DNA from: Rhodobacteraceae bacterium LNNU 3342
Lineage (GTDB): Bacteria > Pseudomonadota > Alphaproteobacteria > Rhodobacterales > Rhodobacteraceae
Reading direction: 5' to 3'
Assembly (NCBI GenBank): GCA_008711135.1
Contig: VUAW01000009.1
Span: forward strand, 1 to 64,000
Length of the DNA: 64,000 nucleotides
Shown: positions 1 through 64,000 of the stretch, piece after piece
Position numbering within the stretch: the first letter of the stretch is position 1
Layout: the number at the start of each line of letters is the position of its first letter
Made by a program: the position numbers and the translations under genes
Notes under the pieces: generated by a model
What the model saw: the letters and a program-made list of their open reading frames with translations, nothing else
The model's database searches: none
Told to the model about the DNA's origin: nothing

Positions 1-318
1 GTGGTGTTCGACGTTCGCCTGGATCACGTTGGCCAACTGCCCCGGCTGCGGGAACAAATGATGCGCCGGCTGGCGAGACTTGTGGTGCGTCCAGTGGGCG
101 CAGATGCCGAGGTGGTGTTCACCGCCCTCCGCGGCCGGTTGCAGCGTAACCGGCCCAGTCGCCTGGCCGTTTATGCGACCTTTGGCGGGGACACGCCTGC
201 GCTTTATGCCTATGAACGGGCCGGACGACACCATCATGGGGTGCTGCCGGCGCCGCTTGATCCGGCAGCGGCGCGAGCGTTCAGGGCAGACGGTATCGGG
301 CTTATCCAGGCTACCTGA
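1..318 (+). CDS. Unknown protein, 3' part of a gene cut by the window edge
   Basis: The frame is open from the first base, so the gene probably starts to the left of the window; only the last ~105 residues are seen, ending at a TGA at 316-318. The visible part is rich in Arg and Ala, shows no membrane segment, and ends in a short Gly/Ile/Gln tail. I recognise no family. It converges on the polysaccharide-locus aminotransferase, and a strong hairpin separates the two. Its position at the end of the exopolysaccharide cluster makes a polysaccharide-related role possible, but that is only context. Confidence 0.5.
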   Translation: MVFDVRLDHVGQLPRLREQMMRRLARLVVRPVGADAEVVFTALRGRLQRNRPSRLAVYATFGGDTPALYAYERAGRHHHGVLPAPLDPAAARAFRADGIGLIQAT

Positions 319-324
319 CAAGAA

Positions 325-352
325 CAGGCCGCCGCGGATGAGCGGCGGCCTG
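325..352. terminator. Bidirectional hairpin terminator between convergent genes
   Basis: A perfect 11-bp GC-rich stem (325-335 with 342-352) has a 6-base loop GGATGA. It lies in the 52-bp gap between the stops of two convergent genes. Flanking T-runs are weak (TTCTTGTC on the minus-strand side), so its use as an intrinsic terminator is likely but not certain. Confidence 0.65.
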
Positions 353-370
353 AGACTGTTGCAAGCCGGA

Positions 371-1546
371 TCAGGCGGGTTCGCCCACAGCTTGTTTCAG
401 GTTCCGGCAGGACAGGATCGCATCACGCAGCGCCGCGACGACCCTGTCCTGAACCTCATCCGTCATCTGCGCGTAAAGCGGCAGCAGGATCGAGTGATCA
501 CGCGCCCGTTCCGACTCCCACAGTGGATGGCGGCGGGGCAGGTCGGCATGGGCGTCTTCCAGATGGATGCACATGATGCCGCGCCGCGTGGCGATGCCCT
601 GGTCGAGCATGGATTGCATGATCCGCACCTGGTCCAGTCCTGCGTCAAGCGCCACGCAATAGCTTTGCCAGTTCGACCGTGCCCATTCCGGCTCTTGCGG
701 TGGGGTAATCCCTTCCACATCCGCCAGAAGCGCGTGATAGCGCGCGGCCAGCGCCCGCCGCCGCGACAGGATGTCGGGTAGCCGCTTCAACTGCTGCCGC
801 CCAATGGCCGCCTGAATGTCGGTCATGCGGTAGTTGTAGCCCTGCACCGGATAATCCTCGAAGATGACCGAGGCGCTGCTATGGCGTTTTGTGTCCGACA
901 CCGACATGCCGTGCTGCCGCCACAGCCGGAACTTGCGATCCAGTTCGGGGTCCGAAGTGGTCAGCATCCCCCCTTCGCCGGTAGTGATGACCTTGCGCGG
1001 ATGGAATGAGAAACAGGCCACATCCCCGACCGGCACCCCGATCCTGACCCACTGGCCGTCGATCCGGATTTCGGACCCGATCGCGCAGGCGGCATCCTCG
1101 ATCACTGGGATGCCCAGCGGCCGCGCGACGGCCATCACCCCTGCCAGGTCACAGGGCATGCCGATCTGGTGTACGCAAAGGATCGCTCGGGTCCTGTGCG
1201 TTATAGCGCGGGCAATTTCGGCCGGGTCGATGTTGTAGGTGCCGGGCGCGACGTCGACGAACACCGGGACACCGCCGCACTGGCGGATCGCATTGGCCGA
1301 GGCGATGAAGGAATGGCTGACGGTGATGACCTCGTCCCCGGGGCCAATCTCCAACCCCAGCAGCGCAAGGTGCAGCGCCGTGGTGCAGTTCGATACCGCG
1401 CAGGCATAGGCAGCGCCCACGTATTCGGCGAACTCAGCCTCGAACGCGGCCACCTGCGGGCCCTGCGACAGCCAGCCTGACAGGACGGCGGCGCTTGCCG
1501 CCTCGGCCTCTTCGGTGCCAAGGAAGGGCTGGGCGATCGGGATCAT
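371..1546 (-). CDS. DegT/DnrJ/EryC1/StrS aminotransferase (nucleotide-sugar)
   Basis: This is a 391-aa PLP-dependent aminotransferase of the family that aminates keto-sugars bound to UDP or dTDP. It shows the family fold signatures: the GWLSQGP N-terminal segment (24-30), the VIEDAA segment with the PLP-N1-binding Asp near 151, and the Schiff-base Lys near 185 in SFHPRKVITTGEGG. The start at 1546 makes a 4-bp ATGA overlap with the upstream epimerase gene; a longer reading to 1591 would run inside that gene and is disfavoured. It is the last gene of the minus-strand polysaccharide operon. With the NeuD/PglD-like acyltransferase at 13.6-14.2 kb it could make an N-acetylated amino sugar of the 4-amino type; the substrate is inferred. 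Confidence 0.9.
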   Translation of the reverse strand: MIPIAQPFLGTEEAEAASAAVLSGWLSQGPQVAAFEAEFAEYVGAAYACAVSNCTTALHLALLGLEIGPGDEVITVSHSFIASANAIRQCGGVPVFVDVAPGTYNIDPAEIARAITHRTRAILCVHQIGMPCDLAGVMAVARPLGIPVIEDAACAIGSEIRIDGQWVRIGVPVGDVACFSFHPRKVITTGEGGMLTTSDPELDRKFRLWRQHGMSVSDTKRHSSASVIFEDYPVQGYNYRMTDIQAAIGRQQLKRLPDILSRRRALAARYHALLADVEGITPPQEPEWARSNWQSYCVALDAGLDQVRIMQSMLDQGIATRRGIMCIHLEDAHADLPRRHPLWESERARDHSILLPLYAQMTDEVQDRVVAALRDAILSCRNLKQAVGEPA

Positions 1547-2553
1547 GACGCGGCTCCGGCTGCGGCTTCGGTCAGGGCGGCTGCGCGCCACCAGGCGATC
1601 AGGTCCTGGATGCCCTGTTCGCGGGGGATCGAGGCGCGGAAACCCAGTTGTTCCGCTGCCGCCGTGACCGAGGCGATGCGACGCGGGACCGGGTTGACGG
1701 CGCGCTCGGCCTCATGCACCGGCGTCAGGTCCGGGCGGCCCATTCCGGCGGCAATCAGCCCCGCCAGTTCCAGAAGCGACGTTTCCGTCCCGCTGCCGAT
1801 GTTGAAGACGGTGTCCGTGGCATCGGCCTTGGCCGCCAGGATGTTCGCGCGGGCCACGTCGCGCACGTCGATCATGTCCATCGTCTGGAGCCCGTCGCCA
1901 AAGATGATCGGCGGCTCGCCCCGCGCGACGCGTTCCATCCAGCGCACCATCACCTCGGTATAGCGGCCGTGGATGTCCATGCGCGGGCCATAGACGTTGA
2001 AGTAGCGCATGGCCACATAGTCCAGCCCGTACATGTCGTTGAACGACCGCAGCAGACCTTCGCCGAACGACTTGGCAGCCCCGTAAAGCGTGCGGTTGCC
2101 ATAGGGATGATGCGCCTCGGTCGTCGGGAATTCAGTCGCCATGCCATAGATCGAGGCAGAGGACGCCATCACCACCTTGCGCGTCCCGCAGGCGCGGCAC
2201 AGCTGCAGAAGGTCATAGGTTGCGCCCACCATGATGGCCATCGCTTCGTCCGGGGCTTCGGCGCAGTGGGTGATGCGCAAGGCCGCTTGGTGAAAGACCG
2301 TATCGGTACCCGTCACCAGCCGCCGCATCAACGCGCCGTCGCGGATATCGCCCTGCACCAGCGTCAGCCGCCCGCTTCCGATCGCGCCTGCGAGGTTCTC
2401 TACCCGCCCGCGGATCATGTTGTCGATGACGATCACCTCGCTGCAGCCCTCGGCCAGCAGCAGATCGACAATATGCGATCCGACAAAGCCTGCACCCCCG
2501 GTCACGAGGATGCGCTTGCCCGCCAGGATGTTCGTGTTGGCAGTCATGTTCAT
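1543..2553 (-). CDS. NAD-dependent epimerase/dehydratase (extended SDR, nucleotide-sugar)
   Basis: This 336-aa extended short-chain dehydrogenase has an N-terminal Rossmann motif TGGAGFVGSH at about 18-27, SSAS at 131-134 and the catalytic pair Y157-x3-K161 (YGAAK), as in UDP-glucose/UDP-GlcNAc 4-epimerases and 4,6-dehydratases. Which reaction it performs cannot be told from motifs; the R-Y-F-N-V-Y-G-P segment is common to epimerases and dehydratases. It lies between two DegT aminotransferase genes, and a keto-sugar intermediate from such an enzyme is what a DegT aminotransferase needs. Its stop overlaps the downstream aminotransferase start by ATGA. Upstream there is a 6-bp gap to the other aminotransferase. 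Confidence 0.9.
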   Translation of the reverse strand: MNMTANTNILAGKRILVTGGAGFVGSHIVDLLLAEGCSEVIVIDNMIRGRVENLAGAIGSGRLTLVQGDIRDGALMRRLVTGTDTVFHQAALRITHCAEAPDEAMAIMVGATYDLLQLCRACGTRKVVMASSASIYGMATEFPTTEAHHPYGNRTLYGAAKSFGEGLLRSFNDMYGLDYVAMRYFNVYGPRMDIHGRYTEVMVRWMERVARGEPPIIFGDGLQTMDMIDVRDVARANILAAKADATDTVFNIGSGTETSLLELAGLIAAGMGRPDLTPVHEAERAVNPVPRRIASVTAAAEQLGFRASIPREQGIQDLIAWWRAAALTEAAAGAAS

Positions 2554-2559
2554 GTCCTT

Positions 2560-3675
2560 TCAGGCCAGCGCCGCGACCGGGCGGCTGGCGGCAAGCAGGT
2601 TCACCATCTCGATCACCTTGCGGACGTCCTGCCCGGCCAGTTCCGGATAGATCGGCAGGGACAGCATGCGCGTGGCCAGCGCCTCTGACACGGGAAAGTC
2701 CCCGGCGCGGTAGCCAAGGTTCATGTAGGCCGGCTGCAGATGCACCGGGCGCGGATAGTGGATGCCGGTGGCGATACCGCCGTTCTGCAGGTTGGCCTGC
2801 AGCGTGTCGCGATCGTCGGTCAGGATGGCATAGACGTGGCAGACGTGGTCCGCACCAAAGGGACCGGCTGCCCGGCCAATCGATGGGTCAAGCCCGGTGT
2901 CATAGGCATTGGCGATCGCCCGGCGGGCCGCGTTCCAGCCTGCAAGCCGGGGCAGCTTGACGCCCAGCGCCGCGCCTTGGATCGCGTCCATGCGATAGTT
3001 GAAGCCGTGCATGACGTGGTTGTACTTGCCCATCTGGCCCCAGTCGCGAAGCGCGCGGATGCGGGCTGCAATTTCGGCGCTGTCGGTGGTAACCGCGCCG
3101 CCTTCGCCACAGGCGCCAAGATTCTTGCCCGGGTAGAAGCTGAAGCAGCCGATGTCGCCCAACCCACCGGCCTTTCGGCCGCGCATGGCGCCGTGGGCCT
3201 GTGCCGCATCCTCGATCACCGGAATGCCGTGGCGGCGGGCAATGGCCGTGATCGCCTCCATGTCAGCGAGCCGCCCGTGAAGGTGCACGGGCATGATCGC
3301 GCGGGTGCGGGGCGTGATGGCGGCTTCGAGCTGGGTCGGGTCCATCGTCCAGGTCACGGGATCGACATCCACGAATACCGGCTTGCCCCCGGCATAGAGG
3401 ATCGCGGCCACCGTGGCGACAAACGTGGCGGGAACGGTGATGACCTCGTCCCCCGGCTCCACCCCCGCGGCCAGAAGCGCCAGATGCAGCGCCGAGGTGC
3501 CGGAGCTTACCGCGACCGCGTGGTTGGTGCCGCAGAAGCGGGCGAAGTTCTCCTCGAAGGCCTCCACCGGCTCGCCCACCACATAGTTGCAGCTGCGCAG
3601 GGCCGCCAGCACGGCTTCCTCAAGTTCCGGGCCGATGCTGCGGTATTGTGCGCGAAGATCAAGGAACGGGATCAT
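2560..3675 (-). CDS. DegT/DnrJ family aminotransferase, WbpE-like
   Basis: This 371-aa PLP aminotransferase starts [11 protein letters not shown], a typical beginning for WbpE/DegT proteins that work on 3-keto-UDP-uronic acids. The Asp near 156 (VIEDAAQAHG) and the Schiff-base Lys near 184 (SFYPGKNLGACGEGG) are present. The start at 3675 overlaps the stop of the Gfo/Idh oxidoreductase by ATGA, so translation is probably coupled; the open frame continues to 3870 but only by running inside the neighbour. With the adjacent dehydrogenase and hexapeptide acyltransferase it forms the WbpB-WbpE-WbpD trio known from Pseudomonas aeruginosa for 2,3-diamino-uronic acids. The specific substrate is inferred. 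Confidence 0.9.
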   Translation of the reverse strand: MIPFLDLRAQYRSIGPELEEAVLAALRSCNYVVGEPVEAFEENFARFCGTNHAVAVSSGTSALHLALLAAGVEPGDEVITVPATFVATVAAILYAGGKPVFVDVDPVTWTMDPTQLEAAITPRTRAIMPVHLHGRLADMEAITAIARRHGIPVIEDAAQAHGAMRGRKAGGLGDIGCFSFYPGKNLGACGEGGAVTTDSAEIAARIRALRDWGQMGKYNHVMHGFNYRMDAIQGAALGVKLPRLAGWNAARRAIANAYDTGLDPSIGRAAGPFGADHVCHVYAILTDDRDTLQANLQNGGIATGIHYPRPVHLQPAYMNLGYRAGDFPVSEALATRMLSLPIYPELAGQDVRKVIEMVNLLAASRPVAALA

Positions 3676-4691
3676 GACGCTTCCTTCAGGTTGACAAGTT
3701 CGACGGGTTGGCCGCGCATCCGGGTCGACTGACTGGCCGCGGCAAGCAGTTCGACCACGCGCAGACCGCTGAGACCGCTGGTCAGGGGCATGGCCCCGGT
3801 GCTGACACAGCGGGCGAATTCCTGCATTTCGGTGACAAGGGCTTCCTTGGAGGACAGGGCGGGCGCCCACATGTCGCCCAGCCGGTAGGACACCATGCCC
3901 TCGTACCCCGCGTCACCGGACATCGCGCCGCGGTCATAGACCTTGACCTTTTCGCTGGTCTGCATGTCGTCATAGATGACCATGCGGCGGCTGCCGCCGA
4001 TCAGCGTCTGGCGGATCTTGACCGGCGACAGCCAGTTGACGTTCAGATGCGCCATCGCTCCGTTGCTGTAATAGATCGACAGATGCGCCATGTTTTCCGG
4101 GCTGTCGGGCACAAAGCCCGCCGCGCTGGCGGAAATGGCCACGGGATCGGCGTCCAGCAGGTAGTCCATGATCGCGAAATCATGCACCGCAAGATCCCAG
4201 ATCACGTTCACGTCCCGCTGGAACAGGCCAAGGTTCACCCGGGTCGAGTCATAGTAATAGACATCGCCCATTTCCCCCTGGTCAATCAGGTTGCGGATGG
4301 TCTGGATGGCCGGGGTATAGACGAAGGTGTGATCCACCATCAGGACAAGCGAACGGCGCTGTGCCTCCTCGACAAGGCGCGTTGCCTTCAAGGGCGTTTC
4401 GGCCATGGGCTTTTCTACAAGGACATGCTTGCCTGCCCGCAACGCGGCCATCGCGATGTCGAAATGAGTGCTGACCGGGGTTGCGATCAGGACTGCATCG
4501 ACCGCGGGATCGGCCACCAGCGTTTCCCAGTCCGGCACCAGCCGCGCCGCCGGGTGGCGCTGGGCGGCACGTTCCCGCGCCTTGGGCGAAAAGTCCGCGA
4601 TCATCTCGACCAGCAGCCCTTCGGTTTCAGAAGCCGCCCGCGCGAGGTTTGGGCCCCAGTAACCGTAGCCTACGACACCGACGCGGATCAT
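3672..4691 (-). CDS. Gfo/Idh/MocA family oxidoreductase, WbpB-like
   Basis: This 339-aa protein has an N-terminal NAD(P)-binding fold (GYGYWGPN at 8-15) and the family EKP motif at 93-95 (VEKPMAET), followed by the alpha/beta substrate domain. Family members oxidise a sugar ring hydroxyl; next to an aminotransferase and an N-acyltransferase the expected reaction is 3-oxidation of UDP-N-acetylglucosaminuronate (WbpB-like). It overlaps both neighbours by ATGA, the tightest part of the operon. The UDP-GlcNAc 6-dehydrogenase that would supply the uronic acid is not in the window. Confidence 0.88.
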
Positions 4692-5203
4692 GAAGCTGCC
4701 TCCGTTTCTGCCAGTTCCTGATGCTGTTGACGGCGGTCGCGCGCATCACCGATGATCCGCGCGGGCACGCCCGCGACGACCGCGAAATCCGGCACGTCGC
4801 GCGTCACGACGGCCCCCGCCCCGATCAGGGCGCCCCGGCCGATGGTCACGCCGCAGACGATGGTCGCGTTCGACCCGATCGCGGCCCCGTGACCCACGAG
4901 GGTCGGTTCGCAGGTCCAGTCGCCGTCGCGCTGGACCGATCCGTCGTCATTGGTGCTTTGGGGATAGCGGTCGTTGGTGAATATGACCCCGTGGCCTACA
5001 AACACCCCGTCCTGCAGGGTCACGCCCTCGCACAGGAACGAGTGGGACGAGATCTTGCAGCGGGCGCCGATGACGCAGTTCTTCTGGATCTCGACAAAGG
5101 GGCCGACGCGGCTGCCGGGGCCAATGCTGCATCCATAAAGGTTCACCAGGTCCGGGTGCGTGATCAGCACCCCGTCGGCAGTGTTGCAATTCGTGATTGG
5201 CAT
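4688..5203 (-). CDS. Left-handed beta-helix N-acyltransferase, WbpD-like
   Basis: This 171-aa protein is built of hexapeptide repeats ([LIV]-G-x4) from about residue 20 to the end, the fold of trimeric acetyl-CoA-dependent sugar acyltransferases. It ends in the usual GVPARIIG-type cap. In the WbpB/E/D pathway this enzyme acetylates the 3-amino group added by the aminotransferase. The start at 5203 is supported by a GGGGA Shine-Dalgarno about 6 bases upstream. It is the first gene after a ~180-bp non-coding stretch that contains two hairpins, so this sugar sub-operon may be expressed separately from the transport genes upstream. Confidence 0.87.
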
Positions 5204-5280
5204 CCAATGTCCCCATGATCAGAGAGTTGCCTGGCGGAAGGGCGCTTGCGCCGTTGGCGGCGCCGCTGCGTCGCGGCATG

Positions 5281-5311
5281 TCCAAGGCTAGACGGAATCC
5301 CCGGCCTTGGA
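5281..5311. repeat. 8-bp inverted repeat in leader of the sugar-synthesis sub-operon
   Basis: TCCAAGGC at 5281-5288 and GCCTTGGA at 5304-5311 are perfectly complementary around a 15-base spacer. It lies 78-108 bases upstream of the acyltransferase start on the minus strand. It could be an operator or an RNA hairpin; no T-run follows it. Confidence 0.35.
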
Positions 5312-5343
5312 ACCGCGCCAATGGGCTAAGCGGGGGGTAGGCC

Positions 5344-5381
5344 GCGGCGGCTGCCCTTAGCCGAAAGGGCAGATTCGCCGC
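5344..5381 (-). terminator. Two-part hairpin after the Wzc-like gene
   Basis: An inner 8-bp stem (CTGCCCTT 5351-5358 with AAGGGCAG 5365-5372) is extended by a 6-bp outer stem (GCGGCG 5344-5349 with CGCCGC 5376-5381) across a small bulge. It lies 7-44 bases past the stop of the co-polymerase gene. No T-tract follows on the minus strand, so it may be a partial terminator or an mRNA-stabilising element instead. Confidence 0.4.
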
Positions 5382-5387
5382 GCCGGG

Positions 5388-7559
5388 TCAGCCGGTGCGG
5401 TACTTGCGCAATTCAGGCGCGAACAGCCCCGCATCCTTGAAGCCATACAGCGCAAGCCGCCGCGGGTTGACCTGGTTCATCGTCAGCAGGATCTGCGAGG
5501 CCCCGGCCTCGGCCAGCCGTTCGGCGGCAAGTTCCACCAGGTTGCGCTGCGTCTTGCCCCATTCGATCACCATGACCGTCTGTGACGTGATCCCCGCCAG
5601 CGAGGTGGTGTCCGTGGTCGCCACCGCGGGCGCGGCATCGAAGATCACGATCTGGTTGTGCTTGCGCGCGCGCTGGACGACCTCCAGCCCGCCCAGAAGC
5701 CTTGTGCGGCTGCTGGGCATGGCGGTCCCGAGGGGGATGTAGTCGATGCCGGTCACCGGGTCGTGGCGGATCAGGTCGTCAAACTCTGCCTCGTTCGCCA
5801 GGTAGTCGGCATAGCCGGGGCTGGCCTCTGTTCCGAAATGGGCGTGGACGCTGCCGCAGGAGGTATCGGCATCCACCAGCAGGACCGAATGACCCTGCCG
5901 GACAAGCTCTGTCGCGAGGGCCAGCGCCACAAGGGACTTCCCTTCGTTGGGCAGGGCCGAGGTGACGAGCATCGAGGCCGGCATCTTGCCCCCATTGGCC
6001 TGTTCCGCCGAAAGGATAAGCCAGCGCACCGCATCGACGAATGTCTCGTCCTGCCGCCGGCGTACCCGTTCCGCCCGGCTCATGCCGCCCCGGCGCTGCA
6101 GGATCGGGATCATCCCGGCGGCGGTAGCCTGCGGGATCGCCGCGATCTGCTTCTGGCTGCGAAGGCTGCGGTCAAGCATTTCCCGGATGCAGGCGACCGT
6201 CACTCCGGCTGCCAGCGCGGCCAGCGCCCCCGCCAGCAGGTAGAACTTGCGCCCCCGCCCGTCCGGCGCGCGCGGCACCGAGGCCGGTGACAGGATCTCG
6301 GCCTCGGCCAGCGGCAGCAAACCTTCCGTCACAATGGTACGCTGTTGCTGTTCAAGCGCCACGAGCGCGGCCCTTTCGCGATCGAGATCGGCCGTCATCA
6401 CCTCGTATTCGGTCTCGGCGGCGGCCATCCGGGACAGCCTGTCCCGCACGGTTTGAAGCTCGGCGTACAGCACGGCCTCTTCCTCCGCAAGCCCGGCCAG
6501 CCGGGCGTCGAGTGCCTGGATGTAACCAGCATTTTCAGTGCGAATCGCCTCTTGCGTCTCTTCGATCGCGGCGCGGGCGCTGACGACATCGGGATGCCGT
6601 TCGCCATAGATCTGCAGAAGGCGGGCAAGTTCCCGGCGTTGCAGTTGCAGATCACGGCGGATGCCAACGGACATGCCGGCGCCGATCGGGTCCGAGTCTA
6701 TCGTCACCTCGCGCCCGGCTTCAAGTTCCGCCCGCATTGCGCGCAGGTCCGATTGCTGGCGCCGCAGTTCCGCCTCCCGGTTGCCAAGCGCCGAGATCCG
6801 GTACATCGCCTCGAGCTGGAAGTTCGCGGACATCGGGCCGTTTTCGGCCCGGAAGCTGCGGTTGGCGGCCTCCATCTCTGTGACGCGGTCGGCCTGTTCG
6901 GCGATCCGCCGGGCAAGCCAGCTGTCCGCCTGATCCACCTGGGCACGAAGCTGTTCGCCCCGCGCGGCAAGATAGACACGCACCAGCGCGTTGGGGATCT
7001 GCGCGGCAAGTTCCGGGTCGAGCGACCGGAACCCGATTTCAAGCACGTTGGTCTGTCCGTTCCGCCGCACGCTCAGGGCCTCATAGAAGTTGTTGATGAC
7101 GGCATCCTGGGGGTTCGCCTCTGTCGGCGGCGGGGGTGGCGATACCAGCCCCAGCCTCTGCAACAGCGGCGGGCGTGGCGGCGGGTTGAATTCCTCGGAT
7201 TCGGCAAGGCCGAACTCGGCGATCACTTCTGCGACGTTCTTCTGCGCCACCAGCCTTTCTACCTCGATCGCCAGGTCAAGCGCGGTTGCCGACTGCATGG
7301 CAAGCGTCGCAGGCGGCGGGCGGTGGATCAGCAGCCGGAGCTGCGCGAAATATGTCCGCTCCATCATCATGATGAAGGGTAACTGCACCGCAAGAAGCAG
7401 CCCGCCGACCACCGTGATCAGAACCATCTGGCGCCTGATAAGCCGCAGGAAGGCAAGCAGGTCGATTTCGTCCTCGACCTGCCGCACGGGCGGGGGCGCA
7501 GCCATGCTGAGACGCGACCGCATCGGCTTGCCGCCCCCATGATCCAAGGCGGCGGTCAT
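5388..7559 (-). CDS. Polysaccharide co-polymerase / Wzc-ExoP-like protein with degenerate BY-kinase domain
   Basis: This 723-aa inner-membrane protein of the Wzz/GumC/ExoP type controls chain length and links polymerisation to export. A first membrane segment lies at about 45-66 and a second at about 438-458, with a long periplasmic coiled-coil region (roughly 200-410) and a Pro-rich patch (126-148) between. The cytoplasmic CpsD-like ATPase domain keeps Walker A (TSALPNEGKS, ~530-540) and a Walker B-like IVIFDAAP. The A' motif is VLLVDADTSC, lacking the Arg usual in bacterial tyrosine kinases, and the C-terminus has only two tyrosines instead of a Tyr-rich tail. It overlaps the upstream glycosyltransferase by ATGA. 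Confidence 0.88.
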   Translation of the reverse strand: MTAALDHGGGKPMRSRLSMAAPPPVRQVEDEIDLLAFLRLIRRQMVLITVVGGLLLAVQLPFIMMMERTYFAQLRLLIHRPPPATLAMQSATALDLAIEVERLVAQKNVAEVIAEFGLAESEEFNPPPRPPLLQRLGLVSPPPPPTEANPQDAVINNFYEALSVRRNGQTNVLEIGFRSLDPELAAQIPNALVRVYLAARGEQLRAQVDQADSWLARRIAEQADRVTEMEAANRSFRAENGPMSANFQLEAMYRISALGNREAELRRQQSDLRAMRAELEAGREVTIDSDPIGAGMSVGIRRDLQLQRRELARLLQIYGERHPDVVSARAAIEETQEAIRTENAGYIQALDARLAGLAEEEAVLYAELQTVRDRLSRMAAAETEYEVMTADLDRERAALVALEQQQRTIVTEGLLPLAEAEILSPASVPRAPDGRGRKFYLLAGALAALAAGVTVACIREMLDRSLRSQKQIAAIPQATAAGMIPILQRRGGMSRAERVRRRQDETFVDAVRWLILSAEQANGGKMPASMLVTSALPNEGKSLVALALATELVRQGHSVLLVDADTSCGSVHAHFGTEASPGYADYLANEAEFDDLIRHDPVTGIDYIPLGTAMPSSRTRLLGGLEVVQRARKHNQIVIFDAAPAVATTDTTSLAGITSQTVMVIEWGKTQRNLVELAAERLAEAGASQILLTMNQVNPRRLALYGFKDAGLFAPELRKYRTG

Positions 7560-8659
7560 CGCGCACCCGCCGGGGCAAGATCCCTGGCCCCCAGGTCCTG
7601 ATAGATGTCCTGAAGCCGGGTCATGTAAGCCTCCATGCTGAAATGATCGATAAAACGATTGCGTCCCTGCCGGGACAGGGTGGCGCGGTGGACCGGGTCG
7701 GCGACAAGGTCAGCCAGCGTCCGCGCAAGAGCCTTGGCGTCGCCCGGCGGAACAAATACGCCGGTTTCCCCGTCCACGATGACCTCTTCATGGGCGCCGA
7801 CAGGGGTGGTGACCACTGTCAGCCCGTGGGCCAGCCCCTCCAGCACCGCCATGGCCAGCCCTTCGGCATGCGAGGGCAGGACAAGGATGTCAGCCGCGCG
7901 GCAGAGCGCCCGCACCGCCTCTTCGTCGACCCAGCCGGGAAGCGATACCCGGTCGGCCAGCCCGAGATCCGCAACCTGACGTTGGTAATCTTCAACCGGG
8001 CCGTCGCCCGCCAGAACCGCCGTCCAGCCCCCGGCCGCCATTTCGGTCGAGGCAAGCGCGGCGAGGAGTTCCGGCACGCCTTTCCGTTCGCTCAACCGGC
8101 CAAGGAACAGGATCCGGGCAGGGCCTTCGGCCGCCTGCGGCCGTTCGCCCGGATCGGGCACGGCGTTGTTCAGGGTCTCGATCCTGTCCTGTGGGACGCG
8201 CAGGCGATCATGGGCGACGGCGCAGTCGCGCTTGCCGAGCACGATCACGCGCTGGGCGCCCCGGAACATCCGCCTGATGGCCCGCTGCTGCCACGGGGGC
8301 CGACGCGCGACATCCGCGGCATAATCGTAATCATGCAGGTGGAGCACATGCACCGCCCCCAACAGCCGCGCCGCCTGCGTCAGGACAAGCTTGCGCACGG
8401 TGCTGCCGCGCCCGGCGATGTGGATGTGGTGGATGCGGTCCGGCGCGATCACCCGATCCGCCGCCATCGCGGCAACAGCCGCCGCCAGCCGCAAGAGCGA
8501 TCCCGGCATCCGGAGCCGCGGGCCACGGGTGTCGGTGATCAGGTGCCGGTCGCTATCGGCCGCGGCCGCGTCGGTGACATAGCCGACCAGGCGGCCAATG
8601 CCGCCGCCGCTTTCGCGCCCGCCCGGGCAATAATGGCGGACACGCGCAGGGATGGTCAT
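7556..8659 (-). CDS. Glycosyltransferase family 4
   Basis: This 367-aa GT-B glycosyltransferase has an N-terminal RHYCPGGRESGGGIGR acceptor-site loop. Its C-terminal domain carries ILFLGRLSERKG and the E-x7-E donor motif region (HAEGLAMAVLEGLAHG), which retaining GT4 enzymes use for nucleotide-sugar binding. The start at 8659 was chosen because a strong GGAGGAG Shine-Dalgarno lies about 7 bases upstream; an in-frame codon at 8707 has no comparable site. It presumably adds one sugar of the repeat unit at the cytoplasmic membrane. Its start overlaps the stop of a possible 18-codon ORF. Confidence 0.9.
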   Translation of the reverse strand: MTIPARVRHYCPGGRESGGGIGRLVGYVTDAAAADSDRHLITDTRGPRLRMPGSLLRLAAAVAAMAADRVIAPDRIHHIHIAGRGSTVRKLVLTQAARLLGAVHVLHLHDYDYAADVARRPPWQQRAIRRMFRGAQRVIVLGKRDCAVAHDRLRVPQDRIETLNNAVPDPGERPQAAEGPARILFLGRLSERKGVPELLAALASTEMAAGGWTAVLAGDGPVEDYQRQVADLGLADRVSLPGWVDEEAVRALCRAADILVLPSHAEGLAMAVLEGLAHGLTVVTTPVGAHEEVIVDGETGVFVPPGDAKALARTLADLVADPVHRATLSRQGRNRFIDHFSMEAYMTRLQDIYQDLGARDLAPAGAR

Positions 8660-8712
8660 GCTGCTTCTCCTCCGCAGATGACGGCGCCGGCTGTCTGGAT
8701 GGTGCACGTCAT
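8656..8712 (-). CDS. Possible 18-codon leader ORF in front of a glycosyltransferase
   Basis: ATG at 8712 is preceded by GGAG 5-6 bases upstream. The frame reads MTCTIQTAGAVICGGEAA and stops in a TGA that overlaps the ATG of the glycosyltransferase, the same ATGA junction seen at other joints of this operon. It fills part of the 164-bp space 8660-8823, which otherwise shows no gene. It could be a coupling peptide or chance; there is no homology to call on. Confidence 0.25.
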   Translation of the reverse strand: MTCTIQTAGAVICGGEAA

Positions 8713-8823
8713 GGTTTCTCCGCGTTCGGCTGCCGCCATTGCCGCGGCAGAGGGCAGCCTGAGTTTGAAAGTCGGCACGAACTCACGCAAGCAGCCGCCC
8801 GGGCAGCGAAATCATCCTTTTGG

Positions 8824-9933
8824 TCAGGCGCAGCGCCGCTTTTGGACGATCTCGTGGTAAAGCGCCGCAGCCTGTGCGCCGACGGTTTCGGGCGCGTTCT
8901 CCCCCTTGGCCCAGGCCAGCGCCTGCGCCCCCAGGAAGTTGCGCGTGTCAGGTTGCGCGGCGAGGGTCGCGAGGGCATCTGCCAACTGCTGCGGCTGCCC
9001 CGCGGGCACGACCAGCCCAAGCCGGTTTTCCCGGACGGTGCTGCCCAGCTCTCCCAGATCGCTTGCCACCACGGGTTTCCCGAAGGCCGCGGCGACGTTC
9101 AGTACCCCGCTTTGCGATGCCTCGATGTAAGGCAGCACCACCACATCGGCGTCTAGGAACAGTTGGGCGACCTCGGTATCCTCGATAAAGCGGTTGCGCA
9201 CGTCATAGCGGGCAGGGTCGCCCATTTCGTCGCGCAGCTGCCATGGGTCGTCGCCGCGCCCGGCGATGGTCAGGCGCAGCCCGGGGATCCGGCGGCCCAG
9301 CAGCGCCTCTGCCCGTATCAGGTGGTTCAGGCCCTTGTAGGCAAAGATCCGGCCAAACATCAGGACGTTGAAGCTGCCGGGGGCCCGATTTGGGGTCAGC
9401 CCCGCCTCGCGCGCAAGGTCGGCATAGCGGCAGATCGCGGGATGGGACAGCACATGGACCCGGTTCGGGGCCTTGCGGAAGCGGCTCGCCGCTTGGGCAC
9501 GCAGGGCGGGGCCGTGCACGACCAGATCCGGCGACTGCCGCGCCATAAGTGTGCTGGCCCAAGTCGGAAGGGTGCGGGTCTCCGCATCGCCGGGATGCAC
9601 CTCGACATCATGTACCGTGGTCAGCAGCGCCCGTCGCCGCCACAGGGGCGCCACCAGGTTGAGCCACAGCGTCGTGTTGCTCAGCAGGTGGATGATGTCT
9701 GGGCGTTCCTGCCGGATCAGGCGATCCAGTCCCATCAACAGACGCAGGTTGGCCGGGCTCCGATGGCGGGGCCAGTCCAGCAGGCGCAGGTCCACGCCAG
9801 GGCTGAACCAGCGCGTCAGGTGACCATAGCGGCGCCTTGGTACGGCAAGCGTCACCGGAAGGTGCCGCGCAAGGCCGTTCGCATAGGCGATGGTATAATC
9901 CTCAAGCTCGGTAACCAGAAGCAGCGGCCTCAT
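8824..9933 (-). CDS. Glycosyltransferase family 4
   Basis: This 369-aa GT-B glycosyltransferase starts MRPLLLVTELEDYTIAYANG. The C-terminal donor domain shows VLMFGRIFAYKGLNHLI and a PYIEASQSGVLNVAAAFGKP segment in the place of the E-x7-E motif. The ATG at 9933 overlaps the stop of the upstream GT2 gene by ATGA; a reading to 9984 would run inside that gene. It is one of three transferases in the minus-strand transport/assembly group, so the repeat unit probably has at least four sugars including the one placed by an initiating transferase not seen here. Confidence 0.88.
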   Translation of the reverse strand: MRPLLLVTELEDYTIAYANGLARHLPVTLAVPRRRYGHLTRWFSPGVDLRLLDWPRHRSPANLRLLMGLDRLIRQERPDIIHLLSNTTLWLNLVAPLWRRRALLTTVHDVEVHPGDAETRTLPTWASTLMARQSPDLVVHGPALRAQAASRFRKAPNRVHVLSHPAICRYADLAREAGLTPNRAPGSFNVLMFGRIFAYKGLNHLIRAEALLGRRIPGLRLTIAGRGDDPWQLRDEMGDPARYDVRNRFIEDTEVAQLFLDADVVVLPYIEASQSGVLNVAAAFGKPVVASDLGELGSTVRENRLGLVVPAGQPQQLADALATLAAQPDTRNFLGAQALAWAKGENAPETVGAQAAALYHEIVQKRRCA

Positions 9934-10868
9934 GGCGATGCCGCCGGTTGGGGGGCAAGTGCCGGTTCGCGCAGGTCCGACCACAGGCGCAGGGCGTCAC
10001 GCAGCCGCCGCAACGGATTGGGTTCGCCCGCAAAGCGAAGCTGATGCAGGGCCAGCGACAGCCGCCGCGCGGGATCGGCGCCCGTCAGCCGGGCAGCGGC
10101 CACCTGCAGGGGCAGGTGATCCTCCAGCCGCAGCAGAGGTTCCCGGCGCTGGGCGAGGAAGGCGTTTGACAGTTGCACGGTCAGTTCCCAATGCGCGATC
10201 CGGCGGCGCAGCATCTGCGGATCATCGGCCGCGCGGAACCAGTTGTTCGAATGAATGCGGTAATATCCCAGTGGCCGGGGCAGGGCCTTGACCCAGCCAA
10301 GGAAAGGCTGGATGCCCACCAGCCAGGCATCGGCTGAAATCCGGAACTCTTCGGGGATCGGCCCGGCCATGTCCCAGGTCGACCGGCGCACCGCCACGGC
10401 CGAGGTCATCGGAAACGGCCACCATCCCGCCGAACGGGCGAGCCGGGGCGCGATGTCGCCTGAACACAAGGCCCGGGGAATGGGTCTCAGGATGGGGCGC
10501 CCCGCGGCATCCACCGGTTGCAGGCGGTGATAGACCAGCGAAACCGCCGGATCGGCGTCAAAGGCCGCGGCCACTGCGGTCAGCTTACCCGGCGCCCACC
10601 AGTCGTCGGAGTCAAGGAAACACAGGTAGTCCCCGTTGCTTTCGGTCACGCCCCGGTTGATCGCGCCCGCCTGGCCGCAGTTCTCCTGCAGGATGATCCG
10701 CGCCCGTCCATCGTAGCGATCAAGAAACTTGGCCGAACCGTCGGTAGACCCGTCATCCACCACGATCAGTTCCATGTCCCGGGTCGTCTGGGCAAGAACG
10801 CTCTCGATCGCCTCTGGCAGCAGGTGGCCATAGTTGTAGTTGTTCACGATCACGCTGATCCGGGGCAT
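9930..10868 (-). CDS. Glycosyltransferase family 2
   Basis: This 312-aa inverting GT-A transferase begins with the classical SVIVNNYNYG strand-loop. It continues with VDDGSTDGS near 37-45 and the metal-binding DSDDWW (DxD) near 86-91. The C-terminal third has the acceptor-domain features of family 2 but no membrane segment, so it is a soluble or peripheral enzyme rather than a synthase. It lies between the export protein (30-bp gap) and a GT4 gene (ATGA overlap). The sugar transferred cannot be read from the sequence. Confidence 0.9.
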   Translation of the reverse strand: MPRISVIVNNYNYGHLLPEAIESVLAQTTRDMELIVVDDGSTDGSAKFLDRYDGRARIILQENCGQAGAINRGVTESNGDYLCFLDSDDWWAPGKLTAVAAAFDADPAVSLVYHRLQPVDAAGRPILRPIPRALCSGDIAPRLARSAGWWPFPMTSAVAVRRSTWDMAGPIPEEFRISADAWLVGIQPFLGWVKALPRPLGYYRIHSNNWFRAADDPQMLRRRIAHWELTVQLSNAFLAQRREPLLRLEDHLPLQVAAARLTGADPARRLSLALHQLRFAGEPNPLRRLRDALRLWSDLREPALAPQPAASP

Positions 10869-10898
10869 ATCCGTACCTGTGGGTTCTGGCGTGCCGGC

Positions 10899-12089
10899 TC
10901 AGCCGGCGGGCGGCGGCGCCAGCGTCACCTCGATGACGTCGCCGGGAAGGATTTCAGTGTCCATCGCCGCCTGCAGGGGGGAGTCCTGTCCGTTGCGATG
11001 GATGAGAAGGTCGGGTACCGGCGGGACGAGGTTCCCGTCCTTGTCCATCATCATGCCCGCCTCGAACAGCCTGCTGCCGAGGTTGTCCACGTCGGCCTGC
11101 AGCCGCGTCCGGGCAAGCATCGCGGTTCGAAGGTCTTTCTGGACCTCCACCCGCCAGTTGGTGTCGGCGGCGGAAAGTTCATGTTCCAGCGCTGCCCGGT
11201 TCTGCCGGGCACGGGCATCATAGGTCAGGTTGTCCAGCAGGTCGCGCGACAGGCGCGAGGCCTCGCGTTCCAGTTCCTGCAGGCGCGGCAGCGGCATCAG
11301 TCCCTGATGCGCAAGCTGGCGGGCACGGGAAAGCGCTTCCTCCTGCAGGGCCTGTTCGTTGCGCTGAAGCCCGGCCTGCTGGGCAAGGACGTCAAGCTCG
11401 ACATCGACCAGCCTGAGGGCAGTCTCAAGATGGGACTGGCCCTCGTTCCATTCGGTCAGGCGGTCGTCCAGAAGGGCCTTTTCCAGCGCCAGGATCTCTT
11501 GCGCCGTGGCGGGTGAAACGAAGCGCCGATCCGGCTGCGCCAGGTCGGCGGGCGCTGCCCGCTCCAGCTCCGCGGAAAGCCGGGCAATCAGGGCCTCTGT
11601 CTGAAGAAGCTCATAGGAACTGGCCTGAAGCTTGTTCCGCAGTTCCTGCAGATCGGAAAGGGATGATATCGCCTGCCCCGCCCGGTCAAGCCCGCCCGCC
11701 AGCACGATCGCATGCCGCGCCGTCAGCCCCGGCTCATATGGGATGGCGCCCGGCCGGGCCACGCTGCCCCCTACGTAGAAGGGGCGATAGGACGCGACCT
11801 CGACCAACACGGTCGGGGTCAGGATGATCCCACGGTTGATAAGCTCCTGCTCGATCTGCGCGCGGATGCCGTCCACGTCGCGGCCCGCGGCAATGATGCC
11901 CCCGATCTGCGCCAGCATGATCCGCCCGTCGGCGTTCACCCTTGCCTCACGGCTCAGTTGCGGCTCTTCCAGGACCGACACGTAAAGCACGTCGCCCCGT
12001 TCGATTGTGAAGGCTTCCTCGGCCGCCGCGGGCAGCGCCGCCAGCGCCAGCGCCGCGATCCATGCCTTGCCCCACGACCTGATCTTCAT
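10899..12089 (-). CDS. Polysaccharide export protein (OPX/ExoF-like) with long coiled-coil domain
   Basis: This 396-aa exported protein has an N-terminal signal peptide (KAWIAALALAALPAAAEE) followed by the polysaccharide-export domain (FTIERGDVLYVSVLEEPQLS) and a SLBB-type domain (YRPFYVGGSVARPGAIPYEPG). A ~220-residue Gln/Leu/Glu-rich coiled coil and a C-terminal ILPGDVIEV segment complete it. The coiled-coil insert makes it resemble rhizobial ExoF more than E. coli Wza. ATG 12089 is preceded by GGAAG at 9 bases; an upstream in-frame TTG at 12107 is less likely. It is the first gene of the minus-strand operon and faces the divergent Wzy-type gene. Confidence 0.85.
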   Translation of the reverse strand: MKIRSWGKAWIAALALAALPAAAEEAFTIERGDVLYVSVLEEPQLSREARVNADGRIMLAQIGGIIAAGRDVDGIRAQIEQELINRGIILTPTVLVEVASYRPFYVGGSVARPGAIPYEPGLTARHAIVLAGGLDRAGQAISSLSDLQELRNKLQASSYELLQTEALIARLSAELERAAPADLAQPDRRFVSPATAQEILALEKALLDDRLTEWNEGQSHLETALRLVDVELDVLAQQAGLQRNEQALQEEALSRARQLAHQGLMPLPRLQELEREASRLSRDLLDNLTYDARARQNRAALEHELSAADTNWRVEVQKDLRTAMLARTRLQADVDNLGSRLFEAGMMMDKDGNLVPPVPDLLIHRNGQDSPLQAAMDTEILPGDVIEVTLAPPPAG

Positions 12090-12296
12090 CAGCACCATCT
12101 TCCACAACCTACCGCAGGTTCATCCGGGACAGCCTAACAGCGCCGGCGAAAGCCAAGAGCCGCGCATCCGGGCATCGCGGCCGGCCCATTCGGCCAGCGG
12201 CGGGCTGCCCGTTCCACCCTTGGGGCAGGGGCTTCCACCAAAGGGGCAGGTTCCCGCACGGCAGCCGGAATGGGACAACGGGCCAAGGGGGACGAC
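12090..12296. promoter_or_regulatory. Divergent intergenic region of the polysaccharide locus
   Basis: This 207-bp region must hold the promoters for the export-protein operon (minus) and the Wzy-type gene (plus). No convincing -35/-10 pair stands out. It contains the 18-bp direct repeat listed separately and a GGGGG Shine-Dalgarno just before ATG 12297. Confidence 0.5.
12212..12250. repeat. Imperfect 18-bp direct repeat, 21-bp spacing; operator candidate
   Basis: TTCCACCCTTGGGGCAGG at 12212-12229 recurs as TTCCACCAAAGGGGCAGG at 12233-12250: 15 of 18 bases match, and the start-to-start distance is 21 bp, two helical turns. The second copy ends 46 bp before the plus-strand ATG. This geometry suits a regulator binding twice on one face of the DNA. 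Confidence 0.45.
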
Positions 12297-13613
12297 ATGC
12301 TGACCGTGCAGAACCACGCCTCGCCTGAATGGATCAACCACCTTTCGCTGCGCAGCGAGCCTCCCGCCGTCATACGCGACCGCTGGCGCCTGCTGGAATG
12401 GATCGGCGTGGCCTGCGTGATTTTCCTGCAATCCGGCGCGGTCATCCCGCTGGTCATCATGGGGCCAGACGCGATTCTCGATGATGCGGCCCGGGCCAAG
12501 CTGCGCCTGGTATCGCCTCCGGTCTACCTTTTGTCGGCAGTCCTGCTGTTGCGGCACTGGCGGCAGCTTCCGGTGGCGCTGCTGCGAAGCCTGCCGTTGG
12601 TCGTGCTGCTGTGCCTGCCGTTCCTGTCGTTGCTCTGGTCGATCACGACGGGCGTCACGCTCAAGCGGGCGGTGGTTTCGGCCGCGGCGGTCATGATCGC
12701 TTACATGATCGCGATCCGATTCACGCCGCATCAGTTCCTTTTGCTGGTCGCGGGGGTTCTGGGATCGTGCATGGTGCTCAGCCTGCTCATGATGGGCATC
12801 TCGCCCGCGCTGGCCTTCATGCCGATGGAAGCCGACCTTCGGGGCGTCTTCGTGCACAAGAACGTGCTGGGCTGGGCTGCTGCCCTGTGTTGCATGGCCG
12901 CCACCTGCATGATCATCGACCGCCAAGCGGGCATGCGGCGCATCGGGCTTGGCCTGCTGGGGGTCAGCCTGCCGTGCCTGCTGCTGTCGCAGTCGATGAC
13001 TGGCCTGCTTGCGCTGCTTGCGGGGCTGGCGCTGACAGGGTTCTTCAGGCTGCTGAGCCGCAGCCGGGGGCTGCAGCGGCTGTTCCTGCTTGTTGTCTTC
13101 CTTCAGGTCATGGTGGTGGCGCTCTTGTGGCTGCAGTCGTCGCTTGTTCCCACGCTCGAGGCGCTGGGCAGGGATGCGACGCTGACGGGCCGGGTGCCCC
13201 TGTGGGAACTGGTGGATGCAGAGATCGCACGACGCCTGATGCTGGGCTTCGGCTATGCCAGCTTCTGGAGCGAGGGGAGCGACGCCGCTTGGGCGATCTG
13301 GGGCACCATCGGCTGGCAAGCGCCCCACGCCCATAACGGGTACCGTGACGTCATCCTGGCTTTCGGGCTGCTCGGGGTGCTGGTCCTGACCATGGTGCTC
13401 TTGCAGGTTCTGCGCCAGGGGGCGGCGCTTCAGTTGCGGGACCCGCAGGGGGGATGGCTTTGGCTGAACGTGCTGGTCGGGATGTTCCTGGTGATGAACC
13501 TGTCGGAAAGCCTGTTCATAGCGCCGAACGACCTGCCCTGGATCCTGTTCGCGACCACCACCGTCATGATCGCGCTGCGGCATCCGGATCAGGCACGGCC
13601 ACGCCCGGCATGA
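12297..13613 (+). CDS. O-antigen ligase / Wzy-type polymerase family membrane protein
   Basis: This 438-aa integral membrane protein has about ten hydrophobic segments and the Wzy_C-type signature near the C-terminal half (AHNGYRDVILAFGLLGVLVL region), where the periplasmic loop ends. Such proteins polymerise lipid-linked repeat units or ligate glycans. In a locus with an OPX protein and a co-polymerase, polymerase is the likelier role. The start at 12297 has GGGGG about 6 bases upstream; an ATG at 12270 lacks a site. It is the only plus-strand gene of the polysaccharide cluster, and its last 50 bases overlap the end of the convergent acyltransferase gene. Confidence 0.82.
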   Translation: MLTVQNHASPEWINHLSLRSEPPAVIRDRWRLLEWIGVACVIFLQSGAVIPLVIMGPDAILDDAARAKLRLVSPPVYLLSAVLLLRHWRQLPVALLRSLPLVVLLCLPFLSLLWSITTGVTLKRAVVSAAAVMIAYMIAIRFTPHQFLLLVAGVLGSCMVLSLLMMGISPALAFMPMEADLRGVFVHKNVLGWAAALCCMAATCMIIDRQAGMRRIGLGLLGVSLPCLLLSQSMTGLLALLAGLALTGFFRLLSRSRGLQRLFLLVVFLQVMVVALLWLQSSLVPTLEALGRDATLTGRVPLWELVDAEIARRLMLGFGYASFWSEGSDAAWAIWGTIGWQAPHAHNGYRDVILAFGLLGVLVLTMVLLQVLRQGAALQLRDPQGGWLWLNVLVGMFLVMNLSESLFIAPNDLPWILFATTTVMIALRHPDQARPRPA

Positions 13614-14247
13614 CGCGGGGCGGCAGCGGCCGCGCCGGATTTCCCACCACCGTCGTTGCGGCTGGAACGTCCCGGATGACGTTGGAGCCCATGCCGACCA
13701 GGCAACAGTCCCCCAGGTGCAAGCCATTCCGGATGGAGCTGGCGCTGCCGACATAGCAGGCCTCGCCCACTGTCGTTCCGCCCGCGATGACCACCTGGGC
13801 GCCGATGATGCTGTAGTCGCCCACCTTTGCGTCATGATGCACGACGCTTTGCGGCAGGATAATGACGTGGTTGCCGACTGCTGCCGTCGCGCTGATGGTT
13901 ACGCCCGCCAGAACCAGACTCCCGTGGCCAAGGGTGCTCCGGGAGGACACATTCGCCCGTGGATGCACGATGGTGGCAAAGCGGGTGGCGGGTATGCCCA
14001 GCCTGCCGATGATTTCTGCCCGCCGCGCATGTGTTTTTTTCGATCCTATCAGGCAAATGACCTGCGCATCGGGAAAGCGCGCATGTTCAGCCGTCGGCAG
14101 CACAGGAATCCCCTCGAACCGGCGGCCCTGCTGGTTCGGGCTGTCGTCAAGGAAGGCGACAATCTCGTGCCGGTCCTCGATCGCCTCAATGGCGTCAAGG
14201 ACATTGCCGCTGAAGCCGAAGACAAGTAGCGGGGATCTGATCATCAT
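13564..14247 (-). CDS. NeuD/PglD-family sugar acyltransferase
   Basis: This 227-aa protein has a small N-terminal nucleotide-sugar-binding fold (LLVFGFSGNVLDAI, then FLDDSPNQQG) and a C-terminal left-handed beta-helix of hexapeptide repeats. Between them lies the conserved Ser/Arg/His stretch including SVVHHDAKVGDYS, in which the His is the proposed catalytic base of PglD. Such enzymes acetylate 4-amino groups (bacillosamine) or sialic acids. Two adjacent ATG codons (14247, 14244) follow a GAGG site; the second has the better spacing. The final ~17 codons overlap the 3' end of the Wzy-type gene on the other strand. It lies 6 bp downstream of a glycosyltransferase and is probably co-transcribed. 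Confidence 0.85.
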   Translation of the reverse strand: MMIRSPLLVFGFSGNVLDAIEAIEDRHEIVAFLDDSPNQQGRRFEGIPVLPTAEHARFPDAQVICLIGSKKTHARRAEIIGRLGIPATRFATIVHPRANVSSRSTLGHGSLVLAGVTISATAAVGNHVIILPQSVVHHDAKVGDYSIIGAQVVIAGGTTVGEACYVGSASSIRNGLHLGDCCLVGMGSNVIRDVPAATTVVGNPARPLPPRVMPGVAVPDPDAAARS

Positions 14248-14253
14248 ATTGCC

Positions 14254-15528
14254 TCAGCCATGGCTTCCCATTCCGTTTGCCAACGTCCCGAGCGAGGCCG
14301 GAGGGGCTTCTTCCTGCGCGGCGTAGCAGGTGTCGATGATGGCGCGTACGCGTGCGGGTGTATTCAGTTCCGCGGCACGCCGCTGCGCCCCAGCCTGCAG
14401 CTTCCGATACAGTTCGTCACTGTTGATGATCTGATAGAGAGCCTCGGCGAGGCGGCTTTCCACCATGCTGCGGCTGGCGGCGGCGGTGGGAATGACCGCG
14501 CCACAGCTTTGATCGATCGCCAGGGCAGGGCCCCCCAGATCAAGGCAGACGACCGGCAGCCCGCGGGCCAGGGCCTCGCCAATGACGCCGGGGCCAGAAT
14601 CATGCAGCGTTGGAAAAAGAAGAATGGCGTGGCGGGCGTAGAGGCGGTCCATCTCTGCGTGCGGGATCTGCCCTGTGAAGGTTACCGCACTCGATACGCC
14701 CAGCGCATCCGCTTCCGCCCGGAGATAGGCGTCCTCAGGGCCGCTGCCTGCCAGCGTGAGAGTGGCCTCTGGCTGGCGCATCCTGAGGCGCGCAAGCGCA
14801 CCAAGCGCCAGTTGCGCGCCTTTCCAGTATTCCAGCCGGCCGGCGAACAAGAGCCTTGTCCGGTCCACCGCCAGCGCGGGAGGGGCAGTGACGGGCGGTG
14901 TGGCGATATCGGCCATGAGGCGCGTCTTGTGCCGCAAGGGCTGTGGCACATGGCGGCGCGTCGCCTCGTCCGTCACCAGAACCACGTCGGCGCGGGCGAG
15001 GCACTGCCAGACGAGCGGGTCGAACCGGCTGACGAAGTTTGCGAAGTCGCGCTTGAGTTCGGCCCTCCGGCCACGTGCCGGAAAGTCCTTGCGCAGCGCC
15101 CTTGGGGTGCTTTCCCCGCCACCTACGGGGCCAAAGACAAAGCGTGGCCCCAGCCCGCCAAGGAACGACGGCCAGCGAAGCGCCGTCCAGGTCAGATGGT
15201 GGATGACGTCAAAAGGATGATCCGCTTGCAGGGCCCGTACGCGCCGCCGTGCCGTCAATTGCCACAGGAAGTAGTGTTTGCGGATGTGGCGGGCCTTGTC
15301 ATAGCCCGGCCCCGCCCAGCCGGGCACGTCATGCCAGACAAAGCGCAGGTTCGGGGGCAGGGGCGACAGGGTCTGATGCCGTTCGATGGCCGCACGGTGG
15401 TGGGACCCGCAACTGAGCACGGTGACATCACAGCCCTGACGGGCGAGTTCCATGGCGAACTCCCAGCCCTTGCCACGTTCAGACCCGGCGCCGGGCTCGC
15501 AGGCATATGCTGACAAGAGCACTCGCAT
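14254..15528 (-). CDS. Glycosyltransferase family 4
   Basis: This 424-aa GT-B glycosyltransferase begins MRVLLSAYACEPGAGSE, a start typical of family-4 enzymes of exopolysaccharide clusters. It has a FGPVGGGESTP segment, LLFAGRLEYWKGAQLAL, and the donor-site SGPGVIGEALARGLPVV, in which the usual E-x7-E first Glu is not obvious. It is the first gene of a two-gene minus-strand unit with the NeuD-like acyltransferase. The Shine-Dalgarno is weak (AGGGGAA about 12 bases upstream). The sugar it transfers is unknown. Confidence 0.87.
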   Translation of the reverse strand: MRVLLSAYACEPGAGSERGKGWEFAMELARQGCDVTVLSCGSHHRAAIERHQTLSPLPPNLRFVWHDVPGWAGPGYDKARHIRKHYFLWQLTARRRVRALQADHPFDVIHHLTWTALRWPSFLGGLGPRFVFGPVGGGESTPRALRKDFPARGRRAELKRDFANFVSRFDPLVWQCLARADVVLVTDEATRRHVPQPLRHKTRLMADIATPPVTAPPALAVDRTRLLFAGRLEYWKGAQLALGALARLRMRQPEATLTLAGSGPEDAYLRAEADALGVSSAVTFTGQIPHAEMDRLYARHAILLFPTLHDSGPGVIGEALARGLPVVCLDLGGPALAIDQSCGAVIPTAAASRSMVESRLAEALYQIINSDELYRKLQAGAQRRAAELNTPARVRAIIDTCYAAQEEAPPASLGTLANGMGSHG

Positions 15529-15685
15529 CAGGTGTTATTCCCCTGTGTGTGTATGGCCCGCACATCATGAACCACCCTTGATACCTTGACCGAGACTGGC
15601 CTGAGGCGGGCGGTGCCGCCAGTTGAACTAATGGGGGGGCAATATGTCCTGAAGGACGAGGGATTGTCGGCAAGGCCAAAACGAG

Positions 15686-15715
15686 AAAAGCCCGGGCGTT
15701 GCCGCCCAGGCTTTT
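15686..15715 (-). terminator. Intrinsic terminator of tRNA-Lys
   Basis: AAAAGCC, a C/A mismatch, GGGCG, loop TTGC, CGCCC and GGCTTTT form a long stem whose flanks are A4 and T4, so it can work on both strands. It lies 8 bases past the 3' end of the tRNA gene on the minus strand, the expected place. Confidence 0.8.
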
Positions 15716-15723
15716 GATCAGAG

Positions 15724-15799
15724 TGGTGAGCCCGACAGGATTCGAACCTGTGACCCACTGATTAAAAGTCAGTTGCTCTACCAACTGAGCTACGGGCCC
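15724..15799 (-). tRNA. tRNA-Lys (anticodon TTT)
   Basis: The reverse strand folds as a 76-nt tRNA. The acceptor stem GGGCCCG pairs with CGGGCTC (one G-U), and the D arm is AGCTC..GAGC. The anticodon arm CTGA-CTTTTAA-TCAG has anticodon TTT, and the T arm contains GGTTCGAATCC. The discriminator is A and the CCA end is encoded. It stands alone between the polysaccharide locus and dapF, with its own terminator. Confidence 0.97.
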
Positions 15800-15906
15800 G
15801 CTCTGGGCGCCTACCTAGATAGAACCCGGGGGGTGGTCAAGGGCAAAACTTCACGAAAACGACTATGCTCTGGCAAAAAAATCGCGGCGGCAATATATGG
15901 CGCCGC

Positions 15907-16749
15907 ATGACAAACGCGCGCGACTCCCTCCAGGGCCTGAAGTTCATGAAGATGCATGGGCTGGGCAACGACTTCGTGGTGATCGACCGGCGGGCAGGTG
16001 GCCCGGCGGTGACGCCTGCCTTGGCGCGCGCGCTGGGCGACCGGCATCGCGGCGTGGGCTTTGACCAGCTTGCCGTGATCGAGACTGATGCGGCTGCGGA
16101 TGCCGCGCTGGTCTTTTTCAACTCGGATGGGTCGCTCTCCTCTGCCTGCGGGAATGCCACACGGTGCATCGCGCGGTTCCTGATGGACGAAAGCGGGCGC
16201 GACTCGCTGGCGCTGCGGACCGAACGCGGCCTGCTGCTGGCCGAGGATGCGGGCAACGGGCTCACGCGGGTCAACATGGGGCCGCCGCTGTTGGACTGGG
16301 AGGACATCCCGCTGTCGGAACCGACGGACACGCTGCATCTGCCGATCGAGGGCGACCCGGTAGGCACCGGCATGGGTAATCCGCACTGCACTTTTTTCGT
16401 GGCTGACGCCGAATCCGTCACACCGGGGGATCTGGGGCCGCGGTATGAACATCACCCGCTGTTTCCGCAGCGGACGAACGTGGAATTCGTGCAGGTCCTG
16501 TCGCGGAACGCGATCCGCCTGCGCATCTGGGAACGAGGGACGGGCGTGACGCAGGCGTCAGGCTCCTGCTCCTGTGCCGCGGCGGTCGCGGCGGCACGGC
16601 GGGGCCTGACCGACCGGCGCGTGACGGTACATGTGGATGGCGGCCAGTTGGAAATCGACTGGCGCGAGGACGGCGTCTGGATGACCGGCCCGACCGCCTA
16701 TGTATTTGACGGGGTGCTGACACCCGCTTTCCTTCGGGGGCTGGAATGA
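15907..16749 (+). CDS. dapF: Diaminopimelate epimerase
   Basis: DapF interconverts LL- and meso-diaminopimelate for lysine and peptidoglycan. The 280-aa frame has MHGLGNDFVVID near the start, the first catalytic site SSACGNATRC (Cys81) and the second half-site ERGTGVTQASGSCSC. In E. coli the second site reads ETQACGSGACA, with the Cys of ACG being the second catalytic residue; here that position is Ser218, and an extra Cys appears at 221. The start is uncertain: ATG 15907 has no clear Shine-Dalgarno, and ATG 15946 would still keep the fold. The stop overlaps the mtaB start (ATGA). Confidence 0.93.
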   Translation: MTNARDSLQGLKFMKMHGLGNDFVVIDRRAGGPAVTPALARALGDRHRGVGFDQLAVIETDAAADAALVFFNSDGSLSSACGNATRCIARFLMDESGRDSLALRTERGLLLAEDAGNGLTRVNMGPPLLDWEDIPLSEPTDTLHLPIEGDPVGTGMGNPHCTFFVADAESVTPGDLGPRYEHHPLFPQRTNVEFVQVLSRNAIRLRIWERGTGVTQASGSCSCAAAVAAARRGLTDRRVTVHVDGGQLEIDWREDGVWMTGPTAYVFDGVLTPAFLRGLE

Positions 16750-18005
16750 ATCCGCCTGTCTTCACCACGCTGGGCTGCCGCCTCAATGCCTATGAGACCG
16801 AGGCGATGAAGGAGCTTGCCGCGCAGGCGGGCGTCGATAACGCCGTGGTCGTGAACACCTGCGCCGTGACATCCGAGGCTGTCCGAAAGGCGCGGCAGGA
16901 AATTCGCCGCCTGCGCCGCGAAAACCCGGAGGCGACGCTGATCGTCACCGGCTGCGCCGCGCAGACGGAGCCTGAAACCTTTGCAAAGATGCCCGAGGTC
17001 GACCGCGTCATCGGCAACCACGAAAAGATGCAGGCTGGCACTTGGTCCCGCATCGCCGCTCCTGCCGATTTCATCGGCGAGACGGAGCGCGTGCAGGTCG
17101 ATGACATCATGTCGGTGCGCGAAACGGCGGGGCATCTGATCGACGGTTTCGGCAGCCGCAGCCGCGCCTATGTGCAGGTCCAGAACGGCTGCGACCACCG
17201 CTGCACCTTTTGCATCATCCCCTTTGGCCGAGGCAATTCGCGGTCGGTTCCCGCCGGCGTGGTGGTCGAACAGATCAAGCGGCTGGTCGGTTCGGGCTAC
17301 CGCGAGGTGGTGCTGACTGGCGTGGACCTGACCAGCTGGGGCGCGGACCTGCCGATGGAGCCAAAGCTTGGCGATCTGGTGATGCGGATCCTGAAGCTGG
17401 TGCCGGACCTGGAGCGGCTGCGAATCTCCTCGATCGATTCGATCGAGGTCGATCCGGCGCTGATGGAGGCAATCGCGACGGAAAGCCGGCTGATGCCGCA
17501 TCTGCACCTGTCGCTGCAGGCCGGCGACGACATGATCCTGAAGCGGATGAAGCGCCGCCACCTGCGCGACGATGCCATCCGATTCTGCGAAGAGGCCCGT
17601 CGCCTGCGCCCAGACATGATCTTTGGCGCAGATATCATTGCCGGCTTTCCCACCGAGACCGAGGCGATGTTCGACAACTCGCTGCGACTGGTGGAACAGT
17701 GCGACCTGACCTGGCTGCACGTCTTCCCCTATTCGCCGCGTCCCGGCACCCCTGCCGCGCGGATGCCCGCAGTTCCCGGCCCCGCGATTCGCGAACGCGC
17801 CGCGCGGCTGCGGGCGGCGGGCGAAGTGCAGGTGGCGCGTCACCTGGCGGCGCAGGTCGGCCGCGACCATTCCGTGCTGATGGAGGCGCCCCGCATGGGC
17901 CGGACCGCACAGTTCACCGAGGTCACCTTTGCCGAAGACCGGCCGGTTGGCGACATCGTGCCCGCGCGGATCATCGGCGTCTGCGGCGCCCAGTTGACTG
18001 CCTGA
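16746..18005 (+). CDS. mtaB: tRNA t6A37 methylthiotransferase MtaB
   Basis: This 419-aa radical-SAM enzyme converts t6A37 to ms2t6A in tRNAs reading ANN codons. The N-terminal UPF0004 domain carries its three cluster cysteines (C11, C39, C70). The radical-SAM motif C149-x3-C153-x2-C156 lies in NGCDHRCTFCIIPFGRG, and a short TRAM-like end follows (EAPRMGRTAQFTEVTF). NTCAVT and CIIPFGRG are typical of MtaB rather than MiaB. The start overlaps the dapF stop by ATGA, and pabB follows after 2 bp. Confidence 0.95.
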   Translation: MNPPVFTTLGCRLNAYETEAMKELAAQAGVDNAVVVNTCAVTSEAVRKARQEIRRLRRENPEATLIVTGCAAQTEPETFAKMPEVDRVIGNHEKMQAGTWSRIAAPADFIGETERVQVDDIMSVRETAGHLIDGFGSRSRAYVQVQNGCDHRCTFCIIPFGRGNSRSVPAGVVVEQIKRLVGSGYREVVLTGVDLTSWGADLPMEPKLGDLVMRILKLVPDLERLRISSIDSIEVDPALMEAIATESRLMPHLHLSLQAGDDMILKRMKRRHLRDDAIRFCEEARRLRPDMIFGADIIAGFPTETEAMFDNSLRLVEQCDLTWLHVFPYSPRPGTPAARMPAVPGPAIRERAARLRAAGEVQVARHLAAQVGRDHSVLMEAPRMGRTAQFTEVTFAEDRPVGDIVPARIIGVCGAQLTA

Positions 18006-18007
18006 TC

Positions 18008-19117
18008 ATGACGATCTTCTTTGACAAGGGGCCGGAGGGCCAGCCTGCCCGGTTCCTCTGGGCGGATGAGCTTATCTTGGCATGGACGCCCGATGAGGTC
18101 CCTGCCGCGATGGCCGCGATGCAAGCGGCGCAGGACGAGGGCCGGTGGCTGGCGGGCTATGCGTCCTATGAGCTTGGCTATGTGCTGGAACCCCGGCTGC
18201 GGCCGCTGCTGCCCGCATCGCGACGGGTTCCGCTTCTGGCCTTTGCGGTGTGCGATGCCCCGATGCCCGATCCGGGGCCACAGGGTGAAGGGACGTTGGG
18301 CGCCCTTGTCCCTGATTGGGATGCTGCGGATTACGCCGCGCGTTTTCGCCGGCTGGCGGATTATATTGCCGCGGGTGACTGCTATCAGGTGAACCTGACC
18401 CTGCCGCTCCGCGGTCGGGCAAGTGGCAGCGCAGAGGGGCTTTACGCTGCCTTGCGGGCGCGCCAGCCGGTGGGGCATGGCGCCTATCTTGATCTTGGCG
18501 TGGGGCCGGCGATCCTGTCACGCTCGCCTGAACTGTTCTTCCGCCTCACGGGCGATGGCCGGATCGAGACCGCGCCGATGAAGGGCACCGCGCCCCGCGA
18601 CCCCGATGCCGAACGCGACGCCGCACTGAAAGAGGCGCTGCGGCAGGACGTGAAGAACCGGGCCGAGAACCTGATGATCGTGGACTTGCTCCGCAACGAC
18701 ATCAGCCGCCTGTCCGAGGTTGGAAGTGTCCGCGTCCCGACCCTGTTCGAGGTCGAAAGCTACGCCACTGTCCACCAAATGATTTCCCGGATCGAGGGGC
18801 GCCTGCGCCCCGGCTGGACGATTGGGGGACTGTTTACCGCCCTTTTCCCCTGCGGGTCCGTGACGGGCGCGCCCAAGATCCGCGCGATGGAGATCATCCG
18901 CGAGTTGGAGCCTAGCGCTCGTAACGTTTATTGCGGGGCCATTGGTTGGCTTGCTCCGGATGGCCGGGCGGAGTTCAACGTCGCGATCCGTACGCTCATG
19001 CTTTTCCCGGATGGGGAGGTGGTGCTGAACGTCGGCGGCGGCGTGGTGCAGGATTCCACTGCCGAAGGGGAGTATGAGGAGGCGCTGTGGAAAGCCCGTT
19101 TTGCCCGGACGATCTGA
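18008..19117 (+). CDS. pabB: Aminodeoxychorismate synthase component I
   Basis: This 369-aa chorismate-utilising enzyme makes 4-amino-4-deoxychorismate for folate synthesis, with ammonia from a PabA-type glutaminase not present here. Family motifs: DCYQVNLT, MKGTAPRDP, the ENLMIVDLLRNDISR helix and GSVTGAPKIRAMEII. It is shorter than E. coli PabB (~450 aa) because the N-terminal region is reduced, as in many alphaproteobacteria. The start at 18008 lies 2 bp past the mtaB stop; the frame is open far upstream inside mtaB, but that part is not pabB-like. The 3' end overlaps pabC by 31 bp. Confidence 0.92.
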   Translation: MTIFFDKGPEGQPARFLWADELILAWTPDEVPAAMAAMQAAQDEGRWLAGYASYELGYVLEPRLRPLLPASRRVPLLAFAVCDAPMPDPGPQGEGTLGALVPDWDAADYAARFRRLADYIAAGDCYQVNLTLPLRGRASGSAEGLYAALRARQPVGHGAYLDLGVGPAILSRSPELFFRLTGDGRIETAPMKGTAPRDPDAERDAALKEALRQDVKNRAENLMIVDLLRNDISRLSEVGSVRVPTLFEVESYATVHQMISRIEGRLRPGWTIGGLFTALFPCGSVTGAPKIRAMEIIRELEPSARNVYCGAIGWLAPDGRAEFNVAIRTLMLFPDGEVVLNVGGGVVQDSTAEGEYEEALWKARFARTI

Positions 19118-19719
19118 CACCCGACCTGCGCGTGATCGAGACGCTGGGCTGGGATGGCAGCCGCTATCCGCGGCTTGACCGCCATCTTGCGCGGGCGCGG
19201 ATGACCTGCGCCGCGCTTGGCATCCCTTTCGATGATGATGCCTGTCTAGGCGCACTGCCGCAACCAAAGGGGACGCCCGCGCGCATCCGCCTGACGATCG
19301 CCCCGGACGGGCAGATCGAGGTGACACAAGGTTCCTTGGCCCCCGCGGCGGCGCAATGGCGCATCACCGTGGCCAGTGAACGGCTTGACCCGGAGGACAT
19401 CTGGCTGCGGGTCAAGACAACGCGGCGGGCCGTCCATGACCGCGCACGCGTGGCGCTTCCAGTCGGTATTGATGAGGCGATCTTCATCAACACGCGCAAC
19501 GAGGTGTGCGAGGGGACGATCACCAACCTCTTCTTCAATCTGGGCGAAGGATTGTCTACGCCGCCCCTGACCTCGGGGCTGCTGCCGGGGGTGCTGCGGG
19601 CAGAACTGATCGAGCAGGGATGCCGCGAGTCCATCCTGCGCGCGGACGACCTGCCTCGGGCAAGGCTCTGGGTCGGGAACGGGTTGCGGGGGCTCATTCC
19701 CGCCGTTCTGGTCCAGTAG
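19087..19719 (+). CDS. pabC: Class IV aminotransferase / aminodeoxychorismate lyase-like
   Basis: This 210-aa PLP enzyme of fold type IV probably releases pyruvate from aminodeoxychorismate to give p-aminobenzoate. The PLP Lys is K110 in RVKTTRRAV, and the family segment EVCEGTITNLFF plus PPLTSGLLPGVLRAEL is intact. It is shorter than E. coli PabC (~270 aa), with a compact N-terminal domain. It starts with GTG inside the last codons of pabB, so the two are translated together. The lyase assignment rests mainly on this pairing. Confidence 0.88.
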   Translation: MESPFCPDDLTPDLRVIETLGWDGSRYPRLDRHLARARMTCAALGIPFDDDACLGALPQPKGTPARIRLTIAPDGQIEVTQGSLAPAAAQWRITVASERLDPEDIWLRVKTTRRAVHDRARVALPVGIDEAIFINTRNEVCEGTITNLFFNLGEGLSTPPLTSGLLPGVLRAELIEQGCRESILRADDLPRARLWVGNGLRGLIPAVLVQ

Positions 19720-19759
19720 GTCGCGGCGCCGGGTGGCCGGCGGCGCGTTACCGCTTTCT

Positions 19760-22657
19760 CTAGTGCGACAGGGCGCTGCTGCAGCGTCCGCAGGTGCCGG
19801 GATGCGCGTGGGCGCCGACATCCGGCAGGATCTTCCAGCACCGCTGGCACTTGTCGCCCTCGGCCTTTTCGAACACTACGCCGACGCCCTGAACCTCTGG
19901 CAAACGGAAGGCGTCCGAGGGAATCGGATCACCCGTCACCACGATGTCCGAGGTGATGCAGACATCTGCAAAATCCAGCCCGCGCAGCGCAGCCAGCGCA
20001 TCCTCGTCCCGGACATGGACAACAGGCGCAGCCTCAAGGCTTGCCCCGATGACCTTGGACGACCGCTGCACCTCAAGCGCGGCGGTCACCGCGCGGCGAA
20101 CCTGGCGCACGGCAGCCCATTTCTGGGCCAGCGGTTCGTCAAGCCAGTCGGCAGGCGTGTGCGGCATGTCCTGCAGGTGAACCGAGCCTTCATCCTCGGG
20201 GAAGCGCGACAGCCAGACGTCTTCGGCGGTGAAGACCAGGATCGGGGCGATCCAGGTCGTCAGGCGGTGGAACAGGATGTCCAGCACTGTTCGCGCCGCC
20301 CGCCGGCGCAGCGCCTCCGGCGCGTCGCAGTAAAGCGCGTCCTTGCGGATGTCGAAGTAGAAGGACGACAGATCCACCGTGCAGAAGTTGAAGAGCTTCT
20401 GGAACACCCCCTGGAAGTCATAGCCGGCATAGCCCTTGCGCACCTCGGTATCGAGTTCCGCCAGACGATGCAGCACCCAGCGTTCCAGTTCGGGCATGTC
20501 GGCGGGCGCGACGGCTTCGGACGCGTCCCAGTCCTTGAGGTTGCCCAGCATGAAGCGCATCGTGTTGCGCAGCCGACGATAGCTGTCGGCCACGCCCTTC
20601 AGGATCTCCTTCCCGATGCGCAGGTCGACGGTATAATCCGACTGAGCCACCCAAAGCCGCAGGATGTCGGCACCGTATTCCTTGACGACCTGTTCAGGCG
20701 CGATGGTATTGCCGAGCGACTTGGACATTTTCATGCCCTTTTCGTCCAGCGTGAAACCGTGGGTCAGCACACCGCGATAGGGGGCGCGCCCCTTGGTGCC
20801 GCAGGCCTGCAGCATCGACGAATGGAACCAGCCGCGGTGCTGGTCGGTACCTTCAAGGTACAGGTCGGCAATGCCGTCCGCGCTGCCATCCTCGCGGTCG
20901 CGCAGCACGAAGGCATGGGTCGATCCAGAATCGAACCAGACGTCGAGGATGTCGAAGACCTGTTCATAGCCCTCCGGATCGTGCAGCCCCGTCAGGAAAC
21001 GTTCCTTGGCACCATCGGCATACCAGCAGTCAGCGCCCTCGGCCTCGAACGCGTCGCGGATGCGAGCGTTGACCTCCGGGTCGCGCAGCAGGAAGTCAGG
21101 GTCGGTCGGCTGCGTGCCGCGCTTGACAAAGCAGGTCAGCGGCACGCCCCATGCCCGCTGGCGCGACAGGACCCAGTCAGGCCGCGCCTCGATCATCGAA
21201 TAAAGCCGGTTCCGCCCGGTGCGCGGCGTCCACTGCACCAGCTGGTCGATCGAGGTGAGCGCCCGCTGGCGGATCGTTTCGCCATGTTCGTCCTGACCAT
21301 CGCCCACGGCACGGTCGATCGCGACGAACCACTGCGGCGTGTTGCGATAGATCAGCGGCGCCTTGGACCGCCAGCTGTGCGGATAGCTGTGCTTGATCTT
21401 GCCCTTGGCAAACAGCGCGCCAGCACCGTGCAGCGCCTTGATCACGCTGACGTTGGCCGGGCCTTCCTTGCCTTCGGAATTGATGATCTGCTGGCCGCCG
21501 AACAGCGGCAGGTCGGCGCGGTAGCTGCCATCCTCCATCACGTTCCACGTCATGGGCAGGCCGTATTTCAGCCCGACCTGATAGTCGTCATCGCCGTGGC
21601 TGGGCGCGGTATGGACAAAGCCCGTTCCCGCGTCGTCAGTCACGTGGTCGCCCGGCAGCATCGGCACGTCATAGTCCCATTCGCCGTTGCCACCCTCGAT
21701 CGCGCGGAACGGATGGGCCAGTGTCAGGGCCTGAAGCTCGGCAGCCTCGATCCCGCGCAGACGGGTGAAGCCATCCACCCGCGCCGATTTCAGGACCGCT
21801 TCGGCCAGGTTGTCCGCAAGGATCAGCCGCTCACCCGCGCGGGCGGTGCTGTTTTCAGCGGGGGTGCCGACCTCGTACAGGCCATAGGAAATGGCGGGGT
21901 TGTAGCAGACGGCGCGGTTTTGCGGGATCGTCCAAGGCGTGGTCGTCCAGATCACGACCGGAACACCTGCCAGCTCCTGCGAGCCAGACACGATCGGGAA
22001 GCGCACCCAGATCGTGTGGCTGGTGTGATCGTGGTATTCGACCTCGGCCTCGGCAAGCGCGGTCTTTTCGACCGGCGACCACATCACTGGTTTGGAGCCT
22101 TGGTAAAGCGTGCCGTTCATGAGGAACTTCATGAATTCGTCCGCGATCACGGCCTCGGCGTGGAAGTCCATGGTCAGGTAGGGGCGATCCCACTTGCCGG
22201 TGACGCCAAGGCGCTTGAACTCCTCACGCTGGATGTCGATCCAGCCGGCGGCAAAGTTGCGGCACTCCTGCCGGAACTCGATCACCGGAACGTCATCCTT
22301 GTCGAGGTTCTTTGCCCGGTACTGCTCCTCGATCTTCCATTCGATCGGCAGGCCGTGGCAGTCCCAGCCGGGCACATAGCGCGCGTCGCGGCCCATCATC
22401 TGCTGGCTGCGCACCACCATATCCTTGAGGATCTTGTTCAGCGCGTGGCCGATGTGCAGGTGACCGTTCGCATAAGGGGGGCCGTCATGCAGGATGAAGG
22501 GCTTGCGGCCTTCCTTTTCACGCAGCCGTTCATAGACGCCCAGCCGTTTCCAGCGGGCCAGCCATTCGGGTTCGCGGGACGGCAGGCCGGCGCGCATCGG
22601 GAAATCGGTTTCGGGCAGGAAGATGGTGTCTTTGTAGTCGGGCGTATCGGCGCACAT
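19760..22657 (-). CDS. ileS: Isoleucyl-tRNA synthetase
   Basis: This 965-aa class I synthetase charges tRNA-Ile. The HIGH motif is HLHIGH at 66-71 within PYANGHLHIGHAL, and KMSKS lies near 641-645 (MKMSKSLGNT). The CP1 editing domain contains WTTTPWTIPQNRAV. The C-terminal zinc site has two CxxC pairs (CQRCW and CGRC) in the last 30 residues, as in bacterial-type IleS. Length fits the family. It is separated from the upstream pcs by 183 bp that contains an inverted repeat. Confidence 0.98.
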   Translation of the reverse strand: MCADTPDYKDTIFLPETDFPMRAGLPSREPEWLARWKRLGVYERLREKEGRKPFILHDGPPYANGHLHIGHALNKILKDMVVRSQQMMGRDARYVPGWDCHGLPIEWKIEEQYRAKNLDKDDVPVIEFRQECRNFAAGWIDIQREEFKRLGVTGKWDRPYLTMDFHAEAVIADEFMKFLMNGTLYQGSKPVMWSPVEKTALAEAEVEYHDHTSHTIWVRFPIVSGSQELAGVPVVIWTTTPWTIPQNRAVCYNPAISYGLYEVGTPAENSTARAGERLILADNLAEAVLKSARVDGFTRLRGIEAAELQALTLAHPFRAIEGGNGEWDYDVPMLPGDHVTDDAGTGFVHTAPSHGDDDYQVGLKYGLPMTWNVMEDGSYRADLPLFGGQQIINSEGKEGPANVSVIKALHGAGALFAKGKIKHSYPHSWRSKAPLIYRNTPQWFVAIDRAVGDGQDEHGETIRQRALTSIDQLVQWTPRTGRNRLYSMIEARPDWVLSRQRAWGVPLTCFVKRGTQPTDPDFLLRDPEVNARIRDAFEAEGADCWYADGAKERFLTGLHDPEGYEQVFDILDVWFDSGSTHAFVLRDREDGSADGIADLYLEGTDQHRGWFHSSMLQACGTKGRAPYRGVLTHGFTLDEKGMKMSKSLGNTIAPEQVVKEYGADILRLWVAQSDYTVDLRIGKEILKGVADSYRRLRNTMRFMLGNLKDWDASEAVAPADMPELERWVLHRLAELDTEVRKGYAGYDFQGVFQKLFNFCTVDLSSFYFDIRKDALYCDAPEALRRRAARTVLDILFHRLTTWIAPILVFTAEDVWLSRFPEDEGSVHLQDMPHTPADWLDEPLAQKWAAVRQVRRAVTAALEVQRSSKVIGASLEAAPVVHVRDEDALAALRGLDFADVCITSDIVVTGDPIPSDAFRLPEVQGVGVVFEKAEGDKCQRCWKILPDVGAHAHPGTCGRCSSALSH

Positions 22658-22772
22658 CGGATGCGGTCCTTCGGATAACGGTCATGCGTGGGAAGGGGCG
22701 GCGCGAAAGCTCGGGCGCCTTGTCCCGGCGTCTGAAAGCGGATCAGAGCGCCGGGCAGATAATTCGGGAAAT

Positions 22773-22815
22773 GATGCCGAACCGGAATGCCATGCGCGGC
22801 TTATACTTCGGCATC
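22773..22815. repeat. 9-bp inverted repeat between pcs and ileS
   Basis: GATGCCGAA at 22773-22781 and TTCGGCATC at 22807-22815 are perfectly complementary around 25 bases. On the minus strand it begins 26 bases past the pcs stop and ends 116 bases before ileS. It may be a rho-aided stop for pcs or part of the ileS leader; no T-run follows. Confidence 0.35.
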
Positions 22816-22840
22816 CGCCCCCCGACAATATGCTGCACGC

Positions 22841-23539
22841 TCAGCGTTCGCGCCGCTCCGGGATCAACTGCTGCGCGATGCCCGCGAAGGTCAGGTAGAC
22901 GGTGGTGATGACCAGACCCCAATGCGCCCAGCTTTGCGGGTGGAAGTTCACCCAGGCCGCCCAGCCTGCAAAGAAAGTCCATGCCGCCGCCATCGGGATC
23001 GAGACCGCGCGCCAGCGTTCCGTCCGCATCGGGTGGATGAACTTGAGCGGCAGAAGCATCGCGATGGCCAGCAGCACCACGAAGATCAGCGTCACCTCGG
23101 GCGGGGGGCGCAGGGCAAAGACCACGACGGCCACCATGTTCCAGCAGGCCGGGAAGCCGGAAAACGAGTTGTCCTTGGTCTTCATCCGCGTGTCCGCGAA
23201 GTAAAGCGCGCTGGTGAAGGTCACCACGATGATCACGATCCAGCCCGGCCAGTCTGGCAGCAGCCCCGACTTGAACAGCGCATAGGCCGGAATGAACACA
23301 TAGGTCAGGTAGTCGATGACCAGGTCCAGAAGGACGCCGTCGATGATTGGCGCGTTCTTCTTGACGTCATAGCGGCGGGCCAGTGGCCCGTCGACGCCAT
23401 CCACAAGGAAGGCGACGACCAGCCACAGGAACATCAGGGCCCAGTTCATCTCTACTGCCGCCAGCATGGCCAGCATTGCAAAAACGGCCCCTGTGGCGGT
23501 CAGGGCATGGACGGAATACGCGCGGGCAGAATGGTTCAT
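22841..23539 (-). CDS. pcs: Phosphatidylcholine synthase
   Basis: This 232-aa integral membrane protein condenses CDP-diacylglycerol with choline to give phosphatidylcholine, a one-step route found in alphaproteobacteria. The CDP-alcohol phosphotransferase motif is present in the Pcs form: D50-G51-x2-A54-R55, then G68-x3-D72-x3-D76. About eight hydrophobic segments follow. Start ATG 23539 lies 36 bp past the xerC stop on the same strand. No choline uptake or methylation gene is near. Confidence 0.93.
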   Translation of the reverse strand: MNHSARAYSVHALTATGAVFAMLAMLAAVEMNWALMFLWLVVAFLVDGVDGPLARRYDVKKNAPIIDGVLLDLVIDYLTYVFIPAYALFKSGLLPDWPGWIVIIVVTFTSALYFADTRMKTKDNSFSGFPACWNMVAVVVFALRPPPEVTLIFVVLLAIAMLLPLKFIHPMRTERWRAVSIPMAAAWTFFAGWAAWVNFHPQSWAHWGLVITTVYLTFAGIAQQLIPERRER

Positions 23540-23575
23540 GGGCCTGTCATCCCTGAAAAGCGGCGCCTGTGCAAG

Positions 23576-24499
23576 TCAGGCCCGCGGGTGGCTGCGCTCA
23601 TAAACCTCGAGCAGCCGCGCCGCGTCCACGCCCGTATAGACCTGCGTAGTGGAAAGCGAGGCATGGCCCAGAAGTTCCTGGATCGACCGCAGATCGCCCC
23701 CTGCGGACAGCAGGTGCGTGGCAAAGGAATGACGCAGGGCATGGGGTGTCGCGGTGGCGGGCAGGCCAAGCTGCATGCGCGCCCGCTCCATCACCTTAGC
23801 GATCAGGCGCGCGTTCAGCGCCCCGCCGCGCGCGCCCCGGAACAGCGCGTCGTTGGCCGTGATGTCAAAGGGGACGAGGTTCAGATACGCATCCACCGCC
23901 CGCCGCGCGGCAGGCAGCACGGGAACCAGCCGCTCCTTGCCGCCCTTGCCCCGCACGCGCAGGACCTCTGGCAGGGGCGCATCGGCGCCGCGCAGGGCAA
24001 GCGCCTCGGATATCCGCAGGCCGCAGCCGTAGAGCACCGTCACCACCGCCACGTCCCGCGCCGCGATCCACGGTATTTCGTGTTGCAGGCCGACGGTGGT
24101 GATCAGCTCGCGCGTCGCATCCTCGGCGATCGGGCGGGGCAGGCGGGGCTGGAACCGCGGGTTCCGCGCAGAAAGCACCACGGTCGGGTCGAACCCGTCG
24201 CGTTCTGACAGCCAGCGCCAGAAGGATTTCACCGCCGACAGCCCGCGCGCCAGCGACCGGGCCGACACGCCGCGCCCGCGTTCATGCGCCATCCAGGCGC
24301 GCATGTCCCCCTGCCGCACATCCGCCAGCGCCTTGCGCGATGGCGCGCCGCCCCAATGCTGCGCCAGGAACGACAGGAACCCGGTGACATCCGCGCCATA
24401 GGCAACAAGAGTGCTGTCCGCGGCACCATCCAGCGCCCGCAGGCCGGCAAGCCACCCCTCCAGCGCGTCGCGCACCGCAGGGGTCAGCGCAAGGCTCAT
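23576..24499 (-). CDS. xerC: Tyrosine recombinase XerC
   Basis: This 307-aa site-specific recombinase acts with XerD at the dif site to resolve chromosome dimers. The N-terminal SAM-like domain is followed by the catalytic domain: Arg in GLRISEALALRG (~163), Lys in RGKGGKERLVP (~187), H-x2-R in HALRHSFATHLL (~255-258), His in LGHASLSTTQ (~280) and the nucleophile Tyr in TQVYTGV (~290). Linkage to a DUF484 gene, with which it shares an ATGA overlap, is the classic xerC context and argues against a phage or integron integrase. Confidence 0.94.
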   Translation of the reverse strand: MSLALTPAVRDALEGWLAGLRALDGAADSTLVAYGADVTGFLSFLAQHWGGAPSRKALADVRQGDMRAWMAHERGRGVSARSLARGLSAVKSFWRWLSERDGFDPTVVLSARNPRFQPRLPRPIAEDATRELITTVGLQHEIPWIAARDVAVVTVLYGCGLRISEALALRGADAPLPEVLRVRGKGGKERLVPVLPAARRAVDAYLNLVPFDITANDALFRGARGGALNARLIAKVMERARMQLGLPATATPHALRHSFATHLLSAGGDLRSIQELLGHASLSTTQVYTGVDAARLLEVYERSHPRA

Positions 24500-25200
24500 G
24501 CCGGCCAGCGCCGCAGCGCGCGTTCGACGATCCCCGCAAAGAAGGCGAGCAGTTCCGTCCCTTGGCTGGGCCGGAAGAGCTTCGGGTCATGCGCCCCCAT
24601 CACCAGCAGCCCGGGCAGGCGGTCAAGGCCAAGGTTAAGCTTCATCAGCGCCTCGGACCGGATGTCGGTCGCCAGTGGGCCATAGATCAGGTCGGCGTCA
24701 GGTACCCCCTGCCGCAGCGTCACCGCCCGCACAGGCACGTTGCGCCCGCCCGTGACATAGAAATCGCCAAAGCCGCGCCCGGCGGTGCAAAGCACCGGCC
24801 CCAGCCGCCGGGGCGCGGGATCATCGGGATGCGTCACCTCCAGCACAAGGCGGACCGCGTCCACCCGCAGGATGTTGGCGACGTCGCCGCACAGGGAGTC
24901 TAGGAAGGCAGCGAAGTCCTGCGGCTCCAGCAGCCGCAGGATGGCGCGGTGGATCTGGTTGGTGCTGGCAAGGTTGTCATAGGCCGCGCCGATGACGTTG
25001 CGGTGCGTATCTTCCAGCCGGCCCAGCCGGGCCTCCAATCGCTGCATGGCGATGCCGCGCAAGTCCACGATGTTGCCACCCTGGCCGCGGTCATTCGCCG
25101 CGATCAGGGCCCGCATCACGTCGGGATCATCGAGAATCGCATCCGGGCGCGCCAAGATGCGGCTGCGAAGCTCCTCGGTCAGCTGGGCCGTTTCCGCCAT
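24496..25200 (-). CDS. DUF484 family protein
   Basis: This 234-aa protein belongs to DUF484, whose members have a GAF-like fold and are usually encoded directly upstream of xerC, as here (ATGA overlap). Recognisable parts are the N-terminal ARPDAILDDPDVMRALI segment, a short coiled coil around RLEARLGRLEDTHR, and the GAF-like region ending in MGAHDPKLFRPSQGTELL. Function is unknown. Context suggests a link with chromosome-dimer resolution, which is inference only. Confidence 0.88.
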   Translation of the reverse strand: MAETAQLTEELRSRILARPDAILDDPDVMRALIAANDRGQGGNIVDLRGIAMQRLEARLGRLEDTHRNVIGAAYDNLASTNQIHRAILRLLEPQDFAAFLDSLCGDVANILRVDAVRLVLEVTHPDDPAPRRLGPVLCTAGRGFGDFYVTGGRNVPVRAVTLRQGVPDADLIYGPLATDIRSEALMKLNLGLDRLPGLLVMGAHDPKLFRPSQGTELLAFFAGIVERALRRWPA

Positions 25201-25211
25201 GGCCTGCGTCC

Positions 25212-25865
25212 TTACAGGATCGTCTGGCCGGTCTGCGCCCAGTCCTTCGTGAACTGGGCCAGCCCCGCATCCGTGAGCGGATGGGACGCCAGCTTGCGGA
25301 TCACCTCGGGCGGAGCGGTCATGACGTCGGCGCCGATGCGCGCCACATCGGCCACGTGGTTCACCGTGCGGATGGAGGCCGCGAGGATCTGGGTCTCGAA
25401 TCCGTAGTTGTCATAGATGATCCGGATGTCCGAGATCAGCTCCAGGCCATCGACGTTGATGTCATCCAGCCGCCCGATGAAGGGCGAAATGAACGTGGCC
25501 CCTGCCTTGGCCGCCAGCAGCGCCTGGTTGGCCGAGAAGCAGAGCGTCACGTTGACCATCCGGCCTTCGTCCGAAAGCACCTTGCAGGCCTTGAGCCCGT
25601 CCCAGGTCAGCGGCAGCTTGACGGCGATGTTTTCCGCGATCTCGGCCAGCTTGCGGCCCTCGGCGATCATGTCGTCAGCCTTCAGCGCCACCACCTCGGC
25701 GGAAACGGGGCCGGGAACGATGTCGCAGATCTCCTTGGTGACCTCGAGGATGTTGCGCCCCGACTTCAGGATCAGCGAGGGGTTGGTCGTCACTCCATCG
25801 ACCATGCCGAGATCGTGAAGTTCCGAGATCGCCGCCACATCGGCGGTATCGACGAAGAATTTCAT
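25212..25865 (-). CDS. fsa: Fructose-6-phosphate aldolase / transaldolase-like
   Basis: This 217-aa small transaldolase-family enzyme starts [16 protein letters not shown], and [15 protein letters not shown] carries the family's TTNPS motif. The Schiff-base Lys is in [12 protein letters not shown], followed by [19 protein letters not shown]. Its length (~220 aa) is that of Fsa/TalC rather than classical TalB. The ATG at 25865 is preceded by AAGGGA; a reading to 25982 would run into the divergent priA region. Whether it acts as aldolase or transaldolase cannot be settled from these motifs. Confidence 0.9.
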
Positions 25866-25980
25866 GGAAGCTGTCCCTTGGGGTTGCAGTGTCGGGTGAC
25901 TCTTACCGCAATGCGTGGCGCGGATGAAGCCCGGATCGGGGCAGTTGTGCAGCGGGGCGTGACATGTGTAGGTGTGGCCC

Positions 25981-28173
25981 ATGATGGATGCCGAATTCCC
26001 AGAAGGCGCCCGGGTGGGGGTGCTGACGACCCAGCCGCTTGGCCGGGTGCTGGATTACCTCGCGCCCGAAGGCGGCTGTTCGACCGGGGATGTGGTGGAG
26101 GTTCCGCTGGGCCCGCGGCGGGTGACGGGCGTGGTATGGGGGCCAGGCGCGGGGGATTTCGATGCCGCGCGGCTGCGGGCGGTCGCGCGCGTCCATGACT
26201 GCGCCCCCATACGGGACGAACTGCGCGCCTTCATCGCCCGTGCGGCGGATTACACGCTGACGCCGCTGCCGCAGATGCTGCGGCTGGCGATGCGGGCGCC
26301 GGGGCTGGGCGATCCGCCCTCGATGCGGCGCATCTATCGGCTAGGCGCTGCCGAACCTGCGCGGATGACCGACGCCCGCGCCCGCGTGCTGGAGGTTCTG
26401 CGCGACTATGGCGGCCTTGCCTTTACCCTGGGCGAGCTGGCCGAGGCCGCGGGCGTCACCCCTTCTGTCATCAAGGGCCTCGTGCAGACCGGCGCGGTGC
26501 GCGAGGAAGAAGCCCCGCGCGATTTGCCCTATCCGCGGCTTGATCCCGACCTTCCCGGCAAGCCGCTGGCAGAGGATCAGGCCGAGGCCGCCGAAGTCCT
26601 GCGCGCCGCGATCCAGTCGGGGACCTATGGCACCACGCTGCTGAAGGGGGTCACAGGATCGGGCAAGACCGAGATTTATCTGGAAGCTGTCGCCCAGTGC
26701 CTGCGGCAGGGCCGGCAGGCGCTGGTGCTGCTGCCGGAAATCGCCCTGACCGCGGAATTCCTGTCCCGGGTCGAGGGCCGCTTTGGCGCGCGTCCCGCCG
26801 AATGGCATTCGGGCGTTACCATGACGGAACGGCGGCGCCTGTGGCGGATGGTGGGCGAAGGCGGGGCGCAGCTTGTGGTGGGCGCCCGTTCGGCCCTGTT
26901 CCTGCCCTTCCGCGACCTGGGCCTCATCGTCGTGGATGAAGAACACGACACCGCCTACAAGCAGGAAGACGGCGTGCTTTACAACGCGCGCGACATGGCG
27001 GTGCTGCGGGCCTCGCTCTGTTCGGCGCAGGTGGTGCTGGCCTCGGCCACGCCCAGCCTTGAAAGCTGGGTGAACGCGGAGACCGGCAAGTACCGGCGGC
27101 TGACGCTGCGGGCGCGTTTCGGCGCCTCGGAACTGCCGGAAATGCGCGCGATCGACATGCGGGATGTGGGGCTGCCCGCCGACCGCTGGATTTCCCCGGC
27201 GCTGGCAGAGGCCGCAAAGGTCCGGATCGCCGCCGGTGAACAGGTGCTCTTTTTCCTCAACCGCCGGGGCTATGCGCCGGTGACGATCTGCCGGGCCTGC
27301 GGGCACCAGATCGCCTGTGAAGAATGCGACGCCCGCATGGTGGAACATCGGTTCCAGAAGCGGCTGATGTGCCACCAATGCGGCGCGACCCGCCCGATCC
27401 CGCAGGCCTGCCCTTCCTGCGAAGTTGAGGGGAAGCTGGCCCCGGTCGGCCCAGGTGTCGAGCGGCTGGCAGAGGAAACGACGGCGCTGTTTCCCGATGC
27501 GCGGGTGGCGGTGCTGTCTTCGGACCTGTTCGGATCGGCTCGGGCGCTCAAGGCGCAGATCGAGGCGATCGCGGCGGGTGACGCCGACATCATCATCGGC
27601 ACACAGCTGGTGGCCAAGGGGCACAACTTCCCTCTGCTGACGCTGGTGGGGGTGATCGACGCAGACCTGGGGCTTCAGGGGTCGGACCTGCGGGCGGCGG
27701 AGCGGACGTTTCAACTGATGCGGCAGGTAGCTGGGCGCGCAGGGCGGGCGGAACGCAAGGGGCTGGCGCTCCTGCAGACCTATCAGCCGGAACATCCGGT
27801 CATCCGCGCGATCCTTGGCGGGGACGAGGAAGCCTTCTGGCGGGCCGAGGCGCAGGAGCGTCTTGCCGCCGGCGTGCCGCCTTTCGGCCGCATGGCGGGG
27901 ATCATCCTGTCATCGCCCAATGTGCAAGAGGTGTTCGACTTCGGCAACGAACTGGCGCGGCGCGACGGGCCGCTGCGAGCGGTGGGGGCGCAGCTTTTCG
28001 GCCCGGCGCCCGCGCCGATCGCCCGCGTTCGGGGGCGCCACCGGGTGCGGCTGCTGGTCAAGGCCGACAAGACCGCCCCGCTGCAGGCGGCGCTGGCGCA
28101 ATGGCTTGCGCAGGTGCGGATTCCCACCAATCTGCGGCTGTCGGTGGACATCGACCCGCAAAGCTTTCTGTGA
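25981..28173 (+). CDS. priA: Primosomal protein N' (PriA helicase)
   Basis: This 730-aa superfamily-2 helicase restarts stalled replication forks. An N-terminal DNA-binding domain is followed by Walker [13 protein letters not shown] (~221-232) and DEEH (~318, [12 protein letters not shown]). Two zinc sites lie between about 438 and 480 ([26 protein letters not shown]), and the C-terminal helicase motifs include [11 protein letters not shown]. Start ATG 25981 has TAGG about 7 bases upstream; GTG 25972 is also open. It is divergent from fsa across 115 bp, with no clear promoter motif. Confidence 0.95.
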
Positions 28174-28230
28174 GGTCGCTGGCAGACTGCCCTGGCCCTG
28201 CCTATATCAGCGGAAACCAAGGAGACGCGC

Positions 28231-28881
28231 ATGTTCATCCTCAACCGCAAGAAACTGGAGATGGTGACCCCCGAAGCCGCGCTTCCGGGTCGCGCCACGC
28301 CCATTCCCACTGCGGAAACCCACTTCCTTTCGGGCCGGCCGCTCAAGGGCGAAATCCCTGCCGGTCACGCCGAGGCAGTGTTCGGCATGGGCTGCTTCTG
28401 GGGCGTGGAGCGGGTGTTCTGGAAGCTCCCCGGCGTCTGGGTGACGATGGTGGGCTATGCCGGCGGCTATACGCCGAACCCGACCTACGAGGAGGTCTGC
28501 ACCGGCCAGACCGGCCATAATGAAGTCGTCCGGCTGATCTTCGACCCGGCGCGGATCAGCTATGACCGGCTGCTGCAGGTGTTCTGGGAAAACCACGACC
28601 CGACCCAGGGCATGCGGCAGGGCAACGACATGGGGACGCAGTACCGGTCGGGCATCTATGTCTTTGACGCCGCGCAAGAGGCTGCCGCCAAGGCCAGCCT
28701 TGAGGTTTATCAGGAGCGGCTGAGCAGCGCCGGCTACGGCCCGATCACGACCGAGATCCTGCCCGCGCCGACCTTCTTCTATGCCGAGGATTATCACCAG
28801 CAGTACCTGGCCAAGAATCCGGCCGGTTATTGCGGGATCGGCGGCACGGGCGTGTCCTGCCCGGTGGGCACGGGCGCTTGA
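28231..28881 (+). CDS. msrA: Peptide methionine-S-sulfoxide reductase A
   Basis: This 216-aa enzyme repairs S-methionine sulfoxide in oxidised proteins. The catalytic Cys55 lies in [10 protein letters not shown]. The substrate-pocket segment [21 protein letters not shown] is complete, and two further cysteines at about 201 and 210 ([12 protein letters not shown]) are the recycling pair regenerated by thioredoxin. No MsrB domain is fused. AAGGAG precedes the ATG by 7 bases. It lies between priA and prmA on the same strand. Confidence 0.96.
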
Positions 28882-28931
28882 CGCGCAGCGGGGGCGGGGA
28901 TATCCGCGCCCAAAGCATAGAAAGGCCGCCC

Positions 28932-29801
28932 ATGACCACTTTCACGGCACTCACCACCCTTGCGAATGAAGACGCGGCCCGCGCGCTGGGCGAGGCGATG
29001 GAAGAGATGGCCCCCGAACCCGTCGGCGTCGGCGTGTTCGAGATCGAGGACGGCAGCGGCCGCTGGGAAGTAGGCGGTTACTTCACTGAACGCCCGGACG
29101 AGGCGGCGCTGGCCCTTCTGTCGGCCGCCTTCGGCGCCCAGCCCTTCGCGATTTCCGAACTGCCCGACATCGACTGGGTGGCCAAGGTGCGGCGCGAACT
29201 GTCGCCGGTCGAGGCAGGCCGGTTCTTCGTCTATGGCAGCCACGACGCCGACAAGGTGCCCGAGGGTGCCGTAGCCCTGCTGATCGAGGCGGCAATGGCC
29301 TTTGGCACTGGGCACCACGGCACGACGCAGGGGTGTCTGCGCGCCCTTGACCGGCTGGATACGCAGGGTGTGATGGCGCAGAACGTGGCTGATATCGGTT
29401 GCGGCACTGCGGTTCTGGCGATGGCGGCGGCGCGGATCTGGCCGAACCCGGTGCTTGCCAGCGACATCGACGCCGTGGCGGTCGAGGTAGCAGAGGCCAA
29501 TGTTCTGGCAAACGGGCTGGAAGGCCGCGTTCTCTGCGTCGAGGCGGCGGGATTCGATCATCCTGATCTTGCCGCGGCAGCGCCTTTCGATCTGGTCTTT
29601 GCCAATATCCTCAAGGGGCCTCTGATCGAACTTGCCCCGGACATGGCCGCGCATGTCGGTCAGGGCGGGCACGTGATTCTGTCGGGTCTTCTGGTGGAAC
29701 AGGCCGAGGATGTGACGGGCGCCTATGTCGGCGCGGGTTTCACGCTTCACGAACGCGAAGATATCGGCGAGTGGACGACGCTGGTCCTGCGCCGGAACTG
29801 A
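28932..29801 (+). CDS. prmA: Ribosomal protein L11 methyltransferase
   Basis: This 289-aa SAM-dependent methyltransferase modifies ribosomal protein L11. An N-terminal L11-recognition domain is followed by the AdoMet domain with [31 protein letters not shown] (motif I, ~153-168), [16 protein letters not shown] and [13 protein letters not shown], the usual PrmA signature. The start at 28932 has AAAGG 7 bases upstream; an open frame extends to 28830 inside msrA but is not PrmA-like. An intrinsic terminator follows 9 bases after the stop. Confidence 0.92.
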
Positions 29802-29810
29802 GGCAAGCGA

Positions 29811-29839
29811 AAGGCCGCGCCCGAACGGGACGCGGCCTT
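29811..29839. terminator. Bidirectional terminator between prmA and the DUF1127 gene
   Basis: AAGGCCGCG (29811-29819) pairs with CGCGGCCTT (29831-29839), with an inner CCC/GGG helix and a tight loop. The A/T ends lengthen the stem and leave CCTTTCGCTT on the minus-strand side, so it can serve both convergent genes. Confidence 0.75.
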
Positions 29840-29860
29840 ATGCCGTGCCACCCACGATGA

Positions 29861-30073
29861 TTAGCCGCGCGCGGAATAGAACAGGTCGATGTCGCCGCGG
29901 GTCAGCCCGATATCATCGAGTTCGCGGTCGCTGAGTTTCGCCAGCGCCTTGCGGGTGACGCGGTTTTCGTTCCACCGGGTGAAGGCGTTCCAGCCAGCTT
30001 CGGCGAATTGAACGAGCTTCAGCGTAGCGATGGCGCCGAAGGGGGCAGTGCGGGTCGTTTCAAAAGCGGACAT
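29861..30073 (-). CDS. DUF1127 (YjiS-like) small basic protein
   Basis: This 70-aa protein carries the DUF1127 core RKALAKLSDRELDDIGLTRGDID near its C-terminus and an aromatic amphipathic stretch in the middle. Small DUF1127 proteins are common in alphaproteobacteria; one from Rhodobacter sphaeroides (CcaF1) is reported to bind RNA and affect stress sRNAs. Whether this one does is unknown. It is monocistronic: GAGGA lies upstream of the ATG, a 294-bp gap precedes it, and a shared terminator follows. Confidence 0.85.
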   Translation of the reverse strand: MSAFETTRTAPFGAIATLKLVQFAEAGWNAFTRWNENRVTRKALAKLSDRELDDIGLTRGDIDLFYSARG

Positions 30074-30367
30074 GTCCGTGGTCCTCGTTTACAATCTGAT
30101 GGTTTTTGAAGCAGATCTCTTGTGACTGGCACATAGAGTGGGCCGCACACCCACTCAAGCGGCCTGGGTGCAAGCCGCCCTTGCGATTTCCGCATAGCTT
30201 CCTCATCCTGTCGTGTCTCGGTTTCAAGCGTGTCACAAACCGCGTCTGGATGCCGTTTCCGGGTGCTCGGATGTCGCAATTCCGGCCTTGGCCGCAACGG
30301 GCTTTGCACTGGTGAATGTTCGCGGTTCGTGCTAGCTGCGTCAGAAAAGCAACAAGGCGGGGGCGGA
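30074..30367. other. Divergent intergenic region DUF1127 / ruvC
   Basis: This 294-bp region must hold the promoters for the DUF1127 gene and the ruvCAB operon. I see no coding sequence, no strong hairpin and no convincing LexA-type GTTC-N7-GTTC site. A GC-rich ribosome-binding region (GGCGGGGGCGGA) precedes the ruvC ATG. Confidence 0.4.
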
Positions 30368-30874
30368 ATGCGCGTATTGGGGATCGACCCGGGCCTGCGC
30401 AACATGGGCTGGGGGATCATCGATGTCAGCGGGGCGCGACTCAGCCACGTCGCGAACGGGATCTGCCATTCTGCGGGGGACGTGCTGGCAGACCGGCTGC
30501 TGTCCCTGCACGCGCAATTGACCCAGATCGTTGAACGGCATGCCCCCGACGCGGCCGCGGTGGAACAGACCTTCGTCAACAAGGATGCCGTGGCTACCCT
30601 GAAGCTCGGGCAGGCGCGGGGCATCGCCCTGCTGGTGCCGGCGCAGGCGGGGCTGACGGTCGGAGAATACGCGCCGAACGCGGTCAAGAAGACAGTCGTG
30701 GGCGTGGGCCATGCCGCCAAGGCGCAGATCGACCACATGGTGCGGTTGCACCTGCCAGGCGTCTCCATCGCGGGTGCCGACGCGGCCGATGCGCTCGCCA
30801 TCGCGATCTGCCACGCACATCACCTTCAATCGGCGGGCAAGCTTGCCGCCGCGTTGCAGAGGGCCGGGGCATGA
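30368..30874 (+). CDS. ruvC: Holliday junction resolvase RuvC
   Basis: This 168-aa endonuclease cuts Holliday junctions delivered by RuvAB. It keeps the acidic RNase H-like active site: Asp7 in [12 protein letters not shown], a Glu near 66 ([10 protein letters not shown]), and the Asp residues near 139-142 in [15 protein letters not shown]. Start ATG 30368 follows a G-rich Shine-Dalgarno; an open frame runs back to 30230 but is not RuvC-like. It overlaps ruvA by ATGA. Confidence 0.96.
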
Positions 30875-31545
30875 TCGGCAAGATCGCAGGACGGCTTGAT
30901 TATCGCGGCCTTGATCACGTGCTGATCGACGTGCGCGGCGTTGGCTACATTGTCCATGTGTCGGACCGGACGCTGGCGCAGATGCCGCAGATCGGCGGCG
31001 CCGTCGCCCTTTATACCGAGCTTCTGGTGCGCGAGGATCTGCTGCAGCTATTCGGTTTTCCGACGCTGCTGGAAAAGGAATGGCACCGGCTGCTGATAAG
31101 CGTGCAGGGCGTGGGGGCAAAGGCCGCGATGGCGATCCTGTCGACGCTTGGCGCCGATGGTGTGGGCCGGGCGATTGCCCTGGGCGACTGGAACGCGGTC
31201 AAGGCCGCGCCGGGGGTTGGCCCCAAGCTCGCTCAGCGGGTGGTGCTGGAACTCAAGAACAAGGCGCCGGGGATCATGGCCATGGGCGCGACCCTTGGCG
31301 CTGCCATGGGAGCCGCTCCCGCCCTGCCGGATGATGCGGTCATCGAGGCGCCCGCCGTCCCGGTAACGCCGACGCCCCGCCCCCCTTCCGCCGCGACGGC
31401 AGAGGCGCTTTCTGCCCTGATCAACCTGGGCTATTCCCACGGCGATGCCGCCGGCGCCGTGGCCGAGGCCGCGACCTCCGATCCCGCCGCCGAGACGCCC
31501 GTGCTCATCCGCGCCGCGCTCCGCCTGCTTGCACCGAAGGGTTAA
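30871..31545 (+). CDS. ruvA: Holliday junction DNA helicase subunit RuvA
   Basis: This 224-aa junction-binding subunit has the N-terminal OB-fold start [13 protein letters not shown] and [23 protein letters not shown]. Two helix-hairpin-helix elements follow ([18 protein letters not shown] and [18 protein letters not shown]). An Ala/Pro-rich linker leads to the RuvB-contacting domain III ([21 protein letters not shown]). The order ruvC-ruvA-ruvB with 3-4 bp junctions indicates a single operon. Confidence 0.96.
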
Positions 31546-31548
31546 GCC

Positions 31549-32589
31549 ATGCCCCAGCCTGACCCGACCCTTCGCCCCGAGGTGCAGCCCGAGGATACCG
31601 ACCGCGCCCTTCGCCCTCAGCGGCTCGAAGAATTCATCGGCCAGGCAGAGGCGCGCGCCAACCTCCGCGTCTTCATCGACAGCGCCCGGATGCGGGGCGA
31701 GGCTATGGACCACACGCTGTTCTATGGCCCGCCGGGCCTTGGCAAGACCACGCTGGCGCAGATCATGGCGCGGGAACTGGGGGTGGGGTTCCGCATGACG
31801 TCCGGCCCTGTCCTCGCCAAGCCCGGGGATCTGGCCGCGATCCTGACCAACCTTGAGCCGCGCGACGTGCTGTTCATCGACGAAATCCACCGCCTCTCCC
31901 CCGTGGTAGAGGAAGTGCTCTATCCTGCGCTGGAGGATTTCGCGCTTGACCTCGTGATCGGTGAGGGGCCGGCGGCGCGGACGGTGCGGATCGACCTGCC
32001 GCCCTTCACGCTGGTGGGGGCGACCACGCGGCTCGGCCTGCTGACCACGCCGCTGCGCGACCGCTTCGGCATTCCGACCCGGCTGCAGTTCTACAACGAG
32101 GATGAACTGAACGAGATCGTCACCCGCGGCGCCCGAATGCTGGGTGTGCCTGCCGACCCGGACGGGCCGCGCGAAATTGCCCGCCGCGCCCGGGGCACGC
32201 CGCGGATCGCGGGCCGACTGCTGCGCCGGGTGGTGGATTTTGCGCTGGTTGAAGGCGATGGGCGTCTGACCCGCGCCCTTGCCGACAGCTCACTGACACG
32301 GCTGGGCGTCGATCACCTTGGCCTTGACGGGGCAGACCGGCGCTACCTGCGGCTGATCGCCGAAAACTATGGCGGCGGCCCCGTGGGGATCGAGACGATT
32401 TCCGCCGCGTTGTCCGAGGCGCGAGACGCAATTGAAGAGGTGATTGAGCCGTTCCTGTTGCAGCAGGGGCTGATCCAGCGCACGACGCGGGGACGGATGC
32501 TGGCTGCCAAGGCTTGGCGGCACCTGGGGCTGGATGCGCCGCGCGGTCCCGGACAACCCGACCTGTTCGAGGGGCAGAATGACACCTGA
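31549..32589 (+). CDS. ruvB: Holliday junction DNA helicase motor RuvB
   Basis: This 346-aa AAA+ motor drives branch migration with RuvA. Walker A is [12 protein letters not shown] (~59-70) and Walker B is LFIDEIHR (~108-115). Sensor 1 is in [18 protein letters not shown]. The C-terminal winged helix ends [18 protein letters not shown]. The last 11 bases overlap the start of the next gene. Confidence 0.97.
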
Positions 32590-33199
32590 AGCCGTTGCCG
32601 AATGTTTCACGCGCCCCGATGGGCAGTACATTTTCGCCCGTTGGGGCCGGCCGATCGTGCCCGTGGTTTTTGGCGTGGACGATGCGACGCTGTCCACCGT
32701 GAAGGGCGCGATCGAGGCGGTCGTGACGGTCGCCGATCATCGCATGGCGGAAACCGACCCGGAATTGGGTGTCAACCTGATGATCTTCTTCTTCCGGGAA
32801 TGGGCCGAGCTTGCAGAGATGCCGAACCTTGACCGGCTGCTGCCCGATCTCGGCCCCTTGGTGGCGCGGCTGCAGGCCGAGGAGGCGAACCAGTACCGCA
32901 TCTTCCGCTTCGATCCCTCGGGGGCGATCCGCGCGGCCTTCGTCTTCATCCGGATGGACGCGCATCTGTCGGCCATGCCCGCCGAAACCCTGGCGCTGGC
33001 GCAGGCGGCGCAGGTGATGCTGCTCTGGTCCGACCGGGCCTTTGCCGGAACCTCGCCCCTCGCCCGCGCCGGCGAACGTGTAATCCTGCGGCCGGAGATC
33101 GGCGCCCTGATCCGTGCGGCCTATGATCCGGTCCTGCCCGCCGCCGCGCGGGATGCAAGCCATGCCCTGCGGCTTTATGCCCGGCTGGGGTCCATATGA
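32579..33199 (+). CDS. Conserved-looking protein of unknown function between ruvB and ybgC
   Basis: This 206-aa soluble protein starts at an ATG inside the end of ruvB with GAGGGG 4-6 bases upstream, and its stop overlaps ybgC by ATGA, so it belongs to the run of coupled genes. No signal peptide, membrane helix or known motif is seen. A central region is rich in hydrophobic and acidic residues ([19 protein letters not shown]), and [19 protein letters not shown] looks like a beta-strand core. I do not recognise the family. Confidence 0.8.
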
Positions 33200-33576
33200 A
33201 GCACCGCTTTACCTGCCGCGTATATTATGAAGATACCGACCTCGCCGGTATCGTCTATTACGCGAACTACCTGAAGTTTATCGAACGCGCGCGCAGCGAA
33301 TGGGTGCGCGCGCGGGGCATCAATCAGCGCCAATTAAAGGATGAACAGGGTATTGTTTTCGCCGTTCGCCGGCTGGAGGCCGACTACCTGAGCCCCGCCC
33401 GTTTCGATGACCTGCTTGAGGTGGACACTGAAATCGCCGCCCGGACGCCCGCGCGTATCGTTCTGAATCAAACGGTTCTGCGGGATGGGGCGCCACTGTT
33501 CCGCGCCGTGGTGACGCTGGTCTGCCTTGGCCCCGGCGGGGCACCCATGCGCCTGCCGCAGGCCTTGCGCGCCTGA
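33196..33576 (+). CDS. ybgC: Tol-Pal system-associated acyl-CoA thioesterase YbgC
   Basis: This 126-aa hot-dog-fold thioesterase has the YbgC/4-hydroxybenzoyl-CoA thioesterase signature YYEDTDLAGIVYYANYLKF, where the Asp of EDTD is the catalytic residue. It hydrolyses acyl-CoA or acyl-ACP and by its conserved linkage is thought to assist outer-membrane lipid balance with Tol-Pal. The start overlaps the preceding unknown gene. A 99-bp gap with a promoter-like pair separates it from tolQ. Confidence 0.93.
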   Translation: MKHRFTCRVYYEDTDLAGIVYYANYLKFIERARSEWVRARGINQRQLKDEQGIVFAVRRLEADYLSPARFDDLLEVDTEIAARTPARIVLNQTVLRDGAPLFRAVVTLVCLGPGGAPMRLPQALRA

Positions 33577-33596
33577 GCGCCGCCCACGCGGTTGTG

Positions 33597-33626
33597 TTGG
33601 CAATCCCCCTTAAAACCCGCTACAAA
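33597..33626 (+). promoter_or_regulatory. Candidate sigma-70-type promoter for tolQRAB
   Basis: TTGGCA (33597-33602, 5 of 6 to TTGACA) and TACAAA (33621-33626, 4 of 6 to TATAAT) are 18 bp apart, about 50 bp before the tolQ ATG in the only sizeable gap of this part of the operon. Alphaproteobacterial promoters are variable, so this is tentative. Confidence 0.35.
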
Positions 33627-33675
33627 GCTGCTAAGAGAACCGCATAAAAGCGGCCTTCAGGTAACGAGCAGGCAC

Positions 33676-34371
33676 ATGGAAACCGAAACCCTTGCGATGG
33701 CGCAGGAGATTGACTTCTCCTTGATCGCGCTTTTCGCCCGCGCGACCTTCACCGTGAAGCTGGTGATGATCATGCTGATCATCATGTCCTTCTGGTCTTG
33801 GGCGATCATCATCCAGAAACACATCGCTCTTCGCCTTGCACGGCGCGAAGCCACGATCTTTGACCGCGCCTTCTGGTCCGGCGAACCGCTGGACGAGCTG
33901 TTCGAGCGGATCGGCCCGCAGCCCGACGGCGCGTCGGGCAAGATCTTTGCCGCCGGAATGCTGGAATGGCGCCGCAGCCACAAGCAGGATGGGGCGCTGA
34001 TCGCGGGCGCCCAGCAGCGAATCGACCGGTCGATGGACGTGGCGATCGCCAAGGAAAGCGAAGACCTTAACAGCGGCCTGTCCTTTCTGGCCACCACCGG
34101 CGCCACGGCCCCCTTCATTGGCCTGTTCGGCACCGTCTGGGGCATCAAGCACGCCTTCGAGGAAATCGCCATCGCCCAGAACACCAACCTTGCCGTCGTG
34201 GCGCCGGGCATCGCCGAGGCGCTTCTGGCGACCGGGCTTGGCCTTTTGGCCGCGATTCCGGCGGTGATCTTCTACAACAAGCTGTCAGCCGACAGCGACC
34301 GCATCATCGGCGGGTACGAATCCTTTGCCGACGAATTCTCGACCATCCTCTCGCGCCAGCTGGACGCCTGA
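33676..34371 (+). CDS. tolQ: Tol-Pal system inner-membrane protein TolQ
   Basis: This 231-aa proton-channel component of the Tol system is homologous to ExbB/MotA. Three membrane helices: one near 16-40 and two flanking the conserved LSFLATTGATAPFIGLFGTVWGI and EALLATGLGLLAAIPAVIFYN regions, which line the proton path with TolR. Start ATG 33676 has AGCAGG upstream; the open frame to 33592 is not TolQ-like. It energises outer-membrane constriction during division. Confidence 0.95.
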   Translation: METETLAMAQEIDFSLIALFARATFTVKLVMIMLIIMSFWSWAIIIQKHIALRLARREATIFDRAFWSGEPLDELFERIGPQPDGASGKIFAAGMLEWRRSHKQDGALIAGAQQRIDRSMDVAIAKESEDLNSGLSFLATTGATAPFIGLFGTVWGIKHAFEEIAIAQNTNLAVVAPGIAEALLATGLGLLAAIPAVIFYNKLSADSDRIIGGYESFADEFSTILSRQLDA

Positions 34372-34374
34372 CCG

Positions 34375-34848
34375 ATGGGCGCGGGTGTCATGAAGAAGGG
34401 CGGCGGAGGCGGCCGCCGCGGGCGCAATCGGGGCCGGGCGCAGGCCATGGCCGAAATCAACGTCACGCCCTTCGTGGACGTGATGCTGGTGCTGCTGATC
34501 ATCTTCATGGTGGCGGCGCCGCTTCTGACGGTGGGCGTGCCGGTTGAGCTGCCGCGCACCGCCGCCAGCGCGCTGCCGACCGAACAGGAAGAGCCGCTGA
34601 CCATCACCGTCACCGCAGACGGGCAGCTCCTGATCCAGACGACTGAAACCGCCGAGGACGAGCTGATCCCCCGCCTGCGTGCCGTGGCGGCCGAACGCGC
34701 AGATGACAAGGTCTTCCTGCGGGCCGATGGCACCATTCCGTACGAACGGGTCGTCCAGATCATGGGCGCGCTGAACGCCGGCGGCTTCCGCAACATCGGG
34801 CTGGTGACCGACACGGGCGGGCCGACCTTCGGCGCGAATGACGGCTAG
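34375..34848 (+). CDS. tolR: Tol-Pal system protein TolR
   Basis: This 157-aa ExbD/TolR-family protein has a Gly/Arg-rich cytoplasmic N-terminus, then EINVTPFVDVMLVLLIIFMV, the single membrane helix whose Asp (FVD) is the protonatable residue. A periplasmic domain follows (TADGQLLIQ, then FLRADGTIPYERVVQIMGAL). It begins 3 bp after tolQ and overlaps the region just before tolA. Confidence 0.95.
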   Translation: MGAGVMKKGGGGGRRGRNRGRAQAMAEINVTPFVDVMLVLLIIFMVAAPLLTVGVPVELPRTAASALPTEQEEPLTITVTADGQLLIQTTETAEDELIPRLRAVAAERADDKVFLRADGTIPYERVVQIMGALNAGGFRNIGLVTDTGGPTFGANDG

Positions 34849-34855
34849 GCCAACC

Positions 34856-36190
34856 ATGAACACGGGGACGAAAATCTCTGCGATCGGGCATGCCGGCCTG
34901 ATTCTCTGGGTGATGATCGCGGGGTTCTTCGAGTCCCCGCCGCCCCGGACGCTTGAGGTTGCCGAAGTATCGCTGATCTCCTCGGCCGAATTCGCGGCGC
35001 TTCAGGAAGCGGCGAGCGCGCCTGCGCCAGCGGCGCCTGCCGAACCCGCACCACAACCGGCGCCCGAACCCGTGGCACCGCCCGCGCCTGCGCCCGTTCC
35101 CGAACCTGCGCCCGAACCCGCCCCGGTGCCGGAGCCCACCCCGGAACCCGTGCCCGCCCCGGTGCCAGAGCCCGCCCCGGTGCCCCCGGCGCCGCGGCCG
35201 CCAGCCCCGCAGCCAGAGCCGGAACCGGAGCCCCAGCCGACCCCTGAACCCGAACCCCCGGCACCCGCGCCGCCGGCTCCCACGGCAACGCTGCTGCCCG
35301 ATGTGCAGGCCCGTCCGCGTCCCCGTCCGGTGGACCGCGTGGCTCCGACACCGACCGAAGCGCCGCCGCCCGAGGCGACCGTCGCGGAAACCGTGCAAGA
35401 GGCCGTAACCGCCGAGCCGGAGGCCGCGCCGGCAGATACGCCGCGCCCGCCGCAAGAGGCGACCGCGCCCGAGGAAGCCACGACCGAGATCGTAACCGAA
35501 GCCACGGAAACCTCCGAAACGAGAGAGGCCGCGGTCGCGCCGCCGGTCGCCGCGCCCGATGCGAGCGTCCGGCCCCGCAACCGTCCGGCACGCCCGACGC
35601 CCCCGGCTCCGACCCCGACGCAGACGGCCGAGGCACCCGCCGCAACCCCCTCGCCTGAAACGCCACGCCCCGCCCAACCAGAGACCCCGCGTCCGGCGCA
35701 GCCTGACACCCCGCGCCCGGCACAGCCGGAAACGCCGCGGCCTGCTCAACCGGAAGCTTCACGCCCGGAGCAGCCCGCAGCCGATGCGCTCGCCGATGCC
35801 GTCGCCTCTGCCGTGGCAGAGGCTGCGGGGCAAAACCCGGCGCCTGCAGCGTCTGGGCCCGTCGGGCCGCCGCTGACCGCAGGCGAACGTGATGCCTTCC
35901 GCCTGGCGGTGCAGCAGTGCTGGAACGTCGGCGCGCTGTCGACCGAGGCGCTGCAGGTTACCGTGACCGTGGGGCTTAACATCGCCCGCGACGGCAAGCC
36001 GGACCAAGGCTCGCTCCGGATGCTGGGCTTCCAGGGCGGGACCGAGGCCGGGGCGCGCCAAGCCTATGAAACCGCCCGTCGCGCGATCCTGCGCTGCGGC
36101 GCCAACGGCTTCAACCTGCCCGCCGACAAGTACGAACAGTGGCGCGAGGTGGAACTCGTCTTCAACCCCGAAGGGATGCGGATGCGATGA
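34856..36190 (+). CDS. tolA: Tol-Pal system protein TolA with Pro/Ala/Glu-rich linker
   Basis: This 444-aa protein spans the periplasm between TolQR and Pal/TolB. The N-terminal helix [19 protein letters not shown] anchors it. A ~300-residue linker made of PAPEP/PVPEP-type repeats follows and includes five 8-residue units of ETPRPAQP type. The C-terminal domain III ([19 protein letters not shown] end) carries the TolA/TonB-like fold. The linker is TonB-like and extended rather than the Ala/Lys-rich helix of E. coli TolA. ATG 34856 has TAGG upstream; an ATG at 34838 inside tolR has no site. Confidence 0.9.
35657..35776 (+). repeat. Five tandem 24-bp repeats in tolA
   Basis: Five in-frame units encode [32 protein letters not shown] and the diverged EASRPEQP. 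The codons differ between units, so the DNA repeats are imperfect and old, while the peptide is kept. Confidence 0.8.
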
Positions 36191-36270
36191 CAGCCACTTT
36201 CCCTCGGACCGGACGGCTCTGCCGCGCGTTGAACCCATTGCGTATCGCTTCCCTTGTTCAAGAGGACCTG

Positions 36271-37608
36271 ATGACCCTACACCGCATGCTTGCCCCGGCG
36301 CTGGCCGCCCTTGTGGCCCTTGCGGGCATCAGCGCCCCGGCGCTGGCCCAGCAGGGCCCCCTGCGGATCGAGATCACCGAAGGCGTGATCGAGCCGCTTC
36401 CCTTCGCGGTCCCCGCCTTCATCCCGGAAAACGCTGCCGCGGCCCAATATGCCGAACAGCTGTCGCGGGTCGTGGCGGCGAACCTCACGAACACGGGCCT
36501 GTTCCGCGAGATCCCCTCGAGCGCCCATATCGCCCGCGTCACCAGCTTTGACGCGCCGGTGCAATATGCCGACTGGCGTGCCATCAACGCGCAGGCGCTG
36601 ATCACCGGCGCGGTTTCGGTGGACGGCAGCGGGCGGCTGAACGTCAAGTTCCGGCTGTTCGACATCGTGTCCGGGCAACCGCTGGGCGAAGGGCTGCAGT
36701 TCGCGGGCTCCACCCAAAGCTGGCGGCGCATGGCGCACAAGGTATCGGACGCCGCCTACAGCCGGATCACCGGCGAGGGTGGCTATTTCGACACCCGCGT
36801 GGTCTTCGTGGCGGAAAGCGGGCCGAAGAACGAGCGGCGCAAGCGGCTCGCGGTCATGGACCAGGACGGCGCGAACGTGCAGTACCTGACCGACAGCAAT
36901 TCGATCGTCATTGCCCCGCGCTTTTCGCCCAACGGCGACCGTATCCTCTACACCTCGTATGAAAGCGGCTTCCCCCGGATCTACCTGATGGACGTGGCGA
37001 CGCTGTCTCGGCGCCAACTGGCCGAACAGCCGGGCACGATGACCTTCGCGCCGCGTTTCTCGCCCGATGGGCAGACGGTGGTGTTCTCGATGGCCACGGG
37101 CGGCAACACCGACATCTATACGCTGAACGTCAACAGCGGGCAGACGACACGGCTGACCTCCACCCCCTCGATCGAGACCGCGCCGAGCTTTTCGCCGGAC
37201 GGGCGGCAGATCGTATTTGAATCCGACCGGTCGGGCACCCAGCAGCTGTACGTCATGCCCGCAAGCGGCGGCGAACCGCGCCGGATCAGCGGCGGCGCCG
37301 GGCGCTATGCGACCCCGGTCTGGTCGCCGCGGGGGGATCTCATCGCCTTTACCAAGCAGCACCAGGGGCGCTTCCACATCGGCGTGATGCGGACGGATGG
37401 CAGCGAAGAGCGGCTGCTGACCGCCTCGTTCCTGGATGAAGGCCCGACCTGGGCCCCGAACGGCCGGGTGATCATGTTCACACGCGAAACATCGGGGGCG
37501 GGCGGTCAGCCGGCGCTGTATTCGGTGGACATCAGCGGCCGCAACCTGCGCCGCATCCCGACCGAAGGCCCCTCGTCCGACCCGGCGTGGTCGCCGCTTC
37601 TGCCATAA
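36271..37608 (+). CDS. tolB: Tol-Pal system beta-propeller protein TolB
   Basis: This 445-aa periplasmic protein has a signal peptide ending ISAPALAQ (~26), the N-terminal TolB domain (residues ~27-160) and a six-bladed propeller of PD40/WD40-like repeats. These are seen as recurring blocks such as [32 protein letters not shown] and [16 protein letters not shown]. It binds Pal and passes the TolA signal. Start ATG 36271 has AGAGGA 5 bases upstream. An 80-bp gap to tolA holds nothing recognisable. Confidence 0.95.
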
Positions 37609-37688
37609 CGCAGGGTTCATTTCCAACGTCCCGCCGCGATGCTAAGGTGCCGCTGGCGGGGCGGCTGCCTTCAACACAGGATGATCCG

Positions 37689-38258
37689 ATGAACTATTTC
37701 ACGAAATCCCTTCTTCTGGTTGCGGTGCTCGGGGTTGCCGCCTGCAGCAATGCCAGCCGCTTTGGCGCAGGTTCGGGCACGGGCGCGGGCGGCCCCTACG
37801 GGGATGGGGCCTATGGCAATGGCTATGGTCCGGGCGGCGCGGGCTATGGCGCCGTGGACAGCGCGGGCCTTGGCGGCGCCGGCGATCCGACCTCGCCGGC
37901 CTACTTCCAGCAGACGGTGGGTGACCGTGTCTTCTTTGCCGTGGACCAGAGCACCCTGTCGCCCGAGGCGCGGACAGTTCTGTCCCAGCAGGCGAACTGG
38001 CTGACCACCAACCGCGACTACCAGATCATCATCGAAGGCCATGCCGACGAACAGGGCACACGCGAATACAACCTTGCGCTGGGGGCCCGCCGGGCAAGCT
38101 CGGTCCAGGAATATCTGATCAGCCAGGGCGTCAGCCCGAACCGGATGCGGACCGTCAGCTATGGCAAGGAGCGTCCCATCGAAGTCTGCTCGAACGAGGC
38201 GTGCTATTCCCGTAACCGCCGTGCCGTGACGGTCATCTCGTCCGGCTTCGGCAGCTGA
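37689..38258 (+). CDS. pal: Peptidoglycan-associated lipoprotein Pal
   Basis: This 189-aa outer-membrane lipoprotein has a lipobox VAAC with the acylated Cys at 19, then a Gly/Tyr-rich flexible stretch (~27-55), then the OmpA-like peptidoglycan-binding domain (IIIEGHADEQGTREYNLALG, YGKERP). The Gly/Tyr-rich linker is longer and more repetitive than in E. coli Pal. AGGA lies 8 bases before ATG 37689. It is the outer-membrane partner of TolA and TolB. Confidence 0.95.
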   Translation: MNYFTKSLLLVAVLGVAACSNASRFGAGSGTGAGGPYGDGAYGNGYGPGGAGYGAVDSAGLGGAGDPTSPAYFQQTVGDRVFFAVDQSTLSPEARTVLSQQANWLTTNRDYQIIIEGHADEQGTREYNLALGARRASSVQEYLISQGVSPNRMRTVSYGKERPIEVCSNEACYSRNRRAVTVISSGFGS

Positions 38259-38275
38259 TCCAAGGAGCGCCGCGC

Positions 38276-39115
38276 ATGACCCGTTTCCGGGCACTCGCAC
38301 TGGCGCTGGCGCTGGGGGCATTTGCCCCCGGCCTTGCCGCCGCACAACAGGACCAGACGCTGGCCGACATCCGGGCCGAGCTGTCGCAGCTTTCGTCGCA
38401 GATCACGGGCCTTCGGGCAGAGCTTTCGACCACGGGCGCGGCACCGGGCGGCTATGTGTCCGGCACGCTGCTTGAACGGGTCGATACAATCGAAGCCGAA
38501 CTTGCGCGCCTGACCTCGCGCACCGAGAACCTGGAGCTTCGGATCAACCGGATCGTGCAGGACGGCACCAACCGGATCGGCGATCTCGAGTTCCGGCTAG
38601 TTGAGCTTGAAGGCGGCGACTTCGGTTCGATCGGCGAAACACGCCCCTTGGGCGGAGAGGCACCTCAAGGCGCAGCGCCTGCGCCGGCCCCCACACCCGC
38701 ACCTGCACCGGCGGGCCAGGGGGCGCAGCTTGCGGTAAGCGAGCAGGCGGATTTCGATCGGGCCCGGGAGGTGCTCGATCAAGGTGACTTTCGCCGCGCC
38801 GCGGACCTCTTTGCGACCTTCACCGAGACCTATACAGGTGGCCCCCTGACGGGCGAAGCCCATTTCCTGCGGGGCGAGGCGCTTCTGGCGCTGAATGACA
38901 CCTCGGGCGCAGCACGGGCGTATCTGGAAAGCTTCTCCGGTTCGCCCGACGGACGTCGCGCGCCGGATGCGCTTTTGAAACTGGGCGAAAGCCTGGGGCG
39001 GCTGGGACAGAATGCCGAAGCCTGCGTGACCCTAGCCGAGGTAGGCGTGCGCTATCCGGCAAGTCCGGCGCGTGATGGTGCGGTCGCCGCCATGAACGAA
39101 TTGCGGTGCAACTGA
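38276..39115 (+). CDS. cpoB: Tol-Pal associated periplasmic protein CpoB/YbgF
   Basis: This 279-aa secreted protein has a signal peptide (ALALALALGAFAPGLAAAQ), a coiled-coil N-terminal region with Leu/Glu heptads (~25-100) and an Ala/Pro linker. TPR-like repeats follow (~155-279: FDRAREVLDQGDFRRAADLF and later units). CpoB coordinates PBP1B and Tol function during division in E. coli; the same role is assumed here. The final 10 bases overlap tilS. Confidence 0.92.
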   Translation: MTRFRALALALALGAFAPGLAAAQQDQTLADIRAELSQLSSQITGLRAELSTTGAAPGGYVSGTLLERVDTIEAELARLTSRTENLELRINRIVQDGTNRIGDLEFRLVELEGGDFGSIGETRPLGGEAPQGAAPAPAPTPAPAPAGQGAQLAVSEQADFDRAREVLDQGDFRRAADLFATFTETYTGGPLTGEAHFLRGEALLALNDTSGAARAYLESFSGSPDGRRAPDALLKLGESLGRLGQNAEACVTLAEVGVRYPASPARDGAVAAMNELRCN

Positions 39116-40338
39116 CACTGGCCGAAATCGTGGCCGCGCAACTGCGGGGCCAGGTGGCGGCGGGCGCACAGTTGGCAGTGGCGGTTTCGGGCGGGGGAGA
39201 TTCCCTCGCCCTTCTTCATATCCTGCACGAGGCCGGCTGGGAGCCGGAGGTCGTCACCGTCGATCACGGTCTGCGGACCGAGGCGGTGGCCGAGGCACGC
39301 ATGGTCGCCACCCGCGCCCGCGCGCTTGGCTTGCACCACACCATCCTGAGGTGGGAGGGCTGGGACGGCCGGGGGAACCTGCAGGACAAGGCGCGTCAGG
39401 CACGGCAAACGCTGATCTCGGATTGGGCGCGGGCGCGGGGCATCCGCGCGGTGGCCTTGGGGCACACGCTGGATGACCAGGCTGAAACCCTGCTGATGCG
39501 GCTGGCGCGCGGTTCGGGGGTGGACGGGCTTTCGGGGATGCGCCCGGCTGTGGACCGGCTGGGCCTGCGCTGGCTGCGCCCGCTGCTTCAGGTCCGGCGG
39601 GAAGAGCTGCGCGACTACCTCCGGGCCCGCGGCATCGACTGGGCCGAAGATTCGTCGAATGCCGATTCCCGTTTCGACCGGATCAAGATGCGCGAAGCGC
39701 TGGCCGTCCTGTCACCCTTGGGCATTACCGCCGAATGTCTCGCCGAAACCGCAGGTCGCCTGGCAGAGGCCCGTGTCGCGCTTGAGGCGCAGGTGGATGA
39801 TGCCGCGGCGCAGGTACTCGCCGATCATGGCGATCTTGTGATCGACCGGGCCGCCCTTGTGCGCCTTCCGGCCGAGATCCGCCGCAGGCTTCTGATACGG
39901 GCACTGCAATGGGTGGCGCCTGCGCCATACCCGCCCCGCGCCGAAAGCCTCGCCAAGGCGATTGAGGCCATTGTGGAAGGGCGCCGCCACACGGTGCACG
40001 GCTGCCTTCTGGGGGCGGGCAAGAAGCTCCGCATCAGCCGGGAGCCTGCGGCGGTCGAGGGATTGCGCTGCGATCTCAACAGCCTGTGGGACGGGCGCTG
40101 GCAGTTGAACGGCCCGGTGCGGCCCGGGCTCCACATCGCCGCCTTGGGCGAGGGAGGGCTGGCGCAGTTGCCCCCGAACCTCCGGACGCTGGTCCCGCGG
40201 GCGAGCCTGCTGGCCTCCCCGGCGGTGTGGGAGGGGGATGCGGTCATCGCCGCGCCGCTGGCCGCCCATGGCGTGGGATGGACAGCGCATGTCGTGTCAC
40301 CCTGCGGCACCTTGGGCGGGTGGCGTTTATCGCATTGA
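39106..40338 (+). CDS. tilS: tRNA(Ile)-lysidine synthetase
   Basis: This 410-aa enzyme converts C34 of the CAT-anticodon tRNA-Ile to lysidine so that it reads AUA. The PP-loop ATP site is SGGGDSLAL at 28-36, followed by VDHGLR and GHTLDDQAETLLMRLARGSGVDGL, the TilS core. The C-terminal domain is compact. It starts with GTG inside the end of cpoB, so it is probably translated from the Tol-Pal operon. ftsH follows after 69 bp. Confidence 0.94.
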   Translation: MQLTLAEIVAAQLRGQVAAGAQLAVAVSGGGDSLALLHILHEAGWEPEVVTVDHGLRTEAVAEARMVATRARALGLHHTILRWEGWDGRGNLQDKARQARQTLISDWARARGIRAVALGHTLDDQAETLLMRLARGSGVDGLSGMRPAVDRLGLRWLRPLLQVRREELRDYLRARGIDWAEDSSNADSRFDRIKMREALAVLSPLGITAECLAETAGRLAEARVALEAQVDDAAAQVLADHGDLVIDRAALVRLPAEIRRRLLIRALQWVAPAPYPPRAESLAKAIEAIVEGRRHTVHGCLLGAGKKLRISREPAAVEGLRCDLNSLWDGRWQLNGPVRPGLHIAALGEGGLAQLPPNLRTLVPRASLLASPAVWEGDAVIAAPLAAHGVGWTAHVVSPCGTLGGWRLSH

Positions 40339-40362
40339 ACCGGCCGCGCTAATCTCTATCTT
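40335..40362 (+). promoter_or_regulatory. Candidate promoter for ftsH
   Basis: TTGAAC (40335-40340) and TATCTT (40357-40362) are 16 bp apart, each 4 of 6 to consensus, about 45 bp before the ftsH GTG. A short inverted repeat CGCTAA/TTAGCG (40347-40366) overlaps the -10. It is not a clear heat-shock promoter. Confidence 0.28.
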
Positions 40363-40407
40363 AGCGTCAGGTCAGGCGCTGGCCGAAGAATTGAGGAGAT
40401 CTCCCCC

Positions 40408-42327
<1,920 letters not shown>

Positions 42328-42331
42328 TCTT

Positions 42332-42361
42332 AACGCCCCGGCCCCTGTGCCGGGGCGTTTT
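42332..42361 (+). terminator. Intrinsic terminator of ftsH
   Basis: AACGCCCCGGC pairs perfectly with GCCGGGGCGTT around the loop CCCTGT and runs into TTTT, starting 5 bases past the ftsH stop. It closes the long plus-strand run from ruvC to ftsH. Confidence 0.93.
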
Positions 42362-42419
42362 GCTTGCCGGGCCCCCGTGAACGCGGCATCTTGCGCCGAC
42401 ACAGTTCCCGGAGAGTTTC

Positions 42420-43043
42420 ATGCCCGTACTGCGCCCGACCCAGTTCCACGCTCGCATCGAATGGCTTGGGCGCGTGCCTGATCGCGCTGCTTCACTTCGT
42501 GCCGAACCCGTCGAGACGCTTGTGGCCCTCTTCTCAGGGCCCGAGGGGGAATCGCACGGCGGGCTGACCCGCGCATCGTGCAGCCGGGTCAGCGCGCAGT
42601 ACCGGCGCGGCACCACCATCCGCAACACGCGGCAGTTCAGCATCCTCGCGGCTGAGGACTTGGAGGCCATCGCGGCGGCAATGGGGCTGCGCCAGCTTGA
42701 TCCGGCGGCGCTGGGGGCGAATATGGTGGTTTCCGGCATCCCGGACTTCTCGCATCTTCCGCCCTCATCGCGGCTGCAGGCGGATACAGGGGCGACGCTG
42801 GTCGTCGATCTGGAAAACCGCCCCTGCACGCTGCCGGTCCCGGTAATCGACGCAGACGCGCCCGGCCATGGCCGCCGTTTTCCCGCAGCGGCACGGGGGC
42901 GACGCGGCCTCACCGCCTGGGTGGAGGCCGAGGGCGTGCTTCGGCGGGGGCAGTCCCTACGGCTCCATGTTCCCGATCAGCCGGCTTGGCAGCATCTTGA
43001 CGAAGCCCGCAAGCCTGCGCCCAGCCGCGCGGTGGCAGAGTAG
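42420..43043 (+). CDS. MOSC domain protein
   Basis: This 207-aa stand-alone MOSC protein belongs to the family related to the C-terminal domain of molybdenum-cofactor sulfurase and to YiiM. Visible signs are the [18 protein letters not shown] segment, [22 protein letters not shown], and the invariant Cys of the family in [12 protein letters not shown] proteins carry sulfur or detoxify N-hydroxylated bases with molybdenum enzymes; the substrate here is unknown. GGAGAG precedes the ATG by 5 bases. It stands alone after the ftsH terminator. Confidence 0.85.
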
Positions 43044-43120
43044 CCAGATCATTTTTACCGTGCGGGACAGGGCGCGGCACGCTATAGCGCCGATATCGCA
43101 ACAGCCAGCCCAAGGACGCC

Positions 43121-43363
43121 GTGCCGAGGACCGACATCGAAATCGCCCGCGCTGCCCCAAGCGTCCCACCCAGGAGATCGGGCAAAGCGGCGCGTCCCGG
43201 CGTCGGATCTGCCGCCCCCTGCGCGAGGTGCGGCTGGCGGCAGGCGCAGGCTTCGTCGTCGCCATCTGCGGCGAAATCATGACCATGCCCGGCCTGCCGC
43301 GCCAGCCCGCTGCCGAAACCATCCACCTTGATCCCCCAGGGCCGGATCGAGGGTTTGTTCTGA
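43121..43363 (+). pseudogene. fhs: Collapsed formate-tetrahydrofolate ligase gene
   Basis: Both ends of fhs remain and the middle is gone. GTG 43121, with AAGGA 4 bases upstream, reads [12 protein letters not shown], the Fhs N-terminus. After a frameshift at a C-run (43155-43158) the next frame gives KRPTQEIG, again Fhs. About 12 unrelated codons lead to [14 protein letters not shown] and [17 protein letters not shown], the Fhs C-terminus. A second frameshift at five Cs (43333-43337) is needed to reach GRIEGLF and TGA at 43361. Some 490 residues of the usual ~555 are missing. folD, its normal partner, starts 28 bp downstream. Confidence 0.88.
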
Positions 43364-43391
43364 CACTGCCCGCTTGCACAGGAGTGACCGC

Positions 43392-44282
43392 ATGACCGCC
43401 AAGATTCTCGACGGCAAAGCCTTCGCCGCCCGCGTCCGCGCCAAGGTCGCAGATCATGTGACCGACCTGAAGCGCGTCGGCCTTGTGCCGGGGCTGGCCG
43501 TCGTGCTTGTAGGCGAGGATCCGGCCAGCCAGGTCTATGTCCGCAACAAGGGCCGCCAGACGCAGGAGGCAGGGATGAAAAGCTTTGAACATCGCCTGCC
43601 CGCCGACACGTCAGAGGCGGCGTTACTGGACCTGATCGGGCAGTTGAACGCGGACCCGGCGGTGCATGGCATCCTTGTGCAACTGCCGCTGCCAGGGCAC
43701 ATGAACGCGGACCTTGTCATCAACGCGATCGATCCGGCCAAGGATGTGGATGGCTTCCATATCTCGAACGTGGGACTGCTGGGCACCGGGCAAAAGGCCA
43801 TGGTGCCCTGCACGCCGCTGGGATGCCTGATGTTGCTGCGTGACCATCTGGGCGATCTGTCGGGGATGGAGGCCGTGGTCGTCGGGCGGTCCAACATCGT
43901 GGGCAAGCCGATGGCGCAGCTGCTGCTGGGTGAAAACTGCACCGTCACCACCGCCCACAGCCGCACCCGCGATCTGCCCGAGGTCTGCCGCCGGGCAGAC
44001 ATCCTTGTCGCCGCAGTCGGCCGGCCCGAGATGATCCCTGGCGACTGGATTCGCCCCGGCGCCACCGTGATCGACGTCGGCATCAACCGGGTTGCGGGTG
44101 CCGATGGCAACAACCGCCTTGTGGGTGACGTGCATTTCGATAGTGCGGCGCAGGTCGCAGGCGCGATCACGCCGGTGCCGGGGGGTGTCGGGCCGATGAC
44201 CATCGCCTGCCTGCTGGCGAACACCGTCACCGCCTGCTGCCGCACAAACCGTCTGCCGGAACCCGAAGGGCTGACGGCCTAA
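43392..44282 (+). CDS. folD: Methylenetetrahydrofolate dehydrogenase / cyclohydrolase
   Basis: This 296-aa bifunctional enzyme interconverts 5,10-methylene-, methenyl- and 10-formyl-tetrahydrofolate. The catalytic YVRNKGRQ segment (Tyr49, Lys53) and [10 protein letters not shown] are present. The NADP site is in [17 protein letters not shown], and the C-terminal [16 protein letters not shown] is intact. Start ATG 43392 has GGAG 7 bases upstream. Its former upstream partner fhs is a remnant, so 10-formyl-THF here depends on FolD unless another fhs exists. The stop codon overlaps the stop of the convergent pdeM. Confidence 0.96.
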
Positions 44283-44944
44283 CGGCGCGGCATCGGGATG
44301 ACGTGCGCCACCGGCCCGGTCAGCACCGCACAGGCATCCCGGCGCATCAGGCCCGAAAGCTCTGGCCCATCTGACCAGAGGCCGCCGGTATAGGTGCCAT
44401 AGGCCGGCAGGATCACCCTGTCGGCATCGTAAAGAAAGCAGGGCCGCGAGATGCGCTGGCCCCGCAGCGACAGCCGCGCCTTTGGGTGCCAGTGACCAGA
44501 GATTTCCCCCACCGTGCCGGCTTGGGCGATATGGCGCAGGACGACCGGCCCTTCGTGCAGTTCCGGCAGATGGATGCCTCCTGCAAGGGCCGGGACCGGA
44601 TCATGGTTGCCCGCAATCCAGATCCAGTCACGTCCCTGCCGAAGGTAGCTTAGCCAATCCAGCACCTCGGCCGGCAGGGCGGCTGCGGCCATGGCATCGT
44701 CAAAGGTATCCCCCAGGCAGACCACCAGCGCCGGGTCGAGCGCCGCGATGTCGGCCTGCAGGCGCGTCAGCGTATCGCGCACCTCATAGGGCGGCAGAAG
44801 CGTCCCGCCGCGCCGGGCGAGCCGTTCGGATTTCCCAAGATGCAGATCGGAAACCACAAGCATCCGCCGCGCGCCCCACCAGAGCGCGCCGGTGCCCAGC
44901 GCCGTCAGCACTGCCCCCGACAGGGCAAAGCGGTGGCCGTTCAT
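44279..44944 (-). CDS. pdeM: Ligase-associated DNA damage response endonuclease PdeM
   Basis: This 221-aa metallophosphoesterase has all family motifs: SDLHLGK (Asp33, His35), GDTFDD (~77), GNHD (~112) and GHWHPK (~149). The PdeM subgroup is known as part of a four-gene repair cassette with an Lhr-like helicase, an ATP-dependent DNA ligase and an exonuclease. Here it follows the helicase with an ATGA overlap, but the ligase and exonuclease are not in the window. It converges on folD with overlapping stop codons and no terminator between. Confidence 0.9.
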
Positions 44945-47358
44945 GCGCCCTCGGCCTCCAGCTCATCAAGCCCGGCCGCCTGCATAAGTGCCGCCGCGGC
45001 CTCTGCCATAAGTCGTTCGCGCGCGGCGCCTTCGACCGGCACACGGCCCGGTTCCAGCAGCATCGGTGCTGCCAGCGGGCTGACCCGGGGCAGGGTGACG
45101 TGGTCGATGCGGGAGCCGATGCGGGCCAGCATTTCCTCCACCCGGCTGAAATCCACAAGGCCGCGCAGCGCCTCTTCGCGCGTGATCTGCAACAGCAGGT
45201 GGTCAGGGTCGTATTTGCGCAGCGTGTCGTAAAGGATGTCCGAGGAAAACGTCGCCTGCCGCCCCGTCTTGCGCCGCCCGGCGATGTTGCGTTCGATCAG
45301 GCCGGAAATGACGGCACTGTCCCGGAAGGTGCGCTTCATCACCGCATTGCCGGCGAGCCAGCCTTCCAGCCCCTCACGCAGATCGGCGGGGTCGAACAGG
45401 GTGGCGGAGTCCGTCACCTCCTCCAGTCCCCAGATCAGGGTGGCATAATCGGTCGCGACAAAGCCGAGGGGGGCAAAGCCCATATCCTCCATCCGCTTGG
45501 TCAGTAAAAGTCCCAGCGTCTGCTGCGCGTTGCGGCCAGCAAAGCCATAAGCACAAAGGTGGTGCCGCCCCTCATGCGGGAAGGTTTCCACCAGCAGGCG
45601 GTCCCTTTCAGGCAGCCGCGAGATCCGGCGCTGAAGCGCAAGCCAGCGGGCCGTGTGATCCGGCAGGTCGGGCCAGTCAGGCTGGCCGAAGATGTCGAGG
45701 ATGCGGTGCGTCAGCAGCGTCGAGGTGGCAAACTTGGTGCCGTTGAACACAGCCACCCGGGGATCGCGCCCGGGGTTGCGCGTCACCTCCACCGTCATCT
45801 CGCGCAGGGCTTCGTAGCGGACGACTTGGCCCGCGATCAGGAAGGTGTCGCCGGGGGTGAGCGTGCTGGCAAAGCCTTCCTCCACCTCGCCCAGCAGGGC
45901 GCTGCCCTTGCCGCGCAGGCGGACCTTCACGGTTTCCGGATCAAGGATCGTGCCGATGTTCATCCGGATCACCTGCGCCGCCCGTGGATCGCGAAGCTGC
46001 CAGCAGCCGTCGCGCAGCATCAGCCGCTGCCAGCGGTCATAGGCCCGCAGCGCATAGCCACCCGTCGCCGCGAATTCGAGGCAGTCATCAAACTCTGCCC
46101 GGGTCAGCGCGGCATAGGGACCGGCAGTTGTCACTTCGGCATAAAGCGCGTCGGCATCCAGCGGGCCCGCACAGGCAAGGATCAGGATGTGCTGGGTCAG
46201 CACGTCGCGGGGGCCGGGGCCGCGCGGCTCCCCATCCAGGTCATTGGCGCGGGCGGCTTGCAGGGCGGCAAGGCATTCCACCACCTCGAACCGGTTGGCG
46301 GGAACCAGAAGCGCCTTGGAAGGCGCATTGTAGCGGTGGTTAGCCCGGCCAATCCGCTGAACCAGCCGCTTGACGTTCTTGGGTGCGCCGACCTGCACTA
46401 CAAGATCGACGTCGCCCCAGTCGATGCCCAGATCAAGGCTGCCGGTACAGACGATCGCCCGCAACTGCCCGGCGACCATCGCGGCCTCTACCCTCTCGCG
46501 CTGTTCGCGGGCAAGGCTGCCGTGGTGGATCGCGATGGGCAGGTCGTCGTGGTTCTGCAGCCAAAGGTCGTGAAAGAACAGTTCGGCCTGCGCACGGGTG
46601 TTGTGGAAGATCAGCGTCGTCCGATGCGTCCGCACCTGATCGAGGATCGCCGGGATCGCATAGCGCCCTCCGCCACCAGCCCAAGGCGGCGGCGTGCCGG
46701 TATCGAGCATGGCAATATTGGGTTCCGGCCCCGGATTGGCCTGAACGATGGCGCAGGGGTGGGGGTGCGGGGCCAGGAATCGCGCGATGGCCTCGGGGTC
46801 TTCGACAGTGGCGGAAAGCCCCACGCGCCGCAGTCCCGGCGCAAGGGTTTGCAGCCGCGACAGGCACAGCATCAGCTGGTCGCCGCGTTTGCTTTCAGCC
46901 AGCGCATGAATCTCATCGACAATAACGCGGCTGAGGCCGGCAAATATCCGCGGCGCATCCTCATACGACAGAAGCAAGGCAAGGCTTTCGGGCGTGGTCA
47001 GCAGGATCTGCGGCGGGTCGGCGCGTTGCCGACGACGCTGGGTGTAGCTGGTATCACCGGTGCGATCCTCGATCCGGATCGGCAGGCCCATCTCCTCGAC
47101 CGGGCGGGTCAGGTTGCGGCGGATGTCGGCGGCCAAGGCCTTGAGGGGAGAGATATAGAGCGTGTGCAACCCCGTGCGCGGCGTGGCCAGTTCCGCCAGC
47201 GTCGGTAGGAAGCCCGCGAGGGTCTTGCCCCCGCCCGTCGGCGCGATCAGCAGAAGCGAAGGGTCACGCGCCTGTTCCAGCATCGCCTGCTGATGCGGGT
47301 GGATCTGCCAGCCACGGGCGGCAAACCAGTTAGCGATAGGTGGGGGGAGGGGCTGCAT
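44941..47358 (-). CDS. Ligase-associated DNA damage response DEXH-box helicase (Lhr-like)
   Basis: This 805-aa superfamily-2 helicase has Walker A APTGGGKTLAGF (~38-49) and Walker B VIVDEIHAL (~143-151, DEIH). SATVEDPEAIARFLAP is motif III-like, and the C-terminal motif VI region is VQRIGRANHRYN, followed by the winged-helix and Lhr-specific domains. The pdeM partner and length mark the ligase-associated type. The start ATG lies in the 3' arm of a perfect 10-bp inverted repeat, an unusual arrangement. Confidence 0.92.
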   Translation of the reverse strand: MQPLPPPIANWFAARGWQIHPHQQAMLEQARDPSLLLIAPTGGGKTLAGFLPTLAELATPRTGLHTLYISPLKALAADIRRNLTRPVEEMGLPIRIEDRTGDTSYTQRRRQRADPPQILLTTPESLALLLSYEDAPRIFAGLSRVIVDEIHALAESKRGDQLMLCLSRLQTLAPGLRRVGLSATVEDPEAIARFLAPHPHPCAIVQANPGPEPNIAMLDTGTPPPWAGGGGRYAIPAILDQVRTHRTTLIFHNTRAQAELFFHDLWLQNHDDLPIAIHHGSLAREQRERVEAAMVAGQLRAIVCTGSLDLGIDWGDVDLVVQVGAPKNVKRLVQRIGRANHRYNAPSKALLVPANRFEVVECLAALQAARANDLDGEPRGPGPRDVLTQHILILACAGPLDADALYAEVTTAGPYAALTRAEFDDCLEFAATGGYALRAYDRWQRLMLRDGCWQLRDPRAAQVIRMNIGTILDPETVKVRLRGKGSALLGEVEEGFASTLTPGDTFLIAGQVVRYEALREMTVEVTRNPGRDPRVAVFNGTKFATSTLLTHRILDIFGQPDWPDLPDHTARWLALQRRISRLPERDRLLVETFPHEGRHHLCAYGFAGRNAQQTLGLLLTKRMEDMGFAPLGFVATDYATLIWGLEEVTDSATLFDPADLREGLEGWLAGNAVMKRTFRDSAVISGLIERNIAGRRKTGRQATFSSDILYDTLRKYDPDHLLLQITREEALRGLVDFSRVEEMLARIGSRIDHVTLPRVSPLAAPMLLEPGRVPVEGAARERLMAEAAAALMQAAGLDELEAEGA

Positions 47359-47384
47359 CCCGCCTAGATAGGGACGGGATGCAG
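47353..47384 (-). promoter_or_regulatory. Perfect inverted repeat covering the Lhr-like helicase start codon
   Basis: CTGCATCCCG (47353-47362) and CGGGATGCAG (47375-47384) pair fully, with an inner CCTA/TAGG helix. In the minus-strand mRNA the ATG (47358-47356) and the AGGCGGG before it fall in the 3' arm and loop, so the fold would hide the ribosome site. It could also bind a repressor as DNA, or act as the end of scoAB. Confidence 0.6.
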
Positions 47385-47407
47385 GCTTGAACAGGGCCGG
47401 CGGCCGG

Positions 47408-48037
47408 TCAGTTGACGATGGTGGCTTCAGTCGCGGCGCGGATGTCGTCCTCGGTCACGCCATCGGCGGTTTCGACGATCTTTAGACCACCCCCGACCAC
47501 GTCGAGCACGCCGAGGTTGGTGATGATCCGGTTCACCACGCCCTTGCCGGTCAGCGGCAGGGTGCATGACTTCAGCACCTTGGATTCGCCCGCCTTGTTG
47601 GTGTGGTCCATCACCACCACCACCCGGCGCACGCCCGCCACCAAGTCCATTGCGCCGCCCATGCCCTTGACCAGCTTGCCCGGGATCATCCAGTTGGCGA
47701 GGTCGCCGTTTTCCGCAACCTCCATTGCGCCCAGGATCGCCATGGCGATCTTGCCACCCCGGATCATCGCAAAGCTGGTCGCGCTGTCGAAATAGCTGGT
47801 GCGGTCAAGTTCAGTAATTGTCTGCTTGCCGGCGTTGATCAGGTCGGGGTCGATCTCGTCCTCGGTCGGGAAGGGGCCCATGCCGAGCATCCCATTTTCC
47901 GACTGCAGCGTGACGTCGATCCCTTCGGGAATGTAGTTCGACACCAGCGTCGGGATCCCGATGCCGAGGTTCACGTACATCCCGTCTTCCAGTTCCTGCG
48001 CCGCGCGTGCGGCCATCTTGTGGCGGTCCCATGCCAT
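47408..48037 (-). CDS. scoB: 3-oxoacid CoA-transferase subunit B
   Basis: This 209-aa beta subunit of succinyl-CoA:3-ketoacid (acetoacetate) CoA-transferase begins the use of ketone bodies and of acetoacetate from polyhydroxybutyrate. The catalytic Glu47 lies in [11 protein letters not shown], and [16 protein letters not shown] is typical of the B subunit. AAGGA precedes ATG 48037. It follows scoA by 14 bp. Confidence 0.93.
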
Positions 48038-48051
48038 GGTCAGTCCTTCCC

Positions 48052-48747
48052 TCAGGCCGCGCGGACAGTGCGCTGTTCGATGCGTTTTTCGTGCTTGCCC
48101 TGGATGATCCGGTGCACGTAGATGCCGGGCGTGTGGATCATGTCGGGATCAAGGCTGCCGACGGGGACGATCTCCTCGACTTCGGCCACGCAGATCTTGC
48201 CGCAGGTGGCGGCGGGCGGATTGAAGTTTCGCGCGGTCTTCCGGTAAACGAGGTTGCCCTGCGCGTCGCCCTTCCAGGCCTTGACAATTGACAGGTCGGC
48301 CACGATTCCGCGTTCCAGGATATAAGTCTCGCCGTCGAACTCCTTGTGCTCCTTGCCTTCGGCGATCACGGTGCCGACGCCGGTGCGGGTATAGAAGCCC
48401 GGAATGCCCGCGCCCCCCGCCCGCATCCGTTCGGCAAGCGTACCTTGCGGGTTGAACTCCAGCTCCAACTCGCCCGACAGGTACTGGCGCATGAACTCGG
48501 CGTTTTCACCGACATAGGAGGAAATCATCTTCCGCACCTGCCGCGTCTGCAGCAAAAGGCCCAGCCCAAAGTCGTCCACGCCCGCGTTGTTTGACGCAAC
48601 CGTCAGGTCCTTCACCCCCGCATCCCGGATCGCCGCGATCAGCAGTTCGGGAATGCCGCACAGGCCAAAGCCCCCCGCAGCGATCGTCATCCCGTCAAAC
48701 AGTACCCCTTCCAGCGCCTCGGCAGCGCTGCCACAGACCTTCTGCAT
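48052..48747 (-). CDS. scoA: 3-oxoacid CoA-transferase subunit A
   Basis: This 231-aa alpha subunit pairs with ScoB. The CoA-binding Gly-rich loop [12 protein letters not shown] (~23-34), [11 protein letters not shown] and the [15 protein letters not shown] region are family hallmarks. The start [12 protein letters not shown] at 48747 has AGGAGG about 10 bases upstream; an open frame to 48831 lacks this. The pair is transcribed toward the helicase gene, with only 49 bp between. Confidence 0.93.
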
Positions 48748-48827
48748 GGTGAAGCTCCCTCCTGTCCCTGTTGCAAAATTAGTGACGCGGCGGCGCAGCG
48801 AAGTCAATTGCGGCATCCGGAACGAAA

Positions 48828-48858
48828 GCAACCCGGGACCTTGCGGTACCCGGGCTGC
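48828..48858 (-). terminator. Intrinsic terminator after the 24-residue peptide gene
   Basis: On the minus strand GCAGCCCGGG and CCCGGGTTGC form a stem (one G-T pair), extended by ACC/GGT and closed by a GCAA tetraloop. TTTCGTT follows. It starts 22 bases past the small gene's stop and lies between it and scoA. Confidence 0.7.
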
Positions 48859-48879
48859 GGTCTCGTCCTGTTCGTCGCG

Positions 48880-48954
48880 TCAGAGAACGCCGAACAGCAG
48901 CAGAAGAATGATCAGGCCGGCAGGAACGCCAAGCAGCCAAAGAATAATAGGCAT
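48880..48954 (-). CDS. Small 24-residue hydrophobic membrane peptide
   Basis: ATG 48954 is preceded by GGAG at 7 bases (AGAAGGAGAAACCC). The frame encodes a 24-residue peptide starting MPIILWLLGVP and ending ILLLLFGVL, i.e. a single uncharged membrane helix with a Gly-Val-Pro kink. A terminator follows 22 bases after the stop. It lies between topA and scoA on the same strand. The strong ribosome site plus a private terminator argue that it is a real gene. Function is unknown. Confidence 0.7.
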   Translation of the reverse strand: MPIILWLLGVPAGLIILLLLFGVL

Positions 48955-49039
48955 GGGTTTCTCCTTCTCGTCTGCCAAGTCAACGGCATGATCACGAAAG
49001 AGTTCCCCACGCGCCGGGTCAGCCCGACACTGTTGCCGA

Positions 49040-51658
49040 TCAGCCCTCCTCGGCGGCAGATGCGGACTTGGCGCGCGACTTCGCCGGGGCCTTGGTCTTC
49101 TTGGCGTCGGCCTTGGGCTTGGCCGTCTTTGCCGGAGCCTTGGCCTTGGTAGTCTTTGCCGCCTTGGGCTTGGCCTTGCCTGACTTGGCAGCCTTTTCAT
49201 TCACCAGCGCCACGGCCTGTTCGGGCGTGATGTCTTCCGGTCCCACATCGCGGGGAAGGGTGGCGTTGACCTTGCCCCATTTCACATAGGGCCCATAGCG
49301 CCCGGCCAGCACCTGAAGCGCGCCGCCATCGGGGTGTTCGCCAAGTTCACGCAAGGGTTCGGCCGTCGTTGCCGCCCGGCCGCGCGTTGCCTTCTGCGCC
49401 AATACCTCCACCGCGCGGTTCATGCCGATGGTGAAGACCTCGTCCACATCCGCCAGGTTGGCATAGACCTTACCATGCTTGACAAAGGGCCCGTAGCGGC
49501 CGATCGCGGCCTCGATCATCTCGCCATCCTCAGGGTGGGGACCGATCTGGCGCGGCAGGTTCAAGAGCATCAGCGCCCGGTCCAGGTCGATGCTTTCCAG
49601 GTCCCAGCCCTTGGGAATCGAGGCGCGGGGCGGCTTCGGTACTTCGGCCGTTGCCTCGCCACGCTGTACATAAGGGCCAAAGCGGCCGACGCGCAGCGTG
49701 ATCATCTCTCCCTGATCCTCGCCCAGGATCTTGCCGTCCAGCGCCGTGGCATCGCCCTCGCCAGGTGCGGTGAGGGGGCGGGTAAAGCGGCAGTCGGGAT
49801 AGTTGTTGCAGCCGATGAAGGCGCCCCCCGACCGGGCAGTCTTCAGGTTCAGCCGCCCCTTGCCGCAGGCCGGGCAGGTGCGGGGGTCGCCGCCATCTTC
49901 GCGCGGGGGGTACAGATGCGGGGCCAGAACCTCGTCGATCTTCTCCAGCACCTCGGTAATGCGCAGTTCCGAGGTTTCGGCGATGGCGGCCGAGAAATCA
50001 CGCCAGAAACGCGACAGCACCTCCTTGTAATCCCGCTCGCCCGCCGACACGTCGTCAAGCTGCGTTTCCAAGTCGGCAGTAAAGTCGTATTCCACATAGC
50101 GGCGGAAGTAGTTGGACAGGAAGATCGTGACCAGCCGGCCCTTGTCCTCGGGGATGAGCCGGTTCTTGTCCTTGCGCACATAGCCGCGGTCCTGGATCGT
50201 CGTGACGATGCTGGCATAGGTCGAGGGGCGGCCGATCCCCAGCTCTTCCATGCGCTTGACCAGCGTCGCCTCGGTGTAACGCGGCGGTGGCTGGGTGAAG
50301 TGCTGTTCCGGAGTGACGCCGCGCTTGTCGATCGCCTCGCCCTGCATGATCTGGGGCAGGCGGGCGCTGTCCTCGTCATCGCCGGTATCATCCCGGCCTT
50401 CCTCGTAGATCTTGAGGAAACCGTCGAACAGGACGACCTGCCCCGTAGCCCGCAGTTCCACCTGCGCGTCGGGGCTGGCGATATCAACCGTGGTGCGTTC
50501 CAGCCGCGCGGCGGCCATTTGGCTCGCGATGGTGCGCTTCCAGATCAGGTCGTAAAGCTTGCGCTGGTCGGCGTCGGTCACCTTCAGCTTGGACGGGTCC
50601 ACCGACATGTCGGTCGGGCGGATGCATTCGTGAGCCTCTTGCGCGTTCTTGGCCTTGTTCTTGTACATGCGCGGGCTGGAAGGCACGTAGTCGGCGCCAA
50701 AGCGCGACTTGATTTCATCCCGCGCGGCCATCACGGCCTCTGGCGCCATGTCGATGCCGTCGGTCCGCATGTAGGTGATGTAGCCTGCCTCATAAAGCCG
50801 CTGCGCAGCGCTCATCGCCTGCTTGGCGCCCATGCCGAACTTGCGGCTGGCCTCTTGCTGCAGAGTCGAGGTCATGAAGGGGGCCGAAGGGTTGCGGCTG
50901 GCGGGCTTCGCCTCCACCGACTTGACGCTCAGGCTGCGGGACGTAACTGCCTGCACTGCAAGCTCGGCGGCCTCGGATGTCGGGATGTCGAACTTGTCGA
51001 GCTTCTTGCCACCCAAAACCGTCAGGCGGGCTTCGAACTCCTGCCCGCGGGGGGTGACAAGCTGCGCCTTGACCGTCCAGTATTCCCGGGCGCGGAAGGC
51101 CTCGATCTCCATCTCGCGCTCAACGATCAGGCGCAGGCAGACAGACTGCACCCGCCCGGCCGATTTCGCGCCCGGCAGCTTGCGCCACAGAACGGGCGAA
51201 AGATTAAAGCCTACAAGATAATCCAGCGCGCGCCGGGCGAGGTATGCCTCGACCAGTTCCATATCCACGCTGCGGGGGTTCTTCATCGCCTCGGTCACCG
51301 CCGACTTGGTGATCGCGTTGAAGACGACGCGGCTGACCTTGGTGTCCTTCTTGATCGCCCGCGACTTGGCCAGCGCCTCTTGCAGGTGCCAGGAAATCGC
51401 TTCGCCCTCGCGGTCAGGGTCGGTGGCGAGGATCAGCTCATCATCGTTCTTGAGCGCGTCGGCAATGGCCCGGATATGCTTGCGGCTGTCGGCCGCGACT
51501 TCCCAAGTCATGTTGAAATCATGTTCGGGATCGACCGACCCATCCTTGGGCGGCAGGTCGCGCACATGCCCGTAAGAGGCCAGAACCGTGAAGTCGGAAC
51601 CCAGGTACTTGTTGATTGTCTTGGCCTTGGCGGGCGACTCGACGACGACGACAGCCAT
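49040..51658 (-). CDS. topA: DNA topoisomerase I
   Basis: This 872-aa type IA topoisomerase relaxes negative supercoils. The Toprim start is VVVVESPAKAKTINKYLG, the acidic triad region is ATDPDREGEAISWHL, and the active-site Tyr lies in GYITYMRTDG (~296). A C-terminal zinc ribbon (~592-622: CPACGKG to CNNYPDC) and further topo-C-terminal repeats (RFGPYVQ, RYGPFVKHGK, RYGPYVKWGK) follow. The tail is ~50 residues of Lys/Ala, typical of alphaproteobacterial TopA. ATG 51658 has AGAGGA 5 bases upstream; a reading to 51718 has no site. Confidence 0.97.
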   Translation of the reverse strand: MAVVVVESPAKAKTINKYLGSDFTVLASYGHVRDLPPKDGSVDPEHDFNMTWEVAADSRKHIRAIADALKNDDELILATDPDREGEAISWHLQEALAKSRAIKKDTKVSRVVFNAITKSAVTEAMKNPRSVDMELVEAYLARRALDYLVGFNLSPVLWRKLPGAKSAGRVQSVCLRLIVEREMEIEAFRAREYWTVKAQLVTPRGQEFEARLTVLGGKKLDKFDIPTSEAAELAVQAVTSRSLSVKSVEAKPASRNPSAPFMTSTLQQEASRKFGMGAKQAMSAAQRLYEAGYITYMRTDGIDMAPEAVMAARDEIKSRFGADYVPSSPRMYKNKAKNAQEAHECIRPTDMSVDPSKLKVTDADQRKLYDLIWKRTIASQMAAARLERTTVDIASPDAQVELRATGQVVLFDGFLKIYEEGRDDTGDDEDSARLPQIMQGEAIDKRGVTPEQHFTQPPPRYTEATLVKRMEELGIGRPSTYASIVTTIQDRGYVRKDKNRLIPEDKGRLVTIFLSNYFRRYVEYDFTADLETQLDDVSAGERDYKEVLSRFWRDFSAAIAETSELRITEVLEKIDEVLAPHLYPPREDGGDPRTCPACGKGRLNLKTARSGGAFIGCNNYPDCRFTRPLTAPGEGDATALDGKILGEDQGEMITLRVGRFGPYVQRGEATAEVPKPPRASIPKGWDLESIDLDRALMLLNLPRQIGPHPEDGEMIEAAIGRYGPFVKHGKVYANLADVDEVFTIGMNRAVEVLAQKATRGRAATTAEPLRELGEHPDGGALQVLAGRYGPYVKWGKVNATLPRDVGPEDITPEQAVALVNEKAAKSGKAKPKAAKTTKAKAPAKTAKPKADAKKTKAPAKSRAKSASAAEEG

Positions 51659-51775
51659 GGGAATCCTCTTGCAAACGGCGCGTGCTCTTAGGGCGCGCAA
51701 GATGTGGTGAGCGTGCACTGAATGTCAATGCACGGTTGCGGCAGTGCAGAAAGTGGGATATTTCATTGGATGGGC

Positions 51776-52942
51776 TCAGGCCAGCGCCAGAAGGCCCCCC
51801 GGATGGCGCTGGATCCGCCCTTCCAGTTCCAGCATCAGGATCTCTGGCGCCAACCGCGCGGGCGGCAGGTCCAGATCGCGGATCAGCTGATCCTCGGCCA
51901 GCGGCGAGGGACCCAACAGATCAAGGATGAGTTGCCGCAGATCGCTGTCATCCACACTGGCCGGCGCCCCGGCAGGCGCCACGGCGGCAGGCACCGGTCG
52001 GCGGGGGGCAGGGCGCTGGACGGCTGCGCGCCGCAGGGGGGCAAGCGCCTCCAGCACGTCATCCGGGCCGCGGACCAAGATGGCCCCTTGCCGGATAAGC
52101 TGGTTGCAGCCTGCCGCCCGCGCATCCATCGGGTGGCCGGGGACGGCCAGAACCTCGCGCCCCTGATCTATGGCAAAGGTGGCGGTGATCAGGCTGCCGG
52201 ATTTTTCGGCAGCTTCGACCACCACCACGGCGTGGCTGAGGCCGGAAACCAGCCGGTTGCGCTGCGGGAAGTGGCGTGCCTGGGGTTCGAGCCCCGGCGC
52301 CTGTTCAGATATGCGGCAGCCGTTCTCGGCGATCTGCGCCGCAAGCTGCGCGTTTTCAACCGGGTATATCACGTCGATGCCCCCGGCATGAACACCCACC
52401 GTGCCGCCGCCGCGCGGGCCCACGGCGACCGCAGCCGCATGGGCTGCCGCATCGATCCCGCGCGCGAGGCCAGACACGACGCAGATCCCGGCCTCGGCCA
52501 GTTCGCCCGCAAGCCTCCGCGCCATCCGCGTCCCGAGGCTGGAAGCATTGCGCGCGCCCACCAGCGCTACCATCGGCCGGCACAGCGCCTCGGCATCCCC
52601 CATCACCCAAAGAACGGGGGGTGCGTCAGGCAAGGCAGCGAGCGCCGGCGGATAGCAGTCCTCGCCATTGCAGATCAGCGTGGCCCCGGCTGCACGGGCG
52701 GCACGCAGTTCCGCCAGCGCCACGGGTTCGGGGCAGGGCACATAATCCCGCACGCCGCTGGCCCGCGCGATTTCGGGCAGGGCCGCAATCGCCGCCGCGG
52801 CAGAGCCGTGTTCCCCCAGCAGGCGGTAGAAGGTCGTCGCGCCGACGCGGCGAGAGCGAATGAGGCGGAGCCAGACGAGCCGGTCTTCCTCCGAAGTGGG
52901 TGGGGTGAAGGGGGTGGGGGAAGAGAAAAAATCTTCAGCCAT
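51776..52942 (-). CDS. dprA: DNA-processing protein DprA
   Basis: This 388-aa DprA/Smf protein loads RecA on incoming single-stranded DNA. An N-terminal SAM-like region is followed by the Rossmann domain with VALVGARNASSLGTRMAR, VSGLARGIDAAAH, GGTVGVHAGGIDVIYP and HFPQRNRLVSGLSHAVVVVEAAEKSGSLITA. The C-terminal winged helix (DLRQLILDLLGPSPLAEDQLI) follows a Pro/Ala linker. It lies 117 bp upstream of topA on the same strand. Confidence 0.95.
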   Translation of the reverse strand: MAEDFFSSPTPFTPPTSEEDRLVWLRLIRSRRVGATTFYRLLGEHGSAAAAIAALPEIARASGVRDYVPCPEPVALAELRAARAAGATLICNGEDCYPPALAALPDAPPVLWVMGDAEALCRPMVALVGARNASSLGTRMARRLAGELAEAGICVVSGLARGIDAAAHAAAVAVGPRGGGTVGVHAGGIDVIYPVENAQLAAQIAENGCRISEQAPGLEPQARHFPQRNRLVSGLSHAVVVVEAAEKSGSLITATFAIDQGREVLAVPGHPMDARAAGCNQLIRQGAILVRGPDDVLEALAPLRRAAVQRPAPRRPVPAAVAPAGAPASVDDSDLRQLILDLLGPSPLAEDQLIRDLDLPPARLAPEILMLELEGRIQRHPGGLLALA

Positions 52943-53036
52943 GCCATCCGCTCCGCCTCATTCACGGATGAAGATGATGCAGTATCCTTAACAAGTGATG
53001 AATGTCCGGAATGGTTGACGGAAATTTCCCATGTCC

Positions 53037-54458
53037 TCAGGCTGCGCTGCCGCCCACTGTCAGGCCGCCGATCAGCAGGGTCGGCTGGCCTACACCTACC
53101 GGCACCCACTGCCCGGCCTTGCCGCAGTTCCCCATCCCCGGGTCCAGCGTCATGTCATTGCCGATGGCCCGGATATGGCGAAGCGCGGTCGCCCCGTCGC
53201 CGATCAGCGTCGCGCCCTTGACTGGCGCACCTACCTTGCCGTCGCGGACCCGGTAGGCCTCGGTGCAGGAAAAGACGAACTTGCCGTTGGTGATGTCTAC
53301 TTGGCCGCCGCCAAAGCCCACAGCATAGATGCCATCCTTAAGATCGGCGAGGATGTCGGCAGGATCGGCGTCGCCGCCCAGCATGTAGGTGTTGGTCATC
53401 CGCGGCATCGGCATGTGCGCATAGGATTCACGCCGTCCGTTGCCAGTGGGCGCGACCCCCATCAGCCGCGCGTTCTGGCGGTCCTGCATGTAGCCGACCA
53501 GCACGCCATCCTCGATCAGCACATTCTTTGCACCCGGCGTGCCCTCATCATCGACAGTGATGGATCCGCGGCGGTCGGGAATTGTGCCGTCGTCCAGCAC
53601 TGTCACCCCCCGCGCCGCGACCTGCTGGCCCAGAAGCCCAGCGAAGGCCGAGGTCTTCTTGCGGTTGAAGTCACCTTCCAGCCCATGGCCAACGGCTTCG
53701 TGCAGCAGGATGCCGGGCCAGCCGGGGCCGAGCACCACGTCCATCACCCCGGCGGGAGCAGCTTCGGCATCGAGGTTGACGACAGCAATGCGCAGCGCCT
53801 CGCGCGCTGTGGCTTCCCAGTGGTGGCGGGTCATCAGTTGCGCCAGCCCATGCCGCCCGCCGCCCCCGGCGCTGCCGGACTCACGGCGTCCGCCCTGCTC
53901 CACGATGACCGAGATATTCAGCCGCGCCATCGGGCGGACGTCACGCAGGCGCAGCCCCTCCGGGCGCAGGATCTCTACCTCTTGCAGCGAAGCGGAAAGC
54001 GTGGCCGACACCTGAACCACCCTGGGATCAAGGGCGCGGGCAAAGGCGTCGATCTCACGCAGGGTGTCGATCTTGACCCCGAAGGCAGCATCGCCAAGCG
54101 GATCGGCCGGGGCATAGAACCGCTGGTTCGTGCCCGCCGGCGGATCGGCCAGCACGCCGCCCCCATCGCCCACGGCAAGCCGGGCGGTTTCGGCGGCGCG
54201 GCGCAGTGCGGCGGCGCTGATCTGGGTGGAGTGAGCGTAACCTGAAACCTCGCCCCGGACGGACCGCAGGCCGAACCCTTCAGAGGCGTCATAGCTGGCC
54301 GTCCGGATGCGCGCATCGTCCAGAACCAGCGCCTCAGACCGACGACGTTCAAGGAACAGTTCACCGTCATCTGCGCCATCGGTCGCAGCGCGCAGGATGC
54401 GCAGGGCTTCCCCTTCGTCCAGCAGGGTATCAAAGGGGCGGAAGCTGTCCTGGGACAT
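53037..54458 (-). CDS. tldD: Metalloprotease TldD
   Basis: This 473-aa TldD works with TldE/PmbA in peptide maturation and turnover. The zinc motif HEAVGHGLEGD (HExxxH, ~252-257) is complete, followed by SSLV-free but otherwise typical TldD parts such as DDEGTPGAKNVLIEDGVLVGYMQDRQNARLMG. Start MSQDSFRPFDTLL at 54458 has AAAGG 8 bases upstream; the frame to 54512 lacks a site. The partner gene is not in the window. It is divergent from ctaC across 179 bp. Confidence 0.93.
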   Translation of the reverse strand: MSQDSFRPFDTLLDEGEALRILRAATDGADDGELFLERRRSEALVLDDARIRTASYDASEGFGLRSVRGEVSGYAHSTQISAAALRRAAETARLAVGDGGGVLADPPAGTNQRFYAPADPLGDAAFGVKIDTLREIDAFARALDPRVVQVSATLSASLQEVEILRPEGLRLRDVRPMARLNISVIVEQGGRRESGSAGGGGRHGLAQLMTRHHWEATAREALRIAVVNLDAEAAPAGVMDVVLGPGWPGILLHEAVGHGLEGDFNRKKTSAFAGLLGQQVAARGVTVLDDGTIPDRRGSITVDDEGTPGAKNVLIEDGVLVGYMQDRQNARLMGVAPTGNGRRESYAHMPMPRMTNTYMLGGDADPADILADLKDGIYAVGFGGGQVDITNGKFVFSCTEAYRVRDGKVGAPVKGATLIGDGATALRHIRAIGNDMTLDPGMGNCGKAGQWVPVGVGQPTLLIGGLTVGGSAA

Positions 54459-54637
54459 GGGCGGGCCTTTCTGCTGTCTTGTCGCGGGCGCGGCGGCCGA
54501 TTGCCGCAACACTATCGCTTGTCGAACATGCTCTAATATGGTTTTACCAGTACCCGAGACAACGGGATTCCGCCCATGCCTTCCGGGGGGCCCTTGCCAG
54601 GCGGACCAGACGCCGCGTCAAGAACGGGAAAAGAAAC

Positions 54638-55507
54638 ATGCGATTCGCAACTTCAGTTTGGGGCCTTGGTGCCGCGCTTGCATCCAGCCTGCTTGCCGGG
54701 GCAGCGGTGGCGCAGGATGTGCCGACGGTGCAGGGGCTTGAGGTGATCGGCACGCCGCGGCCCGGCGGTACCGGCTTCCAGCCCGCGGCATCGAGCATCG
54801 CACACGACACGATGTGGCTGGACGGGATGCTGATGTACGTCATCACCGGCATCACGATCTTCGTGACGCTGCTGCTGGTCTGGGTGCTGGTCCGCTACAA
54901 CCAGCGCCGCAATCCGGTTCCCGCGCGCTTCACCCACAACTCGCCGCTGGAAATTGCATGGACGGTCGTGCCGATCCTGATCCTGGTCTTCATCGGCGCG
55001 TTCTCACTTCCGATTCTGTTCAACCAGCAGGAAATCCCGGAAGGCGACATCACGATCAAGGTCACGGGCTACCAGTGGTACTGGGGCTATGAGTACGTTG
55101 ACGAGGGCTTCGGCTTCGAAAGCTTCATGCTGGCGCGTGACGAGCTTGAGGAATACGGCTACGACCAGTCCGACTACCTGCTCGCTACCGACACCGCTGT
55201 CGTCGTTCCCGTGGGCGCCACGGTCGTGATGCAGGTCACGGCTGCCGACGTGATCCATTCCTGGACCATCCCTTCGTTCGGCGTGAAGCAGGACGCGGTT
55301 CCGGGCCGTCTGGCGGAACTGTGGTTCACCGCTGATCGCGAAGGCATCTACTTCGGCCAGTGCTCCGAGCTTTGCGGCAAGGACCACGCCTACATGCCGA
55401 TCACCGTCAAGGTCGTAAGCCCGGCCGTGTATCAAGAGTGGCTTGCCAGCGCGGTTGAATTCTATGCGGGCACGCCGCGGACCATGACGGTTGCCGCGGC
55501 CGAATGA
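54638..55507 (+). CDS. ctaC: Cytochrome c oxidase subunit II
   Basis: This 289-aa subunit of aa3-type cytochrome c oxidase receives electrons from cytochrome c. A signal peptide (ALASSLLAGAAVAQ) is followed by two membrane helices (LMYVITGITIFVTLLLVWVL, then IAWTVVPILILVFIGAFSL) and the cupredoxin domain. The CuA ligands are His in DVIHSWTIP (~206) and CSELCGKDHAYM (~241-252). The aromatic patch GYQWYWGYEY is present. Start ATG 54638; an open frame to 54479 is not CtaC-like. Gene order matches Rhodobacter and Paracoccus, where ctaD is elsewhere. Confidence 0.96.
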   Translation: MRFATSVWGLGAALASSLLAGAAVAQDVPTVQGLEVIGTPRPGGTGFQPAASSIAHDTMWLDGMLMYVITGITIFVTLLLVWVLVRYNQRRNPVPARFTHNSPLEIAWTVVPILILVFIGAFSLPILFNQQEIPEGDITIKVTGYQWYWGYEYVDEGFGFESFMLARDELEEYGYDQSDYLLATDTAVVVPVGATVVMQVTAADVIHSWTIPSFGVKQDAVPGRLAELWFTADREGIYFGQCSELCGKDHAYMPITVKVVSPAVYQEWLASAVEFYAGTPRTMTVAAAE

Positions 55508-55556
55508 TCGCCAGGCACGGGCCGCCCGGCGCGGCCCGACCAAGCGGGAGAGTGTG

Positions 55557-56489
55557 TTGACCGATATCCGATCCTTTGAACAGACGGGCGAGGCCGGCTT
55601 TGGCGACTATGTCGCACTACTGAAGCCGCGCGTCATGTCGCTTGTGGTGTTTACCGCAATGGTGGGCCTTCTGGTCGCGCCCGTTGCCGTGCACCCGATG
55701 GTGGCCTTCGCCTCTGTCCTGTTCATCGCCTTGGGCGGCGGCGCTTCGGGCGCGCTGAACATGTGGTGGGACGCGGATATCGACCGAGTGATGAAGCGCA
55801 CGCAGGGCCGTCCGGTGCCGTCCGGGCGTGTCGCACCCGAAGAGGCGCTGGGCCTTGGGCTGGCGCTGTCCGGGATCGCGGTGGTGATGCTGGCGCTGGC
55901 CGCCAACTTCGTGGCCGCGGGGCTTCTGGCCTTCACCATCTTTTTCTATGCGGTGATCTACACGATCTGGCTGAAGCGCTCCACGCCGCAGAACATCGTG
56001 ATCGGCGGCGCCGCAGGGGCCTTCCCCCCGATGATTGGCTGGGCCGTCGCAACCGGCGGCGTCAGCATCGAAAGCGTGCTGATGTTCGCCCTGATCTTCA
56101 TGTGGACACCGCCGCATTTCTGGGCGCTCGCGCTGTTCATGCGCAATGACTACGGCAATGCCGGGGTGCCGATGCTCACCGTGACGCATGGACGCCGGGT
56201 GACGCGCAACCATATTCTGGGGTACACTCTTGCACTTGCGCCCGTGGCGCTGGTGACGGGGATCACCTCGATCGGCGGCCCGATCTACATGGGGCTTGCG
56301 ATCGTTCTGAACGTAATCTTCGTGCTGGGCGCGTGGCGCATCTGGCGGCGGGATGAGGATCAGGCTGAGGCGGATGGCTTCCGCGTGGAGAAGAAATTCT
56401 TCCGCTTTTCGCTCATCTATCTCTTCCTGCACTTCGCCGGCTTCCTGGCCGAGACCGCGCTGCGCCCCTACGGACTGGGAGGCTGGTAA
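55557..56489 (+). CDS. ctaB: Protoheme IX farnesyltransferase (heme O synthase)
   Basis: This 310-aa UbiA-family membrane protein makes heme O, the precursor of heme A. The first Asp-rich motif is NMWWDADIDRVMKRTQGRP, and the second conserved region is YTIWLKRSTPQNIVIGGAAGA. About nine hydrophobic helices are seen. The start is best placed at TTG 55557, 6 bases after GGGAG; GTG 55554 is a close alternative. It lies 49 bp after ctaC. Confidence 0.94.
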   Translation: MTDIRSFEQTGEAGFGDYVALLKPRVMSLVVFTAMVGLLVAPVAVHPMVAFASVLFIALGGGASGALNMWWDADIDRVMKRTQGRPVPSGRVAPEEALGLGLALSGIAVVMLALAANFVAAGLLAFTIFFYAVIYTIWLKRSTPQNIVIGGAAGAFPPMIGWAVATGGVSIESVLMFALIFMWTPPHFWALALFMRNDYGNAGVPMLTVTHGRRVTRNHILGYTLALAPVALVTGITSIGGPIYMGLAIVLNVIFVLGAWRIWRRDEDQAEADGFRVEKKFFRFSLIYLFLHFAGFLAETALRPYGLGGW

Positions 56490-56690
56490 ATGGCCATCAC
56501 AATCGAACATGAAATGCACAAGCGCCGGTTCGGCCGGAACTTCGGCGTGGCCATGGTGCTGATCGCCTTCGTGGCGCTGGTCTTCGGGCTGACGCTTGCC
56601 AAGGTCTCGGGCGGCGGCTCCATCCAAGGCTTCGACCATACCTATCGCCCGGCGCTTGACCAGCCTGCCGCGGCCGGAGGGGTGAACTGA
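56490..56690 (+). CDS. Small single-helix protein between ctaB and ctaG
   Basis: This 66-aa protein has a basic cytoplasmic start (HEMHKRRFGRNFG), one membrane helix (VAMVLIAFVALVFGLTLAKV) and a short polar tail. Small ORFs at this place are conserved in Rhodobacter, Paracoccus and rhizobial oxidase clusters (called orf2 or CoxF-like) and are thought to help oxidase assembly; the role is not established. It starts directly after the ctaB stop and shares a TGATG junction with ctaG. Confidence 0.85.
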   Translation: MAITIEHEMHKRRFGRNFGVAMVLIAFVALVFGLTLAKVSGGGSIQGFDHTYRPALDQPAAAGGVN

Positions 56691-57265
56691 TGGCCGCAGA
56701 CGCAAAGGGCCGCACGGCGCTGAAGCTTGTCGGCGTCGTGATCTTCATGGGCGCAATGGCCTGGGCCGCCGTGCCTTTCTATGACTGGTTCTGCCGCGTG
56801 ACCGGATTTGGCGGCACGCCCGGCGTTTCGGCCGGCGCTACCGGGGAAATCCTGGACCGCACGGTGCGGGTCCGTTTCGACGCCTCTAAGGAGCGCGACA
56901 TGCCGTGGGAGTTCCGCCCCGTGCAGCGTGAGATGGAGGTCCGTCTGGGCGAGATGAACCTCGCCTTCTATGAGGCGTACAACCCGTCAGATGTCGCAGT
57001 TGCCGGTACGGCCAGCTACAACGTGACCCCTTATGGGGCAGGCGGCTATTTCACCAAGATCCAGTGCTTCTGCTTCGAGATGCAGGTTCTCCAGCCCGGT
57101 GAGCGGGTGGAGATGCCGGTCAGCTTCTATGTGGATCCGGACATTCTGAATGATCGCGAGGCGCATAACGTGCACACGATCACGCTTTCCTATACCTTCC
57201 ATGTCACCGACATGCCGCAGCAGCAGGCCGCCGCACAGCCTGCCGCCGACCAGAACGTAAACTGA
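56690..57265 (+). CDS. ctaG: Cytochrome c oxidase assembly protein CtaG (Cox11)
   Basis: This 191-aa copper chaperone inserts CuB into subunit I. A single N-terminal membrane helix ([22 protein letters not shown]) is followed by the periplasmic Ig-like domain with the copper-binding CFC motif in IQCFCFEMQ (~124-128). The conserved YNVTP and PVSFYVDP segments are present. The ATG shares one base with the preceding stop (TGATG). Confidence 0.95.
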
Positions 57266-57290
57266 GTGCCGAACGAGGGACCAATTCACC

Positions 57291-58082
57291 ATGGCGCATG
57301 AAAAAAACCACGACTACCACGTCTTGCCGCCGTCAATCTGGCCTTTCCTGTCGGCGGTAGCCACCTTCGTCATGCTCTTCGGTGCGGTGCTCTGGATGGC
57401 CCAGGGCATGCCGTGGATGTTCCTCATCGGCTTCGTCGGCGTTCTGTTCACGATGCTGGGCTGGTGGGTCGACGTTGTCCGTGAAAGCCACTCGGGCGAC
57501 CATACGCCTGTCGTGGTGATCGGCCTGCGCTATGGCTTCATCCTGTTCATCATGTCCGAAGTCATGTTCTTCGCGACGTGGTTCTGGAGCTTCTTCAAGC
57601 ACGCCCTTTACCCGATGACCGAAGGGTCGGGCGGCGTCTGGCCGCCGGTGGGGATCGAGACCTTCGACCCGTGGCACCTGCCGCTGATCAACACGCTGAT
57701 CCTGCTCTGCTCGGGCGCGGCCTGCACTTGGGCACACCATGCGCTGGTGCATGAAAACAACCGCAAGGACCTGATCAACGGCCTGCTGATCACCATCGCC
57801 CTAGGCATCATCTTCACCTTCTTCCAGGCTTACGAATACAGCCACGCAGCCTTCGGCTTTGCCGGCAACATCTATGGCGCCACCTTCTTCATGGCGACCG
57901 GCTTCCACGGCGTGCACGTGATCATCGGGACGATCTTCCTTGCCGTTTGCCTGCTGCGGGCGATGCGCGGGCACTTCACCCCCGAGAAACACGTGGGATT
58001 CGAGGCTGCTGTTTGGTACTGGCACTTCGTCGACGTGGTGTGGCTGTTCCTCTTCGTCTCGATCTACATCTGGGGCGGCTGA
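57291..58082 (+). CDS. ctaE: Cytochrome c oxidase subunit III
   Basis: This 263-aa subunit has seven membrane helices. Hallmarks: [13 protein letters not shown] at the start, [24 protein letters not shown] (with the conserved Glu of SEVMFF), and [11 protein letters not shown]. The end is [22 protein letters not shown]. It completes the ctaC-ctaB-orf-ctaG-ctaE block and is followed by a terminator. Confidence 0.97.
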
Positions 58083-58107
58083 GCCCACACCGGGGCACAT
58101 GAAAAAG

Positions 58108-58136
58108 AAAGCGCGGGCCGGAAGGCGCGCGCTTTT
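58108..58136. terminator. Intrinsic terminator between ctaE and surf1
   Basis: AAAGCGCG (58108-58115) pairs with CGCGCTTT (58128-58135), with an inner GCC/GGC and a GGAA tetraloop, running into TTTT. It starts 26 bases past the ctaE stop and 19 bases before surf1, so surf1 may need its own promoter or read-through. Confidence 0.8.
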
Positions 58137-58154
58137 CCGTTAAAGGAAACCTGA

Positions 58155-58823
58155 ATGCGACGCTTGATCCTGCCGCTGATCTTCGGGATCGTCGGTACTG
58201 TCATCCTGCTGGGACTGGGAACGTGGCAGCTTCAGCGGCTTGCCTGGAAGGAGTCCGTCCTTGCCGAGATCGAGGCGCAGATCCACGCCGATCCCGTCGC
58301 GCTCCCGGCAGCGCCGAACCGTGAGACGCATCGCTATCTTCCTGTGCGCGTCGTCGGGCGCGCCACCGGCGAAGAACTGCATATCCTTGGCAGCCGCAAA
58401 GGGATGGGCGCCGCCTTCCATATCGTCGCGGCCTTTGAAACCGACGACGGGCGTCGCATCCTGATCGACCGCGGCATCGTGCCAGAGGCTGACCGCGCCG
58501 CCCCTCGGCCGGCAGGGCCGCTGGAGGTGACGGGCAACTTGCACTGGCCGCAGGAATCCGACAGCTTCACCCCGGAGCCTGACGCCGAACGCGGCATCTG
58601 GTTTGCCCGCGACGTGCCCCGCATGGCTGCCGAACTGAACACCGAACCCGTCCTGATCATCGCCCGGGAAGACACAGGGGCAGGGATCCTGCCGGTTCCC
58701 GTGGACAGTTCGGCTATTGCCAACGACCATCTTGGCTACGCGATCACCTGGTTTCTGCTGGCTGCGGTATGGGCGGGGATGACAGGGGTTCTTCTGTGGC
58801 GTATCAGGCACGGGAAAGACTGA
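58155..58823 (+). CDS. surf1: SURF1 family cytochrome oxidase assembly protein
   Basis: This 222-aa SURF1 protein (Shy1 homologue) helps deliver heme A to subunit I. Two terminal membrane helices (IFGIVGTVILLGLGTWQLQR near the start, NDHLGYAITWFLLAAVWAGM near the end) frame a periplasmic domain. It includes GSRKGMGAAFHIVAAFE, the family IDRGIVP, and IWFARD. AAAGGA lies 7 bases before the ATG. It is short but within family range. Confidence 0.92.
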   Translation: MRRLILPLIFGIVGTVILLGLGTWQLQRLAWKESVLAEIEAQIHADPVALPAAPNRETHRYLPVRVVGRATGEELHILGSRKGMGAAFHIVAAFETDDGRRILIDRGIVPEADRAAPRPAGPLEVTGNLHWPQESDSFTPEPDAERGIWFARDVPRMAAELNTEPVLIIAREDTGAGILPVPVDSSAIANDHLGYAITWFLLAAVWAGMTGVLLWRIRHGKD

Positions 58824-58832
58824 GGCAGGCCC

Positions 58833-60221
58833 ATGAAATATATCTCGACCCGGGGTAAGGCCCCGGAGCTGACCTTCGAAGAGGCAATGCTGACGGGCCT
58901 GGCCCGTGATGGCGGCCTCTACGTCCCGGAAACTGTGCCCCAACTTGCGCCCGAGGAAATCGCGGCGCTGGCTGGCATCAGCTATGAAGAGGCCGCATTC
59001 CGCATCATGCGCCCCTTCATCGGCGACGCCTTCACCGATACCGAGTTCCGCGACATCATCGCCAAGGCCTATGCGGGCTTTGGTCATGCCGCCCGCGCGC
59101 CGCTGGTGCAGCTGGGCCCGAACCACTTCCTGCTGGAGCTGTTCCACGGGCCGACGCTGGCCTTCAAGGACTTCGCCATGCAGCTGATCGGCCAACTGTT
59201 CCAGGTGGCCCTGCGCCGCCGGGGCGAACGTGTGACCATCGTGGGCGCGACCAGCGGCGATACAGGTTCCGCCGCGATCGAGGCGTTCCGGGGGCTGGAA
59301 GGCGTAGATGTCTTCATCCTGTTCCCGCATGGCCGCGTGTCCGAGGTTCAGCGCCGCCAGATGACCACGCCGATCGAGGGGAACGTCCACGCTCTGGCGG
59401 TCGATGGGGATTTCGACGACTGTCAGGCGCGGGTCAAGGACATGTTCAATGACTTCGCCTTCCGCGACGACGTGCGGCTGGCGGGTGTGAACTCGATCAA
59501 CTGGGCGCGGGTGCTGGCGCAGGTGGTCTATTACTTTACCTCTGCCGTCAGCCTTGGTGCGCCGCACCGGCCGGTCAGCTTCACCGTCCCCACAGGCAAC
59601 TTTGGCGATATCTTTGCGGGCTACATCGCCCGCCGCATGGGCCTGCCGATCGAGCGTCTGGTGATTGCCACCAACCAGAACGACATCCTGCACCGCGCGC
59701 TGACCACGGGGCGCTATGTGACGGATGGGGTCAAACCTTCGATCAGCCCGTCGATGGATATCCAGGTATCCTCGAACTTCGAACGCGCGCTGTTCGATGC
59801 CTATGACCGCGATGGCAGTGCCGTCAGCCAGATCATGGATGAACTGCGGGCAGCCGGTGGCTTTGACATCAGCCAGGGCGCGCTGCAGCTTCTGCAGGAC
59901 ACCTTCGCCTCGGGCCGCGCCTCGGAAGAGGAAACCACCGCCACGATCACCCAAAGCTTCGCCGCGAGCGGAGAGGTGCTTTGCCCCCATACGGCGGTTG
60001 GCGTCCATGTGGCCGAAACGCATCTGAGCGCGACGCCGATGATCACGCTGGCCACTGCGCACCCGGCCAAGTTCCCCGACGCGGTAGAGGCCGCGATGGG
60101 TGCCCGGCCCGCGCTGCCGCCCCGAATGGCCGATCTTTTCGACCGGTCCGAACGGGTAACCCGCGTCGCCAACGACCTGTCGGCACTCCAGCACATTGTC
60201 CGTGAAAGGATCGCGAATTGA
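58833..60221 (+). CDS. thrC: Threonine synthase
   Basis: This 462-aa PLP enzyme converts O-phosphohomoserine to threonine. The long class (bacterial/yeast type) is shown by MKYISTRGKAPELTFEEAML at the start. The PLP Lys is K112 in GPTLAFKDFAMQLIG, the phosphate loop is GATSGDTGSAAIEAFRG, and SINWARVLAQVVYYF is present. It follows surf1 by 9 bp. Its TGA stop overlaps the TTG start of the M16 peptidase. Confidence 0.96.
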   Translation: MKYISTRGKAPELTFEEAMLTGLARDGGLYVPETVPQLAPEEIAALAGISYEEAAFRIMRPFIGDAFTDTEFRDIIAKAYAGFGHAARAPLVQLGPNHFLLELFHGPTLAFKDFAMQLIGQLFQVALRRRGERVTIVGATSGDTGSAAIEAFRGLEGVDVFILFPHGRVSEVQRRQMTTPIEGNVHALAVDGDFDDCQARVKDMFNDFAFRDDVRLAGVNSINWARVLAQVVYYFTSAVSLGAPHRPVSFTVPTGNFGDIFAGYIARRMGLPIERLVIATNQNDILHRALTTGRYVTDGVKPSISPSMDIQVSSNFERALFDAYDRDGSAVSQIMDELRAAGGFDISQGALQLLQDTFASGRASEEETTATITQSFAASGEVLCPHTAVGVHVAETHLSATPMITLATAHPAKFPDAVEAAMGARPALPPRMADLFDRSERVTRVANDLSALQHIVRERIAN

Positions 60222-61480
60222 GCCCACGCCTGACGACCCTGCCCAACGGCTTCCGCATCATCACGGAGGCCATGCCGGGCCTCAAGTCCGCCTCCATCGG
60301 GATCTGGATCACCGCGGGCGGGCGGCATGAGCGGGTCGAACAGAACGGCGTGGCGCATTTCCTTGAGCATATGGCATTCAAGGGAACGCGCCGCCGCACG
60401 GCGCTGCAGATCGCCGAAGAGATCGAGGATGTGGGCGGCTACATCAACGCCTATACCAGCCGCGAAATGACGGCCTATTACGCCCGCGTGCTGGAAAGCG
60501 ATGTTTCGCTGGCGCTGGACGTAATCTCGGACATCGTCCTGAATTCGGTCTTCGATCCACGCGAGCTGGAGATCGAGCGGGGCGTGATCCTGCAAGAGAT
60601 CGGCCAAGCGCTGGATACGCCCGACGACGTGATCTTTGATTGGCTGCAAGAGGCCGCCTATCCGAACCAGCCGATGGGCCGGTCGATCCTTGGCCCTTCG
60701 GAACGGGTGGAATCCTTCAGCGTCGATGATCTGCGCGGCTTCGTGGCCGAACATTATGGCCCCGCGAGGATGATCCTTTCGGCAGCGGGTGCGGTCGATC
60801 ACGACAAGATCGTGGAGGAGGCGACGGCGCTTTTCGGCCATCTTCATCCCCAGCCGGCGCGGCCCTTCGAACCTGCGCGTTTCGCCACCGGCGAACGGCG
60901 TGAGATGCGCGACCTGGAGCAGGTGCATTTCGCCCTCGCGCTTGAGGCGCCGGGCTATCGCGACCCCGAGGTTTACACCGCCCAGATCTTTGCCACCGCA
61001 GTCGGCGGGGGCATGTCATCGCGCCTGTTCCAGAAGGTGCGCGAGGAACGGGGGCTGTGCTACACGATCTTCGCCCAAGCCGGCGCCTATGAGGATACCG
61101 GCTCAATCACCGTCTATGCCGGCACTGGCGCCCGCGACGTGGCGGAACTGACCGGCCTGACCATTGATGAACTGAAGCGATCCGCCGACGACATGACCGA
61201 GGCAGAGGTCGCACGCGCCCGCGCCCAGATCAAGGCCGGGATGCTGATGGGGCTCGAAAGCCCCTCGTCACGGGCCGAACGGATGGCGCGGCTGCTGTCG
61301 GTCTGGGGCCGTGTGCCCGAGGTCGAGGAGGCCGTGGCGCGGATCGAGGATGTGACCCGCGACCGGGTGCGGGATTATGCCGCCCGCATGGCTACCCAAG
61401 CGCGCGCGGCGCTGGCACTTTACGGACCGGCAAATGACGCCCCGATGCTGGAGACGCTGCGCACGAGACTTGCCGCCTGA
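60218..61480 (+). CDS. M16 family zinc peptidase (processing-peptidase-like)
   Basis: This 420-aa pitrilysin-family protease resembles the mitochondrial processing peptidase beta subunit. The inverted zinc motif HFLEH (His47, Glu50, His51) and the distal Glu127 (ERGVILQEIGQ) are complete, so it should be active. The C-terminal half holds the SRLFQKVREERGLCYTI substrate-binding segment. It starts with TTG overlapping the thrC stop, with AAAGGA 7 bases upstream, and shares a TGATG junction with the next gene. Natural substrates are unknown. Confidence 0.92.
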   Translation: MSPRLTTLPNGFRIITEAMPGLKSASIGIWITAGGRHERVEQNGVAHFLEHMAFKGTRRRTALQIAEEIEDVGGYINAYTSREMTAYYARVLESDVSLALDVISDIVLNSVFDPRELEIERGVILQEIGQALDTPDDVIFDWLQEAAYPNQPMGRSILGPSERVESFSVDDLRGFVAEHYGPARMILSAAGAVDHDKIVEEATALFGHLHPQPARPFEPARFATGERREMRDLEQVHFALALEAPGYRDPEVYTAQIFATAVGGGMSSRLFQKVREERGLCYTIFAQAGAYEDTGSITVYAGTGARDVAELTGLTIDELKRSADDMTEAEVARARAQIKAGMLMGLESPSSRAERMARLLSVWGRVPEVEEAVARIEDVTRDRVRDYAARMATQARAALALYGPANDAPMLETLRTRLAA

Positions 61481-62064
61481 TGCTCAGCCTGCGTCGGAAA
61501 GTGCGGATCGAGACGGAGCGGATGACGCTTCGCCTCCCCGTCCATTCCGACCACCACGCCTGGTCGGGGCTGCGCCGGGCCAGTGCCGGCTTCCTGATCC
61601 CGTGGGAGCCTGTCTGGGCGGATGATCATCTGTCGCGCAAGGCCTTCACCAATCGCGTTTACTGGTCGCAGCGGGCCTATGTTAACGGCACCGCACTGCC
61701 GCTGTTCCTGATCCGCCGCGCCGACGAGGTGCTTCTGGGCGCGATCACGTTAGACCACATTCGCCGCGGCCCGGCTCAGGCGGGCACGCTGGGCTACTGG
61801 ATCGGCGAGCCGTTTGCCCGGCAGGGCTACATGCGCGAGGCGATCGCGGCCCTTGTCCATCATGCCTTCACGGTGCTTGACCTCAGCCGGATCGAGGCCG
61901 CCTGTCTGCCGGAAAACGCCGCTTCGCGCGGGGTGCTGGAAAAATGCGGCTTCAAGTATGAGGGCGTGGCGCAAAGCTACCTGCAGATCAACGGGCGCTG
62001 GCGCAATCATGTTCTGTACGCCAACCTTCGCGGCGACCGGCGTGGACGCACAGACGTCGGCTAA
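61480..62064 (+). CDS. GNAT-family acetyltransferase, RimJ/RimL-like
   Basis: This 194-aa acetyl-CoA-dependent N-acetyltransferase of the RimJ/RimL group has TERMTLRLPVHSDH at the start, the acetyl-CoA loop GYWIGEPFARQGYMREAI (R-x2-G-x-G/A type) and the C-terminal NAASRGVLEKCGFKYEG. Members acetylate protein N-termini such as those of ribosomal proteins; the target here is unknown. The start overlaps the M16 peptidase stop by one base. Confidence 0.9.
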   Translation: MLSLRRKVRIETERMTLRLPVHSDHHAWSGLRRASAGFLIPWEPVWADDHLSRKAFTNRVYWSQRAYVNGTALPLFLIRRADEVLLGAITLDHIRRGPAQAGTLGYWIGEPFARQGYMREAIAALVHHAFTVLDLSRIEAACLPENAASRGVLEKCGFKYEGVAQSYLQINGRWRNHVLYANLRGDRRGRTDVG

Positions 62065-62114
62065 GTCTTGCGGGGAGCGCGGCTTTACGCCACCACTGGC
62101 GCAGGAGGTCCCTG

Positions 62115-63524
62115 ATGCCCGATCCAGCCTTTGTTGCAAGTCTTGCCGAAATCCTTCCTCCCGATACCCTCCGGGAAGCAGAGCCACGCTACCTTGAGGA
62201 ACCCCGAGGCCGGTTCAGCGCCACCTCTGGCACACTTGCGCTACCCCGCACAGTCGAGGAAGTCGCTACGATCATCCGTCATTGCGCTGCGGCGCGGGTA
62301 GGGGTCATCCCGTTTGGCGGTGGCACCGGGCTGGTGGGCGGTCAGCTGTGCGCCACCGGCCTGCCGCTGATCCTGTCGCTGGAACGGATGCGGGCGGTTC
62401 GGGCGGTGCATCCGCAGGAAAACGTGATCGTGGTCGAAGCAGGCGCGACGCTGGCCGAGGTTCAGGCCGCGGCCGAGGGGGTGGAGCGGCTGTTCCCGCT
62501 CTCTCTCGCCTCGGAAGGGACGGCGCGGATCGGGGGCGTTTTGGCGACCAATGCAGGCGGGGTGAACGTGCTGCGTTACGGAAACGCGCGCGACCTGTGC
62601 CTTGGCCTGGAGGCGGTTCTGCCAGACGGCAGCATCTGGCACGGGCTGAAGCGGCTGCGGAAGGACAATACCGGATACGACCTGCGCAACCTGCTGATCG
62701 GCGCAGAGGGGACCTTGGGCGTGATCACGGCGGCCAGCCTGCGCCTGTTCCCCCGGCCCGCGCATCGGGGCGCGGCCCTGATGGTGGTGCCGGACCCGGA
62801 TGCGGCGCTGGCGCTGCTGGCGCTTGCCGGCGACCGGATCGGCGCCGGGCTGTCGGCCTTTGAACTGATCCACCGCACCGGCCTCGACTTCTTGGTAGAA
62901 ACGATGCCAGAGGTGCGCCAGCCTTTCGCTCCGGCGCCCGAATGGATGGTGCTGGTGGACCTGGGCCTTGGGCAGGGGCTTGATCCCGCCGAGGCGCTGG
63001 AGGATCTGTTTGCCGCAGGGTTCGAGGCCGGCTGCGTCACCGATGGCGTGATTGCGCAAAGCGAGGGGCAGCGGCAGGATTTCTGGACCCTGCGCGAATC
63101 CATCCCTGAGGCCAACCGCAAGATCGGCGCGATATCGAGCCATGACATCGCCTTGCCCTTGGGCGCCGTGCCCGAATTCCTGCGCCGCGCCGGCCCTGCG
63201 CTGGAGGAGATCGGTCCCTTCCGCGTCAACTGCTTTGGCCATCTTGGCGACGGCAACCTGCATTACAACGTCTTCCCCCCAAAAGGCGAAATGGCTGCCA
63301 CCTACGTGGCGCAGCGCGATGCGGTAAAGGCCTGCGTGCATGACCTGGTTCATGCGCTGGACGGGTCGGTCAGTGCCGAGCATGGCATCGGGCGGCTCAA
63401 GGTGGGGGACCTTGAGCGCTATGGTGACCCGGTGAAGCTGGCGACGATGCGGCTGGTCAAGCAGGCGCTCGACCCGCTGGGGATCATGAATCCGGGTGCC
63501 GTATTGCGGCTGGCGGCGGAATGA
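62115..63524 (+). CDS. FAD-binding 2-hydroxyacid oxidoreductase (GlcD/D2HGDH-like)
   Basis: This 469-aa flavoprotein of the vanillyl-alcohol-oxidase fold has the FAD pyrophosphate loop PFGGGTGLVGG (66-76), the GTARIGGVLATNAGGVN and LIGAEGTLGVITAASLRLFP segments, and the C-terminal signature NCFGHLGDGNLHYNV and AEHGIGRLK. These place it with glycolate oxidase GlcD, D-lactate dehydrogenase and D-2-hydroxyglutarate dehydrogenase; the substrate cannot be told. GGAGG precedes the ATG by 6 bases. Its TGA abuts the stop of the convergent flavin-reductase gene. Confidence 0.93.
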   Translation: MPDPAFVASLAEILPPDTLREAEPRYLEEPRGRFSATSGTLALPRTVEEVATIIRHCAAARVGVIPFGGGTGLVGGQLCATGLPLILSLERMRAVRAVHPQENVIVVEAGATLAEVQAAAEGVERLFPLSLASEGTARIGGVLATNAGGVNVLRYGNARDLCLGLEAVLPDGSIWHGLKRLRKDNTGYDLRNLLIGAEGTLGVITAASLRLFPRPAHRGAALMVVPDPDAALALLALAGDRIGAGLSAFELIHRTGLDFLVETMPEVRQPFAPAPEWMVLVDLGLGQGLDPAEALEDLFAAGFEAGCVTDGVIAQSEGQRQDFWTLRESIPEANRKIGAISSHDIALPLGAVPEFLRRAGPALEEIGPFRVNCFGHLGDGNLHYNVFPPKGEMAATYVAQRDAVKACVHDLVHALDGSVSAEHGIGRLKVGDLERYGDPVKLATMRLVKQALDPLGIMNPGAVLRLAAE

Positions 63525-64000
63525 TCACTCGCCCGGGCGCTTCAGGGTGAAGGTCTCGCGCACCGCGGTGTAGTCACGGTAGCCGCAGCGGGCGAGCGCC
63601 TGGAACCGGGTGATGTCGAACATCCCGTCGACCAGGCAGTCGTCGCGCATGTGCACGCCCACCACCTCGCCCAGGATCAAGAGGTTCGCCCGGCCTTCCA
63701 GCGTGACGATCTGGGTCAGCCGGCATTCCAGCGATGCCGGCGCGTCGGCCACGCGCGGGCAGGGGATGGCGGTGCATTCGGCCCTTGGTGCGCCCGTCAG
63801 CGCGAACTCGTCCACCTCGCGCCCCCAAGGGCCAGAGCTCTGGTTCATCACGTCACGCGCTGCGAACTCCACGATGTTCACGCAGAAGACACCAGTCTCG
63901 CGCAGGTTCGAAACCGAATCCTTGGTGTCGCCCCGGTCCTGCTTGGCCCCGGTCGAGGCGAACATCACCTGCGGCGGGGTATAGGCCACAGCGTTGAAGA
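63525..64000 (-). CDS. Flavin reductase-like domain protein (5' end outside the window)
   Basis: At least 158 codons are seen, and the frame remains open at the right edge (it reads FNAVAYTPPQVMFAS inward from the edge), so the N-terminus is missing. Family features of FMN-binding flavin-reductase-like proteins are present: the NAVAYTPPQVMFA strand, DSVSNLRETGVFCVNIV, and the C-terminal LILGEVVGVHMRDD. Such proteins reduce free flavin or bind FMN; the partner is not visible. The apparent start MAYTPPQVM at 63989 is internal. Confidence 0.85.
   Translation of the reverse strand, partial: FNAVAYTPPQVMFASTGAKQDRGDTKDSVSNLRETGVFCVNIVEFAARDVMNQSSGPWGREVDEFALTGAPRAECTAIPCPRVADAPASLECRLTQIVTLEGRANLLILGEVVGVHMRDDCLVDGMFDITRFQALARCGYRDYTAVRETFTLKRPGE

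Follow-up and report, generated by a model that had tools for sequence, protein, structure and literature searches.

The window analysed here, a 64,000-nucleotide stretch of DNA from Rhodobacteraceae bacterium LNNU 3342, contains on its minus strand a 24-codon gene (48954–48880) that encodes a member of a family of very small peptides and is preceded by an EcfG-type promoter box. We read it, with a probability of roughly 0.78, as a self-contained stress-response gene, in which a short mRNA driven by EcfG would encode a membrane peptide and would end in a hairpin. A conserved coding frame, the promoter box and the joint presence of PhyR, NepR and EcfG in the genome are seen in the sequence and are described in turn below.

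A small gene between topA and scoA

The frame starts with an ATG at 48954, its stop codon ends at 48880, and its 24-residue product, MPIILWLLGVPAGLIILLLLFGVL, has no charged residue, in agreement with the original prediction of a very short frame with a hydrophobic product of the membrane type. The frame stays open in the 5′ direction as far as 49200 (106 codons), and conservation is confined to its last 24 codons, which start at the ATG preceded by the Shine–Dalgarno sequence AAGGAG (48961–48966, minus strand). The strong GGAG element that had been predicted is present at 48964–48961; its spacing to the ATG is 6 bases, rather than the 7 first given. Purine-rich sites like AAGGAG also lie 5′ of most other members of the family.

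On the 3′ side, the core of a hairpin with a GNRA-type loop (GCAA) occupies 48858–48828 on the same strand, its stem being lengthened by flanking pairs. The fold of 48882–48815 has an energy of −34.5 kcal/mol (z = −3.7), and 0 of 200 shuffles are as stable. The hairpin had been foreseen with a start 22 bases after the stop and a U-rich tail; the core begins 21 bases 3′ of the stop, and the U-tract is weak. Because of this weak U-tract, and because the hairpin is not among the entries of a simple terminator scan, we regard it as no more than a likely terminator.

Both neighbours, topA upstream (49040–51718; Topoisom_bac, E = 7e-128) and the CoA-transferase subunit gene scoA downstream (48052–48747; CoA_trans, E = 7e-77), lie on the strand of the peptide gene, and the peptide ATG is 85 bases past the topA stop. 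Such an arrangement would suit a frame that is a mere 3′ tail of the topA transcript with no promoter of its own, but the gap contains an EcfG box at the distance usual for the family, and none of the other loci compared has topA next to the peptide, which makes this explanation highly improbable. The original prediction had pointed to topA as the neighbour by which to find the peptide in other Rhodobacteraceae. Among the 42 loci compared (many of the other 40 being chance matches, and larger loci fetched later standing outside the comparison), topA and scoA occur in two, both from the window's own genome, and a conserved topA linkage of the peptide is rejected. What is kept in evolution, as far as these loci indicate, is the peptide together with its promoter rather than a place next to topA. 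The genus of the window comprises one genome only.

A family of very small peptides under purifying selection

The family consists of peptides of 23–26 residues that span the membrane once and carry the motif W-x-x-G-[VIA]-P, in which the G and the P are invariant and the W is nearly so. The window peptide matches it over the full length, lies within this size range, has the invariant G and P and starts at an ATG preceded by a Shine–Dalgarno site; its E-value of 2.6e-7 against a 20-member model was obtained with its own sequence as one of the 20, the window peptide being a row of the family models used to test membership. A plain protein search of 394 Rhodobacteraceae genomes (one per genus) gave 47 matches at E ≤ 0.5, in which true relatives are mixed with chance matches inside long proteins; the relatives in G383, G229 and G115 show 65–74% identity to the window peptide. 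The 20-member model (A1) matches 107 of the 394 genomes at E ≤ 1, and the peptide is found in 42 of the 394 genera at E ≤ 0.01, a count that omits G165 (a match inside a 473-codon frame) and weaker rows. Good matches are separate frames of 23–26 codons that start M-x-(x)-h-h-x-W, contain G-[VIA]-P, or in a single case G-L-P, and in most cases have a Shine–Dalgarno site. Among 50 fetched regions, four lack a W-containing frame, with Y instead of W in L073, L074 and L119; L092, taken from a match at E = 0.0155 and lying outside the 42 genera, has no convincing gene.

At the level of class and phylum, a wider model (A2) matches 69 of 385 Alphaproteobacteria genomes (E ≤ 0.02) and, in the phylum, 27 of 200 genomes (E ≤ 0.01), seven of the 27 being from outside Alphaproteobacteria. 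A pattern combining box, start and motif found at least 120 stretches in GTDB species genomes; the 80 loci fetched all contain frames (80/80), 79 of them of 23–26 residues and one of 13. These pattern loci were chosen by the box and are kept out of every enrichment count; among the matches listed are Ensifer, Sinorhizobium, Paracoccus, Bosea, Ancylobacter, Xanthobacter, Gemmobacter, Tabrizicola and Stella.

We note that the window's genome has a second copy of the family, MRGILLWLIGVPIPIIILIYLLF (L077:8998-9069; G000:C11:209804-209866), which starts with GTG and has a strict EcfG box 218 bases 5′; the frame preceding it looks DUF3309-like by eye. AT-rich small genomes of other families (L127, L151 and L003) have members with neither a NepR match nor a box, so that the peptide is retained there without an evident EcfG system.

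The peptide has no significant model match in Pfam or NCBIfam, and a Pfam scan of 28 family members gave no match, CydX/YbgT included (we take Pfam to contain a CydX model). In the published literature searched, no paper contains the peptide strings of the family, and none of the titles and abstracts listed for EcfG, PhyR or RpoE2 together with small proteins names it. The W-x-x-G-x-P peptides are a new family of very small, predicted membrane peptides of the stress regulon.

Substitution patterns point to purifying selection on the coding sequence. The pN/pS ratio is 0.20 over 57 independent pairs of close, non-overlapping members, a set fetched in part by a pattern that fixes some residues; the protein-found set alone gives 0.28 over 31 pairs, and the pattern-found set, from codon 13 to the end and outside the search pattern, gives 0.16 over 33 pairs. 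The window copy compared with four members of its subfamily gives 0.31–0.50, on just 23 codons each. Conservation of the frame in relatives, set beforehand as one test of the prediction, is thus observed together with selection at pN/pS of about 0.2–0.3. The evidence supports 48954–48880 as a genuine small gene that stands by itself and is missing from the annotation. Short hydrophobic frames are common, but a chance frame is already refuted by the family matches and the pN/pS ratios. It is also highly improbable that the locus is an EcfG-controlled small RNA with an incidental frame: the short unit and the strong hairpin would agree with this, as would the finding that 23 of the small RNAs annotated in S. 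meliloti have sigma-E2 boxes on their 5′ side (accessible text of PMC3616915), but conservation at the codon level, a nearly constant length and the Shine–Dalgarno sites argue against it. The peptide region matches no Rfam family, which speaks neither way.

An EcfG-type promoter box upstream of the peptide gene

A strict EcfG box, GGAACTCTTTCGTGATCATGCCGTT (GGAAC, 16 bases, CGTT), is located at 49006–48982 on the minus strand, 52 bases 5′ of the peptide ATG. The original description of a complete expression unit had the Shine–Dalgarno site, frame and hairpin right and missed this promoter; because of the box, the unit is to be lengthened to 49006. Among 70 members found by protein similarity alone, 30 have a strict box (GGAAC-N16/17-CGTT) within 120 bases 5′, compared with 7 of 317 starts of other genes at these loci, 53 of 5328 arbitrary 120-base windows (the members' own boxes included) and 0 of 70 members for each of six decoy motifs. 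A looser form, GGAAC-N16-18-GTT, is present in 38 of the 70, mostly 49–65 bases 5′ of the start; the motif published for S. melonis, as given in the accessible portion of the source, is GGAAC-N17-20-GTT.

The remaining 40 of the 70 members have no strict box within 120 bases. Where the near box is missing, some members have one 130–220 bases away or 5′ of the preceding gene, and many have none; ten members, from the two subfamilies with MPA or MGA starts, are without a box. The two scored members from outside Alphaproteobacteria have no box, and EcfG is described as exclusive to Alphaproteobacteria (PMC3892343, accessible text). In the window, whose genome encodes PhyR, NepR and EcfG, the box agrees with an EcfG promoter in its type, its internal spacing and its distance from the gene start, and the sigma factor would presumably initiate transcription from it.

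Association with PhyR, NepR and EcfG

The three regulators are encoded together in the window's genome, with a strict box 59 bases 5′ of phyR. This general stress locus (L308:3110-6608; G000:C11) comprises phyR (box at −59), nepR, ecfG and a probable sensor kinase, and on both flanks there are frames that look DUF1328-like by eye.

NepR is present in 187 of the 394 Rhodobacteraceae genera, namely in 36 of 42 peptide-positive genera versus 151 of 352 others (Fisher p = 1e-7; phylogeny not corrected for). The looser box follows the same division: among 41 Rhodobacteraceae members outside the MPA/MGA group, 27 of 35 from NepR-positive genomes have it versus 0 of 6 from NepR-negative ones (p = 7e-4, again with phylogeny not corrected for). 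In one of these six, G304, a strict box stands 5′ of the DUF3309 gene that precedes the peptide, so that this genome may own an unseen EcfG system. At the level of the class, NepR occurs in 38 of 67 peptide-positive genomes (69 positives less the own genome and the weak match G555) versus 9 of 80 chosen peptide-negative genomes, which include many small genomes, phylogeny being likewise uncorrected.

Physical proximity is seen as well: in G309, G670, G747, G740, G506 and G772, the peptide gene and one of the genes nepR, ecfG and phyR are about 2.2 kb apart or less. In G670 the peptide gene, which has a strict EcfG box at −59, is directly followed by a phyR-like gene of the same orientation (L312:2166-3271).

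Neighbouring genes and a polytopic membrane protein

Neighbour genes were called by codon-position score with a home-made gene caller, longest-frame calls being misleading in GC-rich DNA. The neighbours of stand-alone members vary, with a cold-shock protein, DUF3309, DUF892 and ECF sigma factors coming up repeatedly. ATP-binding-cassette proteins, at 31 loci, form the largest cluster, to which we give no weight because the superfamily is big.

At ten loci the peptide gene is on the same strand as, and at most 66 bases from, the gene for one family of polytopic membrane proteins, and seven of nine further loci have the same arrangement, three of them outside Alphaproteobacteria. The peptide may be either 5′ or 3′ of the polytopic gene. 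Members of this polytopic family (A3) include L320:1582-2505, L321:1580-2500 and L083:4278-4988, among others, in operons inside and outside Alphaproteobacteria. The proteins, of about 300 residues, have no Pfam model and are presumably 'PhnA-like'; an AlphaFold model (pLDDT 79, pTM 0.61) has no match in the PDB at E ≤ 0.001.

These tight operons with a single protein family, within and beyond the class and in both gene orders, suggest that in all lineages the peptide could regulate a single polytopic membrane protein or be its small subunit. We hold this to be a serious possibility, though one at less than even odds, since most members stand alone, the window copy included, and a search of the window's own genome, run without a positive control, gave no match to the polytopic partner.

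Copies in Sinorhizobium

In S. meliloti 1021, box and peptide (MKGIILWLMGVPLIVIILLYMFVF) are found on pSymB, and a DNA search of plasmid records identified pSymB copies in S. medicae and S. meliloti. In S. meliloti RCAM1115 the peptide gene is 3′ of exoT. The lack of annotation at the S. meliloti pSymB matches is uninformative in the two records checked, each of which has one annotated feature. In CP050561.1 (L329:1444-1632) a 62-codon hypothetical protein is annotated whose last 24 residues are the peptide; its annotated start is probably too far upstream, because with this start the gene would contain the EcfG box.

Most proteins of the EcfG response have no known role, and genes this short are easily absent from regulon lists. 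Of the S. meliloti genes induced through rpoE2, 150 of 202 are without predicted function, and 56 intergenic regions are rpoE2-dependent (both from the accessible text of PMC3616915). A protein of S. meliloti described in part of PMC10117765, SEP6, resembles the peptide in having fewer than 30 residues and a predicted membrane helix; it is reported there to be translated, to be in the membrane fraction and to be conserved in Hyphomicrobiales. By this description SEP6 could be the pSymB member, a lead based on the descriptions and not on compared sequences. Because the conserved peptide comes with an EcfG promoter of its own in tractable organisms such as S. meliloti 1021, it offers a direct way into the question of how the stress response is conveyed to the membrane.

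Proposed mechanism and comparison with known systems

Under stress, PhyR would release the sigma factor EcfG from NepR, and EcfG would initiate at the box at 49006–48982 to give a short mRNA with a leader of about 20 bases. We infer that the peptide would then be translated and inserted as one helix in the cytoplasmic membrane, the transcript ending at the hairpin. The most speculative step is that the conserved W-x-x-G-x-P face might pack against a polytopic membrane protein and tune it under stress; the ancestral partner may be the protein of about 300 residues with which other lineages combine the peptide in one operon. A protein partner is favoured because of the invariant G and P, the nearly invariant W and the operons, and our best guess is that the peptide is a helper of a polytopic membrane protein. 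A broader conjecture, which we consider rather doubtful, makes the family the smallest of the widely conserved products of the alphaproteobacterial general stress response, with an ancestral form that pairs with the polytopic protein and stand-alone copies that carry the response to the membrane. If true, this would supply a membrane-directed effector in a class whose general-stress effectors are largely unknown.

The main rival is a direct effect of the peptide on the membrane, of the kind exerted by E. coli YohP or TisB, by which it would lower the membrane potential and bring stressed cells into a quiet state. The 27-residue YohP is reported to be up-regulated under stress and starvation, to lower the membrane potential and to improve the survival of stress (accessible text of PMC12719787). 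Size, composition and stress control agree with such an action, and the likeness extends to the length, the M-x-I-I-L-W start (as in the window copy), the one hydrophobic span and the stress link. However, a specific partner is suggested by the three residues that vary little or not at all, G, P and W. YohP, which has no G-x-P motif, is by sequence not a member: it reaches 2.8 bits with the model of the family, compared with 11.7 bits for the best of 500 shuffled peptides. We therefore consider a YohP-like action unlikely, and prefer a self-contained stress-response gene with a protein partner for its product. YohP is not known to be under EcfG control.

Among small proteins, DUF3309 (PF11752) is similar in that its genes have EcfG boxes and adjoin family members in several loci, but it is about 50 residues long and of other sequence, and the peptide members match no Pfam family. 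DUF1328 and CsbD are further small proteins of the stress regulon. In sum, the family belongs to the known class of stress-induced small membrane proteins and is no new category.
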